Shown here: positions 1 to 64,000 of the stretch, piece by piece
Layout: every line of letters starts with the position of its first letter
Position numbering within the stretch: the first letter of the stretch is position 1
Source of the DNA: Lawsonibacter asaccharolyticus
GTDB taxonomy: Bacteria; Bacillota; Clostridia; Oscillospirales; Oscillospiraceae
Direction of reading: 5' to 3'
DNA: 64,000 nt
Assembly (NCBI GenBank): GCA_003112755.1
Contig: BFBT01000001.1
Span: forward strand, 124,001-188,000
Position numbers and translations under genes: made by a program
The notes under the pieces: model-generated
What the model was told of the DNA's origin: nothing
The model's input: only the letters and a program-made list of their open reading frames with translations
Database searches by the model: none

Positions 1-615
1 GACCCGCAGGGCCTTGCACACCGAGCCGCTGATGACGCAGCCCACTGCGGCCTCGATCACGGCCTGAATGCCCACATAGGCGGCGGCAAACAGTAAAATG
101 TTGTCCTGGAACTTGGCCATCAGCTCCTCGCCCAGCAGGACCTGGAGCGTGGGGGCGTTCAGGAAGATCAGGATCAGCACCGTCATATAGAACAGGGTGT
201 TCAGCACCGGCGCCGCCAGCCCCCCGATGTAATAGGAAATGGTGTTCCCCCTGTCCAGCCTGCGGGCGGCCCGGTAGACCCAGCCCACGCACACCCCCAT
301 CAGGACACGGGGGATGATGCTATTCACAAAGCTCAGCACCACCACCACACCTCCGGTATAGCCGGCCAGGAACAGGGTGCTGAACCCGGTCTTGATGGCG
401 GTGTAGAAGCTGATGCAGCCCATCACGCCCCCCAGGACGCCCCCAGCCAGCGGACCCAGCATCATAGCGCCCACGGCCACTGGTACCGTCATAATGGACG
501 CGTACTGTCCGGGCAGTGGGATCATGGCCAATCCTGTGATGTTCATCATCAGCAGGATCCCCACCAACAGAGCCAATTCCATCAGATACGTGAGACTTGT
601 TTTTGCCCTTACCAT
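1..615 (-). CDS. ECF transporter S component (vitamin-binding membrane subunit), 3' end missing
   Basis: The frame is open from an ATG at 615 down to the window edge, giving 205 codons without a stop, so the C-terminus lies outside. The product begins MVRAKTSLTYLMELALLVG and is almost wholly hydrophobic, with about five membrane segments. The stretch around residues 35-70 (PLPGQYASIMTVPVAVGAMM, then LGPLAGGVLGGVMGCISF) has the glycine-rich first-helix pattern of ECF S components. Such proteins bind a vitamin in the membrane and pair with the shared EcfT/EcfA energising module, which is not in this window. The substrate cannot be read; a pantothenate-type family is a guess. A good Shine-Dalgarno site (AGGAGG, about 622-628) and a near-consensus promoter at 714-742 support the start. 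Confidence 0.75.
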   Translation of the reverse strand, partial: MVRAKTSLTYLMELALLVGILLMMNITGLAMIPLPGQYASIMTVPVAVGAMMLGPLAGGVLGGVMGCISFYTAIKTGFSTLFLAGYTGGVVVVLSFVNSIIPRVLMGVCVGWVYRAARRLDRGNTISYYIGGLAAPVLNTLFYMTVLILIFLNAPTLQVLLGEELMAKFQDNILLFAAAYVGIQAVIEAAVGCVISGSVCKALRV

Positions 616-713
616 ATTCAATTCCTCCTGCTGCCGCTCCGCCATCTGCGGATGCAGCGCAATTTTGGGGGCGCCCCCATCCGGGAAAACACCCTGACAC
701 AAAAGTCAAAGGC

Positions 714-742
714 ATTATACTCTAATTTTCCCTCTTTTTCAA
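714..742 (-). promoter_or_regulatory. Promoter of the ECF S-component gene
   Basis: On the minus strand TTGAAA (737-742) and TATAAT (714-719) are separated by exactly 17 bp. This predicts a start near 707 and a leader of about 90 nt that contains a GC-rich hairpin (GGGGGCGCCCCC). I do not recognise the leader as a known riboswitch. Confidence 0.8.
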
Positions 743-775
743 GGCAAAATCAGCCGGGGCGCCGGACCGGAGGAC

Positions 776-817
776 CAGAAAAGCCCCGACGGTCCTGCGG
801 CGCAGGACCGTCGGGGC
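776..817 (-). terminator. Intrinsic terminator of the polyamine operon
   Basis: Arms 783-799 and 801-817 form a perfect 17-bp inverted repeat just downstream of the nspC stop codon. On the minus strand it is followed by TTTTCTGG. It also separates this operon from the next promoter at 742. Confidence 0.75.
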
Positions 818-833
818 GGACGCAGATATCCCG

Positions 834-2042
834 TCAGCGGCCCAGCCGGCTTTTGAAGGCGTTGTAGCCGTGGGCGGTCAGCTGCTCCAAACCCCCGGCG
901 CTGTCCAGCTTCCAGAGATTGGGGAGAGGCATGCCGTTGAAGGTATTGTTTTTACAGGTGGTATAGATGGCCATGTCGCCGAGCAGGACCAGGTCGCCCT
1001 CCTGAAGGGGCCGGTCAAAGTCGTAGTCCCCGATCACGTCCCCGGCCAGACAGGTGGGGCCGGCCAGGCGGAACATATGGCCCTCCCCTGGCTCGGTACT
1101 GGCCCCCAGGATGGGGGGCTGGTAGGGCATTTCCAGCACGTCGGGCATGTGGCAGGCGGCGCTGACGTCCAAGATGGCGATCCTGACACCGCCGTTTTCC
1201 ACCACGTCCAGCACCCGGCTGGCCAAATATCCGGCATTCAGGGCCACTGCCTCCCCAGGTTCCAGGTAGACATTTACCCCCCAGGACTGCTGGGCGTGAC
1301 GGATACAGTCCTCCAGGGTGCCCAAATCATAGTCCGGGCGGGTGATGTGATGCCCGCCCCCCATATTGATCCATTTCATTTCGGGCAGAATGTCCCCGAA
1401 CTTCTCCTCCACCGCCGCTAAGGTGGTTTTCAAATCGTCGGAGTTCTGCTCGCACAGGGTATGGAAGTGAATGCCGTCCAGCAGGGACAGGGTGGCCTCG
1501 TCCATCTCCTGGTCCCACACGTTCCGGGTCACCCCCATGCGGCTGCCAGGGGCGCAGGGGTCGTAGATGGCGTGGCCCTCCTGGGTGGAGCACTCCGGAT
1601 TCACCCGCAGTCCCAGGCTTTTGCCCGCCTGCTTGCCCCGGGGCCCGAAGGCCTTCAGCTGGTGGATGGAGTTAAAGACGATGTGGTCGGCGTATTGCAG
1701 GAGCTCCTGAAACTCGTCCTCCCGGTAGGCCCCGCAGAACACGTGGACCTCCCCCTGGGGCATCTCCTCCTTGCCCAGCCGGGCCTCATAGAGGCCGCTG
1801 GCCTCGGTGCCCGCCAGGTACCGGGACAGGAGGGGGTAGAAATCGTAGTTGGAAAAAGCCTTCTGGGCCAGCAGCACCCGGCAGCCAGTACGCTCCGCCA
1901 GAGCGGCGAGCACTTCTCCGTTTTTCCGCAGCCGCTCCTCGTCGATGACGTAGGCCGGGGTGGGCAGCTGGGCAAACAGAGCCCGGGGGTCGTAGTTTGC
2001 CAGGCCCGCAAACTGGGGATCTTGTAAGGTCTTATATCCCAT
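834..2042 (-). CDS. nspC: Carboxynorspermidine/carboxyspermidine decarboxylase (alanine-racemase fold)
   Basis: This PLP enzyme of 402 residues removes the carboxyl group from carboxy(nor)spermidine, the last step of the aspartate-semialdehyde route to spermidine-type polyamines. Seen in the sequence: the presumed PLP lysine in LLAQKAFSNY (about Lys61), HFHTLCEQ, the glycine-rich GGGHHIT, the phosphate-binding EPGEAV, and the C-terminal GPTCLAGD that supplies the catalytic cysteine of fold-III decarboxylases. Its ATG overlaps the preceding gene's stop in TGATG, which implies translational coupling with the dehydrogenase. It is the last gene of the operon. Whether the substrate is carboxyspermidine, carboxynorspermidine or carboxyaminopropylagmatine cannot be read from sequence. 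Confidence 0.93.
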   Translation of the reverse strand: MGYKTLQDPQFAGLANYDPRALFAQLPTPAYVIDEERLRKNGEVLAALAERTGCRVLLAQKAFSNYDFYPLLSRYLAGTEASGLYEARLGKEEMPQGEVHVFCGAYREDEFQELLQYADHIVFNSIHQLKAFGPRGKQAGKSLGLRVNPECSTQEGHAIYDPCAPGSRMGVTRNVWDQEMDEATLSLLDGIHFHTLCEQNSDDLKTTLAAVEEKFGDILPEMKWINMGGGHHITRPDYDLGTLEDCIRHAQQSWGVNVYLEPGEAVALNAGYLASRVLDVVENGGVRIAILDVSAACHMPDVLEMPYQPPILGASTEPGEGHMFRLAGPTCLAGDVIGDYDFDRPLQEGDLVLLGDMAIYTTCKNNTFNGMPLPNLWKLDSAGGLEQLTAHGYNAFKSRLGR

Positions 2043-3301
2043 CAGTCCACCAGCACGGGGTCGTGGTCTTCGCTGCGGGGCAGGCCGTACTTGTCCAGGG
2101 CGTCCAGGAAGGGATCGGGATCAAACTCCTCCACGGTGTGCACGCCCTTCTGGGTCCACTTACCAGTGAGCAGCATGAGGGCGCCGCACATGGCGGGCAC
2201 GCCGGTGGTGTAGCTGATGGCCTGGCTGGCCACCTCCCGATAGCACTCCTGGTGGTCGCACACGTTGTAGATGTAGTAGGTCTTTTCCCGGCCGTCCTTC
2301 TTGCCGGTGAAGATGCAGCCGATGTTGGTCTTGCCGTGAGTGCGGGGCCCCAGGCTGGCGGGGTCTGGAAGCAGGGCCTTCAGGAACTTGATGGGCACGA
2401 TCTGCTGTCCCTCGAACTCCACGGGGGTGGTGGACAGCATGCCCACGTTCTCCAGACACTTCATGTGGGTGAGGTAGCTCTGGCCGAAGGTCATGAAGAA
2501 GCGGATACGGCGTACCTCGGGGATGTTCTCGGCCAGAGACTCGATCTCCTCGTGGTGGAGCAGGTACATGTCCTTCTCGCCCACCTGGTCGAAGTTGTAC
2601 TCCCGCTTGATGCTCATGGCGGGGATCTCCACCCAGCGGCCGTCCTCCCAATAGCTGCCGGGGGCCGAGACCTCCCGCAGGTTCACCTCGGGGTTGAAGT
2701 TAGTGGCGAAGGGGTAGCCGTGGTCGCCGCCGTTGCAGTCCAGGATGTCGATGGTGTCGATGGTGTCGAACTCGTGCTTCTTGGCGTAGGCGCAGTAGGC
2801 CTGAGTCACGCCGGGATCAAAGCCGCAGCCCAGCAAGGCGGTGAGTCCGGCCTTCTCGAACTTCTCCCGGTAGGCCCACTGCCAGGTGTAGTCGAAGTAG
2901 GCAGAGAATCCCTTCTCCTTGCAGCGCTTCTCATAGGCGGCCTTCCACTCCGGCTCCTCAATGTCCTCGGGCTCGTAGTTGGCGGTGTCCATGTAATTGA
3001 CGCCGCACTCCAGGCAGGCGTCCATGATGGTCAGATCCTGGTAGGGCAGGGCGATGTTCATCACCAGGTCGGGCTGGCAGCTCTTAATGAGGGCGACCAC
3101 TTCTTCCACCTTGTCGGCGTCCACCTGGGCAGTGGTGATCTTGGTGGCAGTCTTGCCCGCCAGCTCGGCGGCCAGCTTGTCACACTTGGACTTGGTGCGG
3201 CTGGCGATGCACAGTTCGGTAAACACATCGCTGACCTGGCAGCACTTGCGGATGGCCACGTTAGCCACGCCGCCGCAGCCGATCACTAATACTCTGCTCA
3301 T
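2042..3301 (-). CDS. Carboxy(nor)spermidine dehydrogenase (saccharopine dehydrogenase family)
   Basis: The product has about 419 residues and an N-terminal Rossmann motif (VLVIGCGGVANVAI, residues 4-17). It belongs to the Lys9-like family that condenses L-aspartate semialdehyde with a diamine using NAD(P)H, giving the carboxylated polyamine that the next gene decarboxylates. Family-like stretches are GVNYMDTANYEP, LGCGFDPGVTQAY and DCNGGDHGYPFATNFNPE. I chose the ATG at 3301 because GGAG at 3310-3313 is 8 nt upstream of it, while a GTG at 3307 would be only 2 nt away. A gap of about 70 bp separates it from the agmatinase-family gene. Pairing with nspC makes a polyamine role much likelier than lysine metabolism. 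Confidence 0.88.
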   Translation of the reverse strand: MSRVLVIGCGGVANVAIRKCCQVSDVFTELCIASRTKSKCDKLAAELAGKTATKITTAQVDADKVEEVVALIKSCQPDLVMNIALPYQDLTIMDACLECGVNYMDTANYEPEDIEEPEWKAAYEKRCKEKGFSAYFDYTWQWAYREKFEKAGLTALLGCGFDPGVTQAYCAYAKKHEFDTIDTIDILDCNGGDHGYPFATNFNPEVNLREVSAPGSYWEDGRWVEIPAMSIKREYNFDQVGEKDMYLLHHEEIESLAENIPEVRRIRFFMTFGQSYLTHMKCLENVGMLSTTPVEFEGQQIVPIKFLKALLPDPASLGPRTHGKTNIGCIFTGKKDGREKTYYIYNVCDHQECYREVASQAISYTTGVPAMCGALMLLTGKWTQKGVHTVEEFDPDPFLDALDKYGLPRSEDHDPVLVD

Positions 3302-3370
3302 AATCACTTCTCCTTTGTTCTTCTCATTTTATACGCCCCGGTCCCCTCCAGGGGCCAGATATTGTGTTTT

Positions 3371-4225
3371 TTATTGGGACAGGGCCAGCAGCAGCTCCCT
3401 CAGCACCTTGCAGGCGGCGGCGGTGGACACGCCGCTCTGATCCAGCATGGGGGCCAGCTCGTTCACATCCGCCCCCACCACGTTGGTTTTGGCCACCATC
3501 TGAATGGCCTCCAGCAGCTGGGGGAAGGTGACGCCGCCCGCCTCGGGGGTGCCGGTTCCGGGGAAGGCGGAGGGGTCCAGGCAGTCCAGGTCGATGGTGA
3601 GATAGACCGGGGCCCGGCTGGCCTCCAGGGTCTGGACCAGCTCCTCCAGGCCGTCAAAGGTGAAGGGGTGCAGGTCCGTGTGCTCCCTGGCGAAGCGGAA
3701 CTCCTCCCGTTCCCCGCTGCGGATACCGAACTGGTGGATGCGCCCGTCTCCCAGCAGGTCGTGGCAGCGGCGGATGACGCAGGCATGGCTGAGTTTCGCG
3801 CCCAGGTAGTCGTCCCGCAGGTCGGCATGGGCGTCAAAGTGGATGATATGTACGTCGGGCCAGCGCCGCTGGATGGCCCGGAAGCTGCCCAGGGTCACCA
3901 GATGCTCGCCCCCAAGCAGCACAGGCAGCTTGCCTGCGGCCAGAATCTCCTCCGCCCGGCTCTCAATGTCCAGCAGCGCCAGCTCCGCGCTGCCAAAGCA
4001 CAGCTCCAGATCACCGCTGTCGAAGATGCGATAGTCGGTCAGGTCCTTGTCCTGGTAAGGGCTGTACGTCTCCAGGCCGAAGCTCTCATGGCGCATGGCG
4101 GAGGGGCCGAACCGGGCGCCGGGACGGAAGCTGGTAGTGGAGTCGAAAGGGGCGCCGAACAGAACGATGCGCGCTTTCTCAAAGCTGCTGTCGCAGCCGA
4201 TAAAGGTCTCGATATTGGGATCCAT
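3371..4225 (-). CDS. speB: Agmatinase family ureohydrolase
   Basis: This 284-residue arginase/agmatinase-fold enzyme hydrolyses agmatine to putrescine and urea, or possibly aminopropylagmatine to spermidine. All dimanganese ligand motifs are present: GGEHLVTLGS, HFDAHADLRDDY and TIDLDCLDPS. The start at ATG 4225 (MDPNIETFIG) follows GGAGG at 4236-4240 with 10-nt spacing; the open frame extends further upstream but that part overlaps speE and looks spurious. The stop of speE lies just 2 bases before this ATG, so the two are probably coupled. An arginine decarboxylase two genes upstream supplies agmatine, which supports the assignment over arginase or formiminoglutamase. Confidence 0.9.
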   Translation of the reverse strand: MDPNIETFIGCDSSFEKARIVLFGAPFDSTTSFRPGARFGPSAMRHESFGLETYSPYQDKDLTDYRIFDSGDLELCFGSAELALLDIESRAEEILAAGKLPVLLGGEHLVTLGSFRAIQRRWPDVHIIHFDAHADLRDDYLGAKLSHACVIRRCHDLLGDGRIHQFGIRSGEREEFRFAREHTDLHPFTFDGLEELVQTLEASRAPVYLTIDLDCLDPSAFPGTGTPEAGGVTFPQLLEAIQMVAKTNVVGADVNELAPMLDQSGVSTAAACKVLRELLLALSQ

Positions 4226-4227
4226 CT

Positions 4228-5079
4228 TCACTCTACCTCCTTCAGCATCTCTTCCAAAAACGCCGGCAGGCAGAAGGCCCCCACATGCAGGCGGACGGTG
4301 TAATACTGCGTCTTCAAATGGAGCCCCAGCCACTTGTCCCGGTCGAAGTCATCCACCGGGTGATACTTCTTGCTGGCAAAGCCGAACAGCCAGTAGCCGG
4401 CGGCATAGGTGGGGATATGGGCCTGATACACCCGGCTGATGGGGAAAGTGCTGACGATGCGCTTGTGGCTGCGCTGCATGGCCTCCGCGTCGTGGCGGTA
4501 GAAGGGGCTGCCCTGCTGATTGACCATAATGCCGTCATCCCGGAGGGCGTTGTAGCAGATGCCGTAGAACTCCCGGGTAAAGTAGCCCTCCGAGGGGCCG
4601 AAGGGGTCAGTGGAGTCCACGATGATCAGGTCATACTGGGCGTGGCGGCGGCGGATGAACCGCAGGGCGTTGTCGAAGTAGATGTGCACCCGGGAGTCAT
4701 CCAGGCGGCAGGCGTTCTCCGGCAGATAGCGCCGGCAGGCCTCCACCACCTGCTCGTCCATCTCCACCAGGTCGATGGACCGGATGCACTCGTACCGGGC
4801 CAGCTCCTTCACCACGCCGCCGTCCCCCGCACCGATGACCAGCACGTCCTGCACATGGGGGTGGACGGCCATAGGCACGTGGGTGATCATCTCGTCATAG
4901 ATGAACTCGTCCCGCTCAGTGAGCATCACATTGCCGTCCAGGGCCAGGACCTTGCCGAACTCTGGGGTGTCGTAGATGTCGATCTGCTGGTACTCGCTCC
5001 GGTGGGAGTAGAGGTGCCGGTCCACCCGCATGCTGTGCTTCACGTCGGGGGTATGAAATTCGCTGAACCAGAGTTCCAT
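4228..5079 (-). CDS. speE: Spermidine synthase (aminopropyltransferase)
   Basis: The 283-residue protein has the class I methyltransferase-like fold of polyamine aminopropyltransferases. Motifs seen are LDGNVMLTERDEFIYDEM, VIGAGDGGVVKEL (nucleoside binding) and the catalytic DSTDPFGPSEG, followed by GSPFY. It transfers an aminopropyl group from decarboxylated S-adenosylmethionine to putrescine. No S-adenosylmethionine decarboxylase gene (speD) occurs in the window. The ATG abuts the speA stop (TAA then ATG), so translation is likely coupled. Its place in one operon with a complete carboxy-polyamine route is unusual and is discussed as a finding. Confidence 0.93.
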   Translation of the reverse strand: MELWFSEFHTPDVKHSMRVDRHLYSHRSEYQQIDIYDTPEFGKVLALDGNVMLTERDEFIYDEMITHVPMAVHPHVQDVLVIGAGDGGVVKELARYECIRSIDLVEMDEQVVEACRRYLPENACRLDDSRVHIYFDNALRFIRRRHAQYDLIIVDSTDPFGPSEGYFTREFYGICYNALRDDGIMVNQQGSPFYRHDAEAMQRSHKRIVSTFPISRVYQAHIPTYAAGYWLFGFASKKYHPVDDFDRDKWLGLHLKTQYYTVRLHVGAFCLPAFLEEMLKEVE

Positions 5080-6549
5080 TTACCGCGCCTCCTGTGTGAG
5101 TATGTTGATCTCCTCGATCTCCGGGTCCTCGGGTCCGGTCATAGAGCAACCCTTCTCCTTGGCGTAGCGGATGTAGTCCAGGATCTCCGCCGTGATCCGC
5201 TCCCCAGGGGCCAGGATGGGGATGCCGGGGGGATAGCACATAACGAATTCGCTGCACACCTGTCCCACACTGTCCTCCAGGCGGACGCTGCGCTTGTCCG
5301 CGTAGAATGCCTCCTGGGGGCTGGTGACCACCTCGGGGGCGATGTATTCCTGGTTCATCAGGCCGCTGCCGTCGGTTTGATAGCGGCGGCGGATCTCCGC
5401 CAGGGCGCTGACCAGCCGCTCCAGCTCCTGGGGCCGGTCCCCGATGGACAGATAGGCCAAGATGTTGCCGATATCCCCGAACTCGATCTGGATGTCGTAC
5501 TCGTCCCGGAGCAGGTCGTAGACCTCGATGCCGGCCAGACCCACGTCCCGGGTGTGGACGCTGAGCTTGGTGGGGTCGAAGTCGAAGATGGAGTCGCCGT
5601 TGATGAGCTCCCGGCCGAAGGCGTAGTACCCGCCCACGGCGTTGATCTCCTCCCGGGCGTACTCCGCCATGGCGCACACCTGGCGAAAGACCTCCCGGCC
5701 GCGGAGGGCCAGGTTGCGGCGGCTGATATCCAGGCTGGACATCAGCAGATAGCTGCCCGAGGTGGTCTGAGTCAGGTTGATGATCTTCCGCACATGCCCC
5801 TCGTGGATGCCGGGGCCGATGAGCAGGAGGCTGGACTGGGTCAGGCTCCCGCCGCTCTTGTGCATGGACACGGAGGCCATGTCCGCCCCGGCTTCCATCG
5901 CTGACACCGGCATGTGGTCCCCGAAGTAGAAGTGGGTGCCGTGGGCCTCGTCCGCCAGGCAGTACATGCCCGCCTCGTGGGCCATTTCCACGATGGCCCG
6001 CAGGTCGCTGCAAATGCCGTAGTAGGTGGGGTTGTTCACCAGCACCGCCACAGCGTCTGGGTTCTCCCGGATAGCACGGGCCACCTGCTCCCGCTTCATG
6101 CCCAGGGAGATGCCCAGGCGCGGGTCCACCTCCGGGTTGACATAGACAGGGATGGCACCGCAAAGCACCAGGGCGTTGATGACGCTGCGGTGGACATTCC
6201 GGGGCATGATGATCTTGTCCCCCCGCTTGCAGGTGGACAGCACCATGCTCTGCACCGAGCTAGTGGTGCCCCCCACCATCAGAAAGGCGTGGGCCGCGCC
6301 GAAGGCGTCGGCGGCCAGCTCCTCCGCCTCCCGGATGACAGAGATGGGGTGGCACAGGTTGTCCAGGGGTTTCATGCTGTTCACGTCGATGCTGACACAC
6401 TGCTCCCCCAGGAAGCGGGTCAGCTCCGGGTTGCCCCGGCCCCGCTTGTGCCCGGGCACATCGAAGGGAACGACCCGCATCTGCCGGAAGGTCTGGAGCG
6501 CCTCGTAGATCGGGGCCTTGTTCTGGTCCAGGGTATGTTCTTCTTTCAT
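5080..6549 (-). CDS. speA: Arginine decarboxylase, fold-I Orn/Lys/Arg decarboxylase type
   Basis: The start at ATG 6549 (MKEEHTLDQNKAPIYEAL) gives 489 residues, the usual size of the short Gram-positive SpeA/YaaO class. Visible features are DVPGHKRG (residues 30-37), DEAHGTHFYF and SMHKSGGSL with the PLP lysine at about residue 231. It converts arginine to agmatine at the head of the operon; lysine decarboxylation is possible, since this family does not separate the two reliably by motif. The frame runs on upstream of 6549 into the leader, but the extension crosses the terminator hairpin and has no ribosome site. GAGG lies about 10 nt before the chosen ATG. Confidence 0.92.
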   Translation of the reverse strand: MKEEHTLDQNKAPIYEALQTFRQMRVVPFDVPGHKRGRGNPELTRFLGEQCVSIDVNSMKPLDNLCHPISVIREAEELAADAFGAAHAFLMVGGTTSSVQSMVLSTCKRGDKIIMPRNVHRSVINALVLCGAIPVYVNPEVDPRLGISLGMKREQVARAIRENPDAVAVLVNNPTYYGICSDLRAIVEMAHEAGMYCLADEAHGTHFYFGDHMPVSAMEAGADMASVSMHKSGGSLTQSSLLLIGPGIHEGHVRKIINLTQTTSGSYLLMSSLDISRRNLALRGREVFRQVCAMAEYAREEINAVGGYYAFGRELINGDSIFDFDPTKLSVHTRDVGLAGIEVYDLLRDEYDIQIEFGDIGNILAYLSIGDRPQELERLVSALAEIRRRYQTDGSGLMNQEYIAPEVVTSPQEAFYADKRSVRLEDSVGQVCSEFVMCYPPGIPILAPGERITAEILDYIRYAKEKGCSMTGPEDPEIEEINILTQEAR

Positions 6550-6569
6550 CTGCCAACACCTCGAAGCAC

Positions 6570-6605
6570 AAAAAAACACAAGCTGCATTTGAACAGCTTG
6601 TGTTT
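6570..6605 (-). terminator. Intrinsic terminator just upstream of speA (attenuator candidate)
   Basis: A perfect 12-bp stem (6574-6585 with 6594-6605, 8-nt loop) is followed on the minus strand by seven U residues (6570-6576). It lies only 20 nt before the speA start, inside the operon's own transcript, so it can act only by conditional termination. Segments GTGTTTG and CTTGTG around 6756-6775 are complementary to the first arm and could form an antiterminator. Confidence 0.8.
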
Positions 6606-6936
6606 GGATCAATTTGTACACGATAAGCTCCAAGTCCCCTGTCCGGCCGCGATGGCGGACAAACGCCTGCAAATAACAGCTGGGGCGGGAGATATGTCTG
6701 GTACTGAGAGTCTATATAGCAACAAGATACTTTTACCACTCTGTTATTGACCGTTTCACAAGTCTGCGCAAACACGCATCTGGTTATGAAGTAACCAACT
6801 TATAAAATTTGAGCTTTTAACTCAATCAATAAGGGCGGTGACCCGCCGATCGGCAATGGACCCGGCTGTCCGTATGGCCTTGACTCCCGGAGGAGTGGTC
6901 CCAGTATTCTTGGCCAGATAAACTCCAGTCAGATTG
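6606..6936 (-). promoter_or_regulatory. Long structured leader of the polyamine operon, class unrecognised
   Basis: About 330 nt without a convincing gene lie between the predicted start (about 6936) and the terminator. The first 110 nt are rich in short helices: ACTCC with loop TCCG and GGAGT, GGACC with GGTCC, and GGCGG with CCGCC. I could not match it to a T-box or to any riboswitch I know. No leader peptide with a run of arginine codons stands out. Confidence 0.5.
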
Positions 6937-6942
6937 CTACAA

Positions 6943-6971
6943 AATATAGCATAGAACTTCCGATATGTCAA
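6943..6971 (-). promoter_or_regulatory. Promoter of the polyamine operon
   Basis: TTGACA (6966-6971) and TATATT (6943-6948) have 17-bp spacing on the minus strand. The -35 box overlaps the stop codon of the upstream DUF523 gene. Confidence 0.85.
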
Positions 6972-7477
6972 TCGTTTTTCCCGGGATATTTGGAGGGCAA
7001 AGGGCAGGGCGCCCTTTGCCCCTCCTCCCGCGCCTCCCCGCGCTCCGCCAATGTGCCGGCCTCTGACTCTCCGTACACTTGGACCCCGTGTTCCTCCAGC
7101 AGGCGGGCGGTCACACCGGAGCCCTCAGTCAGCCTGCCGGTGAAGCTGCCGTCATAGATCTGCCCCCTGCCGCAGGAGGGGCTCCTCTCCTTCAGCACCG
7201 CCAGGGTGCACCTATGGGCCCGGGCCAGCTCCAGCACCTCTTCGGCTCCGAGGCGGTACGCCTCCGTCACGTCCTTTCCCGCCCGGTCCACCACCCGGCC
7301 GTCTCTCTGGAGCTCCGCCGGCGGGCGGGGCGTGGGCAGGCCGCCCATCACCTCCGGGCACACGGGGATCAGCCGGTGCCCCAGCACCTCCAGCCGCGCC
7401 AGCTCCCCGCAGGGCCTGGAGGCCCCGTCGTACCGGCAGGGAGTCCCCAGCAGGCAGGCACTGACCAAAATATCCAT
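6968..7477 (-). CDS. DUF523 family protein
   Basis: The product has 169 residues from ATG 7477 (MDILVSACLLGTPCRYDG). It carries the family's conserved cysteine motifs: ACLLGTPCRYDG near the N-terminus, CPEVMGGLPTPRPPAE around residues 38-53, and LKERSPSCG in the middle. The function of DUF523 is not established; the spaced cysteines suggest metal or thiol chemistry. A longer upstream frame exists, but it would start inside the terminator of the preceding gene. The stop overlaps the -35 box of the polyamine promoter, so it seems to be a separate unit from that operon. Confidence 0.85.
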   Translation of the reverse strand: MDILVSACLLGTPCRYDGASRPCGELARLEVLGHRLIPVCPEVMGGLPTPRPPAELQRDGRVVDRAGKDVTEAYRLGAEEVLELARAHRCTLAVLKERSPSCGRGQIYDGSFTGRLTEGSGVTARLLEEHGVQVYGESEAGTLAERGEAREEGQRAPCPLPSKYPGKND

Positions 7478-7503
7478 CTGTCTCTCCCCTTCCCCAACAT
7501 CAG

Positions 7504-7534
7504 AAAAGGGCCCGCTGCGCCTTGCAGCGGGCCC
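7504..7534 (-). terminator. Intrinsic terminator after the IreB-family gene
   Basis: Arms 7508-7518 and 7524-7534 (GGGCCCGCTGC and its complement) flank a 5-nt loop. The minus strand continues with TTTTC. Confidence 0.8.
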
Positions 7535-7545
7535 TCGATCTGCTG

Positions 7546-7797
7546 TCAATGGGTCAAATAATATTTCACCAAAGTCTGGAGCAGCTCATCCCGGTCCACT
7601 TTTCGGATCAGCGCCCTGGCGTTATTGTGGTTGGTGATATAGGTGGGATCTTCTGAGAGGATATAGCCCACGATCTGATTGACTGGGTTATAGCCCTTCT
7701 CCTGAAGCGCCTGATACACCGTAGTCAAGATCGCCTTGATCTCCAGATCCCGCTGATCGCCCAGCCGGAACTTCCGAGTGAAATCCATCTCATCCAT
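7546..7797 (-). CDS. IreB family regulatory phosphoprotein (UPF0297)
   Basis: This 83-residue protein starts [15 protein letters not shown] and contains [20 protein letters not shown] and [15 protein letters not shown], the signature of the IreB/UPF0297 family. In Enterococcus, IreB is a substrate of the kinase IreK and modulates cephalosporin tolerance. The ATG at 7797 has GGAGG about 8 nt upstream; a GTG 9 nt earlier is too close to that site. In many Firmicutes this gene sits beside ruvX, but here ruvX is about 48 kb away. Confidence 0.93.
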
Positions 7798-7896
7798 CGA
7801 ACACACCTCCTGCAGCGTTGAAGTGGAACACTTGTGCTTAGTTTACTCCAAAAAGGAGGCGGTGTAAAGGGTATGGGGCAAAATTTTAAGAAAAAT

Positions 7897-9051
7897 TTAG
7901 GACTCCTCCGGCTCCTGCCGGCCCTTCTGCTCCGCCGGCACCCACTCCACCCGCAGGAAGCAGCACAGCAGGTACACAGCGGCCACCAGAAGGGCGGCCA
8001 CCGCCAGCTCCTCGCTGGGCTGGCCGAAGCGCAGATAATACTGGGTGGACATCTCTGCCTTTTCCTCCATCAGCCTGCCGGAAAACAGGGAATAGACCTG
8101 GGGATAGGCCAGCATCCCCCGGAACCCCAGGCAAGCCAGCATCATGGCCAGGACCGGGAGCAGCATCCCCCAATGCCTCCGCTTCAGGCAGGGGAGCAGA
8201 GCCAGCACCCCTGCCATCGTCCAGACCGCCAGATAGAGTTCCTGCTGGTGCTGGTACCAGAATCTCGGCAGGAGAGTCTGCCGGTAGAGATACCAGAACC
8301 CGGCCAGGACGATGGGGCACAGAGCGGGCATGGCCTTGCTCCAGGCGAAGGGGGCCCGGGCCAGCCGGGGATGACCCCGCAGGTCGGGCAGCCGCACCGG
8401 GAGATCCCCTCTCTCCTCCGCCAGCCGCCGGGCGGCCAGCTGAGTCAGAACGGTGAGGCCGCAGGCACCCGCCAGCCATAGGGGTCCCAGAACAAGGACC
8501 AGCTGAAGCAGCGCGCCGGCATCCCCTCTCAGCAGTTGGAAAATCATGTTCTTCCACTGGCTCAGAACTGTGGGAAAAAGCACCTGAAACACCACGCCCC
8601 CCAGTTCTTCCGCCAGGGTCCAACTGACGCAAAAGCACATGGCCCAGCTGCCCAGGCGGAACCAGCGGGCGTGATAGGTGTAGTGAGCCTGGAGATAGAT
8701 GCCGTAGGCCAGACAGCCCAGATAGAGGGCCCAGCACACCGGCACGGGGACGAACCTCCGCAGTAAATAAAAGGCCAGTCCTCCGCCGATGGCGAAGGCA
8801 AAGGAGAGCAGATTCTGCCAGTCGCTTTTCTGCAATGTGGGGACAGGGGCACCTGGGTCCAGCAGGGCATCCACCGTCACATCCAGTGCCCGGGCCAGAG
8901 AGAGCAGGGTAGGGACATCCGGGTAGCTCCCGCTCTCCCACCGGGAGACTGATTTGTTGGACACGCCGATGCGATCGGCCAGCTCCTGCTGGGTGAGCCC
9001 CCGCTCCCGGCGGTACCGTTTCAGCCGCTGGGCAAATTCCAGTTCATCCAT
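7897..9051 (-). CDS. XRE-type HTH regulator fused to a multi-pass membrane domain
   Basis: The 384-residue protein has an N-terminal helix-turn-helix (residues 5-60: RLKRYRRERGLTQQELADRI, GVSNKSVSRWESGSYPDVPT) typical of Cro/CI-like regulators. From about residue 80 on it is mostly hydrophobic, with an estimated seven to nine membrane segments and no recognised enzymatic motif. Such fusions can couple membrane sensing to DNA binding, but the signal and targets are unknown. The start at 9051 has GGAGGAG a few bases upstream. It stands alone between unrelated genes. Confidence 0.75.
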   Translation of the reverse strand: MDELEFAQRLKRYRRERGLTQQELADRIGVSNKSVSRWESGSYPDVPTLLSLARALDVTVDALLDPGAPVPTLQKSDWQNLLSFAFAIGGGLAFYLLRRFVPVPVCWALYLGCLAYGIYLQAHYTYHARWFRLGSWAMCFCVSWTLAEELGGVVFQVLFPTVLSQWKNMIFQLLRGDAGALLQLVLVLGPLWLAGACGLTVLTQLAARRLAEERGDLPVRLPDLRGHPRLARAPFAWSKAMPALCPIVLAGFWYLYRQTLLPRFWYQHQQELYLAVWTMAGVLALLPCLKRRHWGMLLPVLAMMLACLGFRGMLAYPQVYSLFSGRLMEEKAEMSTQYYLRFGQPSEELAVAALLVAAVYLLCCFLRVEWVPAEQKGRQEPEES

Positions 9052-9445
9052 GGTGTCTCCTCCTGTGATCCTTTCTTGCCTCTATCATACCGGAAAAACG
9101 TTCCCGCCGCCACCCCGGAGGGTGAGAATCTGTTCTCGCGGGACAGGAATTTGTTTCCGGAAGTGGAAAATCAGGTCTCAGGCCGCAGGGGGCACATAGG
9201 ATGCGTCCCCTGCAAGATGTTGTAAACCTCCGGCTCACAGCACTGTGCATTGCCGACCGGCTCAGCTGTCTGTACAGGTCTCGCGATCTCGTCCATCACT
9301 CTTTCTTTCCGGGATCACAAATAAAAGGATCAAATGCCAATAGGAATAATATAAAAACAGACAACATATCCCATACATCAGGTACAGGATCGCCCGCCCT
9401 AGTGCCGTCTCTGGCTTCGTACTGTTTTATGGTTACATCGGGCAT
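9052..9445. other. Intergenic stretch without a convincing gene
   Basis: About 390 bp between the HTH gene and the pheT terminator. An extended -10-like TATGAT lies upstream of the HTH gene. A 49-codon minus-strand frame (9296-9445) begins inside the U-tract of the pheT terminator and has no ribosome site, so I do not call it. The stretch is more AT-rich between 9300 and 9450 than its surroundings and may be degraded sequence. Confidence 0.5.
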
Positions 9446-9477
9446 AAAAAGCGGGGGCGAAACTAAGTTTCGCCCCC
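9446..9477 (-). terminator. Intrinsic terminator of pheST
   Basis: Arms 9453-9463 and 9467-9477 (GGGGGCGAAAC and complement) are followed on the minus strand by CGC then TTTTT. It lies about 70 bp after the pheT stop. Confidence 0.85.
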
Positions 9478-9548
9478 GTCAAAGCTTTTCGCGGGTCTGA
9501 GTGAAAACGCTTGTACGCGCTGCGCGCCCCGTCTGCCACGGGGCGTCC

Positions 9549-12248
9549 TCAGCGCAGTACCGCACCCAGCTCCTTTTCCAGAGTTTCCAAAATCGCTTTC
9601 ACATCGGCGTCCGCCTCTTCGGCGGTCAGGCTGCGGTCGTCGGCCCGGAGGACCAGGTTGAAGGCCACAGACTTCTTGCCCTCGGCCACGCCCTTGCCCC
9701 GATAGATGTCGAACAGGGTGACCTCCTTCAGCAGTCCCTTCGCCCCCCGACGGATGCAGTCCTCCAAGGCTCCCACGGTGACCGCTTCGCCGCACACCAC
9801 AGCGATATCCCGGGTGACGGCAGGGAACTTGGGCAGGGGCACGTACTGGGGATCGGGGCCCTTCCCGCACATCAGCTGGTCAAAGTCCAGCTCGGCGCAG
9901 TAGAACTCTGCGTCCACGCCGTAGTTCTGGGCCACCAGGGGGTGGATCTGACCAAACACGCCCACCTCCTGGCCGTTGACCAGCACCTGGGCACAGCGGC
10001 CTGGGTGGTAGGAGGGATTGGGGATCTGAGGGGCCTCAAAGGTGACGTCCGCCGCCCGGATCTCTCCCAGGATGGCCTCCACCGCCCCCTTCAGGGCAAA
10101 GAAGTCCATTCCTTCGCCGTAAGCGCCCAGAGAGAGCACCTTCTTCTCCACCGCCAGGCCGTCGGCCCCGCCAGGGAGATAGATGCGGCCCACCTCATAC
10201 AGCTTGGCGCACTTGTTGCGGAAGTTGTAGTTCCGGGTCAGGATCTCCAGCATGGAGGGGAGCACCGTGGTGCGCATGATGGAGGTATCCTCCCCCAGAG
10301 GGTTGAGGATCTTGAAGGACTGGCGGCGGGGATCGTCCGAAGCCCAGCGGATCTTGTCGTAGTAGGTGGGGGAAATGAAGGAGTAGGTGATGATCTCGTC
10401 ATAGCCGCATGCACGGCACACCGCCCCCAAGGCGCGCTCCAGCTCCTGCTCAGGGGAGTAGCCGCCCCGGGTGGTCTGGCCCCGCATGAGGGTGGTGGGG
10501 ATGTTGTTGTAGCCGTGGAACCGGGCCACCTCCTCGGCCAGATCGGCCATGGCCTCCACGTCGGAACGCCAGGAGGGCACGGTGACCTGGTCTCCCTCCA
10601 CCTGGAAGTCCAGCTTCTTCAGGATGGACACCATCTCCTCGGCGGCGATGTCGGTGCCCAGCAGGGCGTTGATCTTCTCCGGCTCCAGCTTGAGCACCCG
10701 GGGCTGAGGGACGTAGTTGAGGATGTCGATGACGCCGTCCACCACCTCGCCGGCCCCCAGCAGCTCCACCAGCTCACAGGCCCGCTCCACGGCGGGGAGG
10801 GTGTTCAGGGGGTCCAGGCCCTTCTCATACTTGGCGCTGGCCTCGGTGCGCATGCCCAGGGCCAGGGCAGTGCGGCGGATGGTGGTGCCGTCGAAGTTGG
10901 CGGACTCAAAGACCACGTCCGCGGTGTCGGAGACGATCTCGCTGTTCAGGCCGCCCATAATGCCCGCCAGACCCACGGCCCGGTGCTCATCGGCAATGAC
11001 CAGCATATTGGGATTGAGCTTGCGCACGCTTCCGTCCAGGGTGGTGAGCTCCTCGCCCTCCTCCGCCCGGCGGACCACGATCTTGCCGCCCTTCACATAG
11101 CGGTAGTCGAAGGCATGCATGGGCTGGCCGTACTCCAGCATGACGTAGTTGGTGATGTCCACGATGTTGTTGATGGGGCGCACGCCCATGGCCCGCAACC
11201 GCTCCCGCATCCACTTTGGGGAGGGAGCGATCTTCACGTTGCGCACCATTCGGGCGGTGTATCGGGGGCACAGGTCGGCCGCCGGGGTCTCCACATCCAG
11301 CAGCTCCGGCAGCACGCCGGGGCCGCCGCCCTTCACCACCGGCTGGTGGAGGGCCAGGGGTGCGTCAAAGGTGGCGGAGGCCTCCCGGGCCAGGCCGATG
11401 ATGGAGAGGCAGTCGGGGCGGTTGGGGGTGATCTCGAACTCCACAACGTGGTCGTCCAGGCCCACCACCGGCTTCAGGTCATCCCCGGGTTTACAGTCCT
11501 CGTGAAGGATGAAGATGCCGTCGGGGATGCAGTGGGGGAACTCCGCCTGCTGGGCGTGGAGGTCATCCAGGGTGCAGACGGCCCCTCGCTTGGTGTCATA
11601 GGCCACCAGGTCACCGTTGTGGAGATTGGCACAGGTGGTGGTGACTGTCACGGACAGGGCCTCCTGGCCGGCCCAGAACAGGCGGCAGGTCCAGCCGGCC
11701 TCTCCGGCGGGCTCTACTCCCTCCACCAGGGCAGCTATCACCGGCCCATAAATCTTGTCCCCCGGCTGGATGTCCGCGGAGATAGAGGGCTTGTCCTTAT
11801 CCAGGGGCTTGTAGTCCCCCAGGATGGCGGCAGGAGTGATGACGGCGTAGGGGAAGTCCCGGGTGTCCAGGCCCAGCTCACTCAGGCCGCACAGCATGCC
11901 GTTGGACACCACGCCCCGCAGCTTGCCCTTTTCGATCTTCTTGCCCCCAGGCAGGGTGGACTTGTGCATGGCCACAGGCACCAGGTCGTCTATGTGGACG
12001 TTCCAGGCCCCGGTGACGATCTGCACCGGCTCCTCCCGGCCCACGTCGATCTGGCACACCCACATGTGGTCGCTGTCCGGGTGGTGCTCCATGGACAGCA
12101 CCTTGCCCACCACCACGTTCTGGATCTCGGCACCCAGGTCGTGGGTCAGCTCCACCTTGGAGCCGGACAGGGTCATGGACTCCGCAAACTCTTTATCATC
12201 GGCCTCAACGCTCACAAACTCGCTGAGCCACTTGCGAGATAGATTCAT
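9549..12248 (-). CDS. pheT: Phenylalanyl-tRNA synthetase beta subunit
   Basis: PheT and PheS form the heterotetramer that charges tRNA-Phe. The product has 899 residues against roughly 790-805 for most bacterial PheT. Seen in order: the N-terminal MNLSRKWLSEFV, the EMAP-like tRNA-binding domain (about 40-125, HPDSDHMWVCQID and GVVSNGMLCG), the B3/B4 editing region, the B5 domain, the catalytic-like core and the C-terminal anticodon-binding domain ending KELGAVLR. The excess is an insert of about 100 residues around residues 130-230, between ELGLDTRDFPY and the standard IPDGIFIL region. It follows pheS across an unusual inverted repeat. Confidence 0.95.
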   Translation of the reverse strand: MNLSRKWLSEFVSVEADDKEFAESMTLSGSKVELTHDLGAEIQNVVVGKVLSMEHHPDSDHMWVCQIDVGREEPVQIVTGAWNVHIDDLVPVAMHKSTLPGGKKIEKGKLRGVVSNGMLCGLSELGLDTRDFPYAVITPAAILGDYKPLDKDKPSISADIQPGDKIYGPVIAALVEGVEPAGEAGWTCRLFWAGQEALSVTVTTTCANLHNGDLVAYDTKRGAVCTLDDLHAQQAEFPHCIPDGIFILHEDCKPGDDLKPVVGLDDHVVEFEITPNRPDCLSIIGLAREASATFDAPLALHQPVVKGGGPGVLPELLDVETPAADLCPRYTARMVRNVKIAPSPKWMRERLRAMGVRPINNIVDITNYVMLEYGQPMHAFDYRYVKGGKIVVRRAEEGEELTTLDGSVRKLNPNMLVIADEHRAVGLAGIMGGLNSEIVSDTADVVFESANFDGTTIRRTALALGMRTEASAKYEKGLDPLNTLPAVERACELVELLGAGEVVDGVIDILNYVPQPRVLKLEPEKINALLGTDIAAEEMVSILKKLDFQVEGDQVTVPSWRSDVEAMADLAEEVARFHGYNNIPTTLMRGQTTRGGYSPEQELERALGAVCRACGYDEIITYSFISPTYYDKIRWASDDPRRQSFKILNPLGEDTSIMRTTVLPSMLEILTRNYNFRNKCAKLYEVGRIYLPGGADGLAVEKKVLSLGAYGEGMDFFALKGAVEAILGEIRAADVTFEAPQIPNPSYHPGRCAQVLVNGQEVGVFGQIHPLVAQNYGVDAEFYCAELDFDQLMCGKGPDPQYVPLPKFPAVTRDIAVVCGEAVTVGALEDCIRRGAKGLLKEVTLFDIYRGKGVAEGKKSVAFNLVLRADDRSLTAEEADADVKAILETLEKELGAVLR

Positions 12249-12270
12249 AGTATAAAACTCCCTTTGTTTG

Positions 12271-12389
12271 AATTAGGAATGAGGAGTTAGGAATTAGGAA
12301 TTGTGGTGTCCGGTTTTGTCGGAATATTTGGAATTGAGCTGCGGAAGAAACCGCTTCAATTTCTAACTCCTAATTTCTAATTCCTAATT
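12271..12389. repeat. Imperfect inverted repeat (MITE-like) between pheS and pheT
   Basis: Arms 12271-12303 and 12357-12389 match at 28 of 33 positions in inverted orientation and flank a 53-bp centre. The arms are built from AATTAGGAAT-like units and are far more AT-rich than the genes around them. It encodes nothing. Possible roles are a mobile repeat element or an mRNA stem between the two cistrons. Confidence 0.65.
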
Positions 12390-12423
12390 GATTTTTAGAG
12401 CAATCAGAATTGCTCTAAAAATC
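12390..12423 (-). repeat. Perfect 15-bp hairpin spanning the pheS stop codon
   Basis: Arms 12390-12404 and 12409-12423 are exact complements around a 4-nt loop. One arm is the last pheS codons (FLEQ), so the other is an inverted copy of the gene end. There is no U-run, so it is not a standard terminator. Confidence 0.7.
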
Positions 12424-13429
12424 TAACGTCGTTCTCGAAAATCAGCCGCAGGTCAGCGATCTTGAAGCGGCGCATGGCGGTGCGCTCCAGCCCCATGCCG
12501 AAGGCCCAGCCGGAGTAGACCTCCGGGTCGATGCCCGCCATTTTCAGCACCTTGGGGTGGACCATGCCGGCACCCAGCAGCTCGATCCAGCCCTCCCCCT
12601 TGCAGGTGGGACAGCCCACGCCGCCGCACTTGTGACACTGCACGTCCATCTCGCAGGAAGGCTCGGTGAAGGGGAAGTGGTGAGGACGGAAGCGGGTCTT
12701 GGTGCCCTTGCCGTAAAGCTGCTCCACCACCGTGTTCAGGGTGCCCTTCAGATCGGCCATGGTGACCCCCTTGTCGATGACCATGCCCTCCACCTGGTGG
12801 AACATGGGGGAGTGGGTCGCATCCACCTCATCCTTACGGTACACCCGGCCGGGGGCGATGATGCGGATAGGCAGTTCCATAGTCTCCATGGCCCGCACCT
12901 GCATGGGGCTGGTCTGGGAGCGGAGCATCACCCGGCTGTCCTCGTCAAAGTAGAAGGTGTCCGACCAGTCACGGGAGGGGTGTCCCTCCTCCGCATTGAG
13001 CTTGTCGAAGTTGTACTCGGCCAGCTCCACCTCCGGGCCGTCCAGCACGGTGAAGCCCATGCCGATGAAGATGTCCTTGATCTCATCCAGGGCCAGGTAC
13101 ATGGGGTGCTTGTGTCCCAGCTTCACCTCGCGGCCGGGGATGGTCACATCCACAGCCTCGTCCTTCAGGCGCTGCTCCAGGGCCTGGGCCTCCAGCTTAC
13201 CGGAGGCGGCCTCAATGGCCGCCTCCAGAGCGGAGCGGACCTCGTTGGCCAGCTGGCCCATGGCGGGGCGCTCCTCGGCGGACAGCTTGCCCATCATTTT
13301 CAGAACGGCGGTGAGCTCACCCTTCTTGCCCAGATACTGGACGCGCAGGCTGTCCAACTCGGCGGCGGACTGGGCCTGCCCAAAGGCGGCCAGCGCCTCC
13401 GAACGGATCTTTGCTAACTGTTCTTTCAT
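12404..13429 (-). CDS. pheS: Phenylalanyl-tRNA synthetase alpha subunit
   Basis: The 341-residue catalytic subunit starts MKEQLAKIRSEALAAF, with an N-terminal coiled coil (about 1-85) that contacts tRNA. Class II motifs follow: HPMYLALDEIKDIFIGMGF, TSPMQVRAMETMELPIRII, FRPHHFPFTEPSCEMDV, and the motif 3 region GMGLERTAMRRFKIADLR near the C-terminus. A four-cysteine insert, CHKCGGVGCPTCKG, resembles the zinc-ribbon insert known in PheS of many Clostridia. AAAGGAAG precedes the ATG, and the gene is led by a T-box at 13478-13712. Confidence 0.97.
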   Translation of the reverse strand: MKEQLAKIRSEALAAFGQAQSAAELDSLRVQYLGKKGELTAVLKMMGKLSAEERPAMGQLANEVRSALEAAIEAASGKLEAQALEQRLKDEAVDVTIPGREVKLGHKHPMYLALDEIKDIFIGMGFTVLDGPEVELAEYNFDKLNAEEGHPSRDWSDTFYFDEDSRVMLRSQTSPMQVRAMETMELPIRIIAPGRVYRKDEVDATHSPMFHQVEGMVIDKGVTMADLKGTLNTVVEQLYGKGTKTRFRPHHFPFTEPSCEMDVQCHKCGGVGCPTCKGEGWIELLGAGMVHPKVLKMAGIDPEVYSGWAFGMGLERTAMRRFKIADLRLIFENDVRFLEQF

Positions 13430-13477
13430 CTGTGTTCTTCCTTTCAGAGGTAAATTGATCGGACGGGGGCGGACAGC

Positions 13478-13712
13478 AAAAAAGCCTTCCGCCCCAAACC
13501 TGTTGGGACGAAAGGCAACCCTTCCGCGGTACCACCCGTATTCGTGTCAGACACGCACTTGAACTTCCCGATAACGGCGGAACAGCCGTCCCCCTCTCAG
13601 GGGCCGCTCCCGGGCGAACCAAACGACACGCTTCAGGGCGGCTTTCAGCCGGTGACCACCCCTCTCTGAGAAACGAAAGCACGTTATTTTCCCGCTCTTC
13701 GCATTTGTACTA
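13478..13712 (-). promoter_or_regulatory. T-box leader, phenylalanine specific, controlling pheST
   Basis: The minus strand holds the T-box sequence GGGTGGTACCGCGG (13524-13537), a terminator stem (13484-13516) with a U-run at 13478-13483, and the AGAGAG element of stem I (13662-13667). The triplet UUC at 13616-13618, followed by GCCCGGGAG, is in the right place to be the specifier codon. Uncharged tRNA-Phe would stabilise the antiterminator and allow pheST expression. Confidence 0.92.
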
Positions 13713-13718
13713 AAGGTA

Positions 13719-13747
13719 TATATACCACAAATCTTCTTGTATTGCAA
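13719..13747 (-). promoter_or_regulatory. Promoter of the pheST T-box transcript
   Basis: TTGCAA (13742-13747) and TATATA (13719-13724) are 17 bp apart on the minus strand. Confidence 0.75.
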
Positions 13748-13765
13748 GTCCCCGGAGACTATAAT
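13737..13765 (+). promoter_or_regulatory. Divergent promoter for the exported protein gene
   Basis: TTGTAT (13737-13742) and TATAAT (13760-13765) are 17 bp apart. Its -35 box touches the -35 box of the opposite pheST promoter. Confidence 0.75.
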
Positions 13766-13799
13766 AGAGGCGAGACCAGCAAAAAAGGAGGTCTTCTCC

Positions 13800-15200
13800 A
13801 TGAAACGGCTCTTCACAGCCGCTCTCTCGGCGGCCCTGCTCCTGTCCCTCGCCCTTCCCTCCTCCGCCGCCGGGACCGGCCGGGCAGTGGACTGGGCCCT
13901 GTACACCGACATCACCGCCCAGATCAACGGCCACCCTCTGCGCTCCTACAATGTGAATGGCAGCACCGCCGTGGTGGCGGAGGACCTGCGCGGATATGGC
14001 TTCCAGGTCCTCTGGGATGCAGAGGACCGCACCCTTTCCGTGGAGCGGGCCGCGGACAGCACAGGCTGCCCTGCCCTCCCGGCGTCCTGGCCGGACTACA
14101 CGCCGCCCGCCCTCACTCAGCCGGTGGGGACCCGGGCGCAGCCCATCCTGTCCACGGACATTGACACCTATGTGGCCGGGCAGTATGTCAGGAGCTGCAA
14201 CATCGGCGGCGAGACCCTGATCTGGTTCTCCGACCTGGCTCCTTACGGTGCCGTTTCCTTCGACGAGGACAGCCGCACCGCCGAGCTGACCCTCGGCGAT
14301 CCCATGCAGATCCAGTTGGATGATCTGATCCAGCGCATGGAGGATGTAAAAGAGTTTATCAATGTGGAATATCAGCTGTATCCCTCGGCTTCCGGGACGC
14401 TATTTGCCGGCTCGATGGGCGGCGTTCCCCACGGGAGCAGTTTCCAACTATATTTTGTGAGAAACAACGGAACAAAACTCGATATCATCAGTCTTCTTCC
14501 CGCCTATATGGGTGGGTCTCACTCTTTCGCCCGTTATCGGGACATCGAACTGGATGATGCCGGAACTGTATTGACCTTTATTTCCCCGGTGAAAGAGACA
14601 ATAAACTGGGCTACCGGCGAAACCAAGGACTGGGGAGATACCCTCTGTACAGTCGATCTGGTCAGCGGCACCATGCGGTCCATGCAGCCCCTGTCCCAGA
14701 CGCTGACCCAGTGGTCCGCCTATTATGAAGCAGAGACCTGGCCGGAAGGATTTCTCCCGCCCACGCCTCCCCTGTCTGACGGCAGTGTATCCCTGACCCT
14801 GAGCCGGCCTGAGGGGACAGCCGAAGTGGTCTGTCTGGATGGTTCCCTTCCTTCCTACTTCATGTCCATCACCGTCAGCCAGGACGGCATCGCCGTTGTC
14901 CATGAGCAGGGGTTGTTCAGTCAAGACTTTTTCGGCACCCCCTATGGGCTCCTCTATCAGAAGCTGTTGGACCTGGAACTCCCCTCCGTCTTTCAAGATG
15001 ATTCTGATTTGGAGGCATCGCCGGAGCAGATGGCTCAGGCCGCTCAGTGGCTCCAGGCCGCCAAGAATGGGGAGCCCATTCCAGGCAATCTCTGGTGGAG
15101 CGGCGGCAATGGACACCGGGATCTGGTCTTTGACTTTGATCAGCCTGTCACTCTGGAGAACGGAGACATTCTTACCTTTCATATGGGTCTGCCGGAATGA
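13800..15200 (+). CDS. Exported protein with two stalk-like (copper amine oxidase N-type) repeats
   Basis: The 466-residue product starts MKRLFTAALSAALLLSLALP and has a clear signal peptide ending near SSAAG. Two similar segments follow: residues about 30-80 (DITAQINGHPLRSYNVNGST, with VVAEDLRGYGFQVLWDAEDR after it) and about 120-165 (STDIDTYVAGQYVRSCNIGG, then LIWFSDLAPYGAVSFDEDSR). Both resemble the copper-amine-oxidase N-terminal fold used as a cell-surface module in Clostridia. The C-terminal 300 residues match nothing I recognise. AAAGGAGG stands about 9 nt before the ATG. Transcription diverges from pheST. It is probably an envelope protein; its role is unknown. Confidence 0.7.
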   Translation: MKRLFTAALSAALLLSLALPSSAAGTGRAVDWALYTDITAQINGHPLRSYNVNGSTAVVAEDLRGYGFQVLWDAEDRTLSVERAADSTGCPALPASWPDYTPPALTQPVGTRAQPILSTDIDTYVAGQYVRSCNIGGETLIWFSDLAPYGAVSFDEDSRTAELTLGDPMQIQLDDLIQRMEDVKEFINVEYQLYPSASGTLFAGSMGGVPHGSSFQLYFVRNNGTKLDIISLLPAYMGGSHSFARYRDIELDDAGTVLTFISPVKETINWATGETKDWGDTLCTVDLVSGTMRSMQPLSQTLTQWSAYYEAETWPEGFLPPTPPLSDGSVSLTLSRPEGTAEVVCLDGSLPSYFMSITVSQDGIAVVHEQGLFSQDFFGTPYGLLYQKLLDLELPSVFQDDSDLEASPEQMAQAAQWLQAAKNGEPIPGNLWWSGGNGHRDLVFDFDQPVTLENGDILTFHMGLPE

Positions 15201-15224
15201 ACGGCCTCTTCTCCCCACCAAGCA

Positions 15225-15261
15225 AAAACGCGCTGCCCGCTGGGCAGCGCGTTTTGTTTTT
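15225..15261. terminator. Bidirectional terminator between convergent genes
   Basis: Arms 15225-15238 and 15242-15255 form a 14-bp stem flanked by A-rich and T-rich tracts (TTTTGTTTTTT on the plus strand). It serves the exported protein gene and possibly the opposing FAD enzyme gene. Confidence 0.85.
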
Positions 15262-16844
15262 TATCCCCGGGCCACGGCCTCGGCCACCCGGATGCCGTCC
15301 ACGGCGGCGGAGACGATCCCGCCGGCGTAGCCCGCCCCCTCGCCGCAGGGGTACAGGCCCCGCAGGGCGGACTGGAAGGTCTCGTCCCGCAGGATGCGCA
15401 CCGGCGAGGAGGACCGGGTCTCCACTCCAGTGAGCACCCCGTCCGGCGCGGCGAAGCCCCGGAGCTTCCGGTCCATCAGGGGCAGGGCTCCCCGCAGCGT
15501 ATCCGCCACCGCCCCGGGCAGGCACCGGTCCAGCTCCGTCCAGGTCACTCCTGGGCGGTAGGTGGGCCGGATGGCACCCGGTCCCTGGGAGGGCCGCTTC
15601 TTCAAAAAGTCCTCCACCCGCTGGGCAGGAGCCAGGAAGCCGCCACCCCCCGCCTGGAATGCCGCCCGCTCCCACTCCTCCTGGAAGCGCACCCCGGCCA
15701 GCGGTCCGGCACCGGCGGGGAAGTCCTCCGGCCCCACCCCCACGAGAAAGCCGCCGTTGATGTTCTTCCCATCCCGGGCCCGGAAGCTCATGCCGTTGGT
15801 CACCACCTGTCCCTGGGCGGAGGAGGCGGCCACCACCTCCCCCCCGGGGCACACGCAGAAGGTGAAGGCGGACCGGCCCGTGGGCAGGTGGCAGGCCAGC
15901 TTATAATCGGAGGGCGGGAGCTGTCTCCATGCCGGACCGTACTGCCAGGCGCTGATCTCCCGCTGAAGGTGCTCGATGCGCACCCCCACGGCAAAGGGCT
16001 TCTGCTCCATTGGCACCCCCGCCTGATGGAGCATGGCAAAGGTGTCCCGGGCGGAGTGTCCCGGGGCCAGCACCAGGGTGTCGGCTTTCAGAAGATAGCC
16101 CCCCTGGGGCCCCGCCACCCGCAGCCCCGTCAGGGCGTCCCCCTGTATGGTCAGCCCCTCCAGCCGGTGGCCGAAGCGCACATCGCAGCCCAGGGCAATG
16201 AGCTCCTGCCGGATGTGCTTCACCACCTGCCGCAGCACGTCGGTACCCACATGGGGCTTATGGGAATACTTCACGTCGGCGGGGGCTCCCGCCTCCACCA
16301 GCGTATCCAGCACAGCGGCGATGCGGGGGTCATGGGTGCCGGTGGTCAGCTTTCCGTCGGAAAAAGTGCCAGCCCCTCCCTCTCCGAACTGGACGTTGGA
16401 GCCCTCGTCCAGGGCCCCGGCGGTCCAGAAGCGGTCCACGTCCCGGGTCCGCTGGTCCACGTCCTGGCCCCGCTCCAGCACGACACAGGGAAAGCCGTTC
16501 CGGGCCAGGAACAGAGCCGCAAACAGGCCCGCCGGGCCCATGCCTACCACCACCGGGGGCAGAGCGGAGCGCCGTCCCGCTGCCGGAAAGGCGTATGCCT
16601 GCCGCTCCGTCCGGGACACGTTCCGCCCCGGCGCGTTTTCCACCAGCCGCTCCTCCTGGGGCATGGACAGCTCCACCGTATAGACATAGTGGACCTCGCT
16701 CCTGTTCCGGGCGTCGATGGACTGCCGGACGATCTCCAGCTCTCCCAGCTGCCCCGGCCGGAGCCCCAGGGCCCGGGCCGCCCGCTTGCGCAGCTGCTCC
16801 AAATCTCCGTCTACCGGAAGGGACAGGTTACTGATCCGGATCAT
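15261..16844 (-). CDS. FAD-dependent dehydrogenase (COG2509-like)
   Basis: The product is 527 residues from ATG 16844 (MIRISNLSLPVDGD). An N-terminal alpha/beta domain of about 90 residues precedes the FAD-binding Rossmann motif VVVGMGPAGLFAALFLARNG near residues 98-117. Also present are GGAGTFSDGKLTTG and the C-terminal GLYPCGEGAGYAGGIVSAA, in which a second flavin-contact glycine cluster ends the protein. This matches the uncharacterised FAD dehydrogenase family often annotated NAD(P)/FAD-dependent oxidoreductase in Clostridia. The frame is open further upstream, but the extension lacks similarity to the family. The ribosome site (GGGTGGG) is weak. Substrate unknown. Confidence 0.85.
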   Translation of the reverse strand: MIRISNLSLPVDGDLEQLRKRAARALGLRPGQLGELEIVRQSIDARNRSEVHYVYTVELSMPQEERLVENAPGRNVSRTERQAYAFPAAGRRSALPPVVVGMGPAGLFAALFLARNGFPCVVLERGQDVDQRTRDVDRFWTAGALDEGSNVQFGEGGAGTFSDGKLTTGTHDPRIAAVLDTLVEAGAPADVKYSHKPHVGTDVLRQVVKHIRQELIALGCDVRFGHRLEGLTIQGDALTGLRVAGPQGGYLLKADTLVLAPGHSARDTFAMLHQAGVPMEQKPFAVGVRIEHLQREISAWQYGPAWRQLPPSDYKLACHLPTGRSAFTFCVCPGGEVVAASSAQGQVVTNGMSFRARDGKNINGGFLVGVGPEDFPAGAGPLAGVRFQEEWERAAFQAGGGGFLAPAQRVEDFLKKRPSQGPGAIRPTYRPGVTWTELDRCLPGAVADTLRGALPLMDRKLRGFAAPDGVLTGVETRSSSPVRILRDETFQSALRGLYPCGEGAGYAGGIVSAAVDGIRVAEAVARG

Positions 16845-17161
16845 AAGGTCCCACCCTTTCTTCTCCCGGGGCAGGGCCCCGTTTCGCGGTGTGATTGTAC
16901 CACAGCTTCTCCTCCCGTGCAAGGGCACCGCCTGCTTTTGCCATTTTGCCCGGTCTGTCCGGAGGGCTTTCTGCCCTCTTTTTTCTCTTTCGATGCTCTC
17001 AGTGTACAGAGGGTATGCTTTCCCAATACCTGCAAATAATGAATGTAGGCCTTCGGCCTGTTTTGTCACTGATTTCCCCCCTGCTCCCCGCCCACCTATG
17101 CTATTCTTGTAACACGTTCCTGCAAAAACGACATTTTTCGACAAAAGGAGAGGATCATCTT
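16845..17161. other. Divergent intergenic region upstream of the FAD enzyme and the integrase
   Basis: About 317 bp separate the two divergent starts. I see no RNA gene, att-like direct repeat or convincing operator. TTCTTGTAACACG and nearby AT-rich tracts at 17100-17140 could hold the integrase promoter, but the boxes are poor. Confidence 0.4.
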
Positions 17162-18295
17162 ATGGCAAGGAAACGAGTGGAACGCAACATTTCCTTTGAT
17201 GACGTGCGAAAGGTATATTATGTCAGCATGGATCTGGGCAAGAACAGCGAGGGGAAGCGGGTCAAGCAGTACCGCACCTTCCCCAACCTGACCTCCGCCC
17301 GGACGGGCCTGCGGGAGTTTTACGCCGACCGGGACAAGCTCCTCCACCCGCCCAAGCAGGAGCAGACCCTGCGCCAGTGGCTGGATTACTGGATGGAGAA
17401 CATCATCCGCCCCAACCGGGCGGAGACTACGGTGTATGCGTATCAGAAGATCATCGACAACCACCTGGACCCGCTTCTGGGCGCCGTCCCCCTGTCCAAG
17501 CTCAGCCCCAAGCAGATCCAGGAGTACTACCAGACCATGACGCGGACGGAGGGGCTCTCTTCCAACACCATCCGCCGGCACCATGACCTGCTCTCCGCCG
17601 CCCTGCGGATGGCAGTGCGGCAGGATATGCTCCGGGTCAATCCCATGGAGCGGGTGGAGCCGCCCCGCCCCAAGCTCCACGAGGCCTCCTATTATACCCA
17701 GGAGAACCTGAAGGTGCTCTACCAGCTGGTAGAGGGCCACTGGCTGGAGATGGTGGTCAAGGTCACTGCTGGGCTGGGTCTGCGGCGGGAGGAGATCTGC
17801 GGCCTGAAGTGGGAGAGCGTGGATTTCCAGCGCCGCGTCGTCCATATCAAGGAGGCCCGCACTGCCTATGGCGCCACAGTGGTCCAGAAGGAGACAAAAA
17901 ACCGCTCCTCCATGCGCACCCTGTTTATGCCTGACGAGCTCTATGAGCTGCTCCGCCGGGAGAAGGCCCGGCAGGAGCAGGAGCGGGCCATCCGGGGCGG
18001 GGATTACGCCGCCTCTGGACATGTGGTGCTGGACAGAGAGGGACTGCCCTACTCCCCCAACGCCCTGTCCCTGGCCTTCACCCGGTTCGTGCGGAAGAAC
18101 CACCTTCCCCGGCTCACCCTCCATGGACTGCGCCACACCTTCGCCACCATCGCCTCTGCCCAAGGCGTCCCTCTGTTCGACATCGGCAAAGCCATGGGAC
18201 ACAGCACCCCCGCCACCACCGGCCGGATCTACACCCACCTGGTGGACCGCACCCATGAGGAGACCCTGCTGCTGGTCTCCGCCGCCCTGAAGTGA
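17162..18295 (+). CDS. Solitary tyrosine recombinase (phage-type integrase)
   Basis: The 377-residue protein has an N-terminal arm-binding region (residues 1-60), a SAM-like core-binding domain (about 70-165) and a catalytic domain (about 180-377). Catalytic residues are visible in order: Arg in GLGLRREEICGLKW, the HxLR box in LTLHGLRHTFATIASAQGV, then His in MGHSTPATTGRIYTH with the nucleophilic Tyr three residues before its end. The ATG at 17162 follows AGGAGAGG. No excisionase, phage, conjugation gene or flanking repeat is nearby, and its GC content matches its neighbours. It may be a domesticated recombinase or the remnant of an element. Confidence 0.9.
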   Translation: MARKRVERNISFDDVRKVYYVSMDLGKNSEGKRVKQYRTFPNLTSARTGLREFYADRDKLLHPPKQEQTLRQWLDYWMENIIRPNRAETTVYAYQKIIDNHLDPLLGAVPLSKLSPKQIQEYYQTMTRTEGLSSNTIRRHHDLLSAALRMAVRQDMLRVNPMERVEPPRPKLHEASYYTQENLKVLYQLVEGHWLEMVVKVTAGLGLRREEICGLKWESVDFQRRVVHIKEARTAYGATVVQKETKNRSSMRTLFMPDELYELLRREKARQEQERAIRGGDYAASGHVVLDREGLPYSPNALSLAFTRFVRKNHLPRLTLHGLRHTFATIASAQGVPLFDIGKAMGHSTPATTGRIYTHLVDRTHEETLLLVSAALK

Positions 18296-18318
18296 CAGCT
18301 TCTCGGGACATACCCCCG

Positions 18319-18347
18319 CCTCCGCCCCCATATAGTGGGGGTGGAGG
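18319..18347 (+). promoter_or_regulatory. Hairpin sequestering the ribosome site of the PiT-type gene
   Basis: Arms 18319-18330 and 18336-18347 form a 12-bp stem with one G-U pair and a 5-nt loop (TATAG). The right arm contains the GGAGG that serves the ATG at 18355, so the folded form would hide the Shine-Dalgarno site. There is no U-run, so it is not a terminator of the integrase gene. Confidence 0.7.
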
Positions 18348-18354
18348 TGATCCC

Positions 18355-19386
18355 ATGCCCCTGTCCCTGCCTGAGTTCCTGTGCCAGATGACGGCCAGCC
18401 CGGCCCTGACCCTCACGGTGCTGCTCACTCTGGCCGTCCTGCTGGTCAACGGCTGGACCGATGCCCCCAATGCCATCGCCGCCGCTGTGGTCACCGGGGC
18501 CCTCCCTTTCCGTCCGGCGGTTGGGCTGGCCGCCCTGTGCAACCTTCTGGGCGTGCTGTGCGTCACGGCGGTGAATACATCAGTGGCCGAGACCATCTAC
18601 TCCATCGCCTCTTTCGGCGGCGGTCCCCGGGCGGCCCTGGCCGCCCTTTGCGCCGCCATGGCTTCCATCGTTCTCTGGGCGGCAGCGGCCTGGTGGTTCG
18701 GCATCCCCACCAGCGAGAGCCACGCACTGGTAGCCGGCATCTCCGGGGCGGCCGCCGCCCTGGAGGGCAGCTTGTCCTGCATCCGGTGGGACTGCTGGGC
18801 CCGGGTGGTGCTGGGGCTGCTGGTCTCAGTGGGAGCGGGCTTCTGGGCGGGCCGCCGGGCCCTGAGGGCGCTCAGCCGACTGTCCTGGAGCGACCGGCTG
18901 TTCCGCAGGGCCCAGATCCCCGGGGCTGCCCTCACCGCCTTCCTCCACGGTGCCCAGGACGGGCAGAAATTTCTGGGCATCCTTCTGCTGGGCATTGCCC
19001 TGTCCCAGGGCCGTCAGGACGAGCAGACCTTCCTCATCCCCTTTTGGCTCATGGCCCTGTGCGCCGGTTCAATGGCCCTGGGCACTGGGATGGGCGGGCG
19101 GCGCATCATCGACACCGTGGGCCGCGAGATGGTGCGTCTGGGTCCCCGGGAGGGGCTGGCCTCCGATCTGGGCGGCGGCGGCTGTCTGCTGCTGTCCACC
19201 CTGCTGGGCCTTCCGGTGAGCACCACCCACACCCGCACCGCTGCCCTGCTGGGTGCGGGGAGCACCTCAGGCCGCCGGATTGACTGGTCGGTGGCCCGCT
19301 CCATCGCCCTCACTTGGGTGCTCACCTTCCCTGGCTGCTTCACCCTGGGCTGGTGCATGGCCCGGCTGTTCCTCGCCTGGGTCTGA
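18355..19386 (+). CDS. Inorganic phosphate transporter, PiT family
   Basis: The 343-residue membrane protein carries the duplicated PiT signature: NGWTDAPNAIAAAVVTGA (about residues 31-48) with GIPTSESHALVAG, and later HGAQDGQKFLGI with GLPVSTTHTRTAALLG. Around ten membrane segments are expected. PiT proteins carry neutral metal-phosphate with a cation. The usual partner, a PhoU-like DUF47 gene, is absent. I chose ATG 18355, which has GGAGG at 18343-18347, over an upstream frame that begins inside the integrase gene. Sulfate or another anion is a possible substrate. Confidence 0.85.
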   Translation: MPLSLPEFLCQMTASPALTLTVLLTLAVLLVNGWTDAPNAIAAAVVTGALPFRPAVGLAALCNLLGVLCVTAVNTSVAETIYSIASFGGGPRAALAALCAAMASIVLWAAAAWWFGIPTSESHALVAGISGAAAALEGSLSCIRWDCWARVVLGLLVSVGAGFWAGRRALRALSRLSWSDRLFRRAQIPGAALTAFLHGAQDGQKFLGILLLGIALSQGRQDEQTFLIPFWLMALCAGSMALGTGMGGRRIIDTVGREMVRLGPREGLASDLGGGGCLLLSTLLGLPVSTTHTRTAALLGAGSTSGRRIDWSVARSIALTWVLTFPGCFTLGWCMARLFLAWV

Positions 19387-19390
19387 ATAC

Positions 19391-19437
19391 AGCGCCGCCC
19401 CGCCGCTGATCGCGGCGGGGCGGCGCTCTTTCCTTTT
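19391..19437. terminator. Strong terminator between the PiT-type gene and the ABC operon
   Basis: Arms 19391-19406 and 19412-19427 make a 16-bp GC-rich stem followed by TCTTTCCTTTTATT on the plus strand. The opposing ABC ATPase gene ends at its edge. Confidence 0.8.
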
Positions 19438-20239
19438 ATTCCGAGAGCAGGATGCGGTCGTTGTCCAGCTCCCTGCCGGCCCCAGCCTTGAACCGCTTCA
19501 GCAAGTCCTCCACCGTCAGGCCCTTCCGCTCCTCCCCCCCAATGTCCAGCACGACCCTTCCACTGTCCATCATCAGGGTGCGGTTGCCCAGCTCCAGAGC
19601 ATTTTTCATGTTGTGCGTCACCATCATGGTGGTGATATGATGCTCCGCCACGATCTCCCGGGTCAGGCCCAGCACCTTCTCTGCTGTAGAGGGGTCCAGG
19701 GCCGCCGTGTGCTCGTCCAGCAGCAGCAGCTTGGGCGGGACCAGTGTGGCCATCAGCAAGGTAAGCGCCTGACGCTGTCCGCCGGACAGCAGCCCCACGG
19801 GCTGCTTCATCCGGTCCTCCAGCCCCATATCCAGCAGGGCCAGCCGGTCCCGGAAGAACTGCTTCTCCGCTTTGCTGGTCCGGCTGAAAAAAGCGTTCTG
19901 ATTCTTGGCAGTGCGCAGATAGGCCAAGGCCAGGTTCTCCTCGATGGTCATATGAGGCGCCGTCCCCCGCATGGGGTCCTGAAACAGCCTCCCTATTTCC
20001 CGGCTGCGCTTGTACTCCGGCTTGAAGGTGATGTCCTCCCCCGCCAGGCGGATGGCGCCCTCATCCACATAGAAGGCCCCCGCGATGGCGTTGAAGAGGG
20101 TGGATTTACCCGCGCCGTTGGAGCCCACGATGGTGACGAAGTCCCCCTTCTCCAGACGGAGGGCAACTCCGCTCAGCGCCTTCTTCTCGTTCACCGTTCC
20201 GGGGTTGAAGGTCTTGGAGATACACGCAAGTTCCAGCAT
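19436..20239 (-). CDS. trpZ: ABC transporter ATP-binding protein, TrpXYZ-type tryptophan importer
   Basis: The 267-residue ATPase shows Walker A (GSNGAGKST, residues 39-47), the Q-loop in GRLFQDPMRG, the signature LSGGQRQ, Walker B (KLLLLDEHTAALDP) and the H-loop in MMVTHNM. It belongs to the branched-chain-like subclass that accompanies PF04392 substrate-binding proteins. It starts 1 nt after the permease stop, so the two are coupled. The tryptophan specificity rests on the T-box upstream of the binding-protein gene, not on this protein. Confidence 0.85.
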   Translation of the reverse strand: MLELACISKTFNPGTVNEKKALSGVALRLEKGDFVTIVGSNGAGKSTLFNAIAGAFYVDEGAIRLAGEDITFKPEYKRSREIGRLFQDPMRGTAPHMTIEENLALAYLRTAKNQNAFFSRTSKAEKQFFRDRLALLDMGLEDRMKQPVGLLSGGQRQALTLLMATLVPPKLLLLDEHTAALDPSTAEKVLGLTREIVAEHHITTMMVTHNMKNALELGNRTLMMDSGRVVLDIGGEERKGLTVEDLLKRFKAGAGRELDNDRILLSE

Positions 20240-20240
20240 C

Positions 20241-21140
20241 TCAGCGTCCCCCCTTTCTCATTTCCGCCTTCCGCTTCTGGAAGGCAGCCCACTGCTTGAG
20301 GGTGGGCGCCGCGATGGCCAGCGCCACCAGGATGGCGGTCAGCAGCTTCATAGCCTCGATGATCCTGGAGCTGAGGGCCGCCGCATAGATGATCCGGTAG
20401 AGGATGCTACCCACAAAGACGGAAAGCGCCCCCCGCAGCATGGAGCCACGGCCCAGCACCGTCTCACCGATGATGAGGCAGGCCAGCCCGATGACCACCA
20501 TTCCGGTGCCGATGTTTACGTTGGCGCTGCGCTGGGACTGGCCCACCAGAGCGCCGGAAAAGGCAGTGAGGGCGTTGGCGATGCACAGCCCCACGGTGAT
20601 GGTGAAGTTTGGGTTGATGGAGGAGGCCCTGACCATGTCCCGATTGTCCCCCGTGGCTCGGATGGACAGGCCCAGCCGGGTCCCCAGGAAAGCCACCAGC
20701 AGCAGGGCCGCCCCCACCGTCAGCACCCCGCCCAGCAGGATCTCGCTCCAGGCTCCGCCGATACCGGTAGCCTGGAACATGCGGAAAATAGTGTCCTGGC
20801 GGAGCAGGCTGGCGGTGGAGGTCCACCCCATGGCCATCAGGTTGATGGTGTAGAGCCCCGTGTTGGTGATGATGCCCGCCAGGATGGAGGGCACCCCCAT
20901 CTTGGTCTGGAGGAAGGCGGTCACAAAGCCTGCCGCCGCCCCGGCAGCCATGGCGGCAGGGACCGCCAAGACGGGGTGGCCTGCGATGCACACTGTCACC
21001 GACACGGCCGCCCCCAGGGTGAAAGCCCCATCGGTGGTGAGATCGGCAATGTCCAGGATGCGGTAGCTGAGGAACAGAGCCAGGGCCACCGGTGCGTACA
21101 ACAGGCCCAGTTCCAGGGCTGTCTGGAGAATATAGAGCAT
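20241..21140 (-). CDS. trpY: ABC transporter permease, TrpXYZ-type
   Basis: The 299-residue integral membrane protein starts MLYILQTALELGLLYAPVAL and has about eight to ten membrane segments in the LivH/BPD_transp_2 style, with RILDIADLTTDGAFTLGAA as a conserved early loop and SINPNFTITVGLCIANALTA later. It forms the channel for the substrate bound by the lipoprotein encoded upstream. The gene lies 80 bp after the binding-protein gene. Specificity is inferred from the leader. Confidence 0.85.
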   Translation of the reverse strand: MLYILQTALELGLLYAPVALALFLSYRILDIADLTTDGAFTLGAAVSVTVCIAGHPVLAVPAAMAAGAAAGFVTAFLQTKMGVPSILAGIITNTGLYTINLMAMGWTSTASLLRQDTIFRMFQATGIGGAWSEILLGGVLTVGAALLLVAFLGTRLGLSIRATGDNRDMVRASSINPNFTITVGLCIANALTAFSGALVGQSQRSANVNIGTGMVVIGLACLIIGETVLGRGSMLRGALSVFVGSILYRIIYAAALSSRIIEAMKLLTAILVALAIAAPTLKQWAAFQKRKAEMRKGGR

Positions 21141-21220
21141 AGCGGGTTCCGTCCTTTCAGGCCAAAGCCCCTCCGGCGTCCTGCCGGAGGGACTGGCGGT
21201 ATTGTGCGGTCAGGGTGTGC

Positions 21221-22273
21221 TTAGTCCTCGGTGGTGGCCACTTCCACCACCTGGCCCATGTCGCTGAACATGGAGTAGTCCGCGCCCAGAGTCCGGGCGG
21301 TCTCGGTGTTGACGGTGATGATGCCGCCCTCCACCAGATAGTAGTCCTCCATGCCGTCCATGCCCTCCGACGCCACCTGATAGGCCAGGTCGGCGGTCTG
21401 AGTGCCCAGGTCGGTATAGTTCACGCCGCAGGTGGTGAAAGCGCCGTTGCGGACAAAGGAGTCAGCGCCGGTGTAGTGGGGGATGCCCGCCTCCGCCAGT
21501 TCGGGGGCAATGGCCAGCTCGGCCTCCATGATCTTGTTATCGGTGGGGGTGAAGACTGCGTCCACGCCGTCGGCGATCAGCGTCCCGGCCGCGGCGATGA
21601 CCTCATCTACACTGTTTGCGGTGTACTCTTTATAAGTGATGCCCTTGCCGTCCAGATACTCCTTCGCCTCTGCAATGGGCTTGGTGGAGTTGGGCTCAGA
21701 CAGGGAGTAGAGCAGGCCCACAGTCTGCACCTCCGGGTCCTGGGCCAGCATCATGTCCAGGATGAACTGGGTGTTCAGGGCGTCACTCATACCGGTAACA
21801 TAGTCCAGGTCCAGCAGATCGGCCTGCTCCGGGTCACTGACGGCGGCGTACACCACTGGGATGCCGGTGCCCTCGGCGGCCACGGTCATCAGCTGGGCGG
21901 CGGTGGTGGCCACCGGAATGATGACGTCCACACCATCGGCCACTACCTGGGCGCCGATCTGGTTCAGGATGGTCTCGTCCCCCTGGCCGCTGTACACCTG
22001 GCCGTAGTCGATGGTGATGCCCTGCTCGGCGGCGATCTCGTCCAGCCGGGCGGTGATGGCGTTGGCGATCTCATCCAGGGAGGCATGGTCCATCTGCTTC
22101 ACTACCGCCACCTTGATGGCGGTGCCGCCGGTCTCGGAGCCGGAAACGGCCGGGGCAGGGGCGGCGCCGGAGGAGGCGGAGCTGCTGCCGCCGGAACAGG
22201 CGGCCAGGCCGGCCATCATGGTCAGGGACAGGGCGGCAGCGGTAAACTTCTTCATCATGTCATGCTTTTTCAT
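21221..22273 (-). CDS. trpX: ABC transporter substrate-binding lipoprotein, tryptophan importer type
   Basis: From ATG 22273 (MKKHDMMKKFTAAALSLTMM) the product is 350 residues, with a lipoprotein signal peptide and lipobox LAAC about residue 26, followed by a Ser/Ala/Gly linker. The rest matches the periplasmic-binding-like PF04392 family: VAVVKQMDHASLDEI, YGQVYSGQGDETILNQIGAQ, DVIIPVATTAAQ and IPVVYAAVSDPEQADL. GGAGG lies about 9 nt before the ATG. A longer frame upstream runs through the T-box terminator and is rejected. The UGG-specifier T-box makes tryptophan the likely ligand. Confidence 0.87.
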   Translation of the reverse strand: MKKHDMMKKFTAAALSLTMMAGLAACSGGSSSASSGAAPAPAVSGSETGGTAIKVAVVKQMDHASLDEIANAITARLDEIAAEQGITIDYGQVYSGQGDETILNQIGAQVVADGVDVIIPVATTAAQLMTVAAEGTGIPVVYAAVSDPEQADLLDLDYVTGMSDALNTQFILDMMLAQDPEVQTVGLLYSLSEPNSTKPIAEAKEYLDGKGITYKEYTANSVDEVIAAAGTLIADGVDAVFTPTDNKIMEAELAIAPELAEAGIPHYTGADSFVRNGAFTTCGVNYTDLGTQTADLAYQVASEGMDGMEDYYLVEGGIITVNTETARTLGADYSMFSDMGQVVEVATTED

Positions 22274-22357
22274 TGTGTTTTCCTCCAAAAAACAAAATTT
22301 GTTCGGGTGGGCGATGGAGGGGCCGGTGCCGGCGGCCTTGACTTGGGAGCGCAGCCA

Positions 22358-22637
22358 ATAAAAAAACAGCTCCTCATCCCACATGGGACAAGAGCTGCAC
22401 TCCTGCGATACCACCCAAATTGACGTAAACGTCCGCTCGCTTCACGCGCCATCACGCGTGCCCGATGGATAACGGGTGGGTCCCCGTCGGCATCTACTGA
22501 GCCAAAGCCGTTCAAGCCGCCCTCGGAAGTCCATTCACACAGTTGCGCCCCGCCCTGATCCCACCACCCAGGACTCTCTGAAGGTTTGCCCACTGGCTAC
22601 TCATCTTCCTCGCAGGTTTCTGCTGATTGATTTGTTG
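22358..22637 (-). promoter_or_regulatory. T-box leader with a tryptophan (UGG) specifier
   Basis: On the minus strand the region holds AGAGAG (22574-22579), a UGG triplet at 22531-22533 followed by ACTTCCGAG, the T-box GGGTGGTATCGC (22405-22416) and a terminator stem (22367-22396) with a run of seven U at its end. The arrangement matches amino-acid-sensing T-boxes. Uncharged tRNA-Trp should switch on the downstream ABC importer. Confidence 0.9.
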
Positions 22638-22642
22638 GGCTT

Positions 22643-22671
22643 ATTATAGCCGCCCCTTTCCCACTTGTCAA
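22643..22671 (-). promoter_or_regulatory. Consensus promoter of the TrpXYZ operon
   Basis: TTGACA (22666-22671) and TATAAT (22643-22648) are both perfect and spaced 17 bp on the minus strand. Confidence 0.9.
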
Positions 22672-22791
22672 CCCCTTTTTTCTGGACCTCCGTTTTCCAC
22701 AGGCTGGGAGCGGGCCGCCGGAGCCCTCCCTATCAGCCGCCCCGGTCCGAACACATAAAATTTCCGATTTCACATATGCTGTCCATGGGTG

Positions 22792-23277
22792 ATGAAAATG
22801 AAGAAGCATCTATGGGGGACCTATGGGACTTGGGTCCTCTTCACCGAGGCGGTGGGCGGCCTGGCCGGCTGGCTGACCAGGGACGGTACACAGCTCTATT
22901 CCCAGGTCATCACCAAGCCTCCTCTTTCCCCGCCAAGCATCGTGTTTCCCATCGTATGGGTGATCCTGTTCGCCCTGATGGGCATTGGCGCGGCCCGGGT
23001 CTATCTGGCGCCCCCCTCCGGTCTCCGGTCCCGCAGCCTGCTGCTCTTCCTAGTCCAGCTCGCTTTCAACTTCTTTTGGAGCATCATTTTCTTTCAGTTC
23101 CAGAATTTCGGCTTTGCCCTTGTCTGGCTGGCAGTGCTTTGGGCCCTGATCCTGTGGATGCTGCTGTCCTTCCTGCAGGTGGACTGCACCGCCGGGTGGC
23201 TGCAAGTCCCGTATCTCCTCTGGGTGACCTTTGCGGCCTATCTCAATTGGGGTGTTTGGCTGCTCAATCCACGTTGA
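22792..23277 (+). CDS. TspO/MBR family tryptophan-rich membrane protein
   Basis: The roughly 160-residue protein has five membrane segments and the family hallmarks: GGLAGWLTRDG, TKPPLSPPSIVFPIVWVILF, FNFFWSIIFF and the tryptophan-rich C-terminus VTFAAYLNWGVWLLN. TspO proteins bind porphyrins and affect stress and tetrapyrrole handling, but the precise role is unsettled. Two in-frame ATGs (22792 and 22798) are possible and neither has a strong ribosome site; GGGTGA just upstream of 22798 favours the second. It stands alone. Confidence 0.9.
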   Translation: MKMKKHLWGTYGTWVLFTEAVGGLAGWLTRDGTQLYSQVITKPPLSPPSIVFPIVWVILFALMGIGAARVYLAPPSGLRSRSLLLFLVQLAFNFFWSIIFFQFQNFGFALVWLAVLWALILWMLLSFLQVDCTAGWLQVPYLLWVTFAAYLNWGVWLLNPR

Positions 23278-23282
23278 AAAAG

Positions 23283-23305
23283 GCTCCGGGCTCATAACCC
23301 GGAGC
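23283..23305 (+). terminator. Possible terminator after the TspO gene
   Basis: An 8-bp GC-rich stem (23283-23290 with 23298-23305) lies just after the stop codon. No U-run follows directly, though TTTTTTT occurs some 25 bases later. Confidence 0.35.
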
Positions 23306-23468
23306 TCTCAGATTCTTGAAAAGACCCAAGTTTTTTTCTTCCACTTCTTCTCATAGTTTCACCCTTTCCGCATATCCTGACCTTGTCCAGCGATTCGGCG
23401 CCGGCGGGCTCCTGTAATTTTTCGCATTTCAGATATAATTTTTAATACTATATTTAGTAATTTTTATA

Positions 23469-23497
23469 TTGATATTTTGTCTGTTTGGTGTTATACT
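23469..23497 (+). promoter_or_regulatory. Promoter of the HlyIII-family gene
   Basis: TTGATA (23469-23474) and TATACT (23492-23497) are 17 bp apart, in an AT-rich stretch. Confidence 0.8.
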
Positions 23498-23542
23498 AAT
23501 GATACGCAAGAACAGATGTGCCTTCCTGGAAAGGAGCTCTCT

Positions 23543-24289
23543 ATGCACGAACCTGCTTATAATCCCTCTGTGGTACCGGATATCACCCGCTCCGCCCCGC
23601 TCACCGCCCGCCATCAGCAAGCTCCCAGACCCCGCCGGGACCCCTATGACGGCCTGCGGCCTTGGTCCGCCATCACCCACGGGGCAGGCGCGGTGCTGGC
23701 CCTGGTGGGCACGGCATTTCTTCTGGTCCGGGCCGCCGGGCTGGAGGACTGGATCAAATTTTCCGCCTTCCTGGTCTATGGGCTGTCCATGATCGGCCTC
23801 TACACCGCCTCTACTCTGTACCACTGCGTCAACACCACAGTCCGGGGCCGGCTGGCCCTGCGGAAATATGACCACTGCTCCATCTACCTGCTGATCGCCG
23901 GCAGCTACACCCCTATCTGCATGACCGTCCTCTGGGGCGGCGTGGGCGGCCCCCTGCTGCTGGCCATCTGGCTGTGTGCGGCGGCGGGGATCATCCTCAC
24001 CATCACCAAGCTGGACATCCCCCGCTGGCTCACCAGCGTCATTTACCTGGCCATGGGCTGGATGGCTCTGTTCGCCATCGCCCCTCTCTCCCGCGTCCTG
24101 CCCGCCGCGGGCATGTTCTGGCTGATCGCCGGCGGAGTGCTCTACACCGTGGGCGGGGTGCTCTACGCGGTCAAGTGGCCCGGCCGGAACAACCCCCGCT
24201 TTGGCTGCCACGAGATCTTCCACGTCTTTATCGTCCTGGGCAGCGTGTCTCACTTTATCCTGATGTATTCCGTGGTCGCTCCCCTGTGA
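23543..24289 (+). CDS. Hemolysin III / PAQR family membrane protein
   Basis: The 248-residue product has a polar N-terminus of about 40 residues and seven predicted membrane segments. The presumed metal-site motifs of the PAQR superfamily are present: YTASTLYHC (about residues 89-97), KYDHCSIYLLIAGSYTP, and GCHEIFHVFIVLGSVSHFI near the end. Related proteins include Bacillus hemolysin III and eukaryotic adiponectin-receptor-like proteins; bacterial function is unclear. I chose ATG 23543, which has AAGGAG 6 nt upstream, over a longer frame that begins inside the promoter. Confidence 0.9.
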   Translation: MHEPAYNPSVVPDITRSAPLTARHQQAPRPRRDPYDGLRPWSAITHGAGAVLALVGTAFLLVRAAGLEDWIKFSAFLVYGLSMIGLYTASTLYHCVNTTVRGRLALRKYDHCSIYLLIAGSYTPICMTVLWGGVGGPLLLAIWLCAAAGIILTITKLDIPRWLTSVIYLAMGWMALFAIAPLSRVLPAAGMFWLIAGGVLYTVGGVLYAVKWPGRNNPRFGCHEIFHVFIVLGSVSHFILMYSVVAPL

Positions 24290-24310
24290 CCCTCCCTGAA
24301 ACACCGGATC

Positions 24311-24341
24311 CTCCCGGCCATGGAATGGCCGGGAGTTTTTT
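24311..24341 (+). terminator. Intrinsic terminator of the HlyIII-family gene
   Basis: Arms 24311-24321 and 24325-24335 (11 bp, 3-nt loop) are followed by six T residues. Confidence 0.88.
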
Positions 24342-24359
24342 CAGCTTCGCGCCAGGGGG

Positions 24360-24411
24360 TTGACAGCAGGATCGTTCTGTGCTATTCTACAGATACATAC
24401 ATTATGTATCT
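24360..24411 (+). promoter_or_regulatory. tetR promoter with a palindromic operator
   Basis: TTGACA (24360-24365) and TATTCT (24383-24388) are 17 bp apart. Directly downstream, 24391-24411 is a perfect palindrome: AGATACATA, CAT, TATGTATCT. Its position over the start point suggests autorepression by the TetR protein. Confidence 0.8.
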
Positions 24412-24428
24412 ATTAGGAGGCACAAACC

Positions 24429-25082
24429 ATGCCGCGGAATAAGTACCCGGAAGTGACGGAAAAGGCCATTTTGGACACCGCTAAGCGGCTGTTTCTGGAG
24501 CACGGCTATGAGCATGTCACATTGCAGGACATCGCAGAAGCCTGCGGCCTGACCAGGGGAGCCATCTACCACCACTTCCACGGTAAGGAGGAGATGCTGG
24601 ATGCCGTCACCACCTATATGTTCCACGAGACGGTCCCCTGCCGTGAGATCCAGGAGGACACCTCCCGGAACGGGTTGGAGAAATTACAGCGGCTCATCAT
24701 TGCCTCCGTCTCCAACCGGGAGCAGCTCCAGATGTACCGCATGCTCTCCCGGACCTTTTACCAAAGCCCCAAGCTGGTCTGTGCCTACCTGCTCAGCTGC
24801 CGAACCTCCGTCGTCCCTATGACCCGCACCTTTCTGGAGGAAGGGGTGTCGGACGGCTCCATCACTGTGGACTCGCCTCAAATCGCGGCAGAGGTTGTGG
24901 CCGTCTTTACCAACCTCCTGCTCAGCCCTCTGGTCTTTTCGTCCACGGGCCCCGATTTTCAGCGCAAGGTTGCCTGTGTGAGCACCATGCTGGAGAGCAT
25001 CGGCCTCCCCCTGATCAACGACCAGGTCTCCGCTGCTTTCTCCGCCATGGGCGCTGTGCTGTACGGGGAGGAACGGACCTAG
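24429..25082 (+). CDS. TetR/AcrR family transcriptional regulator
   Basis: The 217-residue protein has an N-terminal helix-turn-helix (residues 10-55: EKAILDTAKRLFLEHGYEHV, TLQDIAEACGLTRGAIYHHF) characteristic of TetR proteins, then an alpha-helical ligand domain without a recognised specificity. It starts at ATG 24429 with TAGGAGG upstream. The palindrome at 24391-24411 is the likely operator. The next gene, a small membrane protein 80 bp downstream, is preceded by related half-sites and is the most likely target. Confidence 0.9.
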   Translation: MPRNKYPEVTEKAILDTAKRLFLEHGYEHVTLQDIAEACGLTRGAIYHHFHGKEEMLDAVTTYMFHETVPCREIQEDTSRNGLEKLQRLIIASVSNREQLQMYRMLSRTFYQSPKLVCAYLLSCRTSVVPMTRTFLEEGVSDGSITVDSPQIAAEVVAVFTNLLLSPLVFSSTGPDFQRKVACVSTMLESIGLPLINDQVSAAFSAMGAVLYGEERT

Positions 25083-25122
25083 CTTCCATCAGATGCCCCC
25101 TGGGGCATTTGATTTTGCAAAT

Positions 25123-25147
25123 ATACATACAATCAGAACGAATGTAT
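25123..25147 (+). promoter_or_regulatory. Second set of TetR-like half-sites before the small membrane protein gene
   Basis: ATACATA (25123-25129) and ATGTAT (25142-25147) repeat the half-sites of the palindrome at 24391-24411, but with a wider spacer (12 rather than 3 nt). The second half-site abuts the ribosome site of the gene at 25162. Confidence 0.4.
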
Positions 25148-25161
25148 AAGGAGGTATCCCT

Positions 25162-25419
25162 ATGACGGAAGAAAGACTGGAACAGCTGGTGGAAGGGGCT
25201 GCCGGCAGATTTGACCGCTCCATGAACCGGGCCTGGGAGCACCGCCCGGTGCGGCTCATGGGCGGGGCCCTCTCCCTGCTCACCGGCGCCGGACTCATCG
25301 CCAAGGCCATGCCCCTGGCTCAGGAGGGCCGTGCCGCGGCGGCCAGGGTATGCCTGGCCGCCGGTAGCCTGGTCCTCCTGGCGGAGGCCGCCCGCATCCT
25401 GTTCCTCCGCCGGAAATGA
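25162..25419 (+). CDS. Small membrane protein, unknown function
   Basis: The 85-residue product starts MTEERLEQLVEGAAGRFDRS. An amphipathic N-terminal half precedes two probable membrane segments (about residues 33-50 and 60-80) and a basic tail FLRRK. AAGGAGG gives a strong ribosome site. I do not recognise a family. Its place directly behind a TetR gene and the shared half-sites suggest regulated expression, perhaps in response to a membrane-active compound, but this is inference. Confidence 0.6.
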   Translation: MTEERLEQLVEGAAGRFDRSMNRAWEHRPVRLMGGALSLLTGAGLIAKAMPLAQEGRAAAARVCLAAGSLVLLAEAARILFLRRK

Positions 25420-25438
25420 GTCATCCATTCTCTCGGGG

Positions 25439-25478
25439 AAAAGCGCCAGCCTGCCGTACTTGGCAGGCTGGCGCTTTT
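25439..25478. terminator. Bidirectional terminator between the small membrane gene and recD2
   Basis: A perfect 17-bp stem (25439-25455 with 25462-25478) with AAAA and TTTT ends lies between two convergent genes. Confidence 0.9.
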
Positions 25479-25481
25479 CAG

Positions 25482-27707
25482 TCACAGGGGGAGCGACGCT
25501 GTCTCCCCCGCCAGGCGGGCCCGCAGGCCGCTGTACCGGCGGGTCTGGCGGTTGTTAGCCACCATGCGGGCCACCACGCTCTCCTCCCCCACCACAATGA
25601 ACAGGCTGCGGGCTCGGGTGATGGCCGTGTACAACACGCCCCGGGTGAGCAGCATGGGGGCCCCATCCAGGGCAGCCAGGATCACCGCCCGGTATTCGCT
25701 GCCCTGGGCCTTGTGGACCGTGACGGCATAGGCAGGCTCCAGCTCTCCCAGCATGTCCGGGGAATACTCTACGATCCGCCCCTCAAAGTCCACGGTGATG
25801 CACTCCCCCCGCGGGTCGATGGACTGGATGCGGCCGATGTCTCCGTTGAACACCCCCATCCCGGAGGCCGCGCCCCCGTCCTCCCTCCAGAGGATGTCGT
25901 AGTTGTTTTTCACCTGCATCACCCGGTCCCCCTCCCGGAAGAGGGTGTCGCCGAAGCGCCGCTCCCCCTTCTCCTCCGAGGGCGGATTCAGCGCCGCCTG
26001 GAGGGCCTGGTTCAGGGCGGAGGTGCCCGTCCCCCGCCTCCTGGTGGGGGAGAGCACCTGGATCTGGTCCGCCGGGATCCCCATCCGTTCCGGCAGGCGC
26101 CGGCGGCACAGGTCCACGATGGTCTCCGCCGCGCTCTGAGGGTCCCGGCGGGAGAGGAAAAAGAAGTCGTTATCGTTCTTCCGCAGGTCGGGCAGCTCCC
26201 CCGCGTTCACCAGGTGTGCGTTGCGGACGATGGCGCTCTGGGCCGCCTGCCGGAAGATCTGGGTGAGCCGCACGGTGGGCACAGTCCCGCTGCGGATCAG
26301 GTCCCCGAACAGATTCCCCGGCCCCACAGAGGGCAGCTGGTCCGGGTCTCCCACCAGCACCAGCCGGCAGTCATTGCGCAGGGCGGCCAGCAGCGCCGCC
26401 ATCAGAGGCACATCCACCATGGAGGTCTCGTCCACGATGACGGCGTCCGCCTTCAGAGGGTCGTCCTCCCCGTGGCTGAAGACCAGACGCCCGCTGTGGG
26501 GGTCAAAGCCGGTCTCCAGCAGGCGGTGGATGGTGGATGCCTCCGTACCGCACAGCTCCCCCAGCCGCTTGGCCGCCCGGCCAGTGGGGGCCGCCAGGGC
26601 GGTCTCCAGCCCCAGGGTCTCGAACAGGGCCAGCACCCCCCGCAGGGAGGTGGTCTTACCGGTACCCGGCCCCCCGGTGAGGAGCATGACCTGCCGGCAG
26701 GCTGCCAGCTCCACCGCCTCCCGCTGCTGGGGTGCGTAACGGATTCCCTGGTCCCGCTGGATTCGGGCGATCAGCTTGTCCAGGTCGTCCGGCGGGAGCA
26801 GCTCGGACCGGCTCATCTCCCCGACGCGCCAGGCCACATAGCACTCCGCATCGTAAAGGGCGGGCAGATATACCCCATCCTCCCCCGCAACTGCCTCGCA
26901 GACCACCTCGCCCCGGCCGGCCAGGGCCTCCAGGCAGGGCTCCAGCAGGCCGCCGGACACGTCCAGCAGGATGGCGGTGGCCTCTATCAGCTTGCGCCGG
27001 GGCAGGAAGCTGTGTCCATTGTTCAGGTTGTGGGCCAGTTCAAAGAGCAGCCCCGCCTCCAGGCGCTGGGGGTCCTCCCCCCCCACCCCCAGAGACAGGG
27101 CCAGCTGATCCGCCTGGGAAAACTCTACACCGAACTCCTCCCCCACGATCAGATAGGGGTTGGAGCGCAACACCTCCAGTGCCACATCCCCATAGGCCCG
27201 GTACAGGGCGGTCCCCAGGGTCAGCGGGAGTTGGTGTTCCCCCAAAAACTCCATCAGCCTCCGCATCCCCATCTGCTGGCGGAAGGACTCGCTGATCTGC
27301 CGGGCCCGCTTGGGGGTGATCCCCTTGATGGAGGCCAGCTTCTCCGGCTCCTCCTCCATCACCCGGAGGGCGTCCTCTCCGAACTCCTCCACCAAGCGGC
27401 GGGCAGTGGATTTGCCCACCCCCTTCACTGCGCCGGAGGCCAGGTAGTGGAAGACCTCCTTCAGGCTCTGGGGCAGGCGGCGCTCCACGATCTCCGCCTT
27501 AAACTGGGCGCCGTAGGTGGCGTGGCGCACCCAGCGCCCCTGCACCGACAGGTACTCCCCGGGGGAGACGCCGGGCATCTCCCCCACCAGGGTGAGCTCC
27601 TCGCCCCCCCGCTCCAACCGGAGGATGGTGTAGCCGTTCTCCTCATTCTGAAAGATCAAAGAGGCCACGGTGCCCTCCACCAGTTCCAGCTCTCTGCCGT
27701 CCTCCAA
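25482..27707 (-). CDS. recD2: ATP-dependent DNA helicase RecD2 (SF1B)
   Basis: The product is about 741 residues if it begins at TTG 27707, which follows AGGAGGTG and gives the expected N-terminus (EDGRELELVEGTVASLIF). It has the N-terminal OB-like domain, the helix-hairpin-helix (GAVKGVGKSTARRLVEEFGE), Walker A (LLTGGPGTGKTTSLRG), the DETSMVD Walker B and the C-terminal helicase box AYAVTVHKAQGSEY with TRGVLYTAITRAR. RecD2 is a 5'-3' helicase found without RecBC and acts in DNA repair. An open frame runs upstream for some 120 codons, but it overlaps the next gene in another frame and is Gly/Pro-rich noise. Confidence 0.93.
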   Translation of the reverse strand: MEDGRELELVEGTVASLIFQNEENGYTILRLERGGEELTLVGEMPGVSPGEYLSVQGRWVRHATYGAQFKAEIVERRLPQSLKEVFHYLASGAVKGVGKSTARRLVEEFGEDALRVMEEEPEKLASIKGITPKRARQISESFRQQMGMRRLMEFLGEHQLPLTLGTALYRAYGDVALEVLRSNPYLIVGEEFGVEFSQADQLALSLGVGGEDPQRLEAGLLFELAHNLNNGHSFLPRRKLIEATAILLDVSGGLLEPCLEALAGRGEVVCEAVAGEDGVYLPALYDAECYVAWRVGEMSRSELLPPDDLDKLIARIQRDQGIRYAPQQREAVELAACRQVMLLTGGPGTGKTTSLRGVLALFETLGLETALAAPTGRAAKRLGELCGTEASTIHRLLETGFDPHSGRLVFSHGEDDPLKADAVIVDETSMVDVPLMAALLAALRNDCRLVLVGDPDQLPSVGPGNLFGDLIRSGTVPTVRLTQIFRQAAQSAIVRNAHLVNAGELPDLRKNDNDFFFLSRRDPQSAAETIVDLCRRRLPERMGIPADQIQVLSPTRRRGTGTSALNQALQAALNPPSEEKGERRFGDTLFREGDRVMQVKNNYDILWREDGGAASGMGVFNGDIGRIQSIDPRGECITVDFEGRIVEYSPDMLGELEPAYAVTVHKAQGSEYRAVILAALDGAPMLLTRGVLYTAITRARSLFIVVGEESVVARMVANNRQTRRYSGLRARLAGETASLPL

Positions 27708-27730
27708 TTTTGGGCACCTCCTCTCTTGTA

Positions 27731-28054
27731 TCAATGCGCCTCCGCCCCATCCTCCGGGCGGTACAGGTCCACCACCGGCCAGCGCAGGGCGAGCCGCTGG
27801 GCCACCGCCAGGCCCTCCCGGTCCAGACCCAGGTCCACGATGACCACCGGGCAGCGCAGCAGGCCCAGGCTCCTCAGCCACATCAGGGCGCGGACGCTCT
27901 GCTCCAGCCCCCCTCCGTCCCCCTGCCCCTCCAGGACGGCCAGGACCTCCTGCCCGGGGACCGGGCACACCAGCCGCCCCAGCAGGCACCAGACCAGCAG
28001 GCCCAGCCCCATCAGGCACAGGACGGTCAGCACGATCTCCCACACATATTCCAT
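27731..28054 (-). CDS. Small membrane-anchored protein, unknown function
   Basis: The 107-residue product begins MEYVWEIVLTVLCLMGLGLL, a single N-terminal membrane segment, followed by a soluble part with VVIVDLGLDREGLAVAQRLA. GGAGGTGA lies 8-10 nt before the ATG at 28054. It ends just upstream of the recD2 ribosome site, so both are likely cotranscribed. It resembles small proteins often seen beside recD2 or comF genes in gut Clostridia, but I cannot name a family. Membrane topology is the only feature I can support. Confidence 0.65.
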   Translation of the reverse strand: MEYVWEIVLTVLCLMGLGLLVWCLLGRLVCPVPGQEVLAVLEGQGDGGGLEQSVRALMWLRSLGLLRCPVVIVDLGLDREGLAVAQRLALRWPVVDLYRPEDGAEAH

Positions 28055-28100
28055 GCAGGCTCACCTCCGGCCCATCCTATGCCGGAAGCGCCGCCGGGGT

Positions 28101-28589
28101 TCAGGCGAACAGATTGATACCCACGTGGGTCAGAGCAGTCATGATGCACCCCGCCGTCATCACCCCCAGCACCACAGCGGGCAGGGCCTGTTTCAGCCGC
28201 ATGTTCAGAAAGGCGGCCACCAGAGAGCCGGTCCATGCGCCGGTGCCGGGCAGGGGAATTGCCACAAAGATCCAAAGGCCCAGATACTGGTAGCGCCGCA
28301 CCTTCTGTCCCTTCAGGTGGGCCTTCTCCTCCAGCTTGTCCACCATGCTGTTCAGGCGGGGCAGATGTCTGCGCATCCAGGCGAAGATGCGGCGGATGTA
28401 CACGATAATGAAGGGGGCGGGGATCACGTTCCCGATTACCGCGGCGGGAAAGGCCAGCCAGTAGGGCAGGCCCAGGGCCACGCCGAAGGGGATGCCCCCT
28501 CTCAGCTCGATGATGGGGATCATAGACACCAGGGTGGTGAACAGGCATTTCCCCTCTGTAGTGTCGGTCAGCCACTGAAAAAGATCCAT
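28101..28589 (-). CDS. Small multidrug export protein family (COG2426)
   Basis: The 162-residue membrane protein begins MDLFQWLTDTTEGKCLFTTL and contains MIPIIELRGGIPFGVALGLP and IPLPGTGAWTGSLVAAFLNM, the two conserved re-entrant-like glycine/proline motifs of PF06695. Four or five membrane segments are expected. The family name comes from an early efflux annotation; the fold is related to DedA/SNARE-associated proteins, and the transported substrate is unknown. ACAGGAGA precedes the ATG. Confidence 0.85.
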   Translation of the reverse strand: MDLFQWLTDTTEGKCLFTTLVSMIPIIELRGGIPFGVALGLPYWLAFPAAVIGNVIPAPFIIVYIRRIFAWMRRHLPRLNSMVDKLEEKAHLKGQKVRRYQYLGLWIFVAIPLPGTGAWTGSLVAAFLNMRLKQALPAVVLGVMTAGCIMTALTHVGINLFA

Positions 28590-28666
28590 TCTGGTCTCCT
28601 GTCAAATCCGTATTTTGCCGCGCCGCGGCAAGCTGATAACCAATTTACACGATACCGGTCCATCCG

Positions 28667-28882
28667 TCAATCCCGGCCCAGCAAATAATCGGTGGTGACG
28701 CCGAAAAAGTCGGCCAGCTCCATCAGCTGGAGGGCAGAGAGATTGATCTTTCCATACTCGATCTTTTGATAATGTCCCTCTGTGCAGTCCAGCAGAGCGG
28801 CCATCTCTTTCTGGGTCATCTTTTTTTCGTTTCGCAGCGGCTTCAGCCGGCCCGCCAGCCCCGGAAGGATCACTTCTGTCAT
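28667..28882 (-). CDS. XRE-family regulator (compact, module A)
   Basis: This 71-residue protein is almost entirely a Cro/CI helix-turn-helix: RLKPLRNEKKMTQKEMAALL, then DCTEGHYQKIEYGKINLSAL and FFGVTTDYLLGRD at the end. AGAGGAGA lies before the ATG at 28882. A divergent small gene starts at 28966 from an AT-rich region of 83 bp. The same layout recurs at 32944-33521, where the regulator is clearly similar in sequence. Confidence 0.88.
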   Translation of the reverse strand: MTEVILPGLAGRLKPLRNEKKMTQKEMAALLDCTEGHYQKIEYGKINLSALQLMELADFFGVTTDYLLGRD

Positions 28883-28895
28883 TTTTAATCTCCTC

Positions 28896-28925
28896 TTAAC
28901 ACATTATTAAATGATGTATTATAAT
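28896..28925 (+). promoter_or_regulatory. Promoter of the module A small gene
   Basis: TTAACA (28896-28901) and TATAAT (28920-28925) are 18 bp apart. The surroundings hold several ATGATG/CATCAT-type inverted half-sites that could bind the divergent XRE regulator. Confidence 0.6.
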
Positions 28926-28965
28926 AACATCGCAATATGATGTGTTTGAAGGACGCTGATTTGAT

Positions 28966-29229
28966 ATGGAAGACTTTCTATCTTGGTTCTATGAGCACTA
29001 TATCAAAACTACCCTTTCCTCTCAGCTCCCAGATTTCGGGACTTCCTGCCGGGCCGTCCTGCTCCGAAGCGTGCTGGACCCCTTTCTCCAGCAACAGCTG
29101 GAAGAGCTCAACCGCTTTTACGCCCTCCGCAGCTTCCGTCTGGGACTACGGACAGGACTGGCGCTGGCCCGGGACCTGGAGGATGGACCACTTACGCCCC
29201 CGCCACCTTCTGAGGGCGGTCTGCCATGA
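28966..29229 (+). CDS. Small protein divergent from an XRE regulator (DUF6809-like)
   Basis: The 87-residue product starts MEDFLSWFYEHYIKTTLSSQ, is acidic to neutral and helical, and ends with FYALRSFRLGLRTGLALARD plus a proline tail. The final helix resembles the FxxGFRLG helix of DUF6809-type proteins common in Oscillospiraceae; that family name is from memory and tentative. GAAGGA is about 12 nt upstream of the ATG, so initiation may be weak. Its last 38 bp overlap the end of the convergent GNAT gene. Function unknown. Confidence 0.6.
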   Translation: MEDFLSWFYEHYIKTTLSSQLPDFGTSCRAVLLRSVLDPFLQQQLEELNRFYALRSFRLGLRTGLALARDLEDGPLTPPPPSEGGLP

Positions 29230-29737
29230 CCGTCTCGTCCAGATATCGGGCAAAGCGCCGGTACTGTCCCTCGTCCCAGCCGCCGGGGAAGGTCATCACC
29301 TCCAGGGCGTGGCCGGAGAACTCCAGGCGGTAAGGGGGATGGATGTGGGGCCATGGGTTGGAGACAAGGCCCAGCCCCTCGTAAAAGCCCTTCCTGCGCC
29401 GGGATACCGGGTCCTCCGGAGGATCGATCTCCAGCACCACCGGGTCTCCCTCCGCCAGGAACTCACGCAGTGCCCGGCTGCCCCAGCTCTGGCCCCGCAG
29501 CTGCGGGGCGATGGCGAAATGCTCCACATAGCGGAAGCCGGGCCCGGCCCACCACATCAACAGCCCCACCCGTGTCTCCCCCTGACAGAGCAGGTCGCAG
29601 TGGTACTCCGGATGGCCCAGCACCCCCTCCTGCCGCTCCCGAAGGCGCTGCTCGTGGACGGGAAAGCTCTGCATATAGAGGTCATAGAGCCAGTCGAAGC
29701 CAGGATCGCCCGGGGCGATGATTCGGATGTGTTCCAT
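29192..29737 (-). CDS. GNAT family N-acetyltransferase
   Basis: The 181-residue protein has the acetyl-CoA-binding region VEHFAIAPQLRGQSWGSRAL (about residues 70-89; the R/Q-x-x-G-x-G/A pattern appears as QLRGQSWGSRAL), a preceding beta-strand GLLMWWAGPGFRYVE, and a C-terminal RKGFYEGLGLVSNP. These are normal GNAT features; the acceptor substrate cannot be predicted. It begins MEHIRIIAPGDPGFDWLYDL at 29737 with AGGAGGA upstream. It overlaps the convergent small gene by 38 bp. Confidence 0.85.
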   Translation of the reverse strand: MEHIRIIAPGDPGFDWLYDLYMQSFPVHEQRLRERQEGVLGHPEYHCDLLCQGETRVGLLMWWAGPGFRYVEHFAIAPQLRGQSWGSRALREFLAEGDPVVLEIDPPEDPVSRRRKGFYEGLGLVSNPWPHIHPPYRLEFSGHALEVMTFPGGWDEGQYRRFARYLDETVMADRPQKVAGA

Positions 29738-29941
29738 AGGATCCTCCTCCTGATTTTCTGCGGCGCTCCGGCAAAGGCCGCCGGAGCGCTCCGCGCGTTA
29801 TATATTATGATGGGTATATAGGGGGCCGTCCGGCCCGCTGGGGGCATCCGGCTCTGCGGGGGCGCATTTATTTCCGATTCTCACGCAGGGACCCGCGGCC
29901 TGTCCGTTCTGTTGGTCTGGCCCAGGCAGAAGGACGCGCCC
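29738..29941. other. Intergenic region between uvrA and the GNAT gene
   Basis: About 200 bp hold a GC-rich hairpin (about 29764-29789, GCGCTCCGGC and complement), which lacks a U-run, and an AT-rich tract at 29808-29821 that may be the GNAT promoter. No clear uvrA terminator is visible. Confidence 0.4.
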
Positions 29942-32770
29942 TCACCGCTCCAGCATCTTTTTCAGATACCGCCCGGTGTAGCTCCGCTCACAGGCGGCCA
30001 CTTCCTCCGGCGTGCCCGTGCAGACGATGGTGCCGCCGCCGTCGCCCCCCTCGGGGCCCAGGTCGATGACATGGTCGGCGGTCTTGATGACATCCAGGTT
30101 GTGCTCGATGACCACCACGGTGTTGCCCGCCTCCACCAGACGCTGGAGCACCTCGATGAGCCGGTGGACATCATAGCTGTGCAGGCCGGTGGTGGGCTCA
30201 TCCAGGATATAGATGGTCTGGCCGGTGGAGCGCTTGGACAGCTCGGTGGCCAGCTTGACCCGCTGGGCCTCGCCGCCGGACAGCTCGGTGGAGGGCTGCC
30301 CCAGCTTGATATAGCTCAGCCCCACATCCATCAGGGTCTTGAGCCGCCCGTAGATCCGGGGCAGGTTCTCGAAGAAGGGGAGGGCCTCCTCCACTGTCAT
30401 CTCCAGAACCTCATAGATATTTTTCCCCTTATACCGCACCTCCAGGGTCTCACGGTTGTACCGCTTGCCCTTGCACACCTCGCAGGGGACGTAGATGTCC
30501 GGCAGGAAGTGCATCTCGATCTTCAGCAGGCCGTCCCCCTGACATGCCTCGCACCGGCCGCCCCGCACATTGAAGGAGAAGCGGCCCGGGCCGTAGCCCC
30601 GGCTTTTAGCGTCCTGGGTGGAGGCGAACAGGTCCCGGATGTCGTTGAACAGCCCGGTGTAGGTGGCCGGATTGGACCGGGGCGTGCGCCCGATGGGGGA
30701 CTGGTCGATGTTGATGACCTTGTCCAGGAACTCCTCCCCCTCCAGGCCGTCGTGTCTGCCCGGCCGAGTCTTGGCCCGGTTCAGGTCGCAGGCCAGCCGG
30801 TTATAGAGGATCTCGTTGACCAGGGAGGACTTTCCGCTGCCCGACACGCCGGTCACCGCAGTGAAGGTCCCCAGAGGGAAGGACACGTCGATGTGGCGCA
30901 GATTGTTCTCCGCCGCCCCCAGCACCTTCAGGTACTTTCCGTTCCCCTTCCGGCGCTGCTCCGGCACCGGGATCTTCCGCCGCCCGGAGAGGTAGTCGCC
31001 GGTGAGGGAGCCGGGGGTGTTCATGATCTCCTCCGCTGTGCCGCAGGCCACGATCTGTCCGCCGTGGACGCCGGCCCCGGGGCCCACGTCCACGATATAG
31101 TCGGCGGCCCGCATGGTGTCCTCATCGTGCTCCACCACCAGCAGGGTGTTGCCCAGGTCCCGCAGGTGCTTCATAGTCTCCAGCAGCATGTCATTGTCCC
31201 GCTGGTGCAGGCCGATGGAGGGCTCGTCCAGAATATACAGCACTCCCATCAGAGAGGAGCCGATTTGGGTGGCCAGCCGGATGCGCTGGCTCTCGCCGCC
31301 GGACAGGCTGGCGGCGCTGCGGGACAGGGTCAGGTACTGGAGCCCCACCGACCGCAGGAAGCCCAGCCGCTCCCGGATCTCCTTCAGGATCCGCTGGGCG
31401 ATGCGCATCTGGGTCTCAGTCAGGGTCAGCTGATCCACGAACTCCAGGGCGTCGTCCACTGATTTGTGGGTGAAGGCGTCGATATCGATCCCCCCCACGG
31501 TGACCGCCAGAGACTCCTTGCGCAGGCGGCGGCCTTTACAGGTGGGACAGGGGCACTCGCTCATGCACTCCTCCAGCTCACGCTTTACAGAGTCGGACTG
31601 AGTCTCCCGGTAGCGGCGCTCCAGGTTGTTGACGATGCCCTCAAACGCCTGATACAGGGTCCCCTTCCCCCGGGGCTGGTCGTAGTAGAGGGTCAGCTTC
31701 TCCCCGTTGGTGCCGTAGAGGATGGCGTCCAGCGCCTCCGGGGGCAGGTCCTTCACCGGGGTGTTCAGCTTGAATTTGTACCGCTTGGCCAGGGCGTCAA
31801 AGTACATCCGGGAGATGCCGTCCGACTTGATGCTGCTCCAGCCGGAGGCGGTAATGGCCCCCTCAATGATGGACAGGTTTTTATTGGGGATGATGCGCTC
31901 CGGGTCGATCTTCATCTGGCTGCCCAGGCCGGTGCAGGTGGGGCAGGCGCCGAAGGGGTTGTTGAAGGAGAACATGCGGGGGGTGAGCTCCTCGATGGAG
32001 ACGCCGCAGTCCTCGCAGGCGTAGTTCTGGGAAAACAGGATATCCCGGTCCTCCCCCACCACGTTGACAATCACCAGCCCCCCCGCCAGGGAGGCGGCGG
32101 TCTCCACCGAATCTGTAAGACGGCGGGCGATGTCCTCCCGGATCACCAGACGGTCCACCACGATCTCAATGTCGTGCTTCTTGTTCTTTTCCAGCTTGAT
32201 CTCCTCGCTGAGATCATAGGCGATGCCATCCACCCGGCAGCGGACGTAGCCCGACTTGCGGGCATCCTCGAAGATCTTGGCGTGCTCCCCCTTCTTGCCC
32301 CGGATCACCGGGGCCATGATCTGGATGCGGGTGGCCTCGGGCAGCGCCATCACCTGATCGATGATCTGGTCGATGGTCTGCTGTTTGATCTCCTTGCCGC
32401 AGATGGGGCAGTGGGGGGTGCCCACCCGGGCCCACAGCAGACGGAGGTAGTCATAGATCTCCGTCACGGTGCCCACAGTGGAGCGGGGGTTCTTGCTGGT
32501 GGTCTTCTGGTCGATGGAGATGGCGGGTGAGAGCCCGTCGATATAGTCCACGTCGGGCTTCTCCATCTGGCCCAGGAACATGCGGGCGTAGGAGCTGAGG
32601 GACTCCACATACCGCCGCTGTCCCTCGGCATAGATGGTGTCGAAGGCCAGGGAGGATTTTCCAGAACCGGACAGCCCGGTGAGGACCACCAGCTTGTCCC
32701 GCGGGATGTCCACATCAATGTTTTTCAGGTTGTTCACCCGGGCGCCCTTGACAAAAATATGACTGTGCAT
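29942..32770 (-). CDS. uvrA: Excinuclease ABC subunit UvrA
   Basis: The 942-residue DNA-damage sensor has two ABC ATPase modules. Visible features: Walker A in [20 protein letters not shown] near residue 32 and in [19 protein letters not shown] near residue 640, signature motifs ([16 protein letters not shown] and [16 protein letters not shown]) and the zinc modules CEDCGVS ... [18 protein letters not shown] and CEACQGDG ... CEVCKGKR. It loads UvrB at lesions in nucleotide excision repair. UvrB is encoded 2.7 kb upstream on the same strand, but six other genes intervene, so they are not one simple operon. No LexA-type box was seen before uvrA. Confidence 0.98.
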
Positions 32771-32943
32771 TTTGGTTTCTCCTTTGGTAACGCCTGTATG
32801 CGCAGGCAGATGACACTGGGGGCAATGTTTGACTGGGAAATGGCTTGAATGTTCATTCTACAGAGGATCAGGCACACGCCCGCCAAGATCAGCCCCCCGG
32901 CTTTTCCCTGCTCTTCCCGCCCGGCGGGGGGCGGGGATCTTTT

Positions 32944-33171
32944 TTACTGCTCCCGGTCGTCGCTGCGGCCCACCAGGTAGTCCAGGCTGACCTGAAAGAA
33001 GTCCGCCAGTTTGATCAGTGTCAGTCCGGGAACGTTAATCTCTCCGTACTCCATTTTCTGATAATTTCGGTCTGTACATTCCAAAAACCGGGCCATTTCC
33101 TTTTGTTTGAGTTTTCTTTCTTTCCGCAGTTCTTTCAGCCGCCGCCCCAGGGGCAGCATGATCTTTTCCAT
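32944..33171 (-). CDS. XRE-family regulator (compact, module B)
   Basis: The 75-residue protein consists of one helix-turn-helix: RLKELRKERKLKQKEMARFL, then ECTDRNYQKMEYGEINVPGL and FFQVSLDYLVGRSDDREQ. It matches the module A regulator at 28667-28882 in length and key positions (LKELRKE / LKPLRNE, YQKxEYGxIN, DYLxGR). It is divergent from a small gene with an amber codon. It probably represses that gene and itself through the palindrome around 33200-33220. Confidence 0.88.
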   Translation of the reverse strand: MEKIMLPLGRRLKELRKERKLKQKEMARFLECTDRNYQKMEYGEINVPGLTLIKLADFFQVSLDYLVGRSDDREQ

Positions 33172-33187
33172 CCTGCCAATCTCCCTC

Positions 33188-33220
33188 TTGACACCAATTC
33201 TAAATTCGCCTATAATTTAG
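33188..33220 (+). promoter_or_regulatory. Consensus promoter and palindrome of module B
   Basis: TTGACA (33188-33193) and TATAAT (33211-33216) are 17 bp apart. CTAAATT (33200-33206) and AATTTAG (33214-33220) form an inverted repeat lying over the spacer and -10, a plausible operator for the divergent XRE protein. Confidence 0.8.
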
Positions 33221-33254
33221 TCATAATTAAATTATTACTTTTGGGTGGTACTCT

Positions 33255-33521
33255 ATGTATGACACACTTTCCCTGCTCTATGAGCTGGTCATCCAAAAAT
33301 TCCCCTATGAGCCCCGCTCCCCCACAGAGGACGGGCTTCTGGAGCGGCTGGAGCAGGCCCAGGAGAAGGTCCGCTCCTGTTCCTAGGCCGACCAGGATCT
33401 GCTCTTCCATCTCACTGACAGCATGGAGATCTTAGCCTCCTTCCAGGCCTGCCACGCCTTCACGCTGGGCCTGGGGCTTTCCCTCTCCCGGGAGCTGTCC
33501 CAGTTCCAGGAGGAGCCGTAA
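33255..33521 (+). pseudogene. Small gene divergent from XRE regulator, interrupted by an in-frame TAG
   Basis: The frame ATG 33255 to TAA 33521 has 88 codons, with a single amber codon (TAG, 33384-33386) at codon 44. Before it the product reads MYDTLSLLYELVIQKFPYEP and ends RSCS; after it ADQDLLFHLTDSMEILASFQ and CHAFTLGLGLSLSRELSQF. The C-terminal helix parallels module A. The promoter is intact, so the lesion looks recent. Either the gene is dead, the truncated 43-residue product suffices, or the amber is read through. The ribosome site (GGGTGG) is weak. Confidence 0.65.
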
Positions 33522-33927
33522 GCCGGGAGGCCGGCATTTCTTTCGGCCGCTCCTCCGGCCTGGGCGGTCGGGCGTGGACAACCAGGTCGGGGCGGACCGC
33601 GCCCCAGCGCCGGTAGTTCTCCCGGCCCTGTCGGAGGGTCAGGCCGCGGTTCTCATCGCTGGGATCGTCCTCCCCCGGGTCGAACACGTCGTTTTCCCAG
33701 AAGCACACCGGGCAGATGTAGGCTATGGCCTCCTCCTTGGGGGCGAGAAAGGTCAGATACCCGCAGCACGGGCAGGGGTAGATACCCGTGGGCTCCTCAG
33801 GTCCCGGCTCCGGCTCCGATCCCGGTACGGACGCATCGGGGCGGTCATCCGCCCCGCCAATGATGAAATGGTCATTCTTGGCCTGTGGGAGATAGAGAAA
33901 CTTGGCCGGCTTTTCCTGTTGGTCCAT
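33460..33927 (-). CDS. CPCC-type cysteine-rich protein
   Basis: The 155-residue protein carries YPCPCCGYLTF around residues 50-60 and ICPVCFWENDVFDPGEDDPS after it, the hallmark of the Cys-rich CPCC family (PF14206). The four cysteines probably bind zinc. It continues with GLTLRQGRENYRRWGAVRPD, also typical. The function of the family is unknown; members often occur near toxin-immunity loci, but nothing of that kind is here. Its last 62 bp overlap the broken small gene on the opposite strand, and the family part ends before that, so the true end may be a shifted tail. Confidence 0.82.
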   Translation of the reverse strand: MDQQEKPAKFLYLPQAKNDHFIIGGADDRPDASVPGSEPEPGPEEPTGIYPCPCCGYLTFLAPKEEAIAYICPVCFWENDVFDPGEDDPSDENRGLTLRQGRENYRRWGAVRPDLVVHARPPRPEERPKEMPASRLTAPPGTGTAPGRGKAPGPA

Positions 33928-33998
33928 CTTATCCCCTCCTCACAAAGCGGTCACAGCCTGCCGATTGCAGGACGTCTGCGTATATCAGTCCCTTTCCC

Positions 33999-34487
33999 TC
34001 ACACCGTCACGTCTTCCGTGCTCCCGCCCACCAGCTCGATCAGGTCCGCAGGGGACAGCTCCACCTGGAAGCCGATCTTTCCGGCGGAGACCATGATGGT
34101 GTCCAGGATCTCCGCCGTCTCATGGAAGACGGTGGGGAACTGCTTCTTCATGCCGATGGGGGAGCAGCCCCCGTGGACATAGCCGGTCAGGGGGAGCAGG
34201 TCCCTGCTGTGGAGCATGGCGATGGACTTCTCCCCCACCGCCTTGGCCGCTTTTTTCAGGTCCAGCGTGTCCGCCACCGGGATGTCAAAGACATAGTATC
34301 CCCCGGATGCCCCCCGGGTCACCAGCGTCTTGAAGACCCGCTCCGGGTCCTGCCCCAGGGAGCGGGCCACCGTCACCCCGTCGGGGGCCTCGCCGTCCCC
34401 GTGGGGATAGGCGTGGGGGGTGTAGGGAATCTTCTTCTGGTCCAGGACCCGCATGACGTTGGTTTTTTCCTCTTTTACCTTAGCCAT
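33999..34487 (-). CDS. ybaK: Cys-tRNA(Pro)/Cys-tRNA(Cys) deacylase YbaK/EbsC
   Basis: The 162-residue protein belongs to the YbaK/ProX editing family, which hydrolyses mischarged Cys-tRNA(Pro) in trans. It shows KTNVMRVLDQKKIPYTPHAY at the N-terminus, VFKTLVTRGASGGYYVFDIP, the conserved lysine region LDLKKAAKAVGEKSI and GYVHGGCSPIGMKKQFPT. The start ATG overlaps the preceding gene's stop in TAATG, so it is the second or third gene of a coupled set with the two upstream frames. Confidence 0.93.
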   Translation of the reverse strand: MAKVKEEKTNVMRVLDQKKIPYTPHAYPHGDGEAPDGVTVARSLGQDPERVFKTLVTRGASGGYYVFDIPVADTLDLKKAAKAVGEKSIAMLHSRDLLPLTGYVHGGCSPIGMKKQFPTVFHETAEILDTIMVSAGKIGFQVELSPADLIELVGGSTEDVTV

Positions 34488-34930
34488 TATGTCCTTCCCC
34501 TCTCCTCGCTCAGCACGGCGGTCCAGGCGGACATGCGCCGTCCGTTCTTCATAGACACGCCCGCGTTGTGATAGCTGCCGTCCGCCTGGAGGGTCAGCAC
34601 CTCACAGCCGGAGTACACCCGGTCCCGTGAGACATAGCGGGACAGGATACTCTCTCCCGCCAGCTCGAAAGTACCCTCCAGCACGCCCAGCACCGGGTTG
34701 AAGGACTGCCAGGTCAGGGTAAAGGGGCGGTCCGTCTCCCGGATGACATAGCGGTTCGTGAATCGGACCGGAGCGGGCCCGGACACCTCCATCCAGCCGT
34801 CCAGATGCCGCTCCGCCCCCTCCTGGACCAGCTCTGTCTCCCCGGCCAGGGGAAAGGAGCGGCCCGTCTCGTCGTAGTAGGTCCCTTCCGCCCGCCAGCG
34901 GCCGGGACGGAGCAGATAGGTGTGTTCCAC
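34487..34930 (-). CDS. Hypothetical protein, beta-rich
   Basis: The 147-residue product starts at GTG 34930 (then EHTYLLRPGRWRAEGTYYDE). The sequence alternates charged and aromatic residues in a beta-barrel-like manner (RFTNRYVIRETDRPFTLTWQ, then FNPVLGVLEGTF) and has no signal peptide or membrane segment. It loosely resembles lipocalin-like or DUF3598-type barrels, but I cannot assign it. The ribosome site GGGAGTG sits in the last codons of the RAYT gene, and its stop overlaps the ybaK start, so the three genes are probably translated in a chain. Confidence 0.65.
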   Translation of the reverse strand: MEHTYLLRPGRWRAEGTYYDETGRSFPLAGETELVQEGAERHLDGWMEVSGPAPVRFTNRYVIRETDRPFTLTWQSFNPVLGVLEGTFELAGESILSRYVSRDRVYSGCEVLTLQADGSYHNAGVSMKNGRRMSAWTAVLSEERGRT

Positions 34931-34935
34931 AGTAA

Positions 34936-35439
34936 CTACACTCCCTCATTCTGGCAGTAGTAACAGTCCTCCCGCCACTTGGCAGGATTCGTGTCGATGT
35001 AGTTCCAAATGCGGAGATAGTCCGCCTCGCCGCGGACGATGTGGTCGTGATAGCCCTTTTGCCAGACGGGAGACCTGGCACATTTGGTGACCGTCTCTTT
35101 CATTGCTTTGATGATCCGGGGAACCGCTCCGACGGGAGTAGGGGCGCACAGTGTGCGCCCGGTTCCCTCGATACGCAACATAAGGTGGATATGATTGGGC
35201 ATGACTACATATTTTTCCACAAAAACATACGGATAATGATTTGGAATACTTTGAATTGCCCGTTCCGTAATTTCCCCGATTTCTGTGAGAGGCGGAATTT
35301 CCGATGCGGGCGCACACTGTGCGCCCCTACGCAAAATTGGCTGCCGCCCAGCTGTGCAAATGGTGATGAAATAACACCCCGGCTGGCTGTAATCGTATCC
35401 GGTCAAACGGTTCGGCTTCCGTTTCGGGAGCAGCTCCAT
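34936..35439 (-). CDS. REP-associated tyrosine transposase (RAYT, Y1 family)
   Basis: The 167-residue protein begins MELLPKRKPNRLTGYDYSQP, then GCYFITICTAGRQPIL, with the HUH motif in VMPNHIHLMLRI and the C-terminal WQKGYHDHIVRGEADYLRIW plus NYIDTNPAKW that is diagnostic of RAYTs. The nucleophilic tyrosine is probably in the HDHIVRGEADY stretch. RAYTs are thought to mobilise or maintain REP palindromes. Two identical 24-bp palindromic repeats lie within its coding sequence, one encoding GAQCAP and the other RTLCAP. Downstream genes are tightly coupled. Confidence 0.9.
   Translation of the reverse strand: MELLPKRKPNRLTGYDYSQPGCYFITICTAGRQPILRRGAQCAPASEIPPLTEIGEITERAIQSIPNHYPYVFVEKYVVMPNHIHLMLRIEGTGRTLCAPTPVGAVPRIIKAMKETVTKCARSPVWQKGYHDHIVRGEADYLRIWNYIDTNPAKWREDCYYCQNEGV
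35138..35161 (+). repeat. REP-like palindrome, copy 1, inside the RAYT gene
   Basis: A 24-bp unit starting GTAGGGGCGCAC and ending GTGCGCCCG, with 8-bp arms (35142-35149 and 35153-35160). It is identical to copy 2 at 35307-35330, in inverted orientation. Confidence 0.8.
35307..35330 (-). repeat. REP-like palindrome, copy 2, inside the RAYT gene
   Basis: The exact reverse complement of the 24-bp unit at 35138-35161, with arms 35308-35315 and 35319-35326. The two copies read through in different frames of the repeat, yet keep the transposase frame open. Confidence 0.8.
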
Positions 35440-35449
35440 AGAATTCTTC

Positions 35450-37423
35450 TCACTTCCCCCGCAGTTCGATGATCTGGTCTCTCAAAGTTGCCGCCAGCTC
35501 GAACTCCAGCATCTTGGCCGCCTCTTTCATGGCCTTCTCCAGGCGGGCGATCTCGGCGGCCTTCTCCTGCCTGGTCATGGCCTTGACCCTGCCCTGGCGC
35601 TGGTTGGAGGCCACGTCCTCCGACGTGGCGGAGATCTCCAGCAGCTCCCGCACCGACTTGATGACCGTTCTGGGGACGATGCCGTGGGCCTTGTTGAAGG
35701 CGTCCTGCTTCTCCCGGCGGCGCTCCGTCTCGTCGATGGCCCGGCGCATGGAGGGGGTGATGGTGTCCGCGTACATCACCACCATGCCGTCGGCGTTCCG
35801 GGCGGCCCGGCCGATGGTCTGGATGAGGGAAGTCTCGGACCGGAGGAAGCCCTCCTTGTCCGCGTCCAGGATGGCCACCAGGGAGACCTCGGGCAGGTCC
35901 AGGCCCTCCCGGAGCAGATTGATGCCCACCAGCACGTCGAAGGTGCCCAGCCGCAGGTCCCGGATGATCTCCATCCGCTCGATGGTGTCGATGTCGTGGT
36001 GCATATAGCGCACCTTGATGCCCGCGTTCTGGAGGTAGGCGGTCAGGTCCTCCGCCATCCGCTTGGTCAGGGTTGTGACCAGCACCCGCTCGCTCCGCTG
36101 GGTGCGCTGGTTGATCTCCCCGATCAGGTCGTCGATCTGGCCCTCCACCGGCCTGACTTCGATCCTGGGGTCCAGCAGCCCGGTGGGCCGGATCACCTGC
36201 TCCACGATCTGGCCCGAGCGGGTGCGCTCATACTCCCCCGGGGTGGCTGAGACATAGACCACCTGGTTGAGCCGCTTTTCAAATTCCTCAAATTTCAGCG
36301 GCCGGTTGTCAAAGGCGCAGGGGAGCCGGAAGCCGTAATCCACCAGGGTGGTCTTTCGGGCCCGGTCCCCGTTATACATGGCCCGCACCTGGGGCAGGGT
36401 GACGTGGCTCTCGTCGATGAAGAGGACGAAGTCTTTGGGGAAGTAGTCCAGCAGGGTGTGGGGGGGCGAGCCCACGGGCCGCCCCTCAATGACCCGGGAA
36501 TAGTTCTCGATGCCGGAGCAGTAGCCAAGCTCCTGCATCATCTCCACGTCGTACATGGTGCGCTGCTTCAGCCGCTGGGCCTCCACCAGCTTGCCCTCTC
36601 CCTCGAAGAAGGCCACCCGCCCCTCCAGTTCCTTGTAGATCTCCTGGATAGCGGCGTCCATCTTCTCCTTGGGGGTGACATAGTGGGTGGCCGGCCAGAT
36701 AGGGATGTTGTTCAGCCGGCGGATGGGGGTGCCGGTGACCACGTTGATCTCGCTGATGCGGTCGATCTCGTCCCCGAAAAACTCCACCCGCAGGGCGGTG
36801 TCCTTCCAATAGGCGGGCCAGATCTCCACCGTGTCCCCCCGGACCCGGAACATGTTGCGGTCAAAGGCAATATCGTTGCGTTCATAGCGGATGGCCACCA
36901 GCTTTTTCAGCAGCTCGTCCCGCTCCAGGGTGGCCCCCACCCGCAGGGAGACCATCATCTTGGCGAAGTCCTCCGGCTCGCCCAGACCGTAGATACAGGA
37001 GACGGAGGAGACCACGATCACGTCCCTCCGCTCCATCAGGGAGGCGGTGGCGGACAGCCTCAGCCGGTCGATCTCCTCGTTGATGGCGGAATCCTTTTCG
37101 ATGAAGGTGTCTGTGTGGGGGATATAGGCCTCCGGCTGGTAGTAGTCGTAGTAGGAGACGAAGTACTCCACCGCGTTGTGGGGAAAGAACTCCCGGAACT
37201 CGGCACACAGCTGGGCGGCCAGGGTCTTGTTGTGGGCCAGCACAAGGGTGGGCCGCTGGACCTTTTCGATGATCTTGGCCATGGTGAAGGTCTTGCCCGA
37301 GCCGGTGACGCCCAGCAGCGTCTGCTCGTCCAGCCCCATCTCCAGTCCGCTGGCCAGGGCCTCGATGGCCTCCGGCTGATCCCCGCTGGGGGTGTATTCT
37401 GAAACCACTTCAAATCTGGGCAT
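35450..37423 (-). CDS. uvrB: Excinuclease ABC subunit UvrB
   Basis: The 657-residue helicase-like subunit begins [20 protein letters not shown] and shows Walker A ([17 protein letters not shown]), the beta-hairpin region ([20 protein letters not shown]), the DESH Walker B ([20 protein letters not shown]), the helicase box ([20 protein letters not shown]) and a C-terminal UVR motif ([20 protein letters not shown]) that contacts UvrC. It verifies damage and positions UvrC. AGGAGGGA precedes the ATG. The promoter at 37467-37495 contains a LexA-like box, implying SOS control. Confidence 0.98.
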
Positions 37424-37466
37424 AGCCGTCCCTCCTGTTCCTCCCGGGCCGCTCTTCGTCCGCCCT

Positions 37467-37495
37467 ATTATAATAAAACAAATGTTCTAAGTCAA
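37467..37495 (-). promoter_or_regulatory. uvrB promoter with an overlapping LexA/DinR-type box
   Basis: TTGACT (37490-37495) and TATAAT (37467-37472) are 17 bp apart on the minus strand. Between them AGAACATTTGTTT (37476-37488) fits the Gram-positive SOS box pattern GAAC-N4-GTTY. Bound LexA would block RNA polymerase. Confidence 0.8.
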
Positions 37496-37527
37496 GGCCC
37501 TGTCCACAGAGGGACAGGGCCCAGGCA

Positions 37528-38217
37528 TCACTTCATCATCCCGCTGTCCCGCATGGACACCATATCCCCGTCCACAAAGACCAGGTGATCCAGCAGCTCG
37601 ATGCCCACCCCCGCCAGGGCCGTCCGCATGGTCTGAGTTGTGGAGATGTCCACCGGGGAGGGGAAGGCCAGGTTGCTGATGTGGTTGTGGGCCAGATAGA
37701 TCTGGGGCGCCCGGAGGGCGGCTGCCTCCTCCATGATCCGGCGCAGATTGATGTTGGCGGCGCAGATGCTGCCCTCCGCCACCTTCCGCACCCCCAGAGG
37801 CTTGTTCTTCCCATCCAGCGCAAGCAGGTAGATCATCTCGTTCCTGGCCCCGAAGAAGTAGGGCTCCAGCAGTGCGTAGGCGTCTTCCGTCCGGCGCACC
37901 GGCTCCCCCAGGTCCGCCCGGCTCTGGAGGTAGCGCGCCCCTGCCGCCGGGATCAGCTTGAGCAGGACAGCGGTGTGCTGCCCCACTCCGGGCACCCGGC
38001 ACAGCTCCTCCTCCGCGGCGTCCAGCACCCCCGCCAGCGAGCCGAACCTCTCCACCAGCTCGTGGGCCAGCCCGTTCACATCCCCCTGGGGGATGGCGTA
38101 GTACAGCAGCAGTTCCAGGACCCGGTGGTCCGGCCAGCCCGCCAGTCCCCGGGCGGAGAATTCATCTTTCACCCGCTGCCGGTGCCCTGTATGGATGGAT
38201 CTGCGCCTCTCCGCCAT
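37528..38217 (-). CDS. radC: RadC family JAB-domain protein
   Basis: From ATG 38217 (MAERRRSIHTGHRQRVKDEF) the product is 229 residues. An N-terminal helix-hairpin-helix region (ELCRVPGVGQHTAVLLKLIP) is followed by the MPN/JAB domain with EGSICAANINLRRIMEEAA and the metal motif HNHISNLAFPSPVD, which fits HxH-x7-S-x2-D. RadC's biochemical role in repair is disputed. The frame extends further upstream into the duplicated pyrE tail, but that part shows no family similarity. The GC-rich hairpin after its stop merges into the uvrB promoter region. Confidence 0.9.
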   Translation of the reverse strand: MAERRRSIHTGHRQRVKDEFSARGLAGWPDHRVLELLLYYAIPQGDVNGLAHELVERFGSLAGVLDAAEEELCRVPGVGQHTAVLLKLIPAAGARYLQSRADLGEPVRRTEDAYALLEPYFFGARNEMIYLLALDGKNKPLGVRKVAEGSICAANINLRRIMEEAAALRAPQIYLAHNHISNLAFPSPVDISTTQTMRTALAGVGIELLDHLVFVDGDMVSMRDSGMMK

Positions 38218-38253
38218 CCCTGCTCCCTCTCTTTCTCTGTCCTCTTTTGCCGT

Positions 38254-38295
38254 GCTCAGGCCCTGGCCCCGTACTCCTCCAGATAGGCTTCCATT
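38254..38295 (-). repeat. Duplicate of the pyrE 3' end
   Basis: Forty of 42 bases match 38414-38455, which encodes the last residues of PyrE (EAYLEEYGAKG) and its stop. This copy is not attached to a gene. Confidence 0.85.
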
Positions 38296-38413
38296 CAAAA
38301 CACGGGCGGTCCCTGCGGGGACCGCTTTGCGCATTCGCGCGCCGCGTTTTCCGGGGGGCACCAGTTCCCCCCGGAGGCTCCCTCCGCTCTCCGAGGGGAC
38401 GGGGAATTTTTTG
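38296..38413. other. Spacer between the two pyrE tail copies
   Basis: 118 bp, very GC-rich, with a small hairpin (GGTCCCTGCGGGGACC around 38309-38324) and ending in a T-tract (38407-38412). No coding frame is credible. It may be the body of a repetitive element whose insertion or tandem duplication created the flanking 42-bp repeats. Confidence 0.45.
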
Positions 38414-38455
38414 GCTCAGCCCTTGGCCCCGTACTCCTCCAGATAGGCTTCCATT
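38414..38455 (-). repeat. Native pyrE 3' end, partner of the 38254 copy
   Basis: This is the in-gene copy of the 42-bp direct repeat. Two mismatches separate it from 38254-38295; the repeat period is 160 bp. Confidence 0.85.
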
Positions 38456-39090
38456 TTCGCCTTCATCTCGTCGTCGATATAGACCTTGCCGTCGATGGAG
38501 TTGTTGTGGAGGAAGGCGATGACCTCCCGCACGGTGACGATGGGGAAGACCTGAATGCCGTAGTCCTGGCGCAGCTCATCCAGGGTGGAGCACTCCCGGG
38601 TGCCCCGCTCCATCCGGTCCACCGAGACGAACAGGGCCTTGATGTTCACGTCGGCCACATGCTTGAACAGCTCGATGGACTCGCGCACGGCGGTGCCGGC
38701 GGTGACTACGTCCTCCACGATGGCCACGTCGTCCCCGTCCTGGGGCTTGTAGCCCACCATGGAACCGCCCTCGCCGTGGTTCTTGGCCTCCTTGCGGTTG
38801 AAGCAGTAGGGCAGATCCCGGTCATAATTGCGGTACAGGGAGGCGGCGGCAGATACCGCCAGGGGGATGCCCTTGTAGGCCGGTCCGAACAGGCAGGTAA
38901 TGCCGTCTGGCATGTGCTCCTGGATACAGGCAGCGTAGTAGTCCCCCAGCTTGGCCGCCTGGGCACCGGTCTTGTAGTTTCCGGTATTGACAAAATAGGG
39001 GGTCTTGCGGCCGGATTTGGTGGTGAAGTCCCCGAAGGTGAGCACGCCGGAGCGCACCATGAACGTGATAAACTCTTCCTTGTAGGTCAT
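38416..39090 (-). CDS. pyrE: Orotate phosphoribosyltransferase
   Basis: The 224-residue enzyme converts orotate and PRPP to OMP in pyrimidine synthesis. It has FGDFTTKSGRKTPYFVNTGN, FGPAYKGIPLAVSAAASLYR, FNRKEAKNHGEGGSMVGYKP and the PRPP-binding loop VAIVEDVVTAGTAVRESIEL (about residues 122-141). GAGGG precedes the ATG by about 9 nt. It stands apart from other pyr genes, with its own promoter and a leader hairpin at 39126-39152. Its 3' end is duplicated 160 bp downstream. Confidence 0.96.
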   Translation of the reverse strand: MTYKEEFITFMVRSGVLTFGDFTTKSGRKTPYFVNTGNYKTGAQAAKLGDYYAACIQEHMPDGITCLFGPAYKGIPLAVSAAASLYRNYDRDLPYCFNRKEAKNHGEGGSMVGYKPQDGDDVAIVEDVVTAGTAVRESIELFKHVADVNIKALFVSVDRMERGTRECSTLDELRQDYGIQVFPIVTVREVIAFLHNNSIDGKVYIDDEMKAKMEAYLEEYGAKG

Positions 39091-39125
39091 ACAAAATCCC
39101 TCATTCCATTCATTGTCCTCCCCTG

Positions 39126-39152
39126 TCAGGCCCGCCGCCCCGACGGGCCTGA
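39126..39152 (-). promoter_or_regulatory. Hairpin in the pyrE leader
   Basis: TCAGGCCCG (39126-39134) pairs perfectly with CGGGCCTGA (39144-39152), inside the 75-nt leader of pyrE. No U-run follows and I see no PyrR-type consensus, so its role is open. Confidence 0.5.
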
Positions 39153-39173
39153 TCTCTTGGGGGAAATCGTATT

Positions 39174-39202
39174 ATTATACCACTTTTTTTGCTCAGGTAC
39201 AA
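39174..39202 (-). promoter_or_regulatory. Promoter of pyrE
   Basis: TTGTAC (39197-39202) and TATAAT (39174-39179) are 17 bp apart on the minus strand. Confidence 0.8.
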
Positions 39203-39407
39203 GAACTCCGTCCTGTGGAAGCCCGGAAAGTTTTTTCCGTTCCGCCTGCCTCCCTGTGAAATACTGGTGACAGCATCTGTTCTGTGTGTTATAATTTTCA
39301 GACAGCAGGCATATCCGAATCCCCAGGGTCGGGCCTGTCCGTTCCCCATTCTGTTTTCTGCCGGGACGCCTCATGCTTTGTGCTGACACCTGAAAGGATA
39401 CCGTATC

Positions 39408-40367
39408 ATGCAGCTGGAACATCTAATCCGCAGCGTTCTCCCTGTTATCCTGCTCATTATTTTTGGCTTTTGGCTCCAAAAACGCCATTATTTTTCGGAA
39501 GAGACCGTTCAGGGTGTGACAAAGCTGGTCTCAGATTATCTGATCCCCTGTACCATCTTCACCACCTTTATTGGGCTGGATCTGCGCCCCGAGCATTTTG
39601 GGCTGGCCGCCTGCACCTTTCTGATCCAGCTTCTGCTCCTGGGGCTGGGCTTTCTCACCGCGCGCCTGTTCCATTTCAAACGCCGCTTCGCTCCCCTCTA
39701 TCCTTGTGCCTTTGCCTTCGGCTTCATGGCCATTCCTCTCTTCTCCACTGTGTTCGGCCTGGAAAATATGGGGTATCTCACCAGCATGGGAGTGGGGCAT
39801 GAGCTGTTTATCGGTCTAGTCTTCATGCCGGTCGCCCGGATCTATCTAAAGGGAGAGACCGCCGGACCGCGTCAAATCGGAAAAAACCTTTTATCTCCAC
39901 TGTTTGTCATGATCTTCCTGGCCCTGGCACTTCAGCTTCTGGGCATACGGGACGCCGTTTCCGCCACAGACCTGGGCGGCGGCGTGATCGACACCATCTC
40001 CAAGCTGGGCGGCATCAGCTCCACCCTGATCCTGATCACAGTGGGCTACCGGATCCATATGGACAATCCGGACAAGATCCGGGAGAGCCTGCGCCTGGTC
40101 GCCTGGCGCTATCTTCTGATCTTCTCCGTCAGCTATGGGGTTAAATTTTTCCTGATGGACCCCATGGTGGGGCAGGATTTCTATTTTAATGCCGCGTTCT
40201 TTACCTTGATCTCCCAGCACGGTTCCGTCATCCTCAACGCCTACATCTCGGAGTATGGCTCTTTGGAGGACTCCCAGATCGCCAGCAACGCCTTCGCCAT
40301 CAACGCAGTCATAGGTATGGCCCTGTTTGTCCTCTATGTGTGCCTCCTTCCCCTCCTCTGGTCCTGA
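39408..40367 (+). CDS. AEC (auxin efflux carrier) family transporter
   Basis: The 319-residue protein has about ten membrane segments in two five-helix halves. Family-like stretches include VLPVILLIIFGFWLQKRHYF at the N-terminus, LVSDYLIPCTIFTTF, and the C-terminal SQIASNAFAINAVIGMALFV. Bacterial AEC members export or exchange malate, malonate and similar organic acids; the substrate here is unknown. AAAGGA lies about 10 nt before the ATG. It is transcribed divergently from pyrE, with a separate unit after it. Confidence 0.85.
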   Translation: MQLEHLIRSVLPVILLIIFGFWLQKRHYFSEETVQGVTKLVSDYLIPCTIFTTFIGLDLRPEHFGLAACTFLIQLLLLGLGFLTARLFHFKRRFAPLYPCAFAFGFMAIPLFSTVFGLENMGYLTSMGVGHELFIGLVFMPVARIYLKGETAGPRQIGKNLLSPLFVMIFLALALQLLGIRDAVSATDLGGGVIDTISKLGGISSTLILITVGYRIHMDNPDKIRESLRLVAWRYLLIFSVSYGVKFFLMDPMVGQDFYFNAAFFTLISQHGSVILNAYISEYGSLEDSQIASNAFAINAVIGMALFVLYVCLLPLLWS

Positions 40368-40390
40368 AGGAGGACGCCCTCATTTTCTGC

Positions 40391-40419
40391 TTGCAGGCCG
40401 GGCCGTTCCTTATTATAAT
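40391..40419 (+). promoter_or_regulatory. Promoter of the two-component system
   Basis: TTGCAG (40391-40396) and TATAAT (40414-40419) are 17 bp apart. Confidence 0.75.
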
Positions 40420-40479
40420 GGGACTAAGAATACAAGCGTCGTGTCATCCTCTGACCGGCCGCTGGAAGGGGGGCTCCTT

Positions 40480-41640
40480 TTGAAAGAATGGAAAGCCAAG
40501 CTCCATGATTTGACCGCCATTGTCCCGCGGGGCGTGATGAATTTTCTGATCACCGCCTTTTTCATGGCCGGGGCATACTACCTCAGCCGGCTACTGTTTC
40601 AGTTCGGCGTGGAGAACAACTCCGCCTTGGTCTATGTGCTGGCCGTCACATTCGTATCCTGGCTGACCACTGGATATTTTTATGGTATCCTGGCCTCTCT
40701 GTTCAGCTCTTTCTGCATCAACTACTATTTTATGTACCCCTACTCCGCCTTCTCTCTCAGCTATGCCGGATACCCGGTGGCCATGCTGAGCATGACGGCC
40801 ATCGCCATCATCATCTGCACCCTCACCTCCCGGATCAAGCTCCAGGCCCTGGAGGCGGAACAGCGGGAGCAGAACACCAAGGCCCTGTATGAGCTGAACG
40901 AGCGTCTGAACCAGGAAAAGAATGCCATTCAGCTGGAGGCCGCCCGGGAGACCATCCGCAGCAATATCCTTCGCTCCGTCTCCCACGACCTCCGCACCCC
41001 TCTGACTGCTATCTCCGGGGCGGCCGCGGTACTGCTGTCCAGCGAGGAGCCCCGCAGTGAGAAGGATGTCTCCCTGCTCAACGACATCAAAAACGACGCC
41101 GAAGCTCTCACCACCATGGTGGAGAATCTGCTGTCCATCACCCGTATCCAGGACGCCTCTGTCCCTTTGAAGAAGCGGGAGGAGATGCTGGAGGAGGTGG
41201 CGGGGGACGCGGTGCTCACTACCCGCCGCCGTTTCCCGGACGCCAATGTGCAGTTGGACCTCTCAGAGGACATCCTGTTCCTGCCCATGGAGCCCATGCT
41301 CATCAAGCAGGTCATCGTCAATCTGCTGGAAAACGCGGTCCGCCACTCCGGGGACACTCAGCACATCCAGCTCCACCTGTTCCGCCAGGAGGAGTGGGCG
41401 GTGGTGGAGGTCCGGGACCATGGCATTGGACTGTCTCCTGATATCATGCAGGCAGTCCAGTCCGGCCGTCCCCTCCCCCGGGACCTGTCAGGCGACTCCA
41501 CCCGAGGCATGGGCATCGGCCTGTCCGTCTGCCAGAGCATCATCAAAGCCCACGGCGGCTTCTTCGCCGCCGGAAATGACCCTGAGGGCGGAGCGGTCTT
41601 CCGCTTCGGCCTTCCCATGGAGGAGAAAGCATATGAGTGA
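40480..41640 (+). CDS. KdpD-like membrane sensor histidine kinase, short form
   Basis: Starting at TTG 40480 (KEWKAKLHDLTAIVPRG), after GGAAGGGGGG, the product is 386 residues. Three to four membrane segments (about 20-115) match the DUF4118 region of KdpD; a coiled coil follows (LEAEQREQNTKALYELNERL). The HisKA box SVSHDLRTPLTAISG holds the phosphorylated His, then the N box NLLENAVRHSG and G boxes DHGIGLSP and GMGIGLSVCQ. Full KdpD has an N-terminal KdpD/UspA sensor of about 370 residues, which is absent. No kdpFABC genes are nearby. It overlaps the regulator gene by 8 bp. Confidence 0.88.
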   Translation: MKEWKAKLHDLTAIVPRGVMNFLITAFFMAGAYYLSRLLFQFGVENNSALVYVLAVTFVSWLTTGYFYGILASLFSSFCINYYFMYPYSAFSLSYAGYPVAMLSMTAIAIIICTLTSRIKLQALEAEQREQNTKALYELNERLNQEKNAIQLEAARETIRSNILRSVSHDLRTPLTAISGAAAVLLSSEEPRSEKDVSLLNDIKNDAEALTTMVENLLSITRIQDASVPLKKREEMLEEVAGDAVLTTRRRFPDANVQLDLSEDILFLPMEPMLIKQVIVNLLENAVRHSGDTQHIQLHLFRQEEWAVVEVRDHGIGLSPDIMQAVQSGRPLPRDLSGDSTRGMGIGLSVCQSIIKAHGGFFAAGNDPEGGAVFRFGLPMEEKAYE

Positions 41641-42340
41641 AAAACGTTTGATCCTGGTCGTAGAAGATGAGCGCACCATCAGCAACTTCATCTGCCGCGC
41701 TCTGACCGCCAACGACTACAAGGCCATGTCCGCCACCACCGGCAAGGAGGCTCTCAGCCTATTCTTTTCCCACCGTCCCGATCTGGTGCTTCTGGACCTG
41801 GGCCTGCCCGACATGGACGGACTGGACGTGCTCAAGGAACTCAGCGGACTGCCCCAGGAGGTGCCTGTCATCATCATTTCCGCCCGGGATCGGGAGTCTG
41901 AGAAGGTCAAAGCCCTGGACATGGGGGCGGATGACTATGTGGTCAAGCCCTTCGGCGTTCCGGAGCTGCTGGCCCGCATCCGAACCACCCTGCGCCGGGC
42001 CGACCGGATCAACCTCAGCCAGGGCGAGCAGAAGGACCGCTATCAGGTCAAAGACCTAGTCGTGGACACTGCCCGCCACCAGGTCTTCGTGGGCAGCGAG
42101 GAGATCCACTTCACACAGAACGAGTTCAAGATCCTGGAGCTGCTCTGTCTCCATGCCGGCAAGGTGCTCACCTATGACTTCATCCTCAAGCATGTCTGGG
42201 GTCCCTACGAGGGCAGTAACAACCAGATCCTGCGGGTCAACATGGCCAACATCCGCCGCAAGCTGAAGGAAAACCCCTCCGAGCCCAAATACATCCTGAC
42301 AGAACTGGGCATCGGATACCGGATGCTGGAGGACAGCTGA
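41633..42340 (+). CDS. KdpE-like response regulator (OmpR family)
   Basis: The 235-residue regulator has a receiver domain with the acidic pair in VVEDE (residues 9-13), phospho-acceptor Asp in LVLLDLGLPDMDG, and Lys in DDYVVKPFG. A winged-helix DNA-binding domain follows (HFTQNEFKILELLCLHAGKV, then NMANIRRKLKENPSEPKYIL). It resembles KdpE. The ATG lies within the end of the kinase gene after GGAGGAG. The nearby PH-like membrane genes are candidate targets, by position only. Confidence 0.93.
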   Translation: MSEKRLILVVEDERTISNFICRALTANDYKAMSATTGKEALSLFFSHRPDLVLLDLGLPDMDGLDVLKELSGLPQEVPVIIISARDRESEKVKALDMGADDYVVKPFGVPELLARIRTTLRRADRINLSQGEQKDRYQVKDLVVDTARHQVFVGSEEIHFTQNEFKILELLCLHAGKVLTYDFILKHVWGPYEGSNNQILRVNMANIRRKLKENPSEPKYILTELGIGYRMLEDS

Positions 42341-42355
42341 GCCTTCCATACACAT

Positions 42356-42395
42356 CAGCACCCCCGGAGGCTAAGGCTCCGGAGGTGCTGTTTTT
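42356..42395 (+). terminator. Terminator of the two-component operon
   Basis: A GC-rich stem (CAGCACC with GGTGCTG at its base, inner CCGGAG/CTCCGG) is followed by TTTTT at 42391-42395. Confidence 0.85.
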
Positions 42396-42514
42396 CTCCC
42401 CTGTTTTTTTCTTAACAATTATTTAGCGACCCTCTGTTTCAGTTTAACACCCATTTTATAGCCCAGAGGCTATAATAACAGACAGAAGAGAATTTGAGGA
42501 AGTGAGCCCACATC

Positions 42515-43075
42515 ATGGAACAGAGATTACAGGAAGTGCTTCTGGACGGTGAGATTGTCCGCTGGAGCGGCCGTCCCTCCCCTTTCAAATTGATGTCCAT
42601 CCCCTCCCGTACTTCTCTGCTCCTGACCTGGGTCCTCTGTTCCGCGGCGCTGGCCGTGATCCTGGGCGGTCTGATCCCCTTTTTCCTCCGCACTCATCAG
42701 GCCGTCACCGATCTGACCGTGATCCTCATGATCGCTGCCTTCCTCCCCGCCATGATCTCCATCCGCCCCCTGTTGGACAAGTGGAGCTTGGAGCATGACA
42801 CCATCTACGCCATCACCAACTACCGGGTGCTGGCTCTGGTGAAGAACAACCTGATGTATATTCCCCTGGGCCGCATCCTCACCCACTCCATTGAAGCCCG
42901 GGACGGGGAGAGCGGCAACCTCTGCTTCTGTGAAGCGGTGGGCCAGTCCTCCTCCAAAATGCTGGACAACGCTATTTTGGGGGTCCGCTGCGGCAGTCCT
43001 GCCCAGTCCGGCGTCCCCGGCCTGCTGTTCTTCCACATCCCTCAGCCAGAATCCCTGCTTGGATATCTCTCCTAA
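42515..43075 (+). CDS. PH-like domain membrane protein, paralogue 1
   Basis: The 186-residue protein begins MEQRLQEVLLDGEIVRWSGR, has two membrane segments (about residues 38-58 and 68-88), then a PH-like soluble part with TIYAITNYRVLALVKNNLMY, RDGESGNLCF and a final GLLFFHIPQPESLLGYLS. The YAITN.R pattern is typical of bacterial PH domains that follow paired membrane helices. GAGG precedes the ATG at a long distance. It is a tandem paralogue of 43383-43934. Function unknown. Confidence 0.75.
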   Translation: MEQRLQEVLLDGEIVRWSGRPSPFKLMSIPSRTSLLLTWVLCSAALAVILGGLIPFFLRTHQAVTDLTVILMIAAFLPAMISIRPLLDKWSLEHDTIYAITNYRVLALVKNNLMYIPLGRILTHSIEARDGESGNLCFCEAVGQSSSKMLDNAILGVRCGSPAQSGVPGLLFFHIPQPESLLGYLS

Positions 43076-43193
43076 ACGGCCGGAGTTTTCTCACTTTTCT
43101 CTGGTTCGGTTTTTCTTCTCCGTGTGGTGAGGGAGCGGGCGTTTCTCTCTCCTAAACGTCCGCCCCATACCGGCTCACCGCCCGGCCGATCCG

Positions 43194-43240
43194 CCGCCTC
43201 CCCTTCCGCCAAAGGGGAGGCGGTATTCTTTTATTTTTTA
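43194..43240 (+). terminator. Terminator after PH-like paralogue 1
   Basis: A 12-bp stem (43194-43205 with 43212-43223) is followed by TATTCTTTTATTTTTT. Confidence 0.85.
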
Positions 43241-43382
43241 CATCATTTATTTGATTCTATTTTTTATTTTTTCGCTTTCTTAACGTCAATATACCCCCTA
43301 TTTATACCGTTTTTATAAATGTTGTGGTAATCTTTTATCAAGATAAGAATTCATTCTTATTTATGAAAGGAGCAACATATTT
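43241..43382 (+). promoter_or_regulatory. AT-rich control region of PH-like paralogue 2
   Basis: About 140 bp of markedly AT-rich sequence precede the second paralogue, in contrast with the GC-rich genes. TTGTGG near 43321 with AAGAAT downstream is only a weak promoter guess. AAAGGAG at about 43366-43372 is the ribosome site. Confidence 0.4.
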
Positions 43383-43934
43383 ATGGAACAGATCCTCCAA
43401 AAGACTCTGCGGGACAACGAGAAGGTCCTCTGGTTCGGCCGACCCACCAAGACGAAGCTCCTCCGGTCCCCTGACCGTGTCTCCCAGTATGTGGCCTGGA
43501 TCATCACCGCCGTCATGACCCTGTTTTCCTTCGGTGTCTTCCTCCCCTTCGCCATCGCGGACAATAAGAGCATCGGGATCATCCTGATCGGCCTGGTGCC
43601 CATGATCGGCATCCCGCTGGCGGTGGCCGTCCGTCCCTATCTGGACAAGAAGCTGCTGGAGCAGAAGACCATCTATGCCATCACCGACCAGCGCATCATC
43701 GCCGTGGTCAAATCCAACGTGATGACCATGCCCCGTGACCAGAAGGTGACCTGTGCGGTGGAGTGCCGCGACGGCGGTGCCGGCAACGTCTGCTTCAACG
43801 CAGCCATCGGCCGTGAGGCCGGCAAGAGCCGCGCCAACGCTGTGATGGGCATCAAGAAGGGCAACGACCGTGTGGTGGGCCTGCTGTTTTTTCACGTCAG
43901 CGACCCGGACGCCGTCGTCTCCGCCCTCGCCTGA
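43383..43934 (+). CDS. PH-like domain membrane protein, paralogue 2
   Basis: The 183-residue protein begins MEQILQKTLRDNEKVLWFGR and parallels paralogue 1 throughout: W.GRP near residue 20, two membrane segments, TIYAITDQRIIAVVKSNVMT, CRDGGAGNVCFNAAIG and GLLFFHVSDPDAVVSALA. The shared cysteine in GN.CF and the shared ends show they arose by tandem duplication. AAAGGAG lies upstream of the ATG. It is followed by two large hairpins facing the spoIIA operon. Confidence 0.75.
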   Translation: MEQILQKTLRDNEKVLWFGRPTKTKLLRSPDRVSQYVAWIITAVMTLFSFGVFLPFAIADNKSIGIILIGLVPMIGIPLAVAVRPYLDKKLLEQKTIYAITDQRIIAVVKSNVMTMPRDQKVTCAVECRDGGAGNVCFNAAIGREAGKSRANAVMGIKKGNDRVVGLLFFHVSDPDAVVSALA

Positions 43935-43972
43935 CCCCGGAGCTCCAGACATCATTTCCTAAAATTATTCCG

Positions 43973-44020
43973 TAAATACTCCGGGCCCGTACCAGAGATG
44001 GTACGGGCCCGGAGTATTTA
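43973..44020. terminator. 22-bp perfect hairpin between convergent operons
   Basis: Arms 43973-43994 and 43999-44020 are perfectly complementary around a GAGA loop. U-runs are weak on both sides, but the stem is unusually long and sits between paralogue 2 and the spoIIA operon. Confidence 0.65.
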
Positions 44021-44022
44021 CA

Positions 44023-44059
44023 GCTGCGGAAAAAGTCCTCCAGGGACTTTTTCCGCAGC
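44023..44059. terminator. Second hairpin in the same convergent gap
   Basis: Arms GCTGCGGAAAAAGTCC (44023-44038) and its complement (44044-44059) lie only 2 nt from the first hairpin. Together with a smaller stem at 44078-44095 they give three hairpins in series after sigF. Confidence 0.6.
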
Positions 44060-44102
44060 CTGCATCTCATTATTTTTCTGCCCCGTCTGGGGCAGAGAAG
44101 TC

Positions 44103-44831
44103 TCAAAACGCTTCTTCCTCGCACAGGATCTTCCGCAGCCGGTCCACCGCCCGCCGCTCCAGCCGTGAGATCTGGACTTGGGAGATCCCCAGGACTCTGG
44201 CACACTGGATCTGCGTGAGGTTTTTGTAATAGCGCAGCAGCAGCACTTGCTGTTCCCGCTCCGGCAGCTCCTCCATGGCGGAACGGAGGGTCAGCCGCTC
44301 CACCACGTCCTCCTCCATCCCGCCGGTGCCCAGCATCCCCTCCAGGGTCAATCCGCCCTCTCCTGTCTCCGCCTGGAGGGATGCCACTGCGTCAGAGGCG
44401 GTCTCCGCCGCTGCGATCTCCTCTGGCGTCAGGCCGGTCTCCGCCGCCAGCTCTGACAGGGTGGGTTCCCGTCCCATCTCGGCCACCAGCCGGCGTCGGG
44501 CGCCCCACACTGCGGCCCCCCGCTCCTTCATGCCCCGGCTCACCTTCACAGTGCCGTCATCCCGGAGAAAACGCCGGATCTCCCCCGCGATCTTGGGCAC
44601 CGCATAGGTGGAGAACTGGGTCCCGAAGGATGGGTCAAAGCCCCGCACCGCCTTCAAAAAGCCCAGACAGCCCAGCTGGTACAGGTCGTCCGGCTCCACG
44701 CCCCGTCCGTAATACCGCCGCACAATGCTCCAGATCAGGCCGGCGTTTTCCTCCAACACCTGCTCACAGGCCCGGTTGTCCCCCTGTCTGGCCGCCTCCA
44801 GCAGCTCTGGAGCCGTTGGCGTGCCATTCAT
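44103..44831 (-). CDS. sigF: Forespore sigma factor F
   Basis: The 242-residue sigma-70-family factor has region 2 (LIWSIVRRYYGRGVEPDDLY, QLGCLGFLKAVRGFD, then FSTYAVPKIAGEIRRFLRDD), a region 3 (LSELAAETGLTPEEIAAAET) and region 4 (LPEREQQVLLLRYYKNLTQI) ending with the helix-turn-helix GISQVQISRLERRAVDRL. Its place as third gene after spoIIAA and spoIIAB, with 4-bp overlap, identifies it as SpoIIAC. It directs early forespore transcription. Its presence implies sporulation capacity or recent ancestry of it. Confidence 0.95.
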   Translation of the reverse strand: MNGTPTAPELLEAARQGDNRACEQVLEENAGLIWSIVRRYYGRGVEPDDLYQLGCLGFLKAVRGFDPSFGTQFSTYAVPKIAGEIRRFLRDDGTVKVSRGMKERGAAVWGARRRLVAEMGREPTLSELAAETGLTPEEIAAAETASDAVASLQAETGEGGLTLEGMLGTGGMEEDVVERLTLRSAMEELPEREQQVLLLRYYKNLTQIQCARVLGISQVQISRLERRAVDRLRKILCEEEAF

Positions 44832-45268
44832 CGTCCGCCCATGCGGGGGGAGATCCGCTTCCGCATGGTCACCTGGGTCCCCTTCCCCGGGGTAGAGCGC
44901 ACCTTTACCACGTCCATGAAGCTCTCCATGATGGTAAAGCCCATCCCGGAGCGCTCCTCGCTCCCGGTGGTAAACAGCGGGGTCCGGGCCTGCTCCACGT
45001 CCGCGATGCCTACCCCCCAGTCCCGCACCAAGATCTCCAGGATGCCGCCCTCCTTCAGACGCAGCTTCAGGGCCACCTTGCCCAGCCGGTCCGGGTAGGC
45101 GTGGACGATGGCGTTGGTCACTGCCTCGCTCACGGCGGTTTTGATGTCGTTAATCTCCTCCAGCGTGGGGTCCAGCTGGGCGGCAAAGCAGGCCGCCGCC
45201 GCCCGGGCAAACCCCTCGTTGGCTGACCGGCTGGGAAATTCCAGCGCGGCGTAATTTTCCACCTTCAT
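44828..45268 (-). CDS. spoIIAB: Anti-sigma F factor and kinase SpoIIAB
   Basis: The 146-residue GHKL ATPase-like protein starts MKVENYAALEFPSRSANEGF. The N box (TAVSEAVTNAIVHAYP) and G boxes (VRDWGVGIADVEQA and ERSGMGFTIMESFMD) are intact. It binds sigma F and phosphorylates SpoIIAA. It overlaps both neighbours by 4 bp (ATGA type), so stoichiometry is set by coupling. Confidence 0.96.
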   Translation of the reverse strand: MKVENYAALEFPSRSANEGFARAAAACFAAQLDPTLEEINDIKTAVSEAVTNAIVHAYPDRLGKVALKLRLKEGGILEILVRDWGVGIADVEQARTPLFTTGSEERSGMGFTIMESFMDVVKVRSTPGKGTQVTMRKRISPRMGGR

Positions 45269-45612
45269 TTATGTACGTCCTCCTCCCCCGCCGCGGCGGG
45301 CTCCTCCTGTTCAAATCGGATCAGCTTGTGCAGGCCGGCCGCCTGAAACACCTTCCACGGCTGCGGAGGCACGCCCCGCACTATCAGCTCGCCCTTGATC
45401 TGCTCCATCCGCCGGCTGACCCGGATCAGTACTGCGATGCCCGAGCTGTCCGTAAAGCTCAGGCCTGACAGGTCCAGAGTCAGCCGCCGGGGCAGAGCCA
45501 TGTCGATCTGCTCATCCAGCTCTGTCATCACCTCCTTGGCCCGGTGGTGATCCAGCTCCCCCCGCACCGCCGCTGTCAGGGTCCGCCCCTCGGACACGCA
45601 ATCTACGGTCAT
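45265..45612 (-). CDS. spoIIAA: Anti-anti-sigma factor SpoIIAA
   Basis: The 115-residue STAS protein shows LTLDLSGLSFTDSSGIAVLI, in which one of the two serines (about 56-57) is the phosphorylation site. When dephosphorylated it releases sigma F from SpoIIAB. It has a somewhat long acidic tail (EQEEPAAAGEEDVHK). CAAGGAGGA precedes the ATG at 45612. A TATAAT-like box occurs at about 45661-45666, but no clear sigma H promoter could be read. Confidence 0.95.
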   Translation of the reverse strand: MTVDCVSEGRTLTAAVRGELDHHRAKEVMTELDEQIDMALPRRLTLDLSGLSFTDSSGIAVLIRVSRRMEQIKGELIVRGVPPQPWKVFQAAGLHKLIRFEQEEPAAAGEEDVHK

Positions 45613-45917
45613 TCAGACTTCCTCCTTGGCCCGGTCCTCTCTGCCGGGTGATATGAGGAGATTATAGGACAAGCCCCCTGCAAAACCGGGCACAAGCTGT
45701 CGAGGCTGGGAAGAAAATCCATGTTTGTCCTTGACCTCACCCCTCCCATCTGATACCATACAAGAAACAATCACGTTTCACATAGACGGGTTTTATACCA
45801 TCAGCTATGAGGAGCCTCCTCATTTCCTTCTATTTTGAATTTTGAGAGCCCCTGTTCTGCTTCCCGCAGAGCAGGGGCTCTCCTGCATAAAATCTCAAAA
45901 AATCTCCATGATAAGCC
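45613..45917. other. Divergent region between spoIIA and the copper operon
   Basis: About 300 bp hold the spoIIAA upstream region (TATAAT on the minus strand at 45661-45666, no good -35) and an 11-bp hairpin (45844-45854 with 45872-45882) without a U-run. No gene is credible. Confidence 0.5.
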
Positions 45918-45946
45918 TTGACAAACTTCTTCCCCCGCGCTATGCT
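45918..45946 (+). promoter_or_regulatory. Promoter of the copper operon
   Basis: TTGACA (45918-45923) and TATGCT (45941-45946) are 17 bp apart, directly before the CsoR-type operator. Confidence 0.8.
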
Positions 45947-45949
45947 GAA

Positions 45950-45975
45950 GATACCCCACCCCAGGGGGGTGTATC
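45950..45975 (+). promoter_or_regulatory. CsoR-type copper operator
   Basis: The site reads GATACCCCACCCC, A, then GGGGGGTGTATC, an inverted repeat with a G/C-tract centre flanked by GATAC and GTATC. This matches known CsoR operators closely. It covers the transcription start of the copA operon, whose last copper gene encodes CsoR. Confidence 0.85.
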
Positions 45976-46066
45976 GCATTTGCTCCGCTCCGAATTTGCG
46001 CCGCTTCGGCGGCGGGGCGCTGGGGCGCCCATGGGCGGAGCCCTCCTCTGAAAGGATGTGTTTCCC

Positions 46067-48679
46067 TTGAAACAGAAATTTGACGTCACCGGTATGACCT
46101 GCTCCGCATGCTCCGCCCATGTGGAAAAGGCGGTGAACAAGCTGGAGGGCGTACGCAGGGCGGAGGTCAGCCTGATGACCAACTCCATGAATGTGGAGTA
46201 CGACGAGGCCGCCCTTGCCCCCGAAAGCATCATCCAGGCGGTGGTCCAGGCAGGATACGGCGCCTCCCTGCCCGCCCAGGCCGGGGTCCCAGCCCGGGGA
46301 GCCGCTAAGAGGCCGGAGGCCCAGATGGAAGCGGAGCTCTCCTCTATGAAGCGCCGCCTCATCCTCTCCTTTCTCTTCCTGATCCCCCTGTTCTATATCT
46401 CCATGGGGCACATGATGGGCGCCCCCCTCCCCGCTTTCCTGGTGGGTCACGAGAACGCCATATCCTTCGCCTTTACCCAGCTCCTGCTCACCCTGCCTAT
46501 CCTGTATATCAACGACAAGTACTACAAAAACGGCTTCCGCTCCCTGCTCCACGGCGGCCCCAACATGGACTCTCTCATCGCTGTGGGCTCCATCGCGGCT
46601 GTGATCTATGGCGTCTTTGCCATTTACCAGATCGGCTACGGCCTGGGCCACGGGGACATGGCCCGGGTGGAGCAGTACCATATGGACCTGTACTTCGAGT
46701 CCGCTGGCATGATCCTCACCCTCATCACCCTGGGCAAGTTCCTGGAGACCCGCTCCAAGGGCAAGACCTCCCAGGCCATCTCCCGCCTGATGGACCTGGC
46801 CCCCAAGACGGCTACCGTCCTGCGGGACGGGGCCGAGGCAGAGATCCCGGTGGAGGAGGTCCGGGTGGGCGACCGGGTAGCCGTCCGCCCCGGCCAGTCC
46901 ATCCCGGTGGACGGTGTCATTGTGGAGGGCAGCTCCGCCGTGGACGAATCCGCCCTCACCGGCGAGTCCCTCCCCGTGGACAAAGGCCCCGGGGACAAGG
47001 TGGCCGCCGCTTCCATCAACCGCTCCGGCTACTTCGTTTTTGAGGCCAGCCGGGTGGGCGAGGACACCACCCTGGCCCAGATGATCCGGCTGGTGGAGGA
47101 AGCCTCCTCCTCCAAGGCCCCCATCTCCAAGCTGGCCGACAAGGTGGCCGGCGTCTTTGTCCCCACCGTTATGGTCATCGCCGCCATCGCTGCCGGGGCC
47201 TGGTGGTTCGCCACTGGCAGCACCACCTCCGCCCTCACCGCGGGCGTGGCCGTGCTGGTCATTTCCTGCCCCTGCGCCCTGGGTCTGGCCACCCCCGTGG
47301 CCATCATGGTGGGCACCGGGAAGGGCGCGGAGCAGGGCATCCTCATCAAATCCGCTGAGGCCCTGGAGACCCTCCATCTGGTGGATACCGTGGTACTGGA
47401 CAAGACCGGCACCCTGACCCAGGGCAGGCCGGTGGTCACCGACATCCTGCCGGGCGAGGACATGGACGAGGAGGGCCTGCTCATCCTGGCCGCCTGCCTG
47501 GAGGGCCCCTCGGAGCACCCCCTGGCCGCCGCTATCGTGGAGGAGAGCAGAAGGCGTGGCCTCCCCATCACCTCAGTGGGCGGGTTCACCGCCGTCCACG
47601 GCCGGGGCGTCCGGGCCGCCCTGGGAGACCGCACCTGCATGGGCGGCAACCGCGCCATGATGGAGGAGGCCGGGGTGGAACTGGGCTCCTTCCCCGCACG
47701 GGCCGAGGAGCTGGCCGCCCAGGGCAAGACCCCCCTCTACTTTGCCGACGAGCACCGGGTGCTTGGCCTGGTGGCTGTGGCCGACACCCCCAAGCCTACC
47801 AGCGCCCAGGCGGTAGCCGCCTTCCGGCGGCTGGGGATCGACGTCATCATGCTCACCGGCGACAACCAGCGCACCGCCGGCGCCATCGGCGCACAGCTGG
47901 GCGTCTCCCAGGTGATGGCGGAGGTGCTCCCCCAGGACAAGGAGCGCAAGGTGAAGCAGCTCCAGGATCAGGGCAAGAAGGTGGCCATGGTGGGGGACGG
48001 CATCAACGACGCCCCGGCGCTGGCCCGGGCCGACGTGGGCTTGGCCATCGGTGCTGGCACCGACGTGGCCATCGAGAGCGCCGACATCGTGCTGATGAAG
48101 TCGGACCTGCTGGACGCTGCCGCTGCGGTGGAACTGTCCAAGGCCACCATCCGCAACATCAAGCAGAACCTATTCTGGGCCTTTTTCTACAACAGCCTGG
48201 GCATCCCCCTGGCCGCCGGCCTGTTCTATGCCCTGGGGTGGACGGATGTCATGCTCAACCCCATGTTCGCCGCTGCCGCTATGAGCCTGAGCTCGGTATG
48301 CGTGGTGACCAACGCCCTGCGTCTTCGGTTCTTCAAGCCCAAGAGCGTCCCTGCCTCCCCTGTTCCCTGCCCCAGCGGCACCTGCCCGGTCCAGCCTGTC
48401 CCTGACCCCTCGGAGCAGCCCACATATGAACCACAACATCAGGAAGAACGAAAAGGAGCGAATGAAACGATGGAAAAGAAGATCATGATCAACGGCATGA
48501 TGTGCGCCCACTGCACCGCCCACGTGGAGAAAGCCCTGGGCACCCTGGAGGGGGTGGCCTCCGTCAAAGCCGACCTGGAGGGCAAGTGCGCCACAGTCAC
48601 CCTCACTGGTGCGGTGAGCGACCAGTCCCTCACCGACGCAGTCACTGAGGCCGGATACGAGGTGGTGTCCATTCAGTGA
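46067..48679 (+). CDS. copA: Copper-exporting P1B-ATPase with C-terminal CopZ-like domain
   Basis: From TTG 46067 (ten bases after AAAGGA; KQKFDVTGMTCSAC) the product is 870 residues. Order: N-terminal HMA domain (GMTCSAC), membrane helices, actuator TGES in DESALTGESLP, the metal-site helix with ISCPCALGLATP, the phosphorylation loop DKTGTLTQ, hinge GDGINDAPALARADVG, and last two helices with MFAAAAMSLSSVCVV. A linker with PCPSGTCP joins a second HMA domain (INGMMCAHCTAHVEKALG, about residues 803-870). The second domain looks like a CopZ chaperone fused in frame and has its own internal ribosome site. A GTG at 46058 is too near AAAGGA. Confidence 0.95.
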   Translation: MKQKFDVTGMTCSACSAHVEKAVNKLEGVRRAEVSLMTNSMNVEYDEAALAPESIIQAVVQAGYGASLPAQAGVPARGAAKRPEAQMEAELSSMKRRLILSFLFLIPLFYISMGHMMGAPLPAFLVGHENAISFAFTQLLLTLPILYINDKYYKNGFRSLLHGGPNMDSLIAVGSIAAVIYGVFAIYQIGYGLGHGDMARVEQYHMDLYFESAGMILTLITLGKFLETRSKGKTSQAISRLMDLAPKTATVLRDGAEAEIPVEEVRVGDRVAVRPGQSIPVDGVIVEGSSAVDESALTGESLPVDKGPGDKVAAASINRSGYFVFEASRVGEDTTLAQMIRLVEEASSSKAPISKLADKVAGVFVPTVMVIAAIAAGAWWFATGSTTSALTAGVAVLVISCPCALGLATPVAIMVGTGKGAEQGILIKSAEALETLHLVDTVVLDKTGTLTQGRPVVTDILPGEDMDEEGLLILAACLEGPSEHPLAAAIVEESRRRGLPITSVGGFTAVHGRGVRAALGDRTCMGGNRAMMEEAGVELGSFPARAEELAAQGKTPLYFADEHRVLGLVAVADTPKPTSAQAVAAFRRLGIDVIMLTGDNQRTAGAIGAQLGVSQVMAEVLPQDKERKVKQLQDQGKKVAMVGDGINDAPALARADVGLAIGAGTDVAIESADIVLMKSDLLDAAAAVELSKATIRNIKQNLFWAFFYNSLGIPLAAGLFYALGWTDVMLNPMFAAAAMSLSSVCVVTNALRLRFFKPKSVPASPVPCPSGTCPVQPVPDPSEQPTYEPQHQEERKGANETMEKKIMINGMMCAHCTAHVEKALGTLEGVASVKADLEGKCATVTLTGAVSDQSLTDAVTEAGYEVVSIQ
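48451..48472 (+). promoter_or_regulatory. Internal ribosome site within copA for a CopZ-size product
   Basis: AAAAGGAG (48451-48458) precedes an in-frame ATG at 48470 by 11 nt. Initiation here would give a free 69-residue protein beginning MEKKIMINGMMCAHC, which is exactly a CopZ-type chaperone. Confidence 0.55.
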
Positions 48680-48939
48680 AAGCGGACCACGCCCAGGTCG
48701 CCCGGCTGCTGAAAACGGCCCGTGGCCAGATCGACGGTATCCTGAAGATGGTGGAGGAGGACCGGTACTGTCTGGACGTCTCCAACCAATTGATGGCCAC
48801 CCAGTCCATTCTGAAAAAAGCCAACCGCCTGGTACTGAAGGCACACATGAACTGCTGCGTGCGGGAGGCCGTGGACAGCGGGGACCCCGCCCCCAAGCTG
48901 GAGGAGCTGGCCGCCCTGCTGGATAAGCTGGCCGACTGA
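48676..48939 (+). CDS. csoR: CsoR-family copper-sensing repressor
   Basis: The 87-residue helical protein starts at GTG 48676 (KADHAQVARLLKTARGQIDG) and belongs to the DUF156/CsoR family. Likely Cu(I) ligands are Cys in DRYCLDVSNQL and His-Met-Asn-Cys in KAHMNCCV. Its GTG overlaps the copA stop (GTGA). As the operon's last gene it closes a feedback loop through the operator at 45950-45975. Nickel- or formaldehyde-sensing relatives exist, but the copper context decides. Confidence 0.93.
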   Translation: MKADHAQVARLLKTARGQIDGILKMVEEDRYCLDVSNQLMATQSILKKANRLVLKAHMNCCVREAVDSGDPAPKLEELAALLDKLAD

Positions 48940-48970
48940 GATCCCGCTCCCCCGGCAGGCAAAATGGATA

Positions 48971-49018
48971 AAACGCCCCCCTGCCTGGCACACTAGACCG
49001 GCAAGGGGGCGTTTTTTT
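48971..49018 (+). terminator. Terminator of the copper operon, overlapping the next start codon
   Basis: AAACGCCCCC... pairs with ...GGGGGCGTTT (bases near 48971-48985 and 49000-49014), followed by seven T at 49012-49018. The likely TTG start of the next gene lies in that T-tract. Confidence 0.85.
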
Positions 49019-49376
49019 GAAGCATAGATCTACCTGGAAGTCCGTGCTTGCCGGGGCGGCAGCCGGGCTGACCAACGGTTTTTTCGGCGGGGGCGGCGGT
49101 TCGGTGCTGGTCCCCATGCTCACCCGGGTGTGCGGACTGGATCAGCGGCGGGCCTTTGCCACCTCAGTGGCGGTCATCCTGCCCCTGTGCGCCCTGTCGG
49201 CAGCCGTCTATCTCCTCCGGGGCGGACTGGATCTCTCTGCCGCCCTGCCCTATCTCATCGGCGGCACTGTGGGCGGCTGGGCCGGAGGACGGCTGTTCAA
49301 AGGCGTCCGGCTCCCGTGGCTGAAGCGGGGCTTCGGGGCCCTGCTCATCTGGGGCGGCCTGAGGTGTCTGTTGTGA
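49017..49376 (+). CDS. TauE/SafE-family half transporter, first subunit
   Basis: The 119-residue product starts at TTG 49017 (KHRSTWKSVLAGAAAGLTNG), has four probable membrane helices and the glycine-rich GLTNGFFGGGGGSVLVPML typical of TauE/SafE. Normal family members have about 250 residues and two such halves. The next gene encodes the other half. The only ribosome-like sequence is AGGGGGCG in the terminator stem. Anion or sulfur-compound export is the family role; the copper context suggests a link with metal or thiol stress, by inference only. Confidence 0.75.
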   Translation: MKHRSTWKSVLAGAAAGLTNGFFGGGGGSVLVPMLTRVCGLDQRRAFATSVAVILPLCALSAAVYLLRGGLDLSAALPYLIGGTVGGWAGGRLFKGVRLPWLKRGFGALLIWGGLRCLL

Positions 49377-49744
49377 GCGGCTGGCTGATCCCCCTGCTGG
49401 TGGGGGCGGCTACCGGGGTCCTGTCCGGCTTCGGCGTGGGGGGCGGCACCCTTCTGCTGGTCTATATGACCACCCTGGCCGGACTGGACCAGCACCTGGC
49501 TCAGGGCATCAATCTGCTGTACTTTCTCCCCGCCGGACTCACCGCCCTGCCCGCCCACCTGAAAAACGGATATGTGGAAAAGGGGCTTCTGTTCCCTGCC
49601 ATCTCCGCCGGCCTGCTCTGCGCCGCGCTGGCCTCATGGGCCGCCACAGCCCTGGACGTGGACCTGCTCCGAAAGCTCTTTGGGGGCTTTCTCATCCTCA
49701 TCGGCCTGTCCGAGCTGTTCGGTCGGGTAAAAGAAGAAACGTGA
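49373..49744 (+). CDS. TauE/SafE-family half transporter, second subunit
   Basis: The 123-residue product starts at GTG 49373 (SGWLIPLLVGAATGVLSGFG), overlapping the previous stop in GTGA. It has four membrane helices and GVLSGFGVGGGTLLLVYMTT, homologous to the first half (GLTNGFFGGGGGSVLVPM). Together the two would rebuild the eight-helix transporter as a heterodimer. No ribosome site is needed if coupled to the first gene. Confidence 0.78.
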   Translation: MSGWLIPLLVGAATGVLSGFGVGGGTLLLVYMTTLAGLDQHLAQGINLLYFLPAGLTALPAHLKNGYVEKGLLFPAISAGLLCAALASWAATALDVDLLRKLFGGFLILIGLSELFGRVKEET

Positions 49745-49773
49745 AGGCCGCGGGGAAGATCCCCGCGGCCTTT
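49744..49773. terminator. Terminator between the TauE/SafE pair and xpaC
   Basis: A 13-bp stem (49744-49756 with 49760-49772) lies between convergent genes, with short TTT and AAA flanks. Confidence 0.7.
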
Positions 49774-49780
49774 GAATCAG

Positions 49781-51037
49781 TCAAATTCCAATCTGCATCC
49801 CGCCGGAGGAGGACAGTCCATCCTTCTGGAGCATCTGCTCCAGAACCGCCACGTCGGTGGTGATGTCCATAGCATCCCCCTGAAAGAGCTGATCCAGCTG
49901 CTTCTCGAAGCCTTCCACCACCTTGCCCATCATCCCCTCGATCCGGCTCATGGCGGCGGCAATGTTCTCCCCCTCTACGCCCTGGGACTCCAGCTGGGCA
50001 TAGGCCCGGAGGATCTTCAGGGTTGTGGGCAGGTAATAGCTCAGAAAGGCATGGAGCTGGGCAGACCTTTCCGGGTGGCTCTTCTGATACTCGAAAATCT
50101 TGGCGGTGATGACCCCGATGCGGTCGATCTGCGCCGAGAGGGCCGCGTCTTCGATGGAGTCGTTCACCGCCCGGATCTCGGCCAGCACCGCGTTCTCCTC
50201 GTCCACCGGGGCAGCCTTCTTCTCCTCCGTCTTTTCCTCCTGCGCCGGGGCCGGGTCGTTCAGCCCCTCACCGGAGAGGACCAGCCGGTCCCCGCCGTAG
50301 TCCAGGAAACCCAGGGGAAACAGCCCGTCATCCAGCATATCCTCCAGGCAGTCCCGCACCTTGGCCGGGGAGGCACCGGTGGCGGACGCCAGCGTCGAGA
50401 TGGAGATGGTCTGGCGGCGGCCGATCATGGCCAGATAGTTCCGGTAGGTGCGCACCTGCTTCTTTTTCCGCAGGCCGGCCCACAGCACGCCGGCACCGCC
50501 GCCCAGGAAGCAGAGCAGGGGGATGGCGTTCAGCAGCTGGTCCCAGAACCAGATCGCGTCGCCGTGGAGGAGCCAGTAGGACGCATCACCCAGGCAGGCC
50601 AGCACCGTGAAGGCGAAGACCGCCGTAATGATCCCGCCCACCTGGATCAGCCTCCGGCCCCGCTTGGCCATCTTCTCCACTACGTCCAGGCACACCGGGG
50701 ACATATCCTGTTCCGCTTTCCCTTCCTGGCGCTTTTTCTCCCTCCGGCCGGTCTTTTCCTGGCTCCGTGCCGGCTCACTGACAGTGGTCCGGGCCCCCAC
50801 GGGGGCCTGCCCATCCCGCTGCATATAATAGGGATGGCGCCCCCGGGCCACGCGGCGCTTCCCGCCGCCGAAGAGCCTCAGGGCGATCATCAGCACGCCC
50901 ACCGGCGGGAAGGCAAACAGAAAGACCAGCGCCAAGATCCAGTACGGCAGGTCACTCATCCCTCCGCCAGAGCTCCTGCGGGGCTCCCATTTTCCGCCGT
51001 AGTTCTCATTTCCCTGATCTCCGTAATATGCCATCAT
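49781..51037 (-). CDS. XpaC-like protein (5-bromo-4-chloroindolyl phosphate hydrolysis family)
   Basis: The 418-residue protein starts M(M)AYYGDQGNENYGGKWEP, has a membrane segment at about 28-50 and two near 125-185, then a cytoplasmic part with a winged-helix-like stretch (RRQTISISTLASATGASPAK) and a long helical C-terminus (ENIAAAMSRIEGMMGKVVEG). The C-terminal region matches PF10112 (XpaC), often beside TelA-type toxic-anion resistance genes; none is present here. The name derives from a phenotype, not a proven hydrolase. ATG 51037 and 51034 are both possible after GGGGAGGC. Confidence 0.72.
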   Translation of the reverse strand: MMAYYGDQGNENYGGKWEPRRSSGGGMSDLPYWILALVFLFAFPPVGVLMIALRLFGGGKRRVARGRHPYYMQRDGQAPVGARTTVSEPARSQEKTGRREKKRQEGKAEQDMSPVCLDVVEKMAKRGRRLIQVGGIITAVFAFTVLACLGDASYWLLHGDAIWFWDQLLNAIPLLCFLGGGAGVLWAGLRKKKQVRTYRNYLAMIGRRQTISISTLASATGASPAKVRDCLEDMLDDGLFPLGFLDYGGDRLVLSGEGLNDPAPAQEEKTEEKKAAPVDEENAVLAEIRAVNDSIEDAALSAQIDRIGVITAKIFEYQKSHPERSAQLHAFLSYYLPTTLKILRAYAQLESQGVEGENIAAAMSRIEGMMGKVVEGFEKQLDQLFQGDAMDITTDVAVLEQMLQKDGLSSSGGMQIGI

Positions 51038-51165
51038 TCTGCCTCCCCTGGTGTTCTGCTGTATAGAATACCAGACCCATCCCAAAACAACATTGATTTT
51101 TTCTTAAAATTCCTTGAAAATTTCTCTTCTGGGTCTGGCCCTCTCTCTTCCACATACACCATTCT

Positions 51166-51194
51166 ATCATACTGCCGGGAAGGTGAAAAGTAAA
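51166..51194 (-). promoter_or_regulatory. Promoter of xpaC-like gene
   Basis: TTTACT (51189-51194) and TATGAT (51166-51171) are 17 bp apart on the minus strand. Confidence 0.65.
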
Positions 51195-51266
51195 CCTCCT
51201 AAAAATATTTTTCAAAATTGAGGAAATCCGGGGAAATTTGGACGGTCAACTGTAACTGTTCTGTAA

Positions 51267-51295
51267 TTACATTCTGAAACGTAGGATGCTATAAT
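51267..51295 (+). promoter_or_regulatory. Promoter of the VanW-family gene
   Basis: TTACAT (51267-51272) and TATAAT (51290-51295) are 17 bp apart. Confidence 0.7.
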
Positions 51296-51361
51296 ATAGT
51301 CTGAAATTATTTGACCTGTCCGTGGGTTCTTGGGCTGAGTGGGACAGGAAGGGGAGTTTTC

Positions 51362-53296
51362 ATGGACGGAGCACGTGTACAGAAAAAAAGCGGCGGAAAG
51401 CCCGGCCCAGCCGTCTGGGTCCCGGCCGCCATCCTGGCTGTCCTCCTTGCCGCCTACCTGGGCCTGTGCGGCTGGGTCAGCGCCTCGGACACCATCCTGC
51501 CCAACGTCACCGCCGCCGGACTGGACCTGTCCGGCATGACCCAGGCTGAGGCGGAGCAGGCCATCAACGAGAATCTTTCCGTCGCCCAGCAGGCTGGCTC
51601 CGGCTGGGCCGTGGACCTGAGCTGCGACGGCTATATTGGTACGCTGGACGGCTCATCCTTTCAGGTGGACGCCGCCTCCCTGGCCCAGGCGTCCCTGTCT
51701 GTGGGACGCGGCAGCTTCTTCACCGGGGGGGCCCAGTACCTGCGCCACCTGTTCGGCGCTGCCCAGGACCTTGGTGCCGATCAGGTCCAACTGACAGAGG
51801 CGGGCCGTACAGAGCTGGAGCGCCAGCTCCAGGCCGCTGACAGTGCCCTGGGCAGCGGCGGCAGCGAGGATGGCTACACCGCAGACCTGGAGGCGGGCAC
51901 CCTGACCCTGGTAAAGGGGCACACCCACCGCTCGGTGGACCGCCAGGGAGCGGAGGAGGCGGTGAAGTCTGCCTACGCTCAACTTCTGGCCCAGGGTCAG
52001 GCGGACACGGTCCAGCTCCCCATCCTGGATTCCGCTCCTCAGGAGCCGGACTTCCAGGCCATCCACGGGGAGCTGTACGCGGAGGCGGCCAACGCAGCCA
52101 TCGATCCGGATACCTGCGAGGTGCTGCCCCACACCGTGGGGGTGGACTTTGACACCGCCCAGGCCCAGCGCCTGTTCCAGCAGGCCCAGGAGGGAGAGAC
52201 CGTGGAGGTCCCCCTCACCGTCACTCAGCCCGACATCACCCAGGAGATACTGGCCGACCGGCTCTTTGCCGACCTGCTGGGGCAGGGTACCAGCCAGGTG
52301 AGCGGCTCCTCCAACCGGAAGTTCAACGTGAAGCTGTCCGCTGAGGCCTGCAACGGCGTGATCCTGATGCCCGGCGAGGAATTCTCCTACAACAACACCA
52401 CCGGAAGCCGTTCCGCCGACAAGGGCTATCTCCCCGCTCCCGTCTACTCCGGCGGCGCCTCCGTGGACGAGACCGGCGGCGGCATCTGCCAGACCTCCTC
52501 CACCATCTACTACGCCGTCCTCCACACCACCCTGGAGATCGTGGAGCGCCACGCCCACATGTACTCCGTAGGCTACGTCCCTGACGGCATGGACGCCACC
52601 GTCTACTTCGGCCTGTCCGACTTCCGCTTCAAAAACAACACCGACTACCCGGTGAAGATCGTCACTGAGAGCTACGACAAGAACGGCCTGCGCTACCTCA
52701 CTGTCAAGCTCTACGGCACCAATGTGGACGGCCGGTACGCCGTGCCGGAGCGCACCCAGTTCGACTTTGTATCCCCCACCACCCAGTACCGCGCCGACGA
52801 GTCCATCCCACAGGGCACCACTAAGGTGGATGCCAAGCAGAACGCCTACACCGGCCGCTCTGCCCGCGCCTGGCGCGTCATCTATGAGAAGGACGGCACC
52901 TTGGTGGAGAAGCAGGATCTGGGGGTCAGCACCTATAAGATGCGCCCCACCACCATCCTCTACAATCCCGCTGACGGCGATCCCTCCACCTGGGTAGACG
53001 GGGTCCCCCCCAAGCCCGGCACCCAGCCCGGGACAGAGACCGGGGCCGGCACCGGCACTGGGACGCAGACCGGAACAGAGTCCGGGGGAGGCACCGGCGG
53101 TGAGCCTGCCGTCGGCACAGGAACTGACAGCGAGACGTCTGCCGGGGAGTCCGGCAGCAGCTCCTCCGCTCCCACGGAGGATATCCCCGCGCCCGACACA
53201 GGGGACGGGGCGGCTGACGGCCCCGCTCAGTCCTCCCCGGAGGACGACCACTACGGGTATGAGATCCCCGCCGGGGAGCTTCCGCCCGGCTATTGA
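51362..53296 (+). CDS. VanW-family, YoaR-like cell-wall protein
   Basis: The 644-residue protein has an N-terminal membrane anchor (about residues 19-38), a peptidoglycan-binding-like region with repeated segments (NVTAAGLDLSGMTQAEAEQA, later EVLPHTVGVDFDTAQAQRLF), and the VanW domain at about 320-460 (FNVKLSAEACNGVILMPGEE, SGGASVDETGGGICQTSSTI, ERHAHMYSVGYVPDGMDATV). A G5/beta segment and a C-terminal Gly/Thr/Ser-rich tail (about 560-644) follow. GAAGGGGAG stands before the ATG. VanW proteins occur in some vancomycin clusters but their job is unknown; here it is a housekeeping wall protein. Confidence 0.88.
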   Translation: MDGARVQKKSGGKPGPAVWVPAAILAVLLAAYLGLCGWVSASDTILPNVTAAGLDLSGMTQAEAEQAINENLSVAQQAGSGWAVDLSCDGYIGTLDGSSFQVDAASLAQASLSVGRGSFFTGGAQYLRHLFGAAQDLGADQVQLTEAGRTELERQLQAADSALGSGGSEDGYTADLEAGTLTLVKGHTHRSVDRQGAEEAVKSAYAQLLAQGQADTVQLPILDSAPQEPDFQAIHGELYAEAANAAIDPDTCEVLPHTVGVDFDTAQAQRLFQQAQEGETVEVPLTVTQPDITQEILADRLFADLLGQGTSQVSGSSNRKFNVKLSAEACNGVILMPGEEFSYNNTTGSRSADKGYLPAPVYSGGASVDETGGGICQTSSTIYYAVLHTTLEIVERHAHMYSVGYVPDGMDATVYFGLSDFRFKNNTDYPVKIVTESYDKNGLRYLTVKLYGTNVDGRYAVPERTQFDFVSPTTQYRADESIPQGTTKVDAKQNAYTGRSARAWRVIYEKDGTLVEKQDLGVSTYKMRPTTILYNPADGDPSTWVDGVPPKPGTQPGTETGAGTGTGTQTGTESGGGTGGEPAVGTGTDSETSAGESGSSSSAPTEDIPAPDTGDGAADGPAQSSPEDDHYGYEIPAGELPPGY

Positions 53297-53332
53297 GCAC
53301 ATATCTTACCATACAGAAGAGGTCCGTTTCCT

Positions 53333-54013
53333 ATGTTTCAAGGTTTTTCTCAGGGCGCCGTGGATTTTCTGTGGGGCGTCCGATTCAATAATGAGCGCAG
53401 CTGGTTCGAGGCCCACAAGCAGGAGTATCTGGATCTGGTCATCGCTCCCCTCCAGGAGCTGGGCCGCCAGGTCCATGCCGCCATGACCGCCGCCTATCCC
53501 AAGGAGCAGCTGAACCTTCATGTCTCCCGCATCTACCGGGATGCACGGCGGCTCCACGGCCGCGGCCCCTACAAGGACCACCTGTGGTTCACCATCCGGC
53601 CCGAGCAGGAGGGGTGGACCCATGTCCCCGCCTTCTATTTTGAGATCGCGCCGGAGTATCACAGCCTGGGGATGGGCTATTACGGCGCCGAGCCCGTCAC
53701 CATGGCCAAGTTCCGCTCCCGCATCGACCGGGACCCGGCCCCTATGGAGAAGCTGGCCCGCCGGCTCAGCCGGCAGCACCGATTCGTGCTGGAGGGCGAA
53801 ATGTACAAACGCCCCAAAGGGGACCCCGGCCCCCTGCTCTTTCCCTGGTACAACCGGAAAAACATCGCCCTGACCTGGGACCGCAACTGCGAGGGCTCCC
53901 TGTTCACCCCCGAGCTGGCTGGGGAGGCGGAGGAGAGCTTCCGCTTCCTCAAGCCCTACTACGATTACTTTCTCTCCCTCCGTGGCGACCCAGCCCCGGA
54001 TGCCTCCCGCTGA
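53333..54013 (+). CDS. DUF2461 family protein
   Basis: The 226-residue protein begins MFQGFSQGAVDFLWGVRFNN and contains ERSWFEAHKQEYLDLV, RIYRDARRLHGRGPYKDHLW and HVPAFYFEIAPEYHSLGMGY, the recurring motifs of DUF2461 (TIGR02453). No biochemical function is established. The ATG at 53333 lacks a strong ribosome site (AAGAGG about 14 nt upstream). It may be cotranscribed with the VanW gene 36 bp upstream. Confidence 0.85.
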   Translation: MFQGFSQGAVDFLWGVRFNNERSWFEAHKQEYLDLVIAPLQELGRQVHAAMTAAYPKEQLNLHVSRIYRDARRLHGRGPYKDHLWFTIRPEQEGWTHVPAFYFEIAPEYHSLGMGYYGAEPVTMAKFRSRIDRDPAPMEKLARRLSRQHRFVLEGEMYKRPKGDPGPLLFPWYNRKNIALTWDRNCEGSLFTPELAGEAEESFRFLKPYYDYFLSLRGDPAPDASR

Positions 54014-54018
54014 TACCC

Positions 54019-54057
54019 GCGGCCCCTGGGACAGCCCCCGGGGGCCGCATCCTTTTT
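54019..54057 (+). terminator. Terminator after the DUF2461 gene
   Basis: GCGGCCCC (54019-54026) pairs with GGGGCCGC (54041-54048); TCCTTTTT follows. Confidence 0.8.
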
Positions 54058-54088
54058 GAAAAATTTTATATTTTTTCCACAAAACCTC

Positions 54089-54117
54089 TTGACATCCACC
54101 TGTCTTTGTGGTACATT
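54089..54117 (+). promoter_or_regulatory. Promoter of the candidate structured RNA
   Basis: TTGACA (54089-54094) and TACATT (54112-54117) are 17 bp apart, immediately after the DUF2461 terminator. Confidence 0.75.
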
Positions 54118-54123
54118 ATAGCC

Positions 54124-54578
54124 AGAAAGGATGAGTCCAATGTTTTAAGAAGTCTGATTGATCAGATGTCACTCCCCCAGACAAGGGGATGCGTAACATG
54201 CATCAAATCTTTTCCTGATGTAAGCGGTTCCAGGCGATGAAGTCCATGCCGGCAGTGGTCAGCAAAAGAACAGCATCTCAGCGAAGCGCGCGCACGACAT
54301 CTGAACCCCACGCGTTGCCACAGAAAAAGCATCTCAGCAAGCGAAAAGGAACGTTCCAACAGACAATGCCTCATGTATGAGGGAGCACCGAAGCGTTGGG
54401 TGCAAAATGAAACTGGTTGTGCAACAGTGTTCCGGAGACTGCTAAAGAGCAAAAAACGTGGTCGCGCGAATCTGTAGAAAGAGAGGTAAACAATTGATGT
54501 TAGATAACAAGAATGGACAGAAATAACCCCTGACTGTGAGTGAACCGAGGGTGCAACAGTCAGGGGTTATTTCTTTTT
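54124..54578 (+). ncRNA. Candidate large structured RNA of about 450 nt, class unrecognised
   Basis: This stretch has its own promoter and a strong terminator but no credible coding frame on either strand. Its GC content is clearly below that of the genes. Local stems are dense: UCUGAU/AUCAGA, CCCC/GGGG, GAUGC/GCAUC, CCUCAU/AUGAGG, GCACC/GGUGC and the palindrome GGAACGUUCC. A 9-nt word GCATCTCAG occurs at 54273 and 54329, and GTGCAACAGT occurs at about 54419 and 54551. I tested it by eye against tmRNA, RNase P, 6S, SRP and T-box and found none to fit. Without covariance evidence it stays a candidate. Confidence 0.6.
54521..54578 (+). terminator. Terminator of the candidate RNA
   Basis: A perfect 15-bp stem (54521-54535 with 54558-54572) and a 22-nt loop are followed by TTTCTTTTT. 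Confidence 0.88.
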
Positions 54579-54598
54579 ATTCTTGTATCTCTGAGGAA

Positions 54599-54625
54599 GG
54601 CCGGCGGAGCATTGCTCCGCCGGCC
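54599..54625. repeat. Isolated GC-rich hairpin
   Basis: GGCCGGCGGAGCA (54599-54611) and its complement (54613-54625) form a 13-bp palindrome. No U-run follows on either side. It could be the end of the flavodoxin transcript or a REP-like unit. Confidence 0.5.
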
Positions 54626-54779
54626 CTGATTTGTCGAAAAAGTGGTGCTGTCACTTTCCGAATAGACTTGATTTTTTGTACCTGCACATGTCAAACTCTG
54701 TGAAGCCCTTTTTGCAGGCTGTGCAGCATGACTCACTCACTTGTCCAGCATGGCACTCTTCTGCTCTCCTCTGCTGTCG
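54626..54779. other. Intergenic, nothing recognised
   Basis: About 150 bp downstream of the EFR1 gene on the minus strand, AT-richer than average, without a gene, clear terminator or repeat. Confidence 0.4.
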
Positions 54780-55616
54780 TCACATCTCAATAAAAATCTC
54801 GCTGTCCGCCCGCCGGGCATAGAGCTCCTCCAGCTCGTGCTGATGGTACAGATAGCCCTCGTGGTCAAAGTACTTGGCGCCCTTGGGGCACTTCTTCACG
54901 CAGGCACAGCACTTGATGCACTTCCCCACCACACTGGACACGTCGTTGGGGTCGATGGCTGCCATGGGGCAGAGACGGGCACACAGGCCGCACTTGACGC
55001 ACTTGTCCGAGTCAGTCACCGGCTTGGCCTTCAAAAAGTCCTTGATGGGCTCCCCGTGGCGGTCCCTGGGGGTATAGTAGGGGCGGATGGGGTCACAGCC
55101 CGCCACATAGGCAGGGATCTCTGGGGCCCGCTCCAGACCCTTCACCTTCTCCGCCGTCTTGTGAGCCAGCTCCTCTACCAGTGCCATATCCTGGGCGTCG
55201 GGCCTGCCCGCCCCCAGGGTCCTGGAGAAAGAGTGCTCCCCCACGAAAGCGCCGCCCGCCACGGTGTGAAAGCCGTCCGCCTCCAGCACGTTGCGCAGTT
55301 CGATCAGCCCGTCGTCAAAATTCCGGTTGCCGAACAGAGACACCGGCACAGCCAGGGCCCCGTTTCCCTTCACCTTGTCCCGGATATAGGGCAGCAGCAG
55401 ATTGGGCACCCGCCCGGCATACACCGGGGTGCCGAAAATCACCAGATCCCCCGGCCCGAAGGACAGCTCCCCCTCCCGGTCCTTAGGCAGGTTGAAGCAG
55501 AAGGTCTTATACTCCGCCCCCAGATCCTCCGCCGCGATCTTCGCCATCCGGGTCACTACTTTTTCCGTGGTCCCGGTACCGCTGAAATAGACCGCCCACA
55601 CGCGTTGCATCTCCAT
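54780..55616 (-). CDS. EFR1-family ferrodoxin (flavodoxin plus two 4Fe-4S clusters)
   Basis: The 278-residue protein has an N-terminal flavodoxin-like domain (VYFSGTGTTEKVVTRMA, FMN phosphate loop; LVIFGTPVYAGRVPNLLLPY) and a C-terminal bacterial ferredoxin domain with two CxxCxxCxxxC motifs: CVKCGLCARLCP (about 209-220) and CIKCCACVKKCP (about 238-249). Such proteins shuttle electrons in anaerobes; the partner is unknown. AGGAGG precedes the ATG at 55616. The gene seems cotranscribed with the monooxygenase-like gene upstream. Confidence 0.93.
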   Translation of the reverse strand: MEMQRVWAVYFSGTGTTEKVVTRMAKIAAEDLGAEYKTFCFNLPKDREGELSFGPGDLVIFGTPVYAGRVPNLLLPYIRDKVKGNGALAVPVSLFGNRNFDDGLIELRNVLEADGFHTVAGGAFVGEHSFSRTLGAGRPDAQDMALVEELAHKTAEKVKGLERAPEIPAYVAGCDPIRPYYTPRDRHGEPIKDFLKAKPVTDSDKCVKCGLCARLCPMAAIDPNDVSSVVGKCIKCCACVKKCPKGAKYFDHEGYLYHQHELEELYARRADSEIFIEM

Positions 55617-55659
55617 TTTCTGTTCCTCCTTGTCTTTCTCCCTGTGTCATTACCGCGGG

Positions 55660-55947
55660 TCAGGCATCAAATTTCTCCACCAAGCTGTCTGCCACGCAGC
55701 GCTCCTTGATCTCCTTCAGGGGGACCATATGGGGCTGAGTCATATGGTCCTCCTGGGCCTTTCGTTCGGTCCACCGCTCCACCAGCAGCAGCTTGTCTGG
55801 TTCGTCCACAGCCTCAAAATACTGGTACTGGAGGCAGCCCTCCTCTGCCAGCACCGCCTTCTGGATGCCGTGCTCGGACACCTCCCGCAGGAACTCCGCC
55901 CGCAGCCCGGGTTTCATGGTATAGGTCACGTTGAGAATAAACGCCAT
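55660..55947 (-). CDS. Antibiotic biosynthesis monooxygenase-like (ABM domain) protein
   Basis: The 95-residue protein starts MAFILNVTYTMKPGLRAEFL and has the ferredoxin-like dimeric ABM pattern: GIQKAVLAEEGCLQYQYFEA, then LLLVERWTERKAQEDHMTQP. Relatives such as YgiN act on quinols, and others have no known substrate. GGAGAATG lies about 10 nt before the ATG at 55947, and an upstream extension is unsupported. Its closeness to the EFR1 gene suggests a common redox role. Confidence 0.85.
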   Translation of the reverse strand: MAFILNVTYTMKPGLRAEFLREVSEHGIQKAVLAEEGCLQYQYFEAVDEPDKLLLVERWTERKAQEDHMTQPHMVPLKEIKERCVADSLVEKFDA

Positions 55948-55998
55948 GGAATCATTCTCCTTTCTTCTGTCCATAATATAGGGGGCGGAGAGGCCTCC

Positions 55999-56418
55999 TC
56001 AGCCCCGTAGCCTTCTGTGATCCAGATATCCCTCCAAAATCAGGGAGGCCGCCACCGCATCCACCGTCTTTTTTCGCTTTCTGGCGTTTTTTCCCGCCTC
56101 AAACAGGATACGGTGGGCGTCCACGGTGGTCCGCCGTTCGTCCCAGAGCACGGGCCGGAGCCCCGCGGTGTCCTCCACCAGGGCTGCGAAGTCCCGGTAC
56201 AGCTCCGCCCGGGGGCCCTCGGTGCCGTCCATGTTCCGGGGATACCCCATCACCAGCTCCTCCACACCGTGCTCCTGGACCAGCCGGGCGATCTCCCCTG
56301 CCACTTCCTCCGCCTTTCTGCTGTGGATAGTCGTGGTAGTCCCGGTGAGGAAGCCGGTAGGGTCGGAAATGGCGATGCCGGTATGGGCATCGCCGTAGTC
56401 GATGGCCATGATCCGCAT
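55999..56418 (-). CDS. ruvX: Putative pre-16S rRNA nuclease / Holliday junction resolvase RuvX (YqgF)
   Basis: The 139-residue RNase H-like protein starts MRIMAIDYGDAHTGIAISDP, with the catalytic DYG near residue 7. ELVMGYPRNMDGTEGPRAEL and DERRTTVDAHRIL (second acidic cluster) and DAVAASLILEGYLD (final Asp) complete the family set. It processes 16S rRNA 5' ends in E. coli. Unlike in many Firmicutes, it is not next to the IreB gene. Confidence 0.93.
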   Translation of the reverse strand: MRIMAIDYGDAHTGIAISDPTGFLTGTTTTIHSRKAEEVAGEIARLVQEHGVEELVMGYPRNMDGTEGPRAELYRDFAALVEDTAGLRPVLWDERRTTVDAHRILFEAGKNARKRKKTVDAVAASLILEGYLDHRRLRG

Positions 56419-56509
56419 AAACTCCCCCCTCTCCCGCTCCGCGTTTTTTTGTCAACTGTACTATACCGCACTCCCCGCAAAAAAACAACCCTGTCCGCCC
56501 AATTTCCTC

Positions 56510-56538
56510 TTGACGCCGCGCTTTCCTTGTGTTATAGT
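56510..56538 (+). promoter_or_regulatory. Promoter of the rpmG-secE-nusG unit
   Basis: TTGACG (56510-56515) and TATAGT (56533-56538) are 17 bp apart, divergent from ruvX. Confidence 0.8.
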
Positions 56539-56544
56539 GACACT

Positions 56545-56686
56545 ACCTGTGAAAAGGGGCTTTTTTGTTCTGCGCATTTTTACGGTGTATGCGCAGGCAC
56601 CCCTCCCCCATCTCTCGGGACACAGGGAGGCAATCGCCGGATCCCACCGTGAGCATGTCAGACACAGCCCTGCTGTGTCTCGTATG
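56545..56686 (+). promoter_or_regulatory. Leader of rpmG, unrecognised
   Basis: About 140 nt precede a terminator. Short stems include TGCGC...GCGCA (56573-56600) and GACACAGC...GCTGTGTC (56661-56679). No T-box or known ribosomal leader was recognised. Confidence 0.4.
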
Positions 56687-56724
56687 GCTGGATTCGGCTT
56701 TCAGAGCCTGATCCAGCTTTTTTT
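56687..56724 (+). terminator. Intrinsic terminator 70 nt before rpmG (attenuator candidate)
   Basis: GCTGGAT (56687-56693) pairs with ATCCAGC (56711-56717); an inner GGCT/AGCC extends the stem; seven T follow (56718-56724). Because the promoter at 56510 feeds rpmG, this site must be passed conditionally. Confidence 0.75.
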
Positions 56725-56796
56725 GCTGTTGGCTCACATCAGCGGGGCGGCCCGGACCGGCCGTTCTCCGCAATACTTAAAGGAGGTGCCGAACAT

Positions 56797-56964
56797 ATGG
56801 CAAGCAAGGCCGGTGCTCGCATCAAGATCACCCTGCGGTGCTCTGAGTGCAAGCAGAGAAACTACAACACCATGAAAAACAAGAAGAATACCCCCGACCG
56901 TCTGGAGCTGAACAAGTACTGCCCCTTCTGCAGAAAGCATACCGTCCACAACGAGACGAAGTAA
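56797..56964 (+). CDS. rpmG: Ribosomal protein L33
   Basis: The 55-residue protein begins [20 protein letters not shown] and keeps the zinc ligands CSEC and CPFCRKH, so it is the zinc-binding form. AAAGGAGGTG is an excellent ribosome site. It heads the conserved rpmG-secE-nusG order. The tRNA-Trp often found between rpmG and secE is absent here. Confidence 0.97.
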
Positions 56965-57003
56965 TGCGTCTCCAGATGGCTGAAAGGAAAGAAGGGTAAC
57001 TGA

Positions 57004-57306
57004 ATGTCTGAAAACGAAAAGATGGAGCAGGGCCAGGGCTCTGCCTCCGCTTCCGAAAAGGCCGACAAGGCGAAGAAGGACAAGAAGCCTGAAAAGCAGA
57101 AGAAGCCCAGTATTTTCGCCCGCATCGGCAAGTGGCTCAAGGACATGAAGAGCGAGCTGAAGAAGGTCCAGTGGCCCAGCTTCAAGCAGACGATGAACAA
57201 CACCGGGATCGTCATCCTCTGCGTCATCGTGGTGGGCATCTTCATCTGGCTCTTTGACGCGGTGGCCGGCGCTTTGATCGAGTTCCTGCTCGGCCTGTTC
57301 CGCTGA
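57004..57306 (+). CDS. secE: Preprotein translocase subunit SecE
   Basis: The 100-residue protein has a charged, Lys-rich N-terminal extension (about 1-35), the amphipathic SecY-clamping helix (DMKSELKKVQWPSFKQTMNN) and one membrane segment (about 68-88). It is part of the SecYEG channel. The order rpmG-secE-nusG confirms it. AAAGGAAAG is upstream of the start. Confidence 0.96.
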   Translation: MSENEKMEQGQGSASASEKADKAKKDKKPEKQKKPSIFARIGKWLKDMKSELKKVQWPSFKQTMNNTGIVILCVIVVGIFIWLFDAVAGALIEFLLGLFR

Positions 57307-57318
57307 TAGGTGGCGAAT

Positions 57319-57843
57319 ATGTCTGACGGCGCGCAGTGGTATGTGGTCCACACCTATTCCGGATACGAAAATACGGTGAAGGCCACCATTGAGAAGTACG
57401 TGGAAAACCGCGGTCTTCAGGATCTGATTCACGAGATCAGCATCCCCCTGGAGACCGTCACCGAGATCACAGACAACGGGCCCAAAGAGGTGGAGCGCAA
57501 GGTCTTCCCCGGCTATGTGCTGGTGAAGATGGTCATGACCGACGAGTGCTGGCACATCGTGCGCAACATTCGCGGCGTCACCGGCTTCCTGGGCTCCGGC
57601 AACAAGCCCATCCCCCTGTCTGAAAGTGACATCGCCGCCCTGGGCGTGGAGAAGCGCGAGATCGTGGTGGGCTACGAGGTGGGAGACAGCGTCAAGATCA
57701 CCGATGGCGCCCTGGAGTCCTTCCTGGGCACAGTGGAGGAGATCGACCTGGACCGCAGCAAGGTCCGTGTGGTGGTGTCCATGTTTGGACGGGAGACCCC
57801 CGTGGAGCTGGAACTGGACCAGGTGGAGCCTGTTAAAGCCTGA
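57319..57843 (+). CDS. nusG: Transcription termination/antitermination factor NusG
   Basis: The 174-residue protein begins MSDGAQWYVVHTYSGYENTV (NGN domain) and includes FPGYVLVKMVMTDECWHIVR and the C-terminal KOW motif (VGDSVKITDGALESFLGTVE). I chose ATG 57319, seven bases after AGGTGG, over a GTG at 57310. It modulates elongation and links RNA polymerase to ribosomes. Confidence 0.97.
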   Translation: MSDGAQWYVVHTYSGYENTVKATIEKYVENRGLQDLIHEISIPLETVTEITDNGPKEVERKVFPGYVLVKMVMTDECWHIVRNIRGVTGFLGSGNKPIPLSESDIAALGVEKREIVVGYEVGDSVKITDGALESFLGTVEEIDLDRSKVRVVVSMFGRETPVELELDQVEPVKA

Positions 57844-57982
57844 CCCATCGAAACACAATCCTGCCGCGTGCAGACGCGGCCCGTGGGAGGGACGGAACGG
57901 TCCGTCCCGCCAGTTGGACCCGCCGGGCACGGCCTGAGCTGGTCCATATCCAACCACATTTTTCATATGGAGGTGCTCTTTC
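57844..57982 (+). promoter_or_regulatory. Leader between nusG and rplK
   Basis: The 139-nt gap has two perfect hairpins: CCGCGT/ACGCGG (57864-57879) and GGGACGGA/TCCGTCCC (57889-57908). Neither has a U-run. They may be processing or regulatory sites for the L11/L1 part of the operon. Confidence 0.5.
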
Positions 57983-58408
57983 GTGGCACAGAAAGTAACT
58001 GGATACGTAAAACTTCAGATCCCCGCCGGCAAGGCGACGCCGGCCCCCCCTGTTGGCCCCGCTCTGGGCCAGCATGGCGTGAACATCGCCGCTTTCACCA
58101 AGGAATTCAATGAGCGGACCAAGAACGATGTGGGCATGATCATCCCCGTCATCATCACCGTCTACGCTGACCGTTCCTTCACTTTCATCACCAAGACCCC
58201 CCCCGCCGCCGTGCTCATCAAGAAGGCCTGCAGCATCGAGTCCGGCTCCGGTGTGCCCAACAAGACCAAGGTCGCTACCATCAGCAAGGAAGACGTGCGC
58301 AAGATCGCTGAGACCAAGATGCCCGACCTGAATGCCGCCAGCATCGAGGCCGCTATGAGCATGATCGCCGGTACTGCCCGCTCCATGGGCGTCGTCGTGG
58401 GCGAGTAA
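57983..58408 (+). CDS. rplK: Ribosomal protein L11
   Basis: The 141-residue protein starts at GTG 57983 (M)[18 protein letters not shown] with the conserved [20 protein letters not shown] and the C-terminal rRNA-binding [27 protein letters not shown] precedes it. It is followed at 14 bp by rplA. Confidence 0.97.
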
Positions 58409-58422
58409 GGAGGGTGTGAACA

Positions 58423-59115
58423 ATGTTTAGAGGCAAGAAATATCAGGAGAGCGCCAAGCAGATCGACCGCGCTGCTCTGTACGATACCAATGAGGCCATG
58501 GAGCTGATCGTCAAGACCGCTCCCGCCAAGTTCGACGAGACCGTCGAGCTCCATGTGAAGCTGGGCGTTGACTCCCGTCACGCCGACCAGCAGGTCCGCG
58601 GCGCCATCGTGCTGCCCCACGGCACCGGCAAGACCCAGCGCGTGCTGGTCTTCGCCAAGGCCGCCAAGGCGGACGAGGCCAAGGCCGCCGGCGCCGACTA
58701 TGTGGGCGAGATGGACCTGGTGGAGAAGATCCAGAAGGAAAACTGGTTCGACTTCGACGTGGTGGTCGCCACCCCCGACATGATGGGCGTGGTGGGCCGT
58801 CTGGGTAAGGTGCTGGGTCCCAAGGGCCTGATGCCCTCTCCCAAGGCCGGCACTGTCACCATGGATGTGACCAAGGCCGTCAACGAGATCAAGGCCGGTA
58901 AGGTGGAGTACCGCCTGGACAAGACCAATATCATCCACTGCCCCATCGGCAAGGTGTCCTTCGGCGCTGAGAAGCTCTCCGAGAACTTCAACGCCATCAT
59001 GGGCGCTATCGTAAAGGCCAAGCCCGCCGCTGCCAAGGGCCAGTACATCAAGAGCTGCGTGGTGGCTTCCACCATGGGCCCCGGTGTCAAAGTCAACGGC
59101 GCGAAGCTGATGTGA
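58423..59115 (+). CDS. rplA: Ribosomal protein L1
   Basis: The 230-residue protein begins [20 protein letters not shown] and contains the signature KLGKVLGP in [20 protein letters not shown], plus [30 protein letters not shown] lies before the ATG. L1 usually represses its own operon by binding the leader mRNA. A terminator follows at 59128-59169. Confidence 0.98.
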
Positions 59116-59127
59116 TCATCTGATTGC

Positions 59128-59169
59128 CCTCCCCCGCAGTTTCCCGGGGACTGCGGGGGAGGCTTTCTT
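59128..59169 (+). terminator. Terminator after rplA
   Basis: CCTCCCCCGCAGT (59128-59140) and its complement (59150-59162) form a 13-bp stem followed by CTTTCTT. Confidence 0.85.
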
Positions 59170-59207
59170 CCCTGTGCATCAGATTTTTTAAATTTTCGGA
59201 AAAGTCC

Positions 59208-59236
59208 TTGACTTTCCCTCCTTTTTCGGATATACT
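59208..59236 (+). promoter_or_regulatory. Promoter of rplJL
   Basis: TTGACT (59208-59213) and TATACT (59231-59236) are 17 bp apart. Confidence 0.85.
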
Positions 59237-59242
59237 ATCATC

Positions 59243-59397
59243 TGCGTTCAAAGACAGCAGGCGGCGCAAGTGGAAGTCCTGCCGAGGATGCAGCCAGAAA
59301 CATGATCCATATTGTGTTTTTACGCTGTTTTCACGCTTTGGGCGCGGAAAACAGCGTTTTTTCGCGTTTCCCACTATTCTCTGGAGGTGAACCCAAA
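59243..59397 (+). promoter_or_regulatory. Ribosomal protein L10 leader with attenuator
   Basis: AGACAGCAGG (around 59252-59261) with GTCCTGCCGAGG (59276-59287) matches the conserved core of the L10(L12)4-binding leader known from Firmicutes. A terminator stem (59322-59331 with 59348-59357) followed by TTTTTT ends the leader before rplJ. Excess L10-L7/L12 complex should stop transcription here. Confidence 0.85.
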
Positions 59398-59943
59398 ATG
59401 CCTAACGCATCTGTTCTGGAACAGAAGAAAGCCATTGTGGCTGAACTGACCGAAAAGCTGCAGAACGCCGCCAGCGGTGTGCTGGTGGATTACAAGGGCA
59501 TCACCGTGGCTGAGGATACCGCTCTGCGCAACGAGCTCCGCAAGAACAACGTGGAGTACGCTGTCGTCAAGAACACCCTCACCCGCTTTGCTGCTCAGAA
59601 TGCCGGCCTGGGCGATCTGTCCGACTCCCTGAATGGCACTACTTCTCTCGCCATCAGCCACGAGGACCCCATCGCTCCCATGCGCGTCATCAACAAGTTC
59701 GCCAAGCAGTTCAACGGCGCCAAGTTCGTCATCAAGGCCGGCTTCATGGACGGCAAGATCCTTCCCCTGGATGAGATCAACGCCATGGCCGAGCTGCCCT
59801 CCAAGGAGGTCCTGCAGGCCCAGGTCCTGGGCACCATGCTGGCCCCCATCACCAGCCTGGCCATCGTCCTGAAGGCCATTGCCGAGGAGAAGGGCGGCTT
59901 CGTAGAGGCCGCTGCCGAGCCCGAGGCCGCCCCCGCCGAGTAA
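59398..59943 (+). CDS. rplJ: Ribosomal protein L10
   Basis: The 181-residue protein begins MPNASVLEQKKAIVAELTEK and has VLVDYKGITVAEDTALRNEL, AVVKNTLTRFA and a C-terminal helix that binds L7/L12 dimers. The acidic tail (EPEAAPAE) is normal. GGAGGTGA precedes the ATG at 59398; longer frames run into the leader and are rejected. Confidence 0.97.
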   Translation: MPNASVLEQKKAIVAELTEKLQNAASGVLVDYKGITVAEDTALRNELRKNNVEYAVVKNTLTRFAAQNAGLGDLSDSLNGTTSLAISHEDPIAPMRVINKFAKQFNGAKFVIKAGFMDGKILPLDEINAMAELPSKEVLQAQVLGTMLAPITSLAIVLKAIAEEKGGFVEAAAEPEAAPAE

Positions 59944-59998
59944 GTATCGGCACCCATAACATTTTGACTGAAAACAACTTTTAGGAGGTACATTCATT

Positions 59999-60379
59999 AT
60001 GGCTAGCGAGAAGATTACCGCTCTGATTGAGGAAGTCAAGGGCCTGACCGTTCTGGAGCTGTCCGAGCTGGTGCATGCCCTGGAGGACGAGTTCGGCGTT
60101 TCCGCCGCCGCTATGGCCGCTCCCGCTGCTGGTGCCGGCGCTGCCGCTCCCGCTGCTGAGGAGAAGACCGAGTTTGACGTGGTCCTGGCCAGCTTTGACG
60201 CCGCCGCTAAGATCAAGGTCATCAAGGCTGTCCGTGAGATCACCGGCCTGGGCCTGGCTGAGGCCAAGGCTATGGTCGAGGGCGCTCCCAAGACTCTGAA
60301 GGAGGCTGTCTCCAAGGATGAGGCCGAGGAGCTGAAGAAGAAGCTGGAAGAGGCCGGCGCCAAGGTCGAGCTGAAGTAA
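59999..60379 (+). CDS. rplL: Ribosomal protein L7/L12
   Basis: The 126-residue protein has the N-terminal dimerisation region ([20 protein letters not shown]), an Ala-rich hinge and the C-terminal factor-binding domain ([40 protein letters not shown]). AGGAGGTA precedes the ATG. It follows rplJ as usual. Confidence 0.98.
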
Positions 60380-60401
60380 GCTTTTCCCCAGACAGAAGTC
60401 A

Positions 60402-60445
60402 ACGGGCCCCAGGGCAAAATGCCCCGGGGCCCGTTTTTTCTTTTT
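60402..60445 (+). terminator. Terminator of rplJL
   Basis: ACGGGCCCC (60402-60410) pairs with GGGGCCCGT (60426-60434); TTTTTTCTTTTT follows. Confidence 0.9.
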
Positions 60446-60527
60446 CTCCCTCTGTCCTCCGCCGCTGTTTCGTGTTATCCTAGTACCATCACAGCATCCC
60501 CGATCTTAATAATGGGAGGAATCCATC

Positions 60528-61088
60528 ATGCGGAAAAATTTTGGCCCCAAGCCCTACCTCTATCCCCAGCCGGTGCTGATCATCGCCACCTATGGAGAGG
60601 ACGGGACCCCAGATGCCATGAACGCCGCCTGGGGCGGGATCAGCGACAGCAACCGTGTCGCTATGTATCTAAGCGCGGGACACAAGACCGTACAGAACAT
60701 TCTGTCCCGAAAGGCTTTCACTGTAAGCATGGCGGACGAGGACCATGTGGTGGAGTGTGACTATGTGGGTATCGTGTCCGCCAACCAGGTGCCTGACAAG
60801 CTGGCCCGAGCCGGTCTCCACACCACCATAAGCCAGTTTGTGGACGCCCCCCTCATTGACGAACTGCCAATGGCGCTGGAGTGCCGGTTTCTCAGCTTTG
60901 ACGAGGAGACGGAGCTGCTCCTGGGGGAGATCATCAACGTCAGCGCCGAGGAGTACATCCTGGGGGAAGATGGGAAGATCGATCCCGCCAAGCTGCGCCC
61001 CATCTCCTTCGACCCGGTCAATCACGACTATCTGGCCCTGGGAGAGAAGGTGGGCCGCGCTTTCCAGGATGGAAAAAGGCTAAAGTGA
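60528..61088 (+). CDS. Flavin reductase-like (FMN-binding split barrel) protein
   Basis: The 186-residue protein begins MRKNFGPKPYLYPQPVLIIA and has NAAWGGISDSNRVAMYLSAG and KAFTVSMADEDHVVECDYVG, as in flavin reductases and flavoredoxins of the DIM6/NTAB type. It probably binds FMN and transfers electrons. GGGAGG lies about 10 nt before the ATG. It is a separate transcription unit. Confidence 0.88.
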   Translation: MRKNFGPKPYLYPQPVLIIATYGEDGTPDAMNAAWGGISDSNRVAMYLSAGHKTVQNILSRKAFTVSMADEDHVVECDYVGIVSANQVPDKLARAGLHTTISQFVDAPLIDELPMALECRFLSFDEETELLLGEIINVSAEEYILGEDGKIDPAKLRPISFDPVNHDYLALGEKVGRAFQDGKRLK

Positions 61089-61130
61089 GCTCTCCGGGAG
61101 GGGTTTGGGGCCCTTTCTGGAGCGGCCGCC

Positions 61131-62666
61131 TTATTTCCGCAGCCGGAACACCTGGCTGAGATAGACTCCCTGGGCGCTCAGGGCGGCCAGATACAGCACT
61201 CCGCCGAAGAGTAGGCTGGCCGCCCCGCCTGCCAGCAGGGAGACGCCGCTGTCCTTCAGCCACCGAAAGAGGAGGTTGGAGGTCAGGGCCGCCAGCAGTG
61301 CGGCCAGCCCCGGCGCGGTCACCCACCGGAACAGGCTGGGCCGCAGCCCGGTGTAACGCACCACCAGCCAGCCGTTGAGCAGGGCCCCCGCCGCTGCTGA
61401 GACCAGAGTCCCCGCCACGAAGCCGCGGATGCCCACCCCCGGGAGGCCCACGGTGAAGGTGAAGGCCAGCTGTATGCCGTCACAGATCAGGTCCGCCATG
61501 GCGTGGCTCCCCGGCCGTCCCACGCCGTTGAGCACGCCCCCAAGGGTGGACTGGTAGCAGCTCAGCGCCATGGCCGCCGCCAGGGGGAGCAGGTGTTCCC
61601 CCGCCGAGGGCTGACCGAACATCACCCGGGCCAGGTCCGGCCCAAGCACCACCATCAGCGCCATGGAGGGAAGAATGAGCACCGACACCGCCAGCATGGC
61701 CCGCCCGGCCCGCCTCCTCACCTCTTCCGGGCGGTCTAGTGCCGTGGAGTAGGCCAGCCTGGGGACCAGCACCAGATTCAGCGCCCCCAGAAAGACAGTG
61801 GGCAGGGCCAGCATGGGCAGGGTCATCCCGCACACCACGCCGAACTCCGACATGGCCGCCGCCCGGTCCATGCCGCTCTCCACAAGCTTCTGTGGGATAA
61901 GGGCGGCGTTCACCGCCGACATCAGATTACCCAGCAGGGCGGTGGCCCCCACAGGGACGGCGATGGAGGTCACCCGCCGGGCCAGAGTCCCGCCCCGCTC
62001 CCCCGGCCCCGTCCGGCCGATCCGCGCCATCCGCCGGCGGTAGAGCACTGTCAGCGCCACGGCGGAAAAGATCTCACAAATCACCATGCCGGTGACGATC
62101 AGCCCCACCGTCCGCTCTGGGTTCTGGGGCAGAAACAGCACCAGCAGCCCCAGCACCGCCGCCGCCCGGATGAACTGCTCCATCAGCTCCACGACAGCAG
62201 GCGGGCGGACCACTCCGGTCCCATAGAAAAAGTGCTTGTGGATGTTCTCCACCCCGGTGAGAGCCACGCAGGGCAGCAGCAGGATCAGCCCCAGCTGGGT
62301 CCGGGCATCCCCCAGCAGATAGACCGAGATGGGGTCATAGAAGGCCACCACTGCCGCCGATACCGGCAGGAGCCCCACTCCCAGGGCGGTGAGGCACATC
62401 CGCCTGGTCTGCGCCACTCCCTTTCCGTTTCCCAGGGCCAGATACTGGGAGCTGAGGTTGGACATGGCTGCGGTCAGCCCCACAGCGGTGAGGGACAGCA
62501 GTACCGAGCACACCGGCATCAACAGCTGATACAGCCCCATCACCTCCGCCCCCACCAGCCGGGACAGGGCCACCCGGTAACAGAACGACAGCCCCTGTGA
62601 TACCGCCGCCAAGGCGGTCAGAAACAGGGCGCTGCTTCCAGCGGACCATTCATCGTGACGCAGCAA
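61131..62666 (-). CDS. spoVB: SpoVB-like polysaccharide flippase (MOP superfamily)
   Basis: The product is about 511 residues from TTG 62666 (LRHDEWSAGSSALFLTALAA), which has GGGGAGGAGG 8 nt upstream. An ATG at 62735 would add a charged 23-residue tail without a ribosome site. It has 12-14 membrane segments and matches SpoVB/MurJ-type flippases (YRVALSRLVGAEVMGLYQLL, then MPVCSVLLSLTAVGLTAAMS). SpoVB is needed for spore cortex formation in Bacillus. General peptidoglycan or polysaccharide flipping is the alternative. Confidence 0.85.
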   Translation of the reverse strand: MLRHDEWSAGSSALFLTALAAVSQGLSFCYRVALSRLVGAEVMGLYQLLMPVCSVLLSLTAVGLTAAMSNLSSQYLALGNGKGVAQTRRMCLTALGVGLLPVSAAVVAFYDPISVYLLGDARTQLGLILLLPCVALTGVENIHKHFFYGTGVVRPPAVVELMEQFIRAAAVLGLLVLFLPQNPERTVGLIVTGMVICEIFSAVALTVLYRRRMARIGRTGPGERGGTLARRVTSIAVPVGATALLGNLMSAVNAALIPQKLVESGMDRAAAMSEFGVVCGMTLPMLALPTVFLGALNLVLVPRLAYSTALDRPEEVRRRAGRAMLAVSVLILPSMALMVVLGPDLARVMFGQPSAGEHLLPLAAAMALSCYQSTLGGVLNGVGRPGSHAMADLICDGIQLAFTFTVGLPGVGIRGFVAGTLVSAAAGALLNGWLVVRYTGLRPSLFRWVTAPGLAALLAALTSNLLFRWLKDSGVSLLAGGAASLLFGGVLYLAALSAQGVYLSQVFRLRK

Positions 62667-62956
62667 ATCCAGTCCCTCCTCCCCGCCCCAGCGGGCGGTC
62701 CTCCCTTCACTGTATTCACGCCGCCGCCCCGCCATTCCTGCAAGAAATTCGTTATCTTTTTCACATATTTCTCTCGTTCCAGGGGAGAATCATGCCTGAA
62801 TTGACCAAAAACTGGCGTATCTTTACCTTTGTCACCAGACGCCTTGCTTCCGCCCGGGAAATCGTTTATAGTACGATTAAGAAAGAGATCCCGCCCCCTT
62901 TATCCCCGTGATTTTCTGGAAGAAGAATGAGACACTGTAAAAAGGAGGATACCCCT
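62667..62956. other. Divergent region between spoVB and crt
   Basis: About 290 bp: the spoVB N-terminal alternative, and on the right the crt promoter at 62844-62872. No further gene or RNA is apparent. Confidence 0.5.
62844..62872 (+). promoter_or_regulatory. Promoter of the crt-hbd cluster
   Basis: TTGCTT (62844-62849) and TATAGT (62867-62872) are 17 bp apart. Confidence 0.75.
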
Positions 62957-63733
62957 ATGGCTTTTGTAGAATTTGAGCAACGCGGCCACGTGGGCCTCAT
63001 CACCATCAACCGCCCGGAAGTCCTGAACGCCCTGAACCTGGAGGTCATCGAACAGCTGGACGATATCCTGCTGCGCGCAGAATCCCAGGAGGATGTCCAC
63101 GTCATCGTTATCACCGGCGCCGGACGCTCCTTCGTGGCCGGTGCCGACATCGGCGAGATGGTCAACTATACCGCCGACGACGCCAAGCGCTTCAGCCATC
63201 ATGGAAACAATACCATGATGCACATCACCCGCTTCCCCAGCCCGGTGATCGCCGCAGTCAACGGCTTCGCCCTGGGCGGCGGCTGTGAGCTGGCCATGTC
63301 CTGCGACATTCGGGTAGCCAGTGAAAAGGCAACCTTCGGCATGCCTGAGGTTGGGCTGGGCATCACTCCCGGTTTCGGCGGCACCCAGCGCCTTCAGCGC
63401 ATCGTAGGCATGTCCACCGCCATGGAGCTGGTGCTCACCAGCCGCACCATCGACGCCCAAGAGGCCCTTCAGATCGGTTTGGTCAAGCATGTCTACCCTG
63501 CCGACGTGATGCTGGACAAGGCTCTGGAGCTCGCCGACCTGATCGCCTCCCGCCCCCAGGTGGCAGTCCGCCAGGCCAAGCAGGCCATCCGCATCGGCAA
63601 ACAGATCGACATCAACTCCGCCATCGCCTTTGAGTCAGAGGCCTTCGGCCTGTGCTTTTCCACTGAGGACCAGAAGGACGCCATGCACGCCTTCCTGAAC
63701 AAGGAGAAGATCACCACCTTCAAAAACCGCTGA
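62957..63733 (+). CDS. crt: 3-hydroxybutyryl-CoA dehydratase (crotonase)
   Basis: The 258-residue enoyl-CoA hydratase-fold enzyme begins MAFVEFEQRGHVGLITINRP. The oxyanion-hole segments GAGRSFVAGADIGEMV (about 58-73) and NGFALGGGCELAMSCDIR (about 102-119) are intact, and the two catalytic Glu lie in GGGCELA and MPEVGLGITPGFGGTQR. It dehydrates 3-hydroxybutyryl-CoA in butyrate synthesis. AAAGGAGG stands before the ATG. It is followed by hbd, the preceding step. Confidence 0.93.
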   Translation: MAFVEFEQRGHVGLITINRPEVLNALNLEVIEQLDDILLRAESQEDVHVIVITGAGRSFVAGADIGEMVNYTADDAKRFSHHGNNTMMHITRFPSPVIAAVNGFALGGGCELAMSCDIRVASEKATFGMPEVGLGITPGFGGTQRLQRIVGMSTAMELVLTSRTIDAQEALQIGLVKHVYPADVMLDKALELADLIASRPQVAVRQAKQAIRIGKQIDINSAIAFESEAFGLCFSTEDQKDAMHAFLNKEKITTFKNR

Positions 63734-63805
63734 ATCCGTTCCGCCGCCCCAGCGGCAGGGCGCTTTCCCAATATCACTTCTGAAAGACAAGGAGATCGAG
63801 ATGTC

Positions 63806-64000
63806 ATGAAAAAAATCGTAGTTGTAGGCGGCGGCACCATGGGCCTGGACATCGCCCACACCTTTGCTCGCAGCGGCCATGCCGTCGTGGTCCGGGAGAT
63901 CAGCGATGAGCTGGCGGAGAAGTCTCACAGCCGGCTGGTGGCCGCGCTGGATAAGCTGGTGGCCAGAGGCAAGATGGACGAGGCCAAGAGGGCCGAGATC
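63806..64000 (+). CDS. hbd: 3-hydroxybutyryl-CoA dehydrogenase, 5' part only
   Basis: The first 65 codons read MKKIVVVGGGTMGLDIAHTF then ARSGHAVVVREIS, the NAD-binding GxGxxG Rossmann fold of 3-hydroxyacyl-CoA dehydrogenases; the window cuts the rest. AAGGAG lies 11 nt upstream of ATG 63806; an ATG at 63801 is followed at once by a stop. With crt it forms the start of a butyrate-pathway cluster. Confidence 0.9.
   Translation, partial: MKKIVVVGGGTMGLDIAHTFARSGHAVVVREISDELAEKSHSRLVAALDKLVARGKMDEAKRAEI

Follow-up and report, generated by a model that had tools for sequence, protein, structure and literature searches.

What is encoded between the DUF2461 gene and the ferredoxin-type gene of Lawsonibacter asaccharolyticus, in a stretch that holds no long open reading frame, and would its product act as a structured RNA or by way of ribosomes? 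The locus lies within a contiguous 64-kb stretch of the genome (hereafter, the window), for which an original prediction had proposed a free-standing, non-coding, structured RNA gene running from promoter to terminator and so far undescribed. The appearance of the sequence agrees with such a gene, transcription being a prediction: the interval 54089-54582 on the + strand comprises a promoter, approximately 460 nt and an intrinsic terminator (Table 1), and looks like a complete transcription unit.

Table 1. Sequence features of the predicted RNA gene, in window positions.
Feature	Positions	Strand	Details
Promoter	54089..54117	+	-35 TTGACA 54089-54094; 17-nt spacer; -10 TACATT 54112-54117; TG before the -10
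5' micro-ORF	54126..54148	+	SD AAAGGA 54126-54131; ATG TTT TAA 54140-54148, M-F-stop
Variable A-rich, T-poor middle	54149..54480	+	Assigned from composition and folding
Small three-stem core	54357..54419	+	CAAC 54357-54360 with GTTG 54416-54419; hairpins CCTCA/TGAGG 54369-54382 and GCACC/GGTGC 54385-54403
3' mini-ORF	54481..54526	+	SD GAGAGGT 54481-54487; start TTG 54494 or ATG 54497; MLDNKNGQK; stop TAA 54524-54526
Intrinsic terminator	54519..54582	+	19-bp uninterrupted stem, 54519-54537 with 54556-54574; 18-nt loop; T-rich tail

A promoter-to-terminator stretch and its relatives

Both promoter boxes and the 17-nt spacer of the original prediction were found, together with a TG that extends the -10 element, and the promoter block of the window copy is kept in its relatives. 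As had been noted, the RNA stretch is lower in GC than its surroundings (47%, versus 62% across the window). No + strand ORF of at least 50 codons lies wholly inside it; a 96-codon frame listed on the - strand at 54162-54452, within the stretch, is taken as mechanical. The neighbors are those originally named, with a DUF2461 gene upstream on the + strand (PF09365, E 1.6e-44) and a 4Fe-4S ferredoxin-type gene downstream on the - strand (Fer4, E 8.1e-10); because the latter is convergent, the RNA is no leader of that gene. Upstream of the -35 box, the words CGAACAAAAA or TTATACAA were seen by eye to recur, both in Lawsonibacter-like copies (e.g., L013, L019 and L022) and in others (L066, L137 and L220); they may be either a site for a regulator or an A-rich UP element.

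The Rfam check suggested alongside the original prediction returned no family, the large ornate RNAs that Rfam lists being covered by it. With Rfam 15 at the gathering threshold, positions 53950-54700 gave no match, and neither did 20 diverged loci; when matches with E values of up to 5 were admitted, just 12 sub-threshold matches appeared, the best four being microRNA families placed on the terminator hairpin. Specific known RNAs were set aside on other grounds. ARAGORN reports no tmRNA in the window, the tmRNA of this genome lying outside it at C1:867064-867429, and the genome's 6S RNA (RF00013) likewise lies outside, at C1:1920206-1920403. CsrA sponges are rich in GGA, a word that is not enriched here (6 occurrences in the window transcript, against a shuffled mean of 10.1). 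Our literature search found no description of the RNA or of MLDNK peptides in the texts that it covered; supplementary lists, such as the 3161 candidates of PMC8040213, stood outside that search, and an earlier listing there is possible. Elsewhere in the window, an Rfam match to RF02440 (SpF59 / ldcC RNA; 69.8 bits) occurs at 6850-6901 on the - strand, and an Orn/Lys/Arg decarboxylase frame (5080-6672, - strand; PF01276) follows approximately 180 nt downstream of it.

Homologs proved to be plentiful. A 521-nt stretch used as query matched 23 of 24 same-genus relatives and one of 15 other genomes of the order (25 of 40 genomes in total, the window's own included). When contigs representing one genome per species were searched with a pattern drawn from the 3' block that is best conserved, 116 stretches were found, of which seven were dropped as chance matches, as was a single viral locus found separately; among the 80 listed of the 116, most come from Oscillospiraceae, Lawsonibacter, Clostridia and MAGs. 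R1, a covariance model of the 3' end built from 61 sequences, matched 48 of 200 genomes of the family, in 34 of 106 genera, and 20 of 391 genomes of the class, the window's own genome being counted in each case. Across the phylum, where stricter large-search filters applied, only the window's own genome was matched at E 1e-4 among 398. An exact-pattern search of the order found two of 197 genomes, a count below that of the model because the pattern is strict. Judged from these sequence comparisons, this is a family of predicted small-RNA genes that is conserved across many gut Clostridia and absent from Rfam.

Up to seven matches occur per genome; the genome with seven (G398) holds five of them within approximately 3 kb of one contig. 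Tandem paralogous copies were observed at L206 (G398:C56:17500-23000) and L207, and also at L050, L075, L133, L141 and L150, each copy with its own mini-ORF variant (MLDNKNSQ, MLDNKNHR, MLDNKKNQ, MLDIKNYQ, MLDIKNNR or MLDIKSCE).

The wider set of loci also bears on whether the element could be a cis-acting leader, an attenuator or the plain terminator region of a neighboring gene. Such a role has a precedent in the fthC motif, whose leader frames have their stop in a terminator stem (PMC11109978), and a DUF2461 gene precedes the element on the same strand in 47 of 113 loci. Against this, DUF2461 is undetected in the other 66 of 113, the element has a promoter of its own, and the next gene in the window is convergent. 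Nor is there a common gene downstream, the largest related group comprising 11 of 100 loci, with 36 singletons; the lack of a consistent downstream gene led us to reject a uORF or attenuator of a fixed gene, and because the downstream sequence is not shared among loci, the RNA gene stands alone. The cis-acting reading is thus already disfavored, and we regard it as highly improbable.

The original prediction described a perfect terminator stem of 15 bp; the hairpin is indeed perfect, but the uninterrupted stem spans 19 pairs. Across the 46 terminator-like sites of the window (27 on the + strand and 19 on the - strand) no stem is longer, the second longest having 16 pairs. Stems were found in 114 of 116 copies, with 13-26 uninterrupted pairs and a start 16-28 nt past the ATG of the 3' frame described below, the other two having no stem within the limits of the finder. 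Once the copies had been thinned at 90% identity to 61, the commonest stem length was 19 (19 of 61) and the commonest start was +22 (37 of 61). Covariation was counted at 17 pairs of the helix and is present at every one of them, as would be expected of a conserved terminator.

Short frames at the two ends

Two short frames with SD sequences (54140-54148 and 54497-54526) had been overlooked in the original prediction. At the 5' end, the window copy carries the sequence features of a leader minigene, namely an SD, a start, one or two sense codons and a stop close to the 5' end (Table 1), with a second in-frame ATG at 54132. An SD followed by ATG, one or two codons and a stop is present in 127 of 175 distinct 5' regions, as compared with a mean of 5.8 and a maximum of 12 across 200 shuffles, and its ATG mostly falls 22 or 28 nt past the -10. 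The micro-ORFs comprise 47 different sequences, most commonly M-Y-R (34), M-Y-K (19), M-Y (17) and M-W (10); in diverged copies the residues vary (MKK, MRI, MEE, MHR, MMR) while the length stays constant. The remaining 48 of the 175 regions have no micro-ORF; for some of them, the script may have picked the wrong promoter.

At the 3' end, a second frame runs into the terminator, the 5' foot of which holds its last codons and stop. We examined this arrangement in 82 R1 hits, taken from 121 model matches after reverse-strand palindrome matches and doubly named loci had been left out. A conserved SD, a start and an in-frame first stop at codon 8-13, as expected of a small-peptide mRNA, occur together in 81 of the 82, against a shuffled mean of 8.2 and a maximum of 17 (400 shuffles); R1 was seeded from pattern-selected sequences and so favors the 3' motif. 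The ATGYTAGAT core is absent from 22 of the hits, and 21 of these keep the arrangement (shuffled mean 1.9, maximum 7). A frame of 8-11 residues ending in the terminator foot was found in 81 of the 82 examined hits, counts that lean slightly upward because, among nearby starts, the best one was taken, with two corrected by hand. The start is often doubled (nTG-ATG), and in the window a possible TTG start precedes the ATG by one codon.

With these frames at both ends conserved as described, the claim that the sequence is non-coding is probably wrong. The encoded peptides range from MLDNKNEQK, MLDIKSEQK and MKLDLKSEQK to MIEPKNLEK, with one TTG-started (M)SEPKNEQK. A pairwise test of synonymous change gave ratios to expectation of 1.73 in frame, 0.15 in the +1 frame and 2.03 in the +2 frame, a signal that is not frame-specific, and codons 6-7 show no constraint (38 synonymous changes versus 46.3 expected). 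Because this test failed its frame control, our claim is of conserved translation signals and frame length rather than of proven selection on the peptide, and since the frame overlaps the terminator, part of its conservation is due to the hairpin. Within the 41 RNAs compared, the SD of the 3' frame is paired less than other GG (0.57 versus 0.36 in accessibility; Wilcoxon p 2e-6), though in the window copy it is only modestly accessible (0.40 versus 0.31 for other GG); over the 41 RNAs, pairing at the 3' start codon is no lower than in the middle (0.45 versus 0.44).

These data allow for a regulatory RNA operated by ribosomes, one for which translation itself rather than the peptide would matter, whether by setting the stability of the RNA, by gauging translation, or by tying up tRNAs or ribosomes. 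Residues vary more than frame length and position do, both in the 5' minigene and across the range of 3' peptides; the stem most often starts at a set distance from the ATG; and minigenes that are overexpressed can cause peptidyl-tRNA drop-off and thereby a depletion of tRNAs (PMC8708949). The residues closest to the 3' start are nonetheless constrained: among 54 distinct nine-residue frames, codon 3 specifies D or E in all and codon 5 specifies K in 51. We consider a purely ribosome-operated RNA possible but doubtful.

The middle region and the structured core

Between the two frames lies a middle that averages 32.5% A and 17.6% T (78 copies). Among relatives, the -10 and the 3' start codon lie approximately 60 to 608 nt apart, some copies having only about 60-105 nt; a distance of 792 nt at one locus (L037) reflects two tandem copies and was not counted, and the largest middle length, 716, has the same cause. 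The original prediction called the RNA hairpin-dense, a description that applies mostly to the terminator: the whole window transcript folds at a z score of -3.2, and at -1.0 once the terminator is removed. For 14 copies, the window included, folding without the terminator gives a mean z of -1.1 (range -2.7 to +0.6).

What does stand of that description, beyond the terminator, is a small core, shown for one clade. In the clade of the window, it consists of two hairpins closed by CRACC/GGUYG, and an alignment of 47 of 58 sequences (11 with a different or apparently misplaced anchor hairpin were left out) yields 39 two-sided covariation cells, as compared with 13.0 for shuffled and 8-22 for slid versions, a count that favors itself since the three-stem model was derived, with the RIBOSUM setting, and counted on one alignment. 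Without that setting, RNAalifold returns a single hairpin of four pairs from the same alignment. Taken at the level of sequence, the covariation shows selection on RNA structure too, the structure being small and shown for one clade. The original prediction had named covarying homologs in the absence of an Rfam hit as what would support it, and this is borne out in part: homologs were found and the terminator helix covaries, with the three-stem core adding to this in the one clade only. In diverged copies (L241, L234, L232, L107 and similar), we observed by eye that ACACGGCGGTGT followed by a TTTATATA-like stretch replaces the CCTCA/TGAGG hairpin, perhaps as a different clade-specific structured element. 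The repeated internal words reported earlier are present, with AGCATCTCAGC (11 nt) and GTGCAACAGT (10 nt) each occurring twice and both AGCATCTCAGC occurrences falling within 54271-54337; the stretch contains five repeated 9-mers, against a shuffled average of 0.55, a number reached by three of 300 shuffles.

The middle region also bears on a structured non-coding RNA, as originally proposed, that would act in trans and have ribosome-binding sites only to protect its ends. The covarying core and terminator agree with this idea, as does the presence of several tandem copies in some genomes, a feature that occurs for some base-pairing sRNAs. However, the sampled copies fold close to shuffled expectation without the terminator, those with the shortest distance between the -10 and the 3' start leave little room for a core, and starts and stops are kept in frame. 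A trans-acting RNA of this kind therefore appears unlikely to us. The suggested resemblance to large ornate RNAs of the OLE, GOLLD or ROOL type is not supported either, the middle being variable in length and weakly structured, and the best conserved parts being the translation signals at the ends.

A proposed function and its relation to known systems

A function by way of ribosomes is favored by two observations, namely the translation units at the ends and a middle that nearly disappears in some copies. The reading that we prefer, and to which we give close to an even chance, is of an RNA translated at both ends, a messenger for a nonapeptide with a stabilizing leader minigene, both its transcription and its translation being predicted. 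The 3' frame (MLDNKxxQK-type) would probably be the expressed part, so that the RNA would serve as mRNA for a conserved nonapeptide. Acting in cis, the 5' minigene would retain a ribosome close to the 5' end and so shield the RNA from 5'-end decay, an effect that strong 5' ribosome-binding sites have in Bacillus; it would thus be a ribosomal cap. The A-rich middle would be a spacer that, in one clade, carries a small structured control element. Two precedents underlie this proposal of a ribosomal cap joined to an expressed nonapeptide: a ribosome-binding site near the 5' end is described as able to stabilize long RNAs in Bacilli (PMC3997798), and a two-codon minigene as acting in cis, possibly through mRNA stabilization (PMC8708949). 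We infer transcription, translation, stabilization and the importance of the peptide from the conserved arrangement and the statistics given above, which are themselves observed.

The geometry of the 3' end admits a more specific model. Counted from the first base of the P-site codon, the leading edge of a ribosome lies approximately 16 nt ahead. When the stop codon occupies the A site, this edge would stand at approximately 54537, where the 5' arm of the terminator ends, and translation up to the stop would therefore be just enough to open the hairpin. The molecule could then belong to a new class of ribosome-clocked RNAs, in which the 5' minigene parks a ribosome and the 3' frame, approximately nine codons long, is tuned in length so that a ribosome at its stop opens the whole 19-bp stem, each round of translation unlocking the 3' end. 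This model, built on the spacing, is in our judgment unlikely; if true, the RNA would be a built-in translation gauge in gut Clostridia, with the nonapeptide as its read-out or by-product.

Present in many Clostridia genera, sometimes in tandem arrays, the gene seems to have been overlooked so far, because frames of 2-3 and approximately nine codons fall far below the usual cut-offs for annotation and because so slight a structure does not draw attention as an RNA family. If translated, these frames would count as some of the smallest conserved coding units, and would allow the natural role of minigenes to be tested directly; the locus also warns that 'no long ORF' need not mean 'non-coding'.

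The predicted RNA shares individual features with several known systems. Like the short stand-alone dual-function sRNAs SgrS and RNAIII, it carries a small frame. VcdRP is a further RNA of this type, yet the peptides of dual-function sRNAs are longer (29 residues for VcdP), whereas here there are frames of 2-3 and approximately nine codons, one at each end. Long stand-alone RNAs that lack a long ORF are also represented by OLE, ROOL and GOLLD; these form large structured homo-oligomers (PMC12286853), unlike the limited, clade-specific structure seen here, which has no Rfam match. Closer in layout are the fthC-type uORF motifs, in which an SD and AUG precede a terminator-like stem that holds the in-frame stop (PMC11109978); such motifs precede one fixed gene, whereas the gene downstream of the present family varies and is often in the opposite orientation. 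The 5' end most resembles the leader minigenes of axe-txe and LEE1 ler, two-codon frames with their own SD near the 5' end, which are reported to act in cis and to raise expression, possibly through mRNA stability (PMC8708949). Those minigenes precede an ordinary protein gene; here, the sole later frame has approximately nine codons and stands at a very variable distance, and the RNA ends there.
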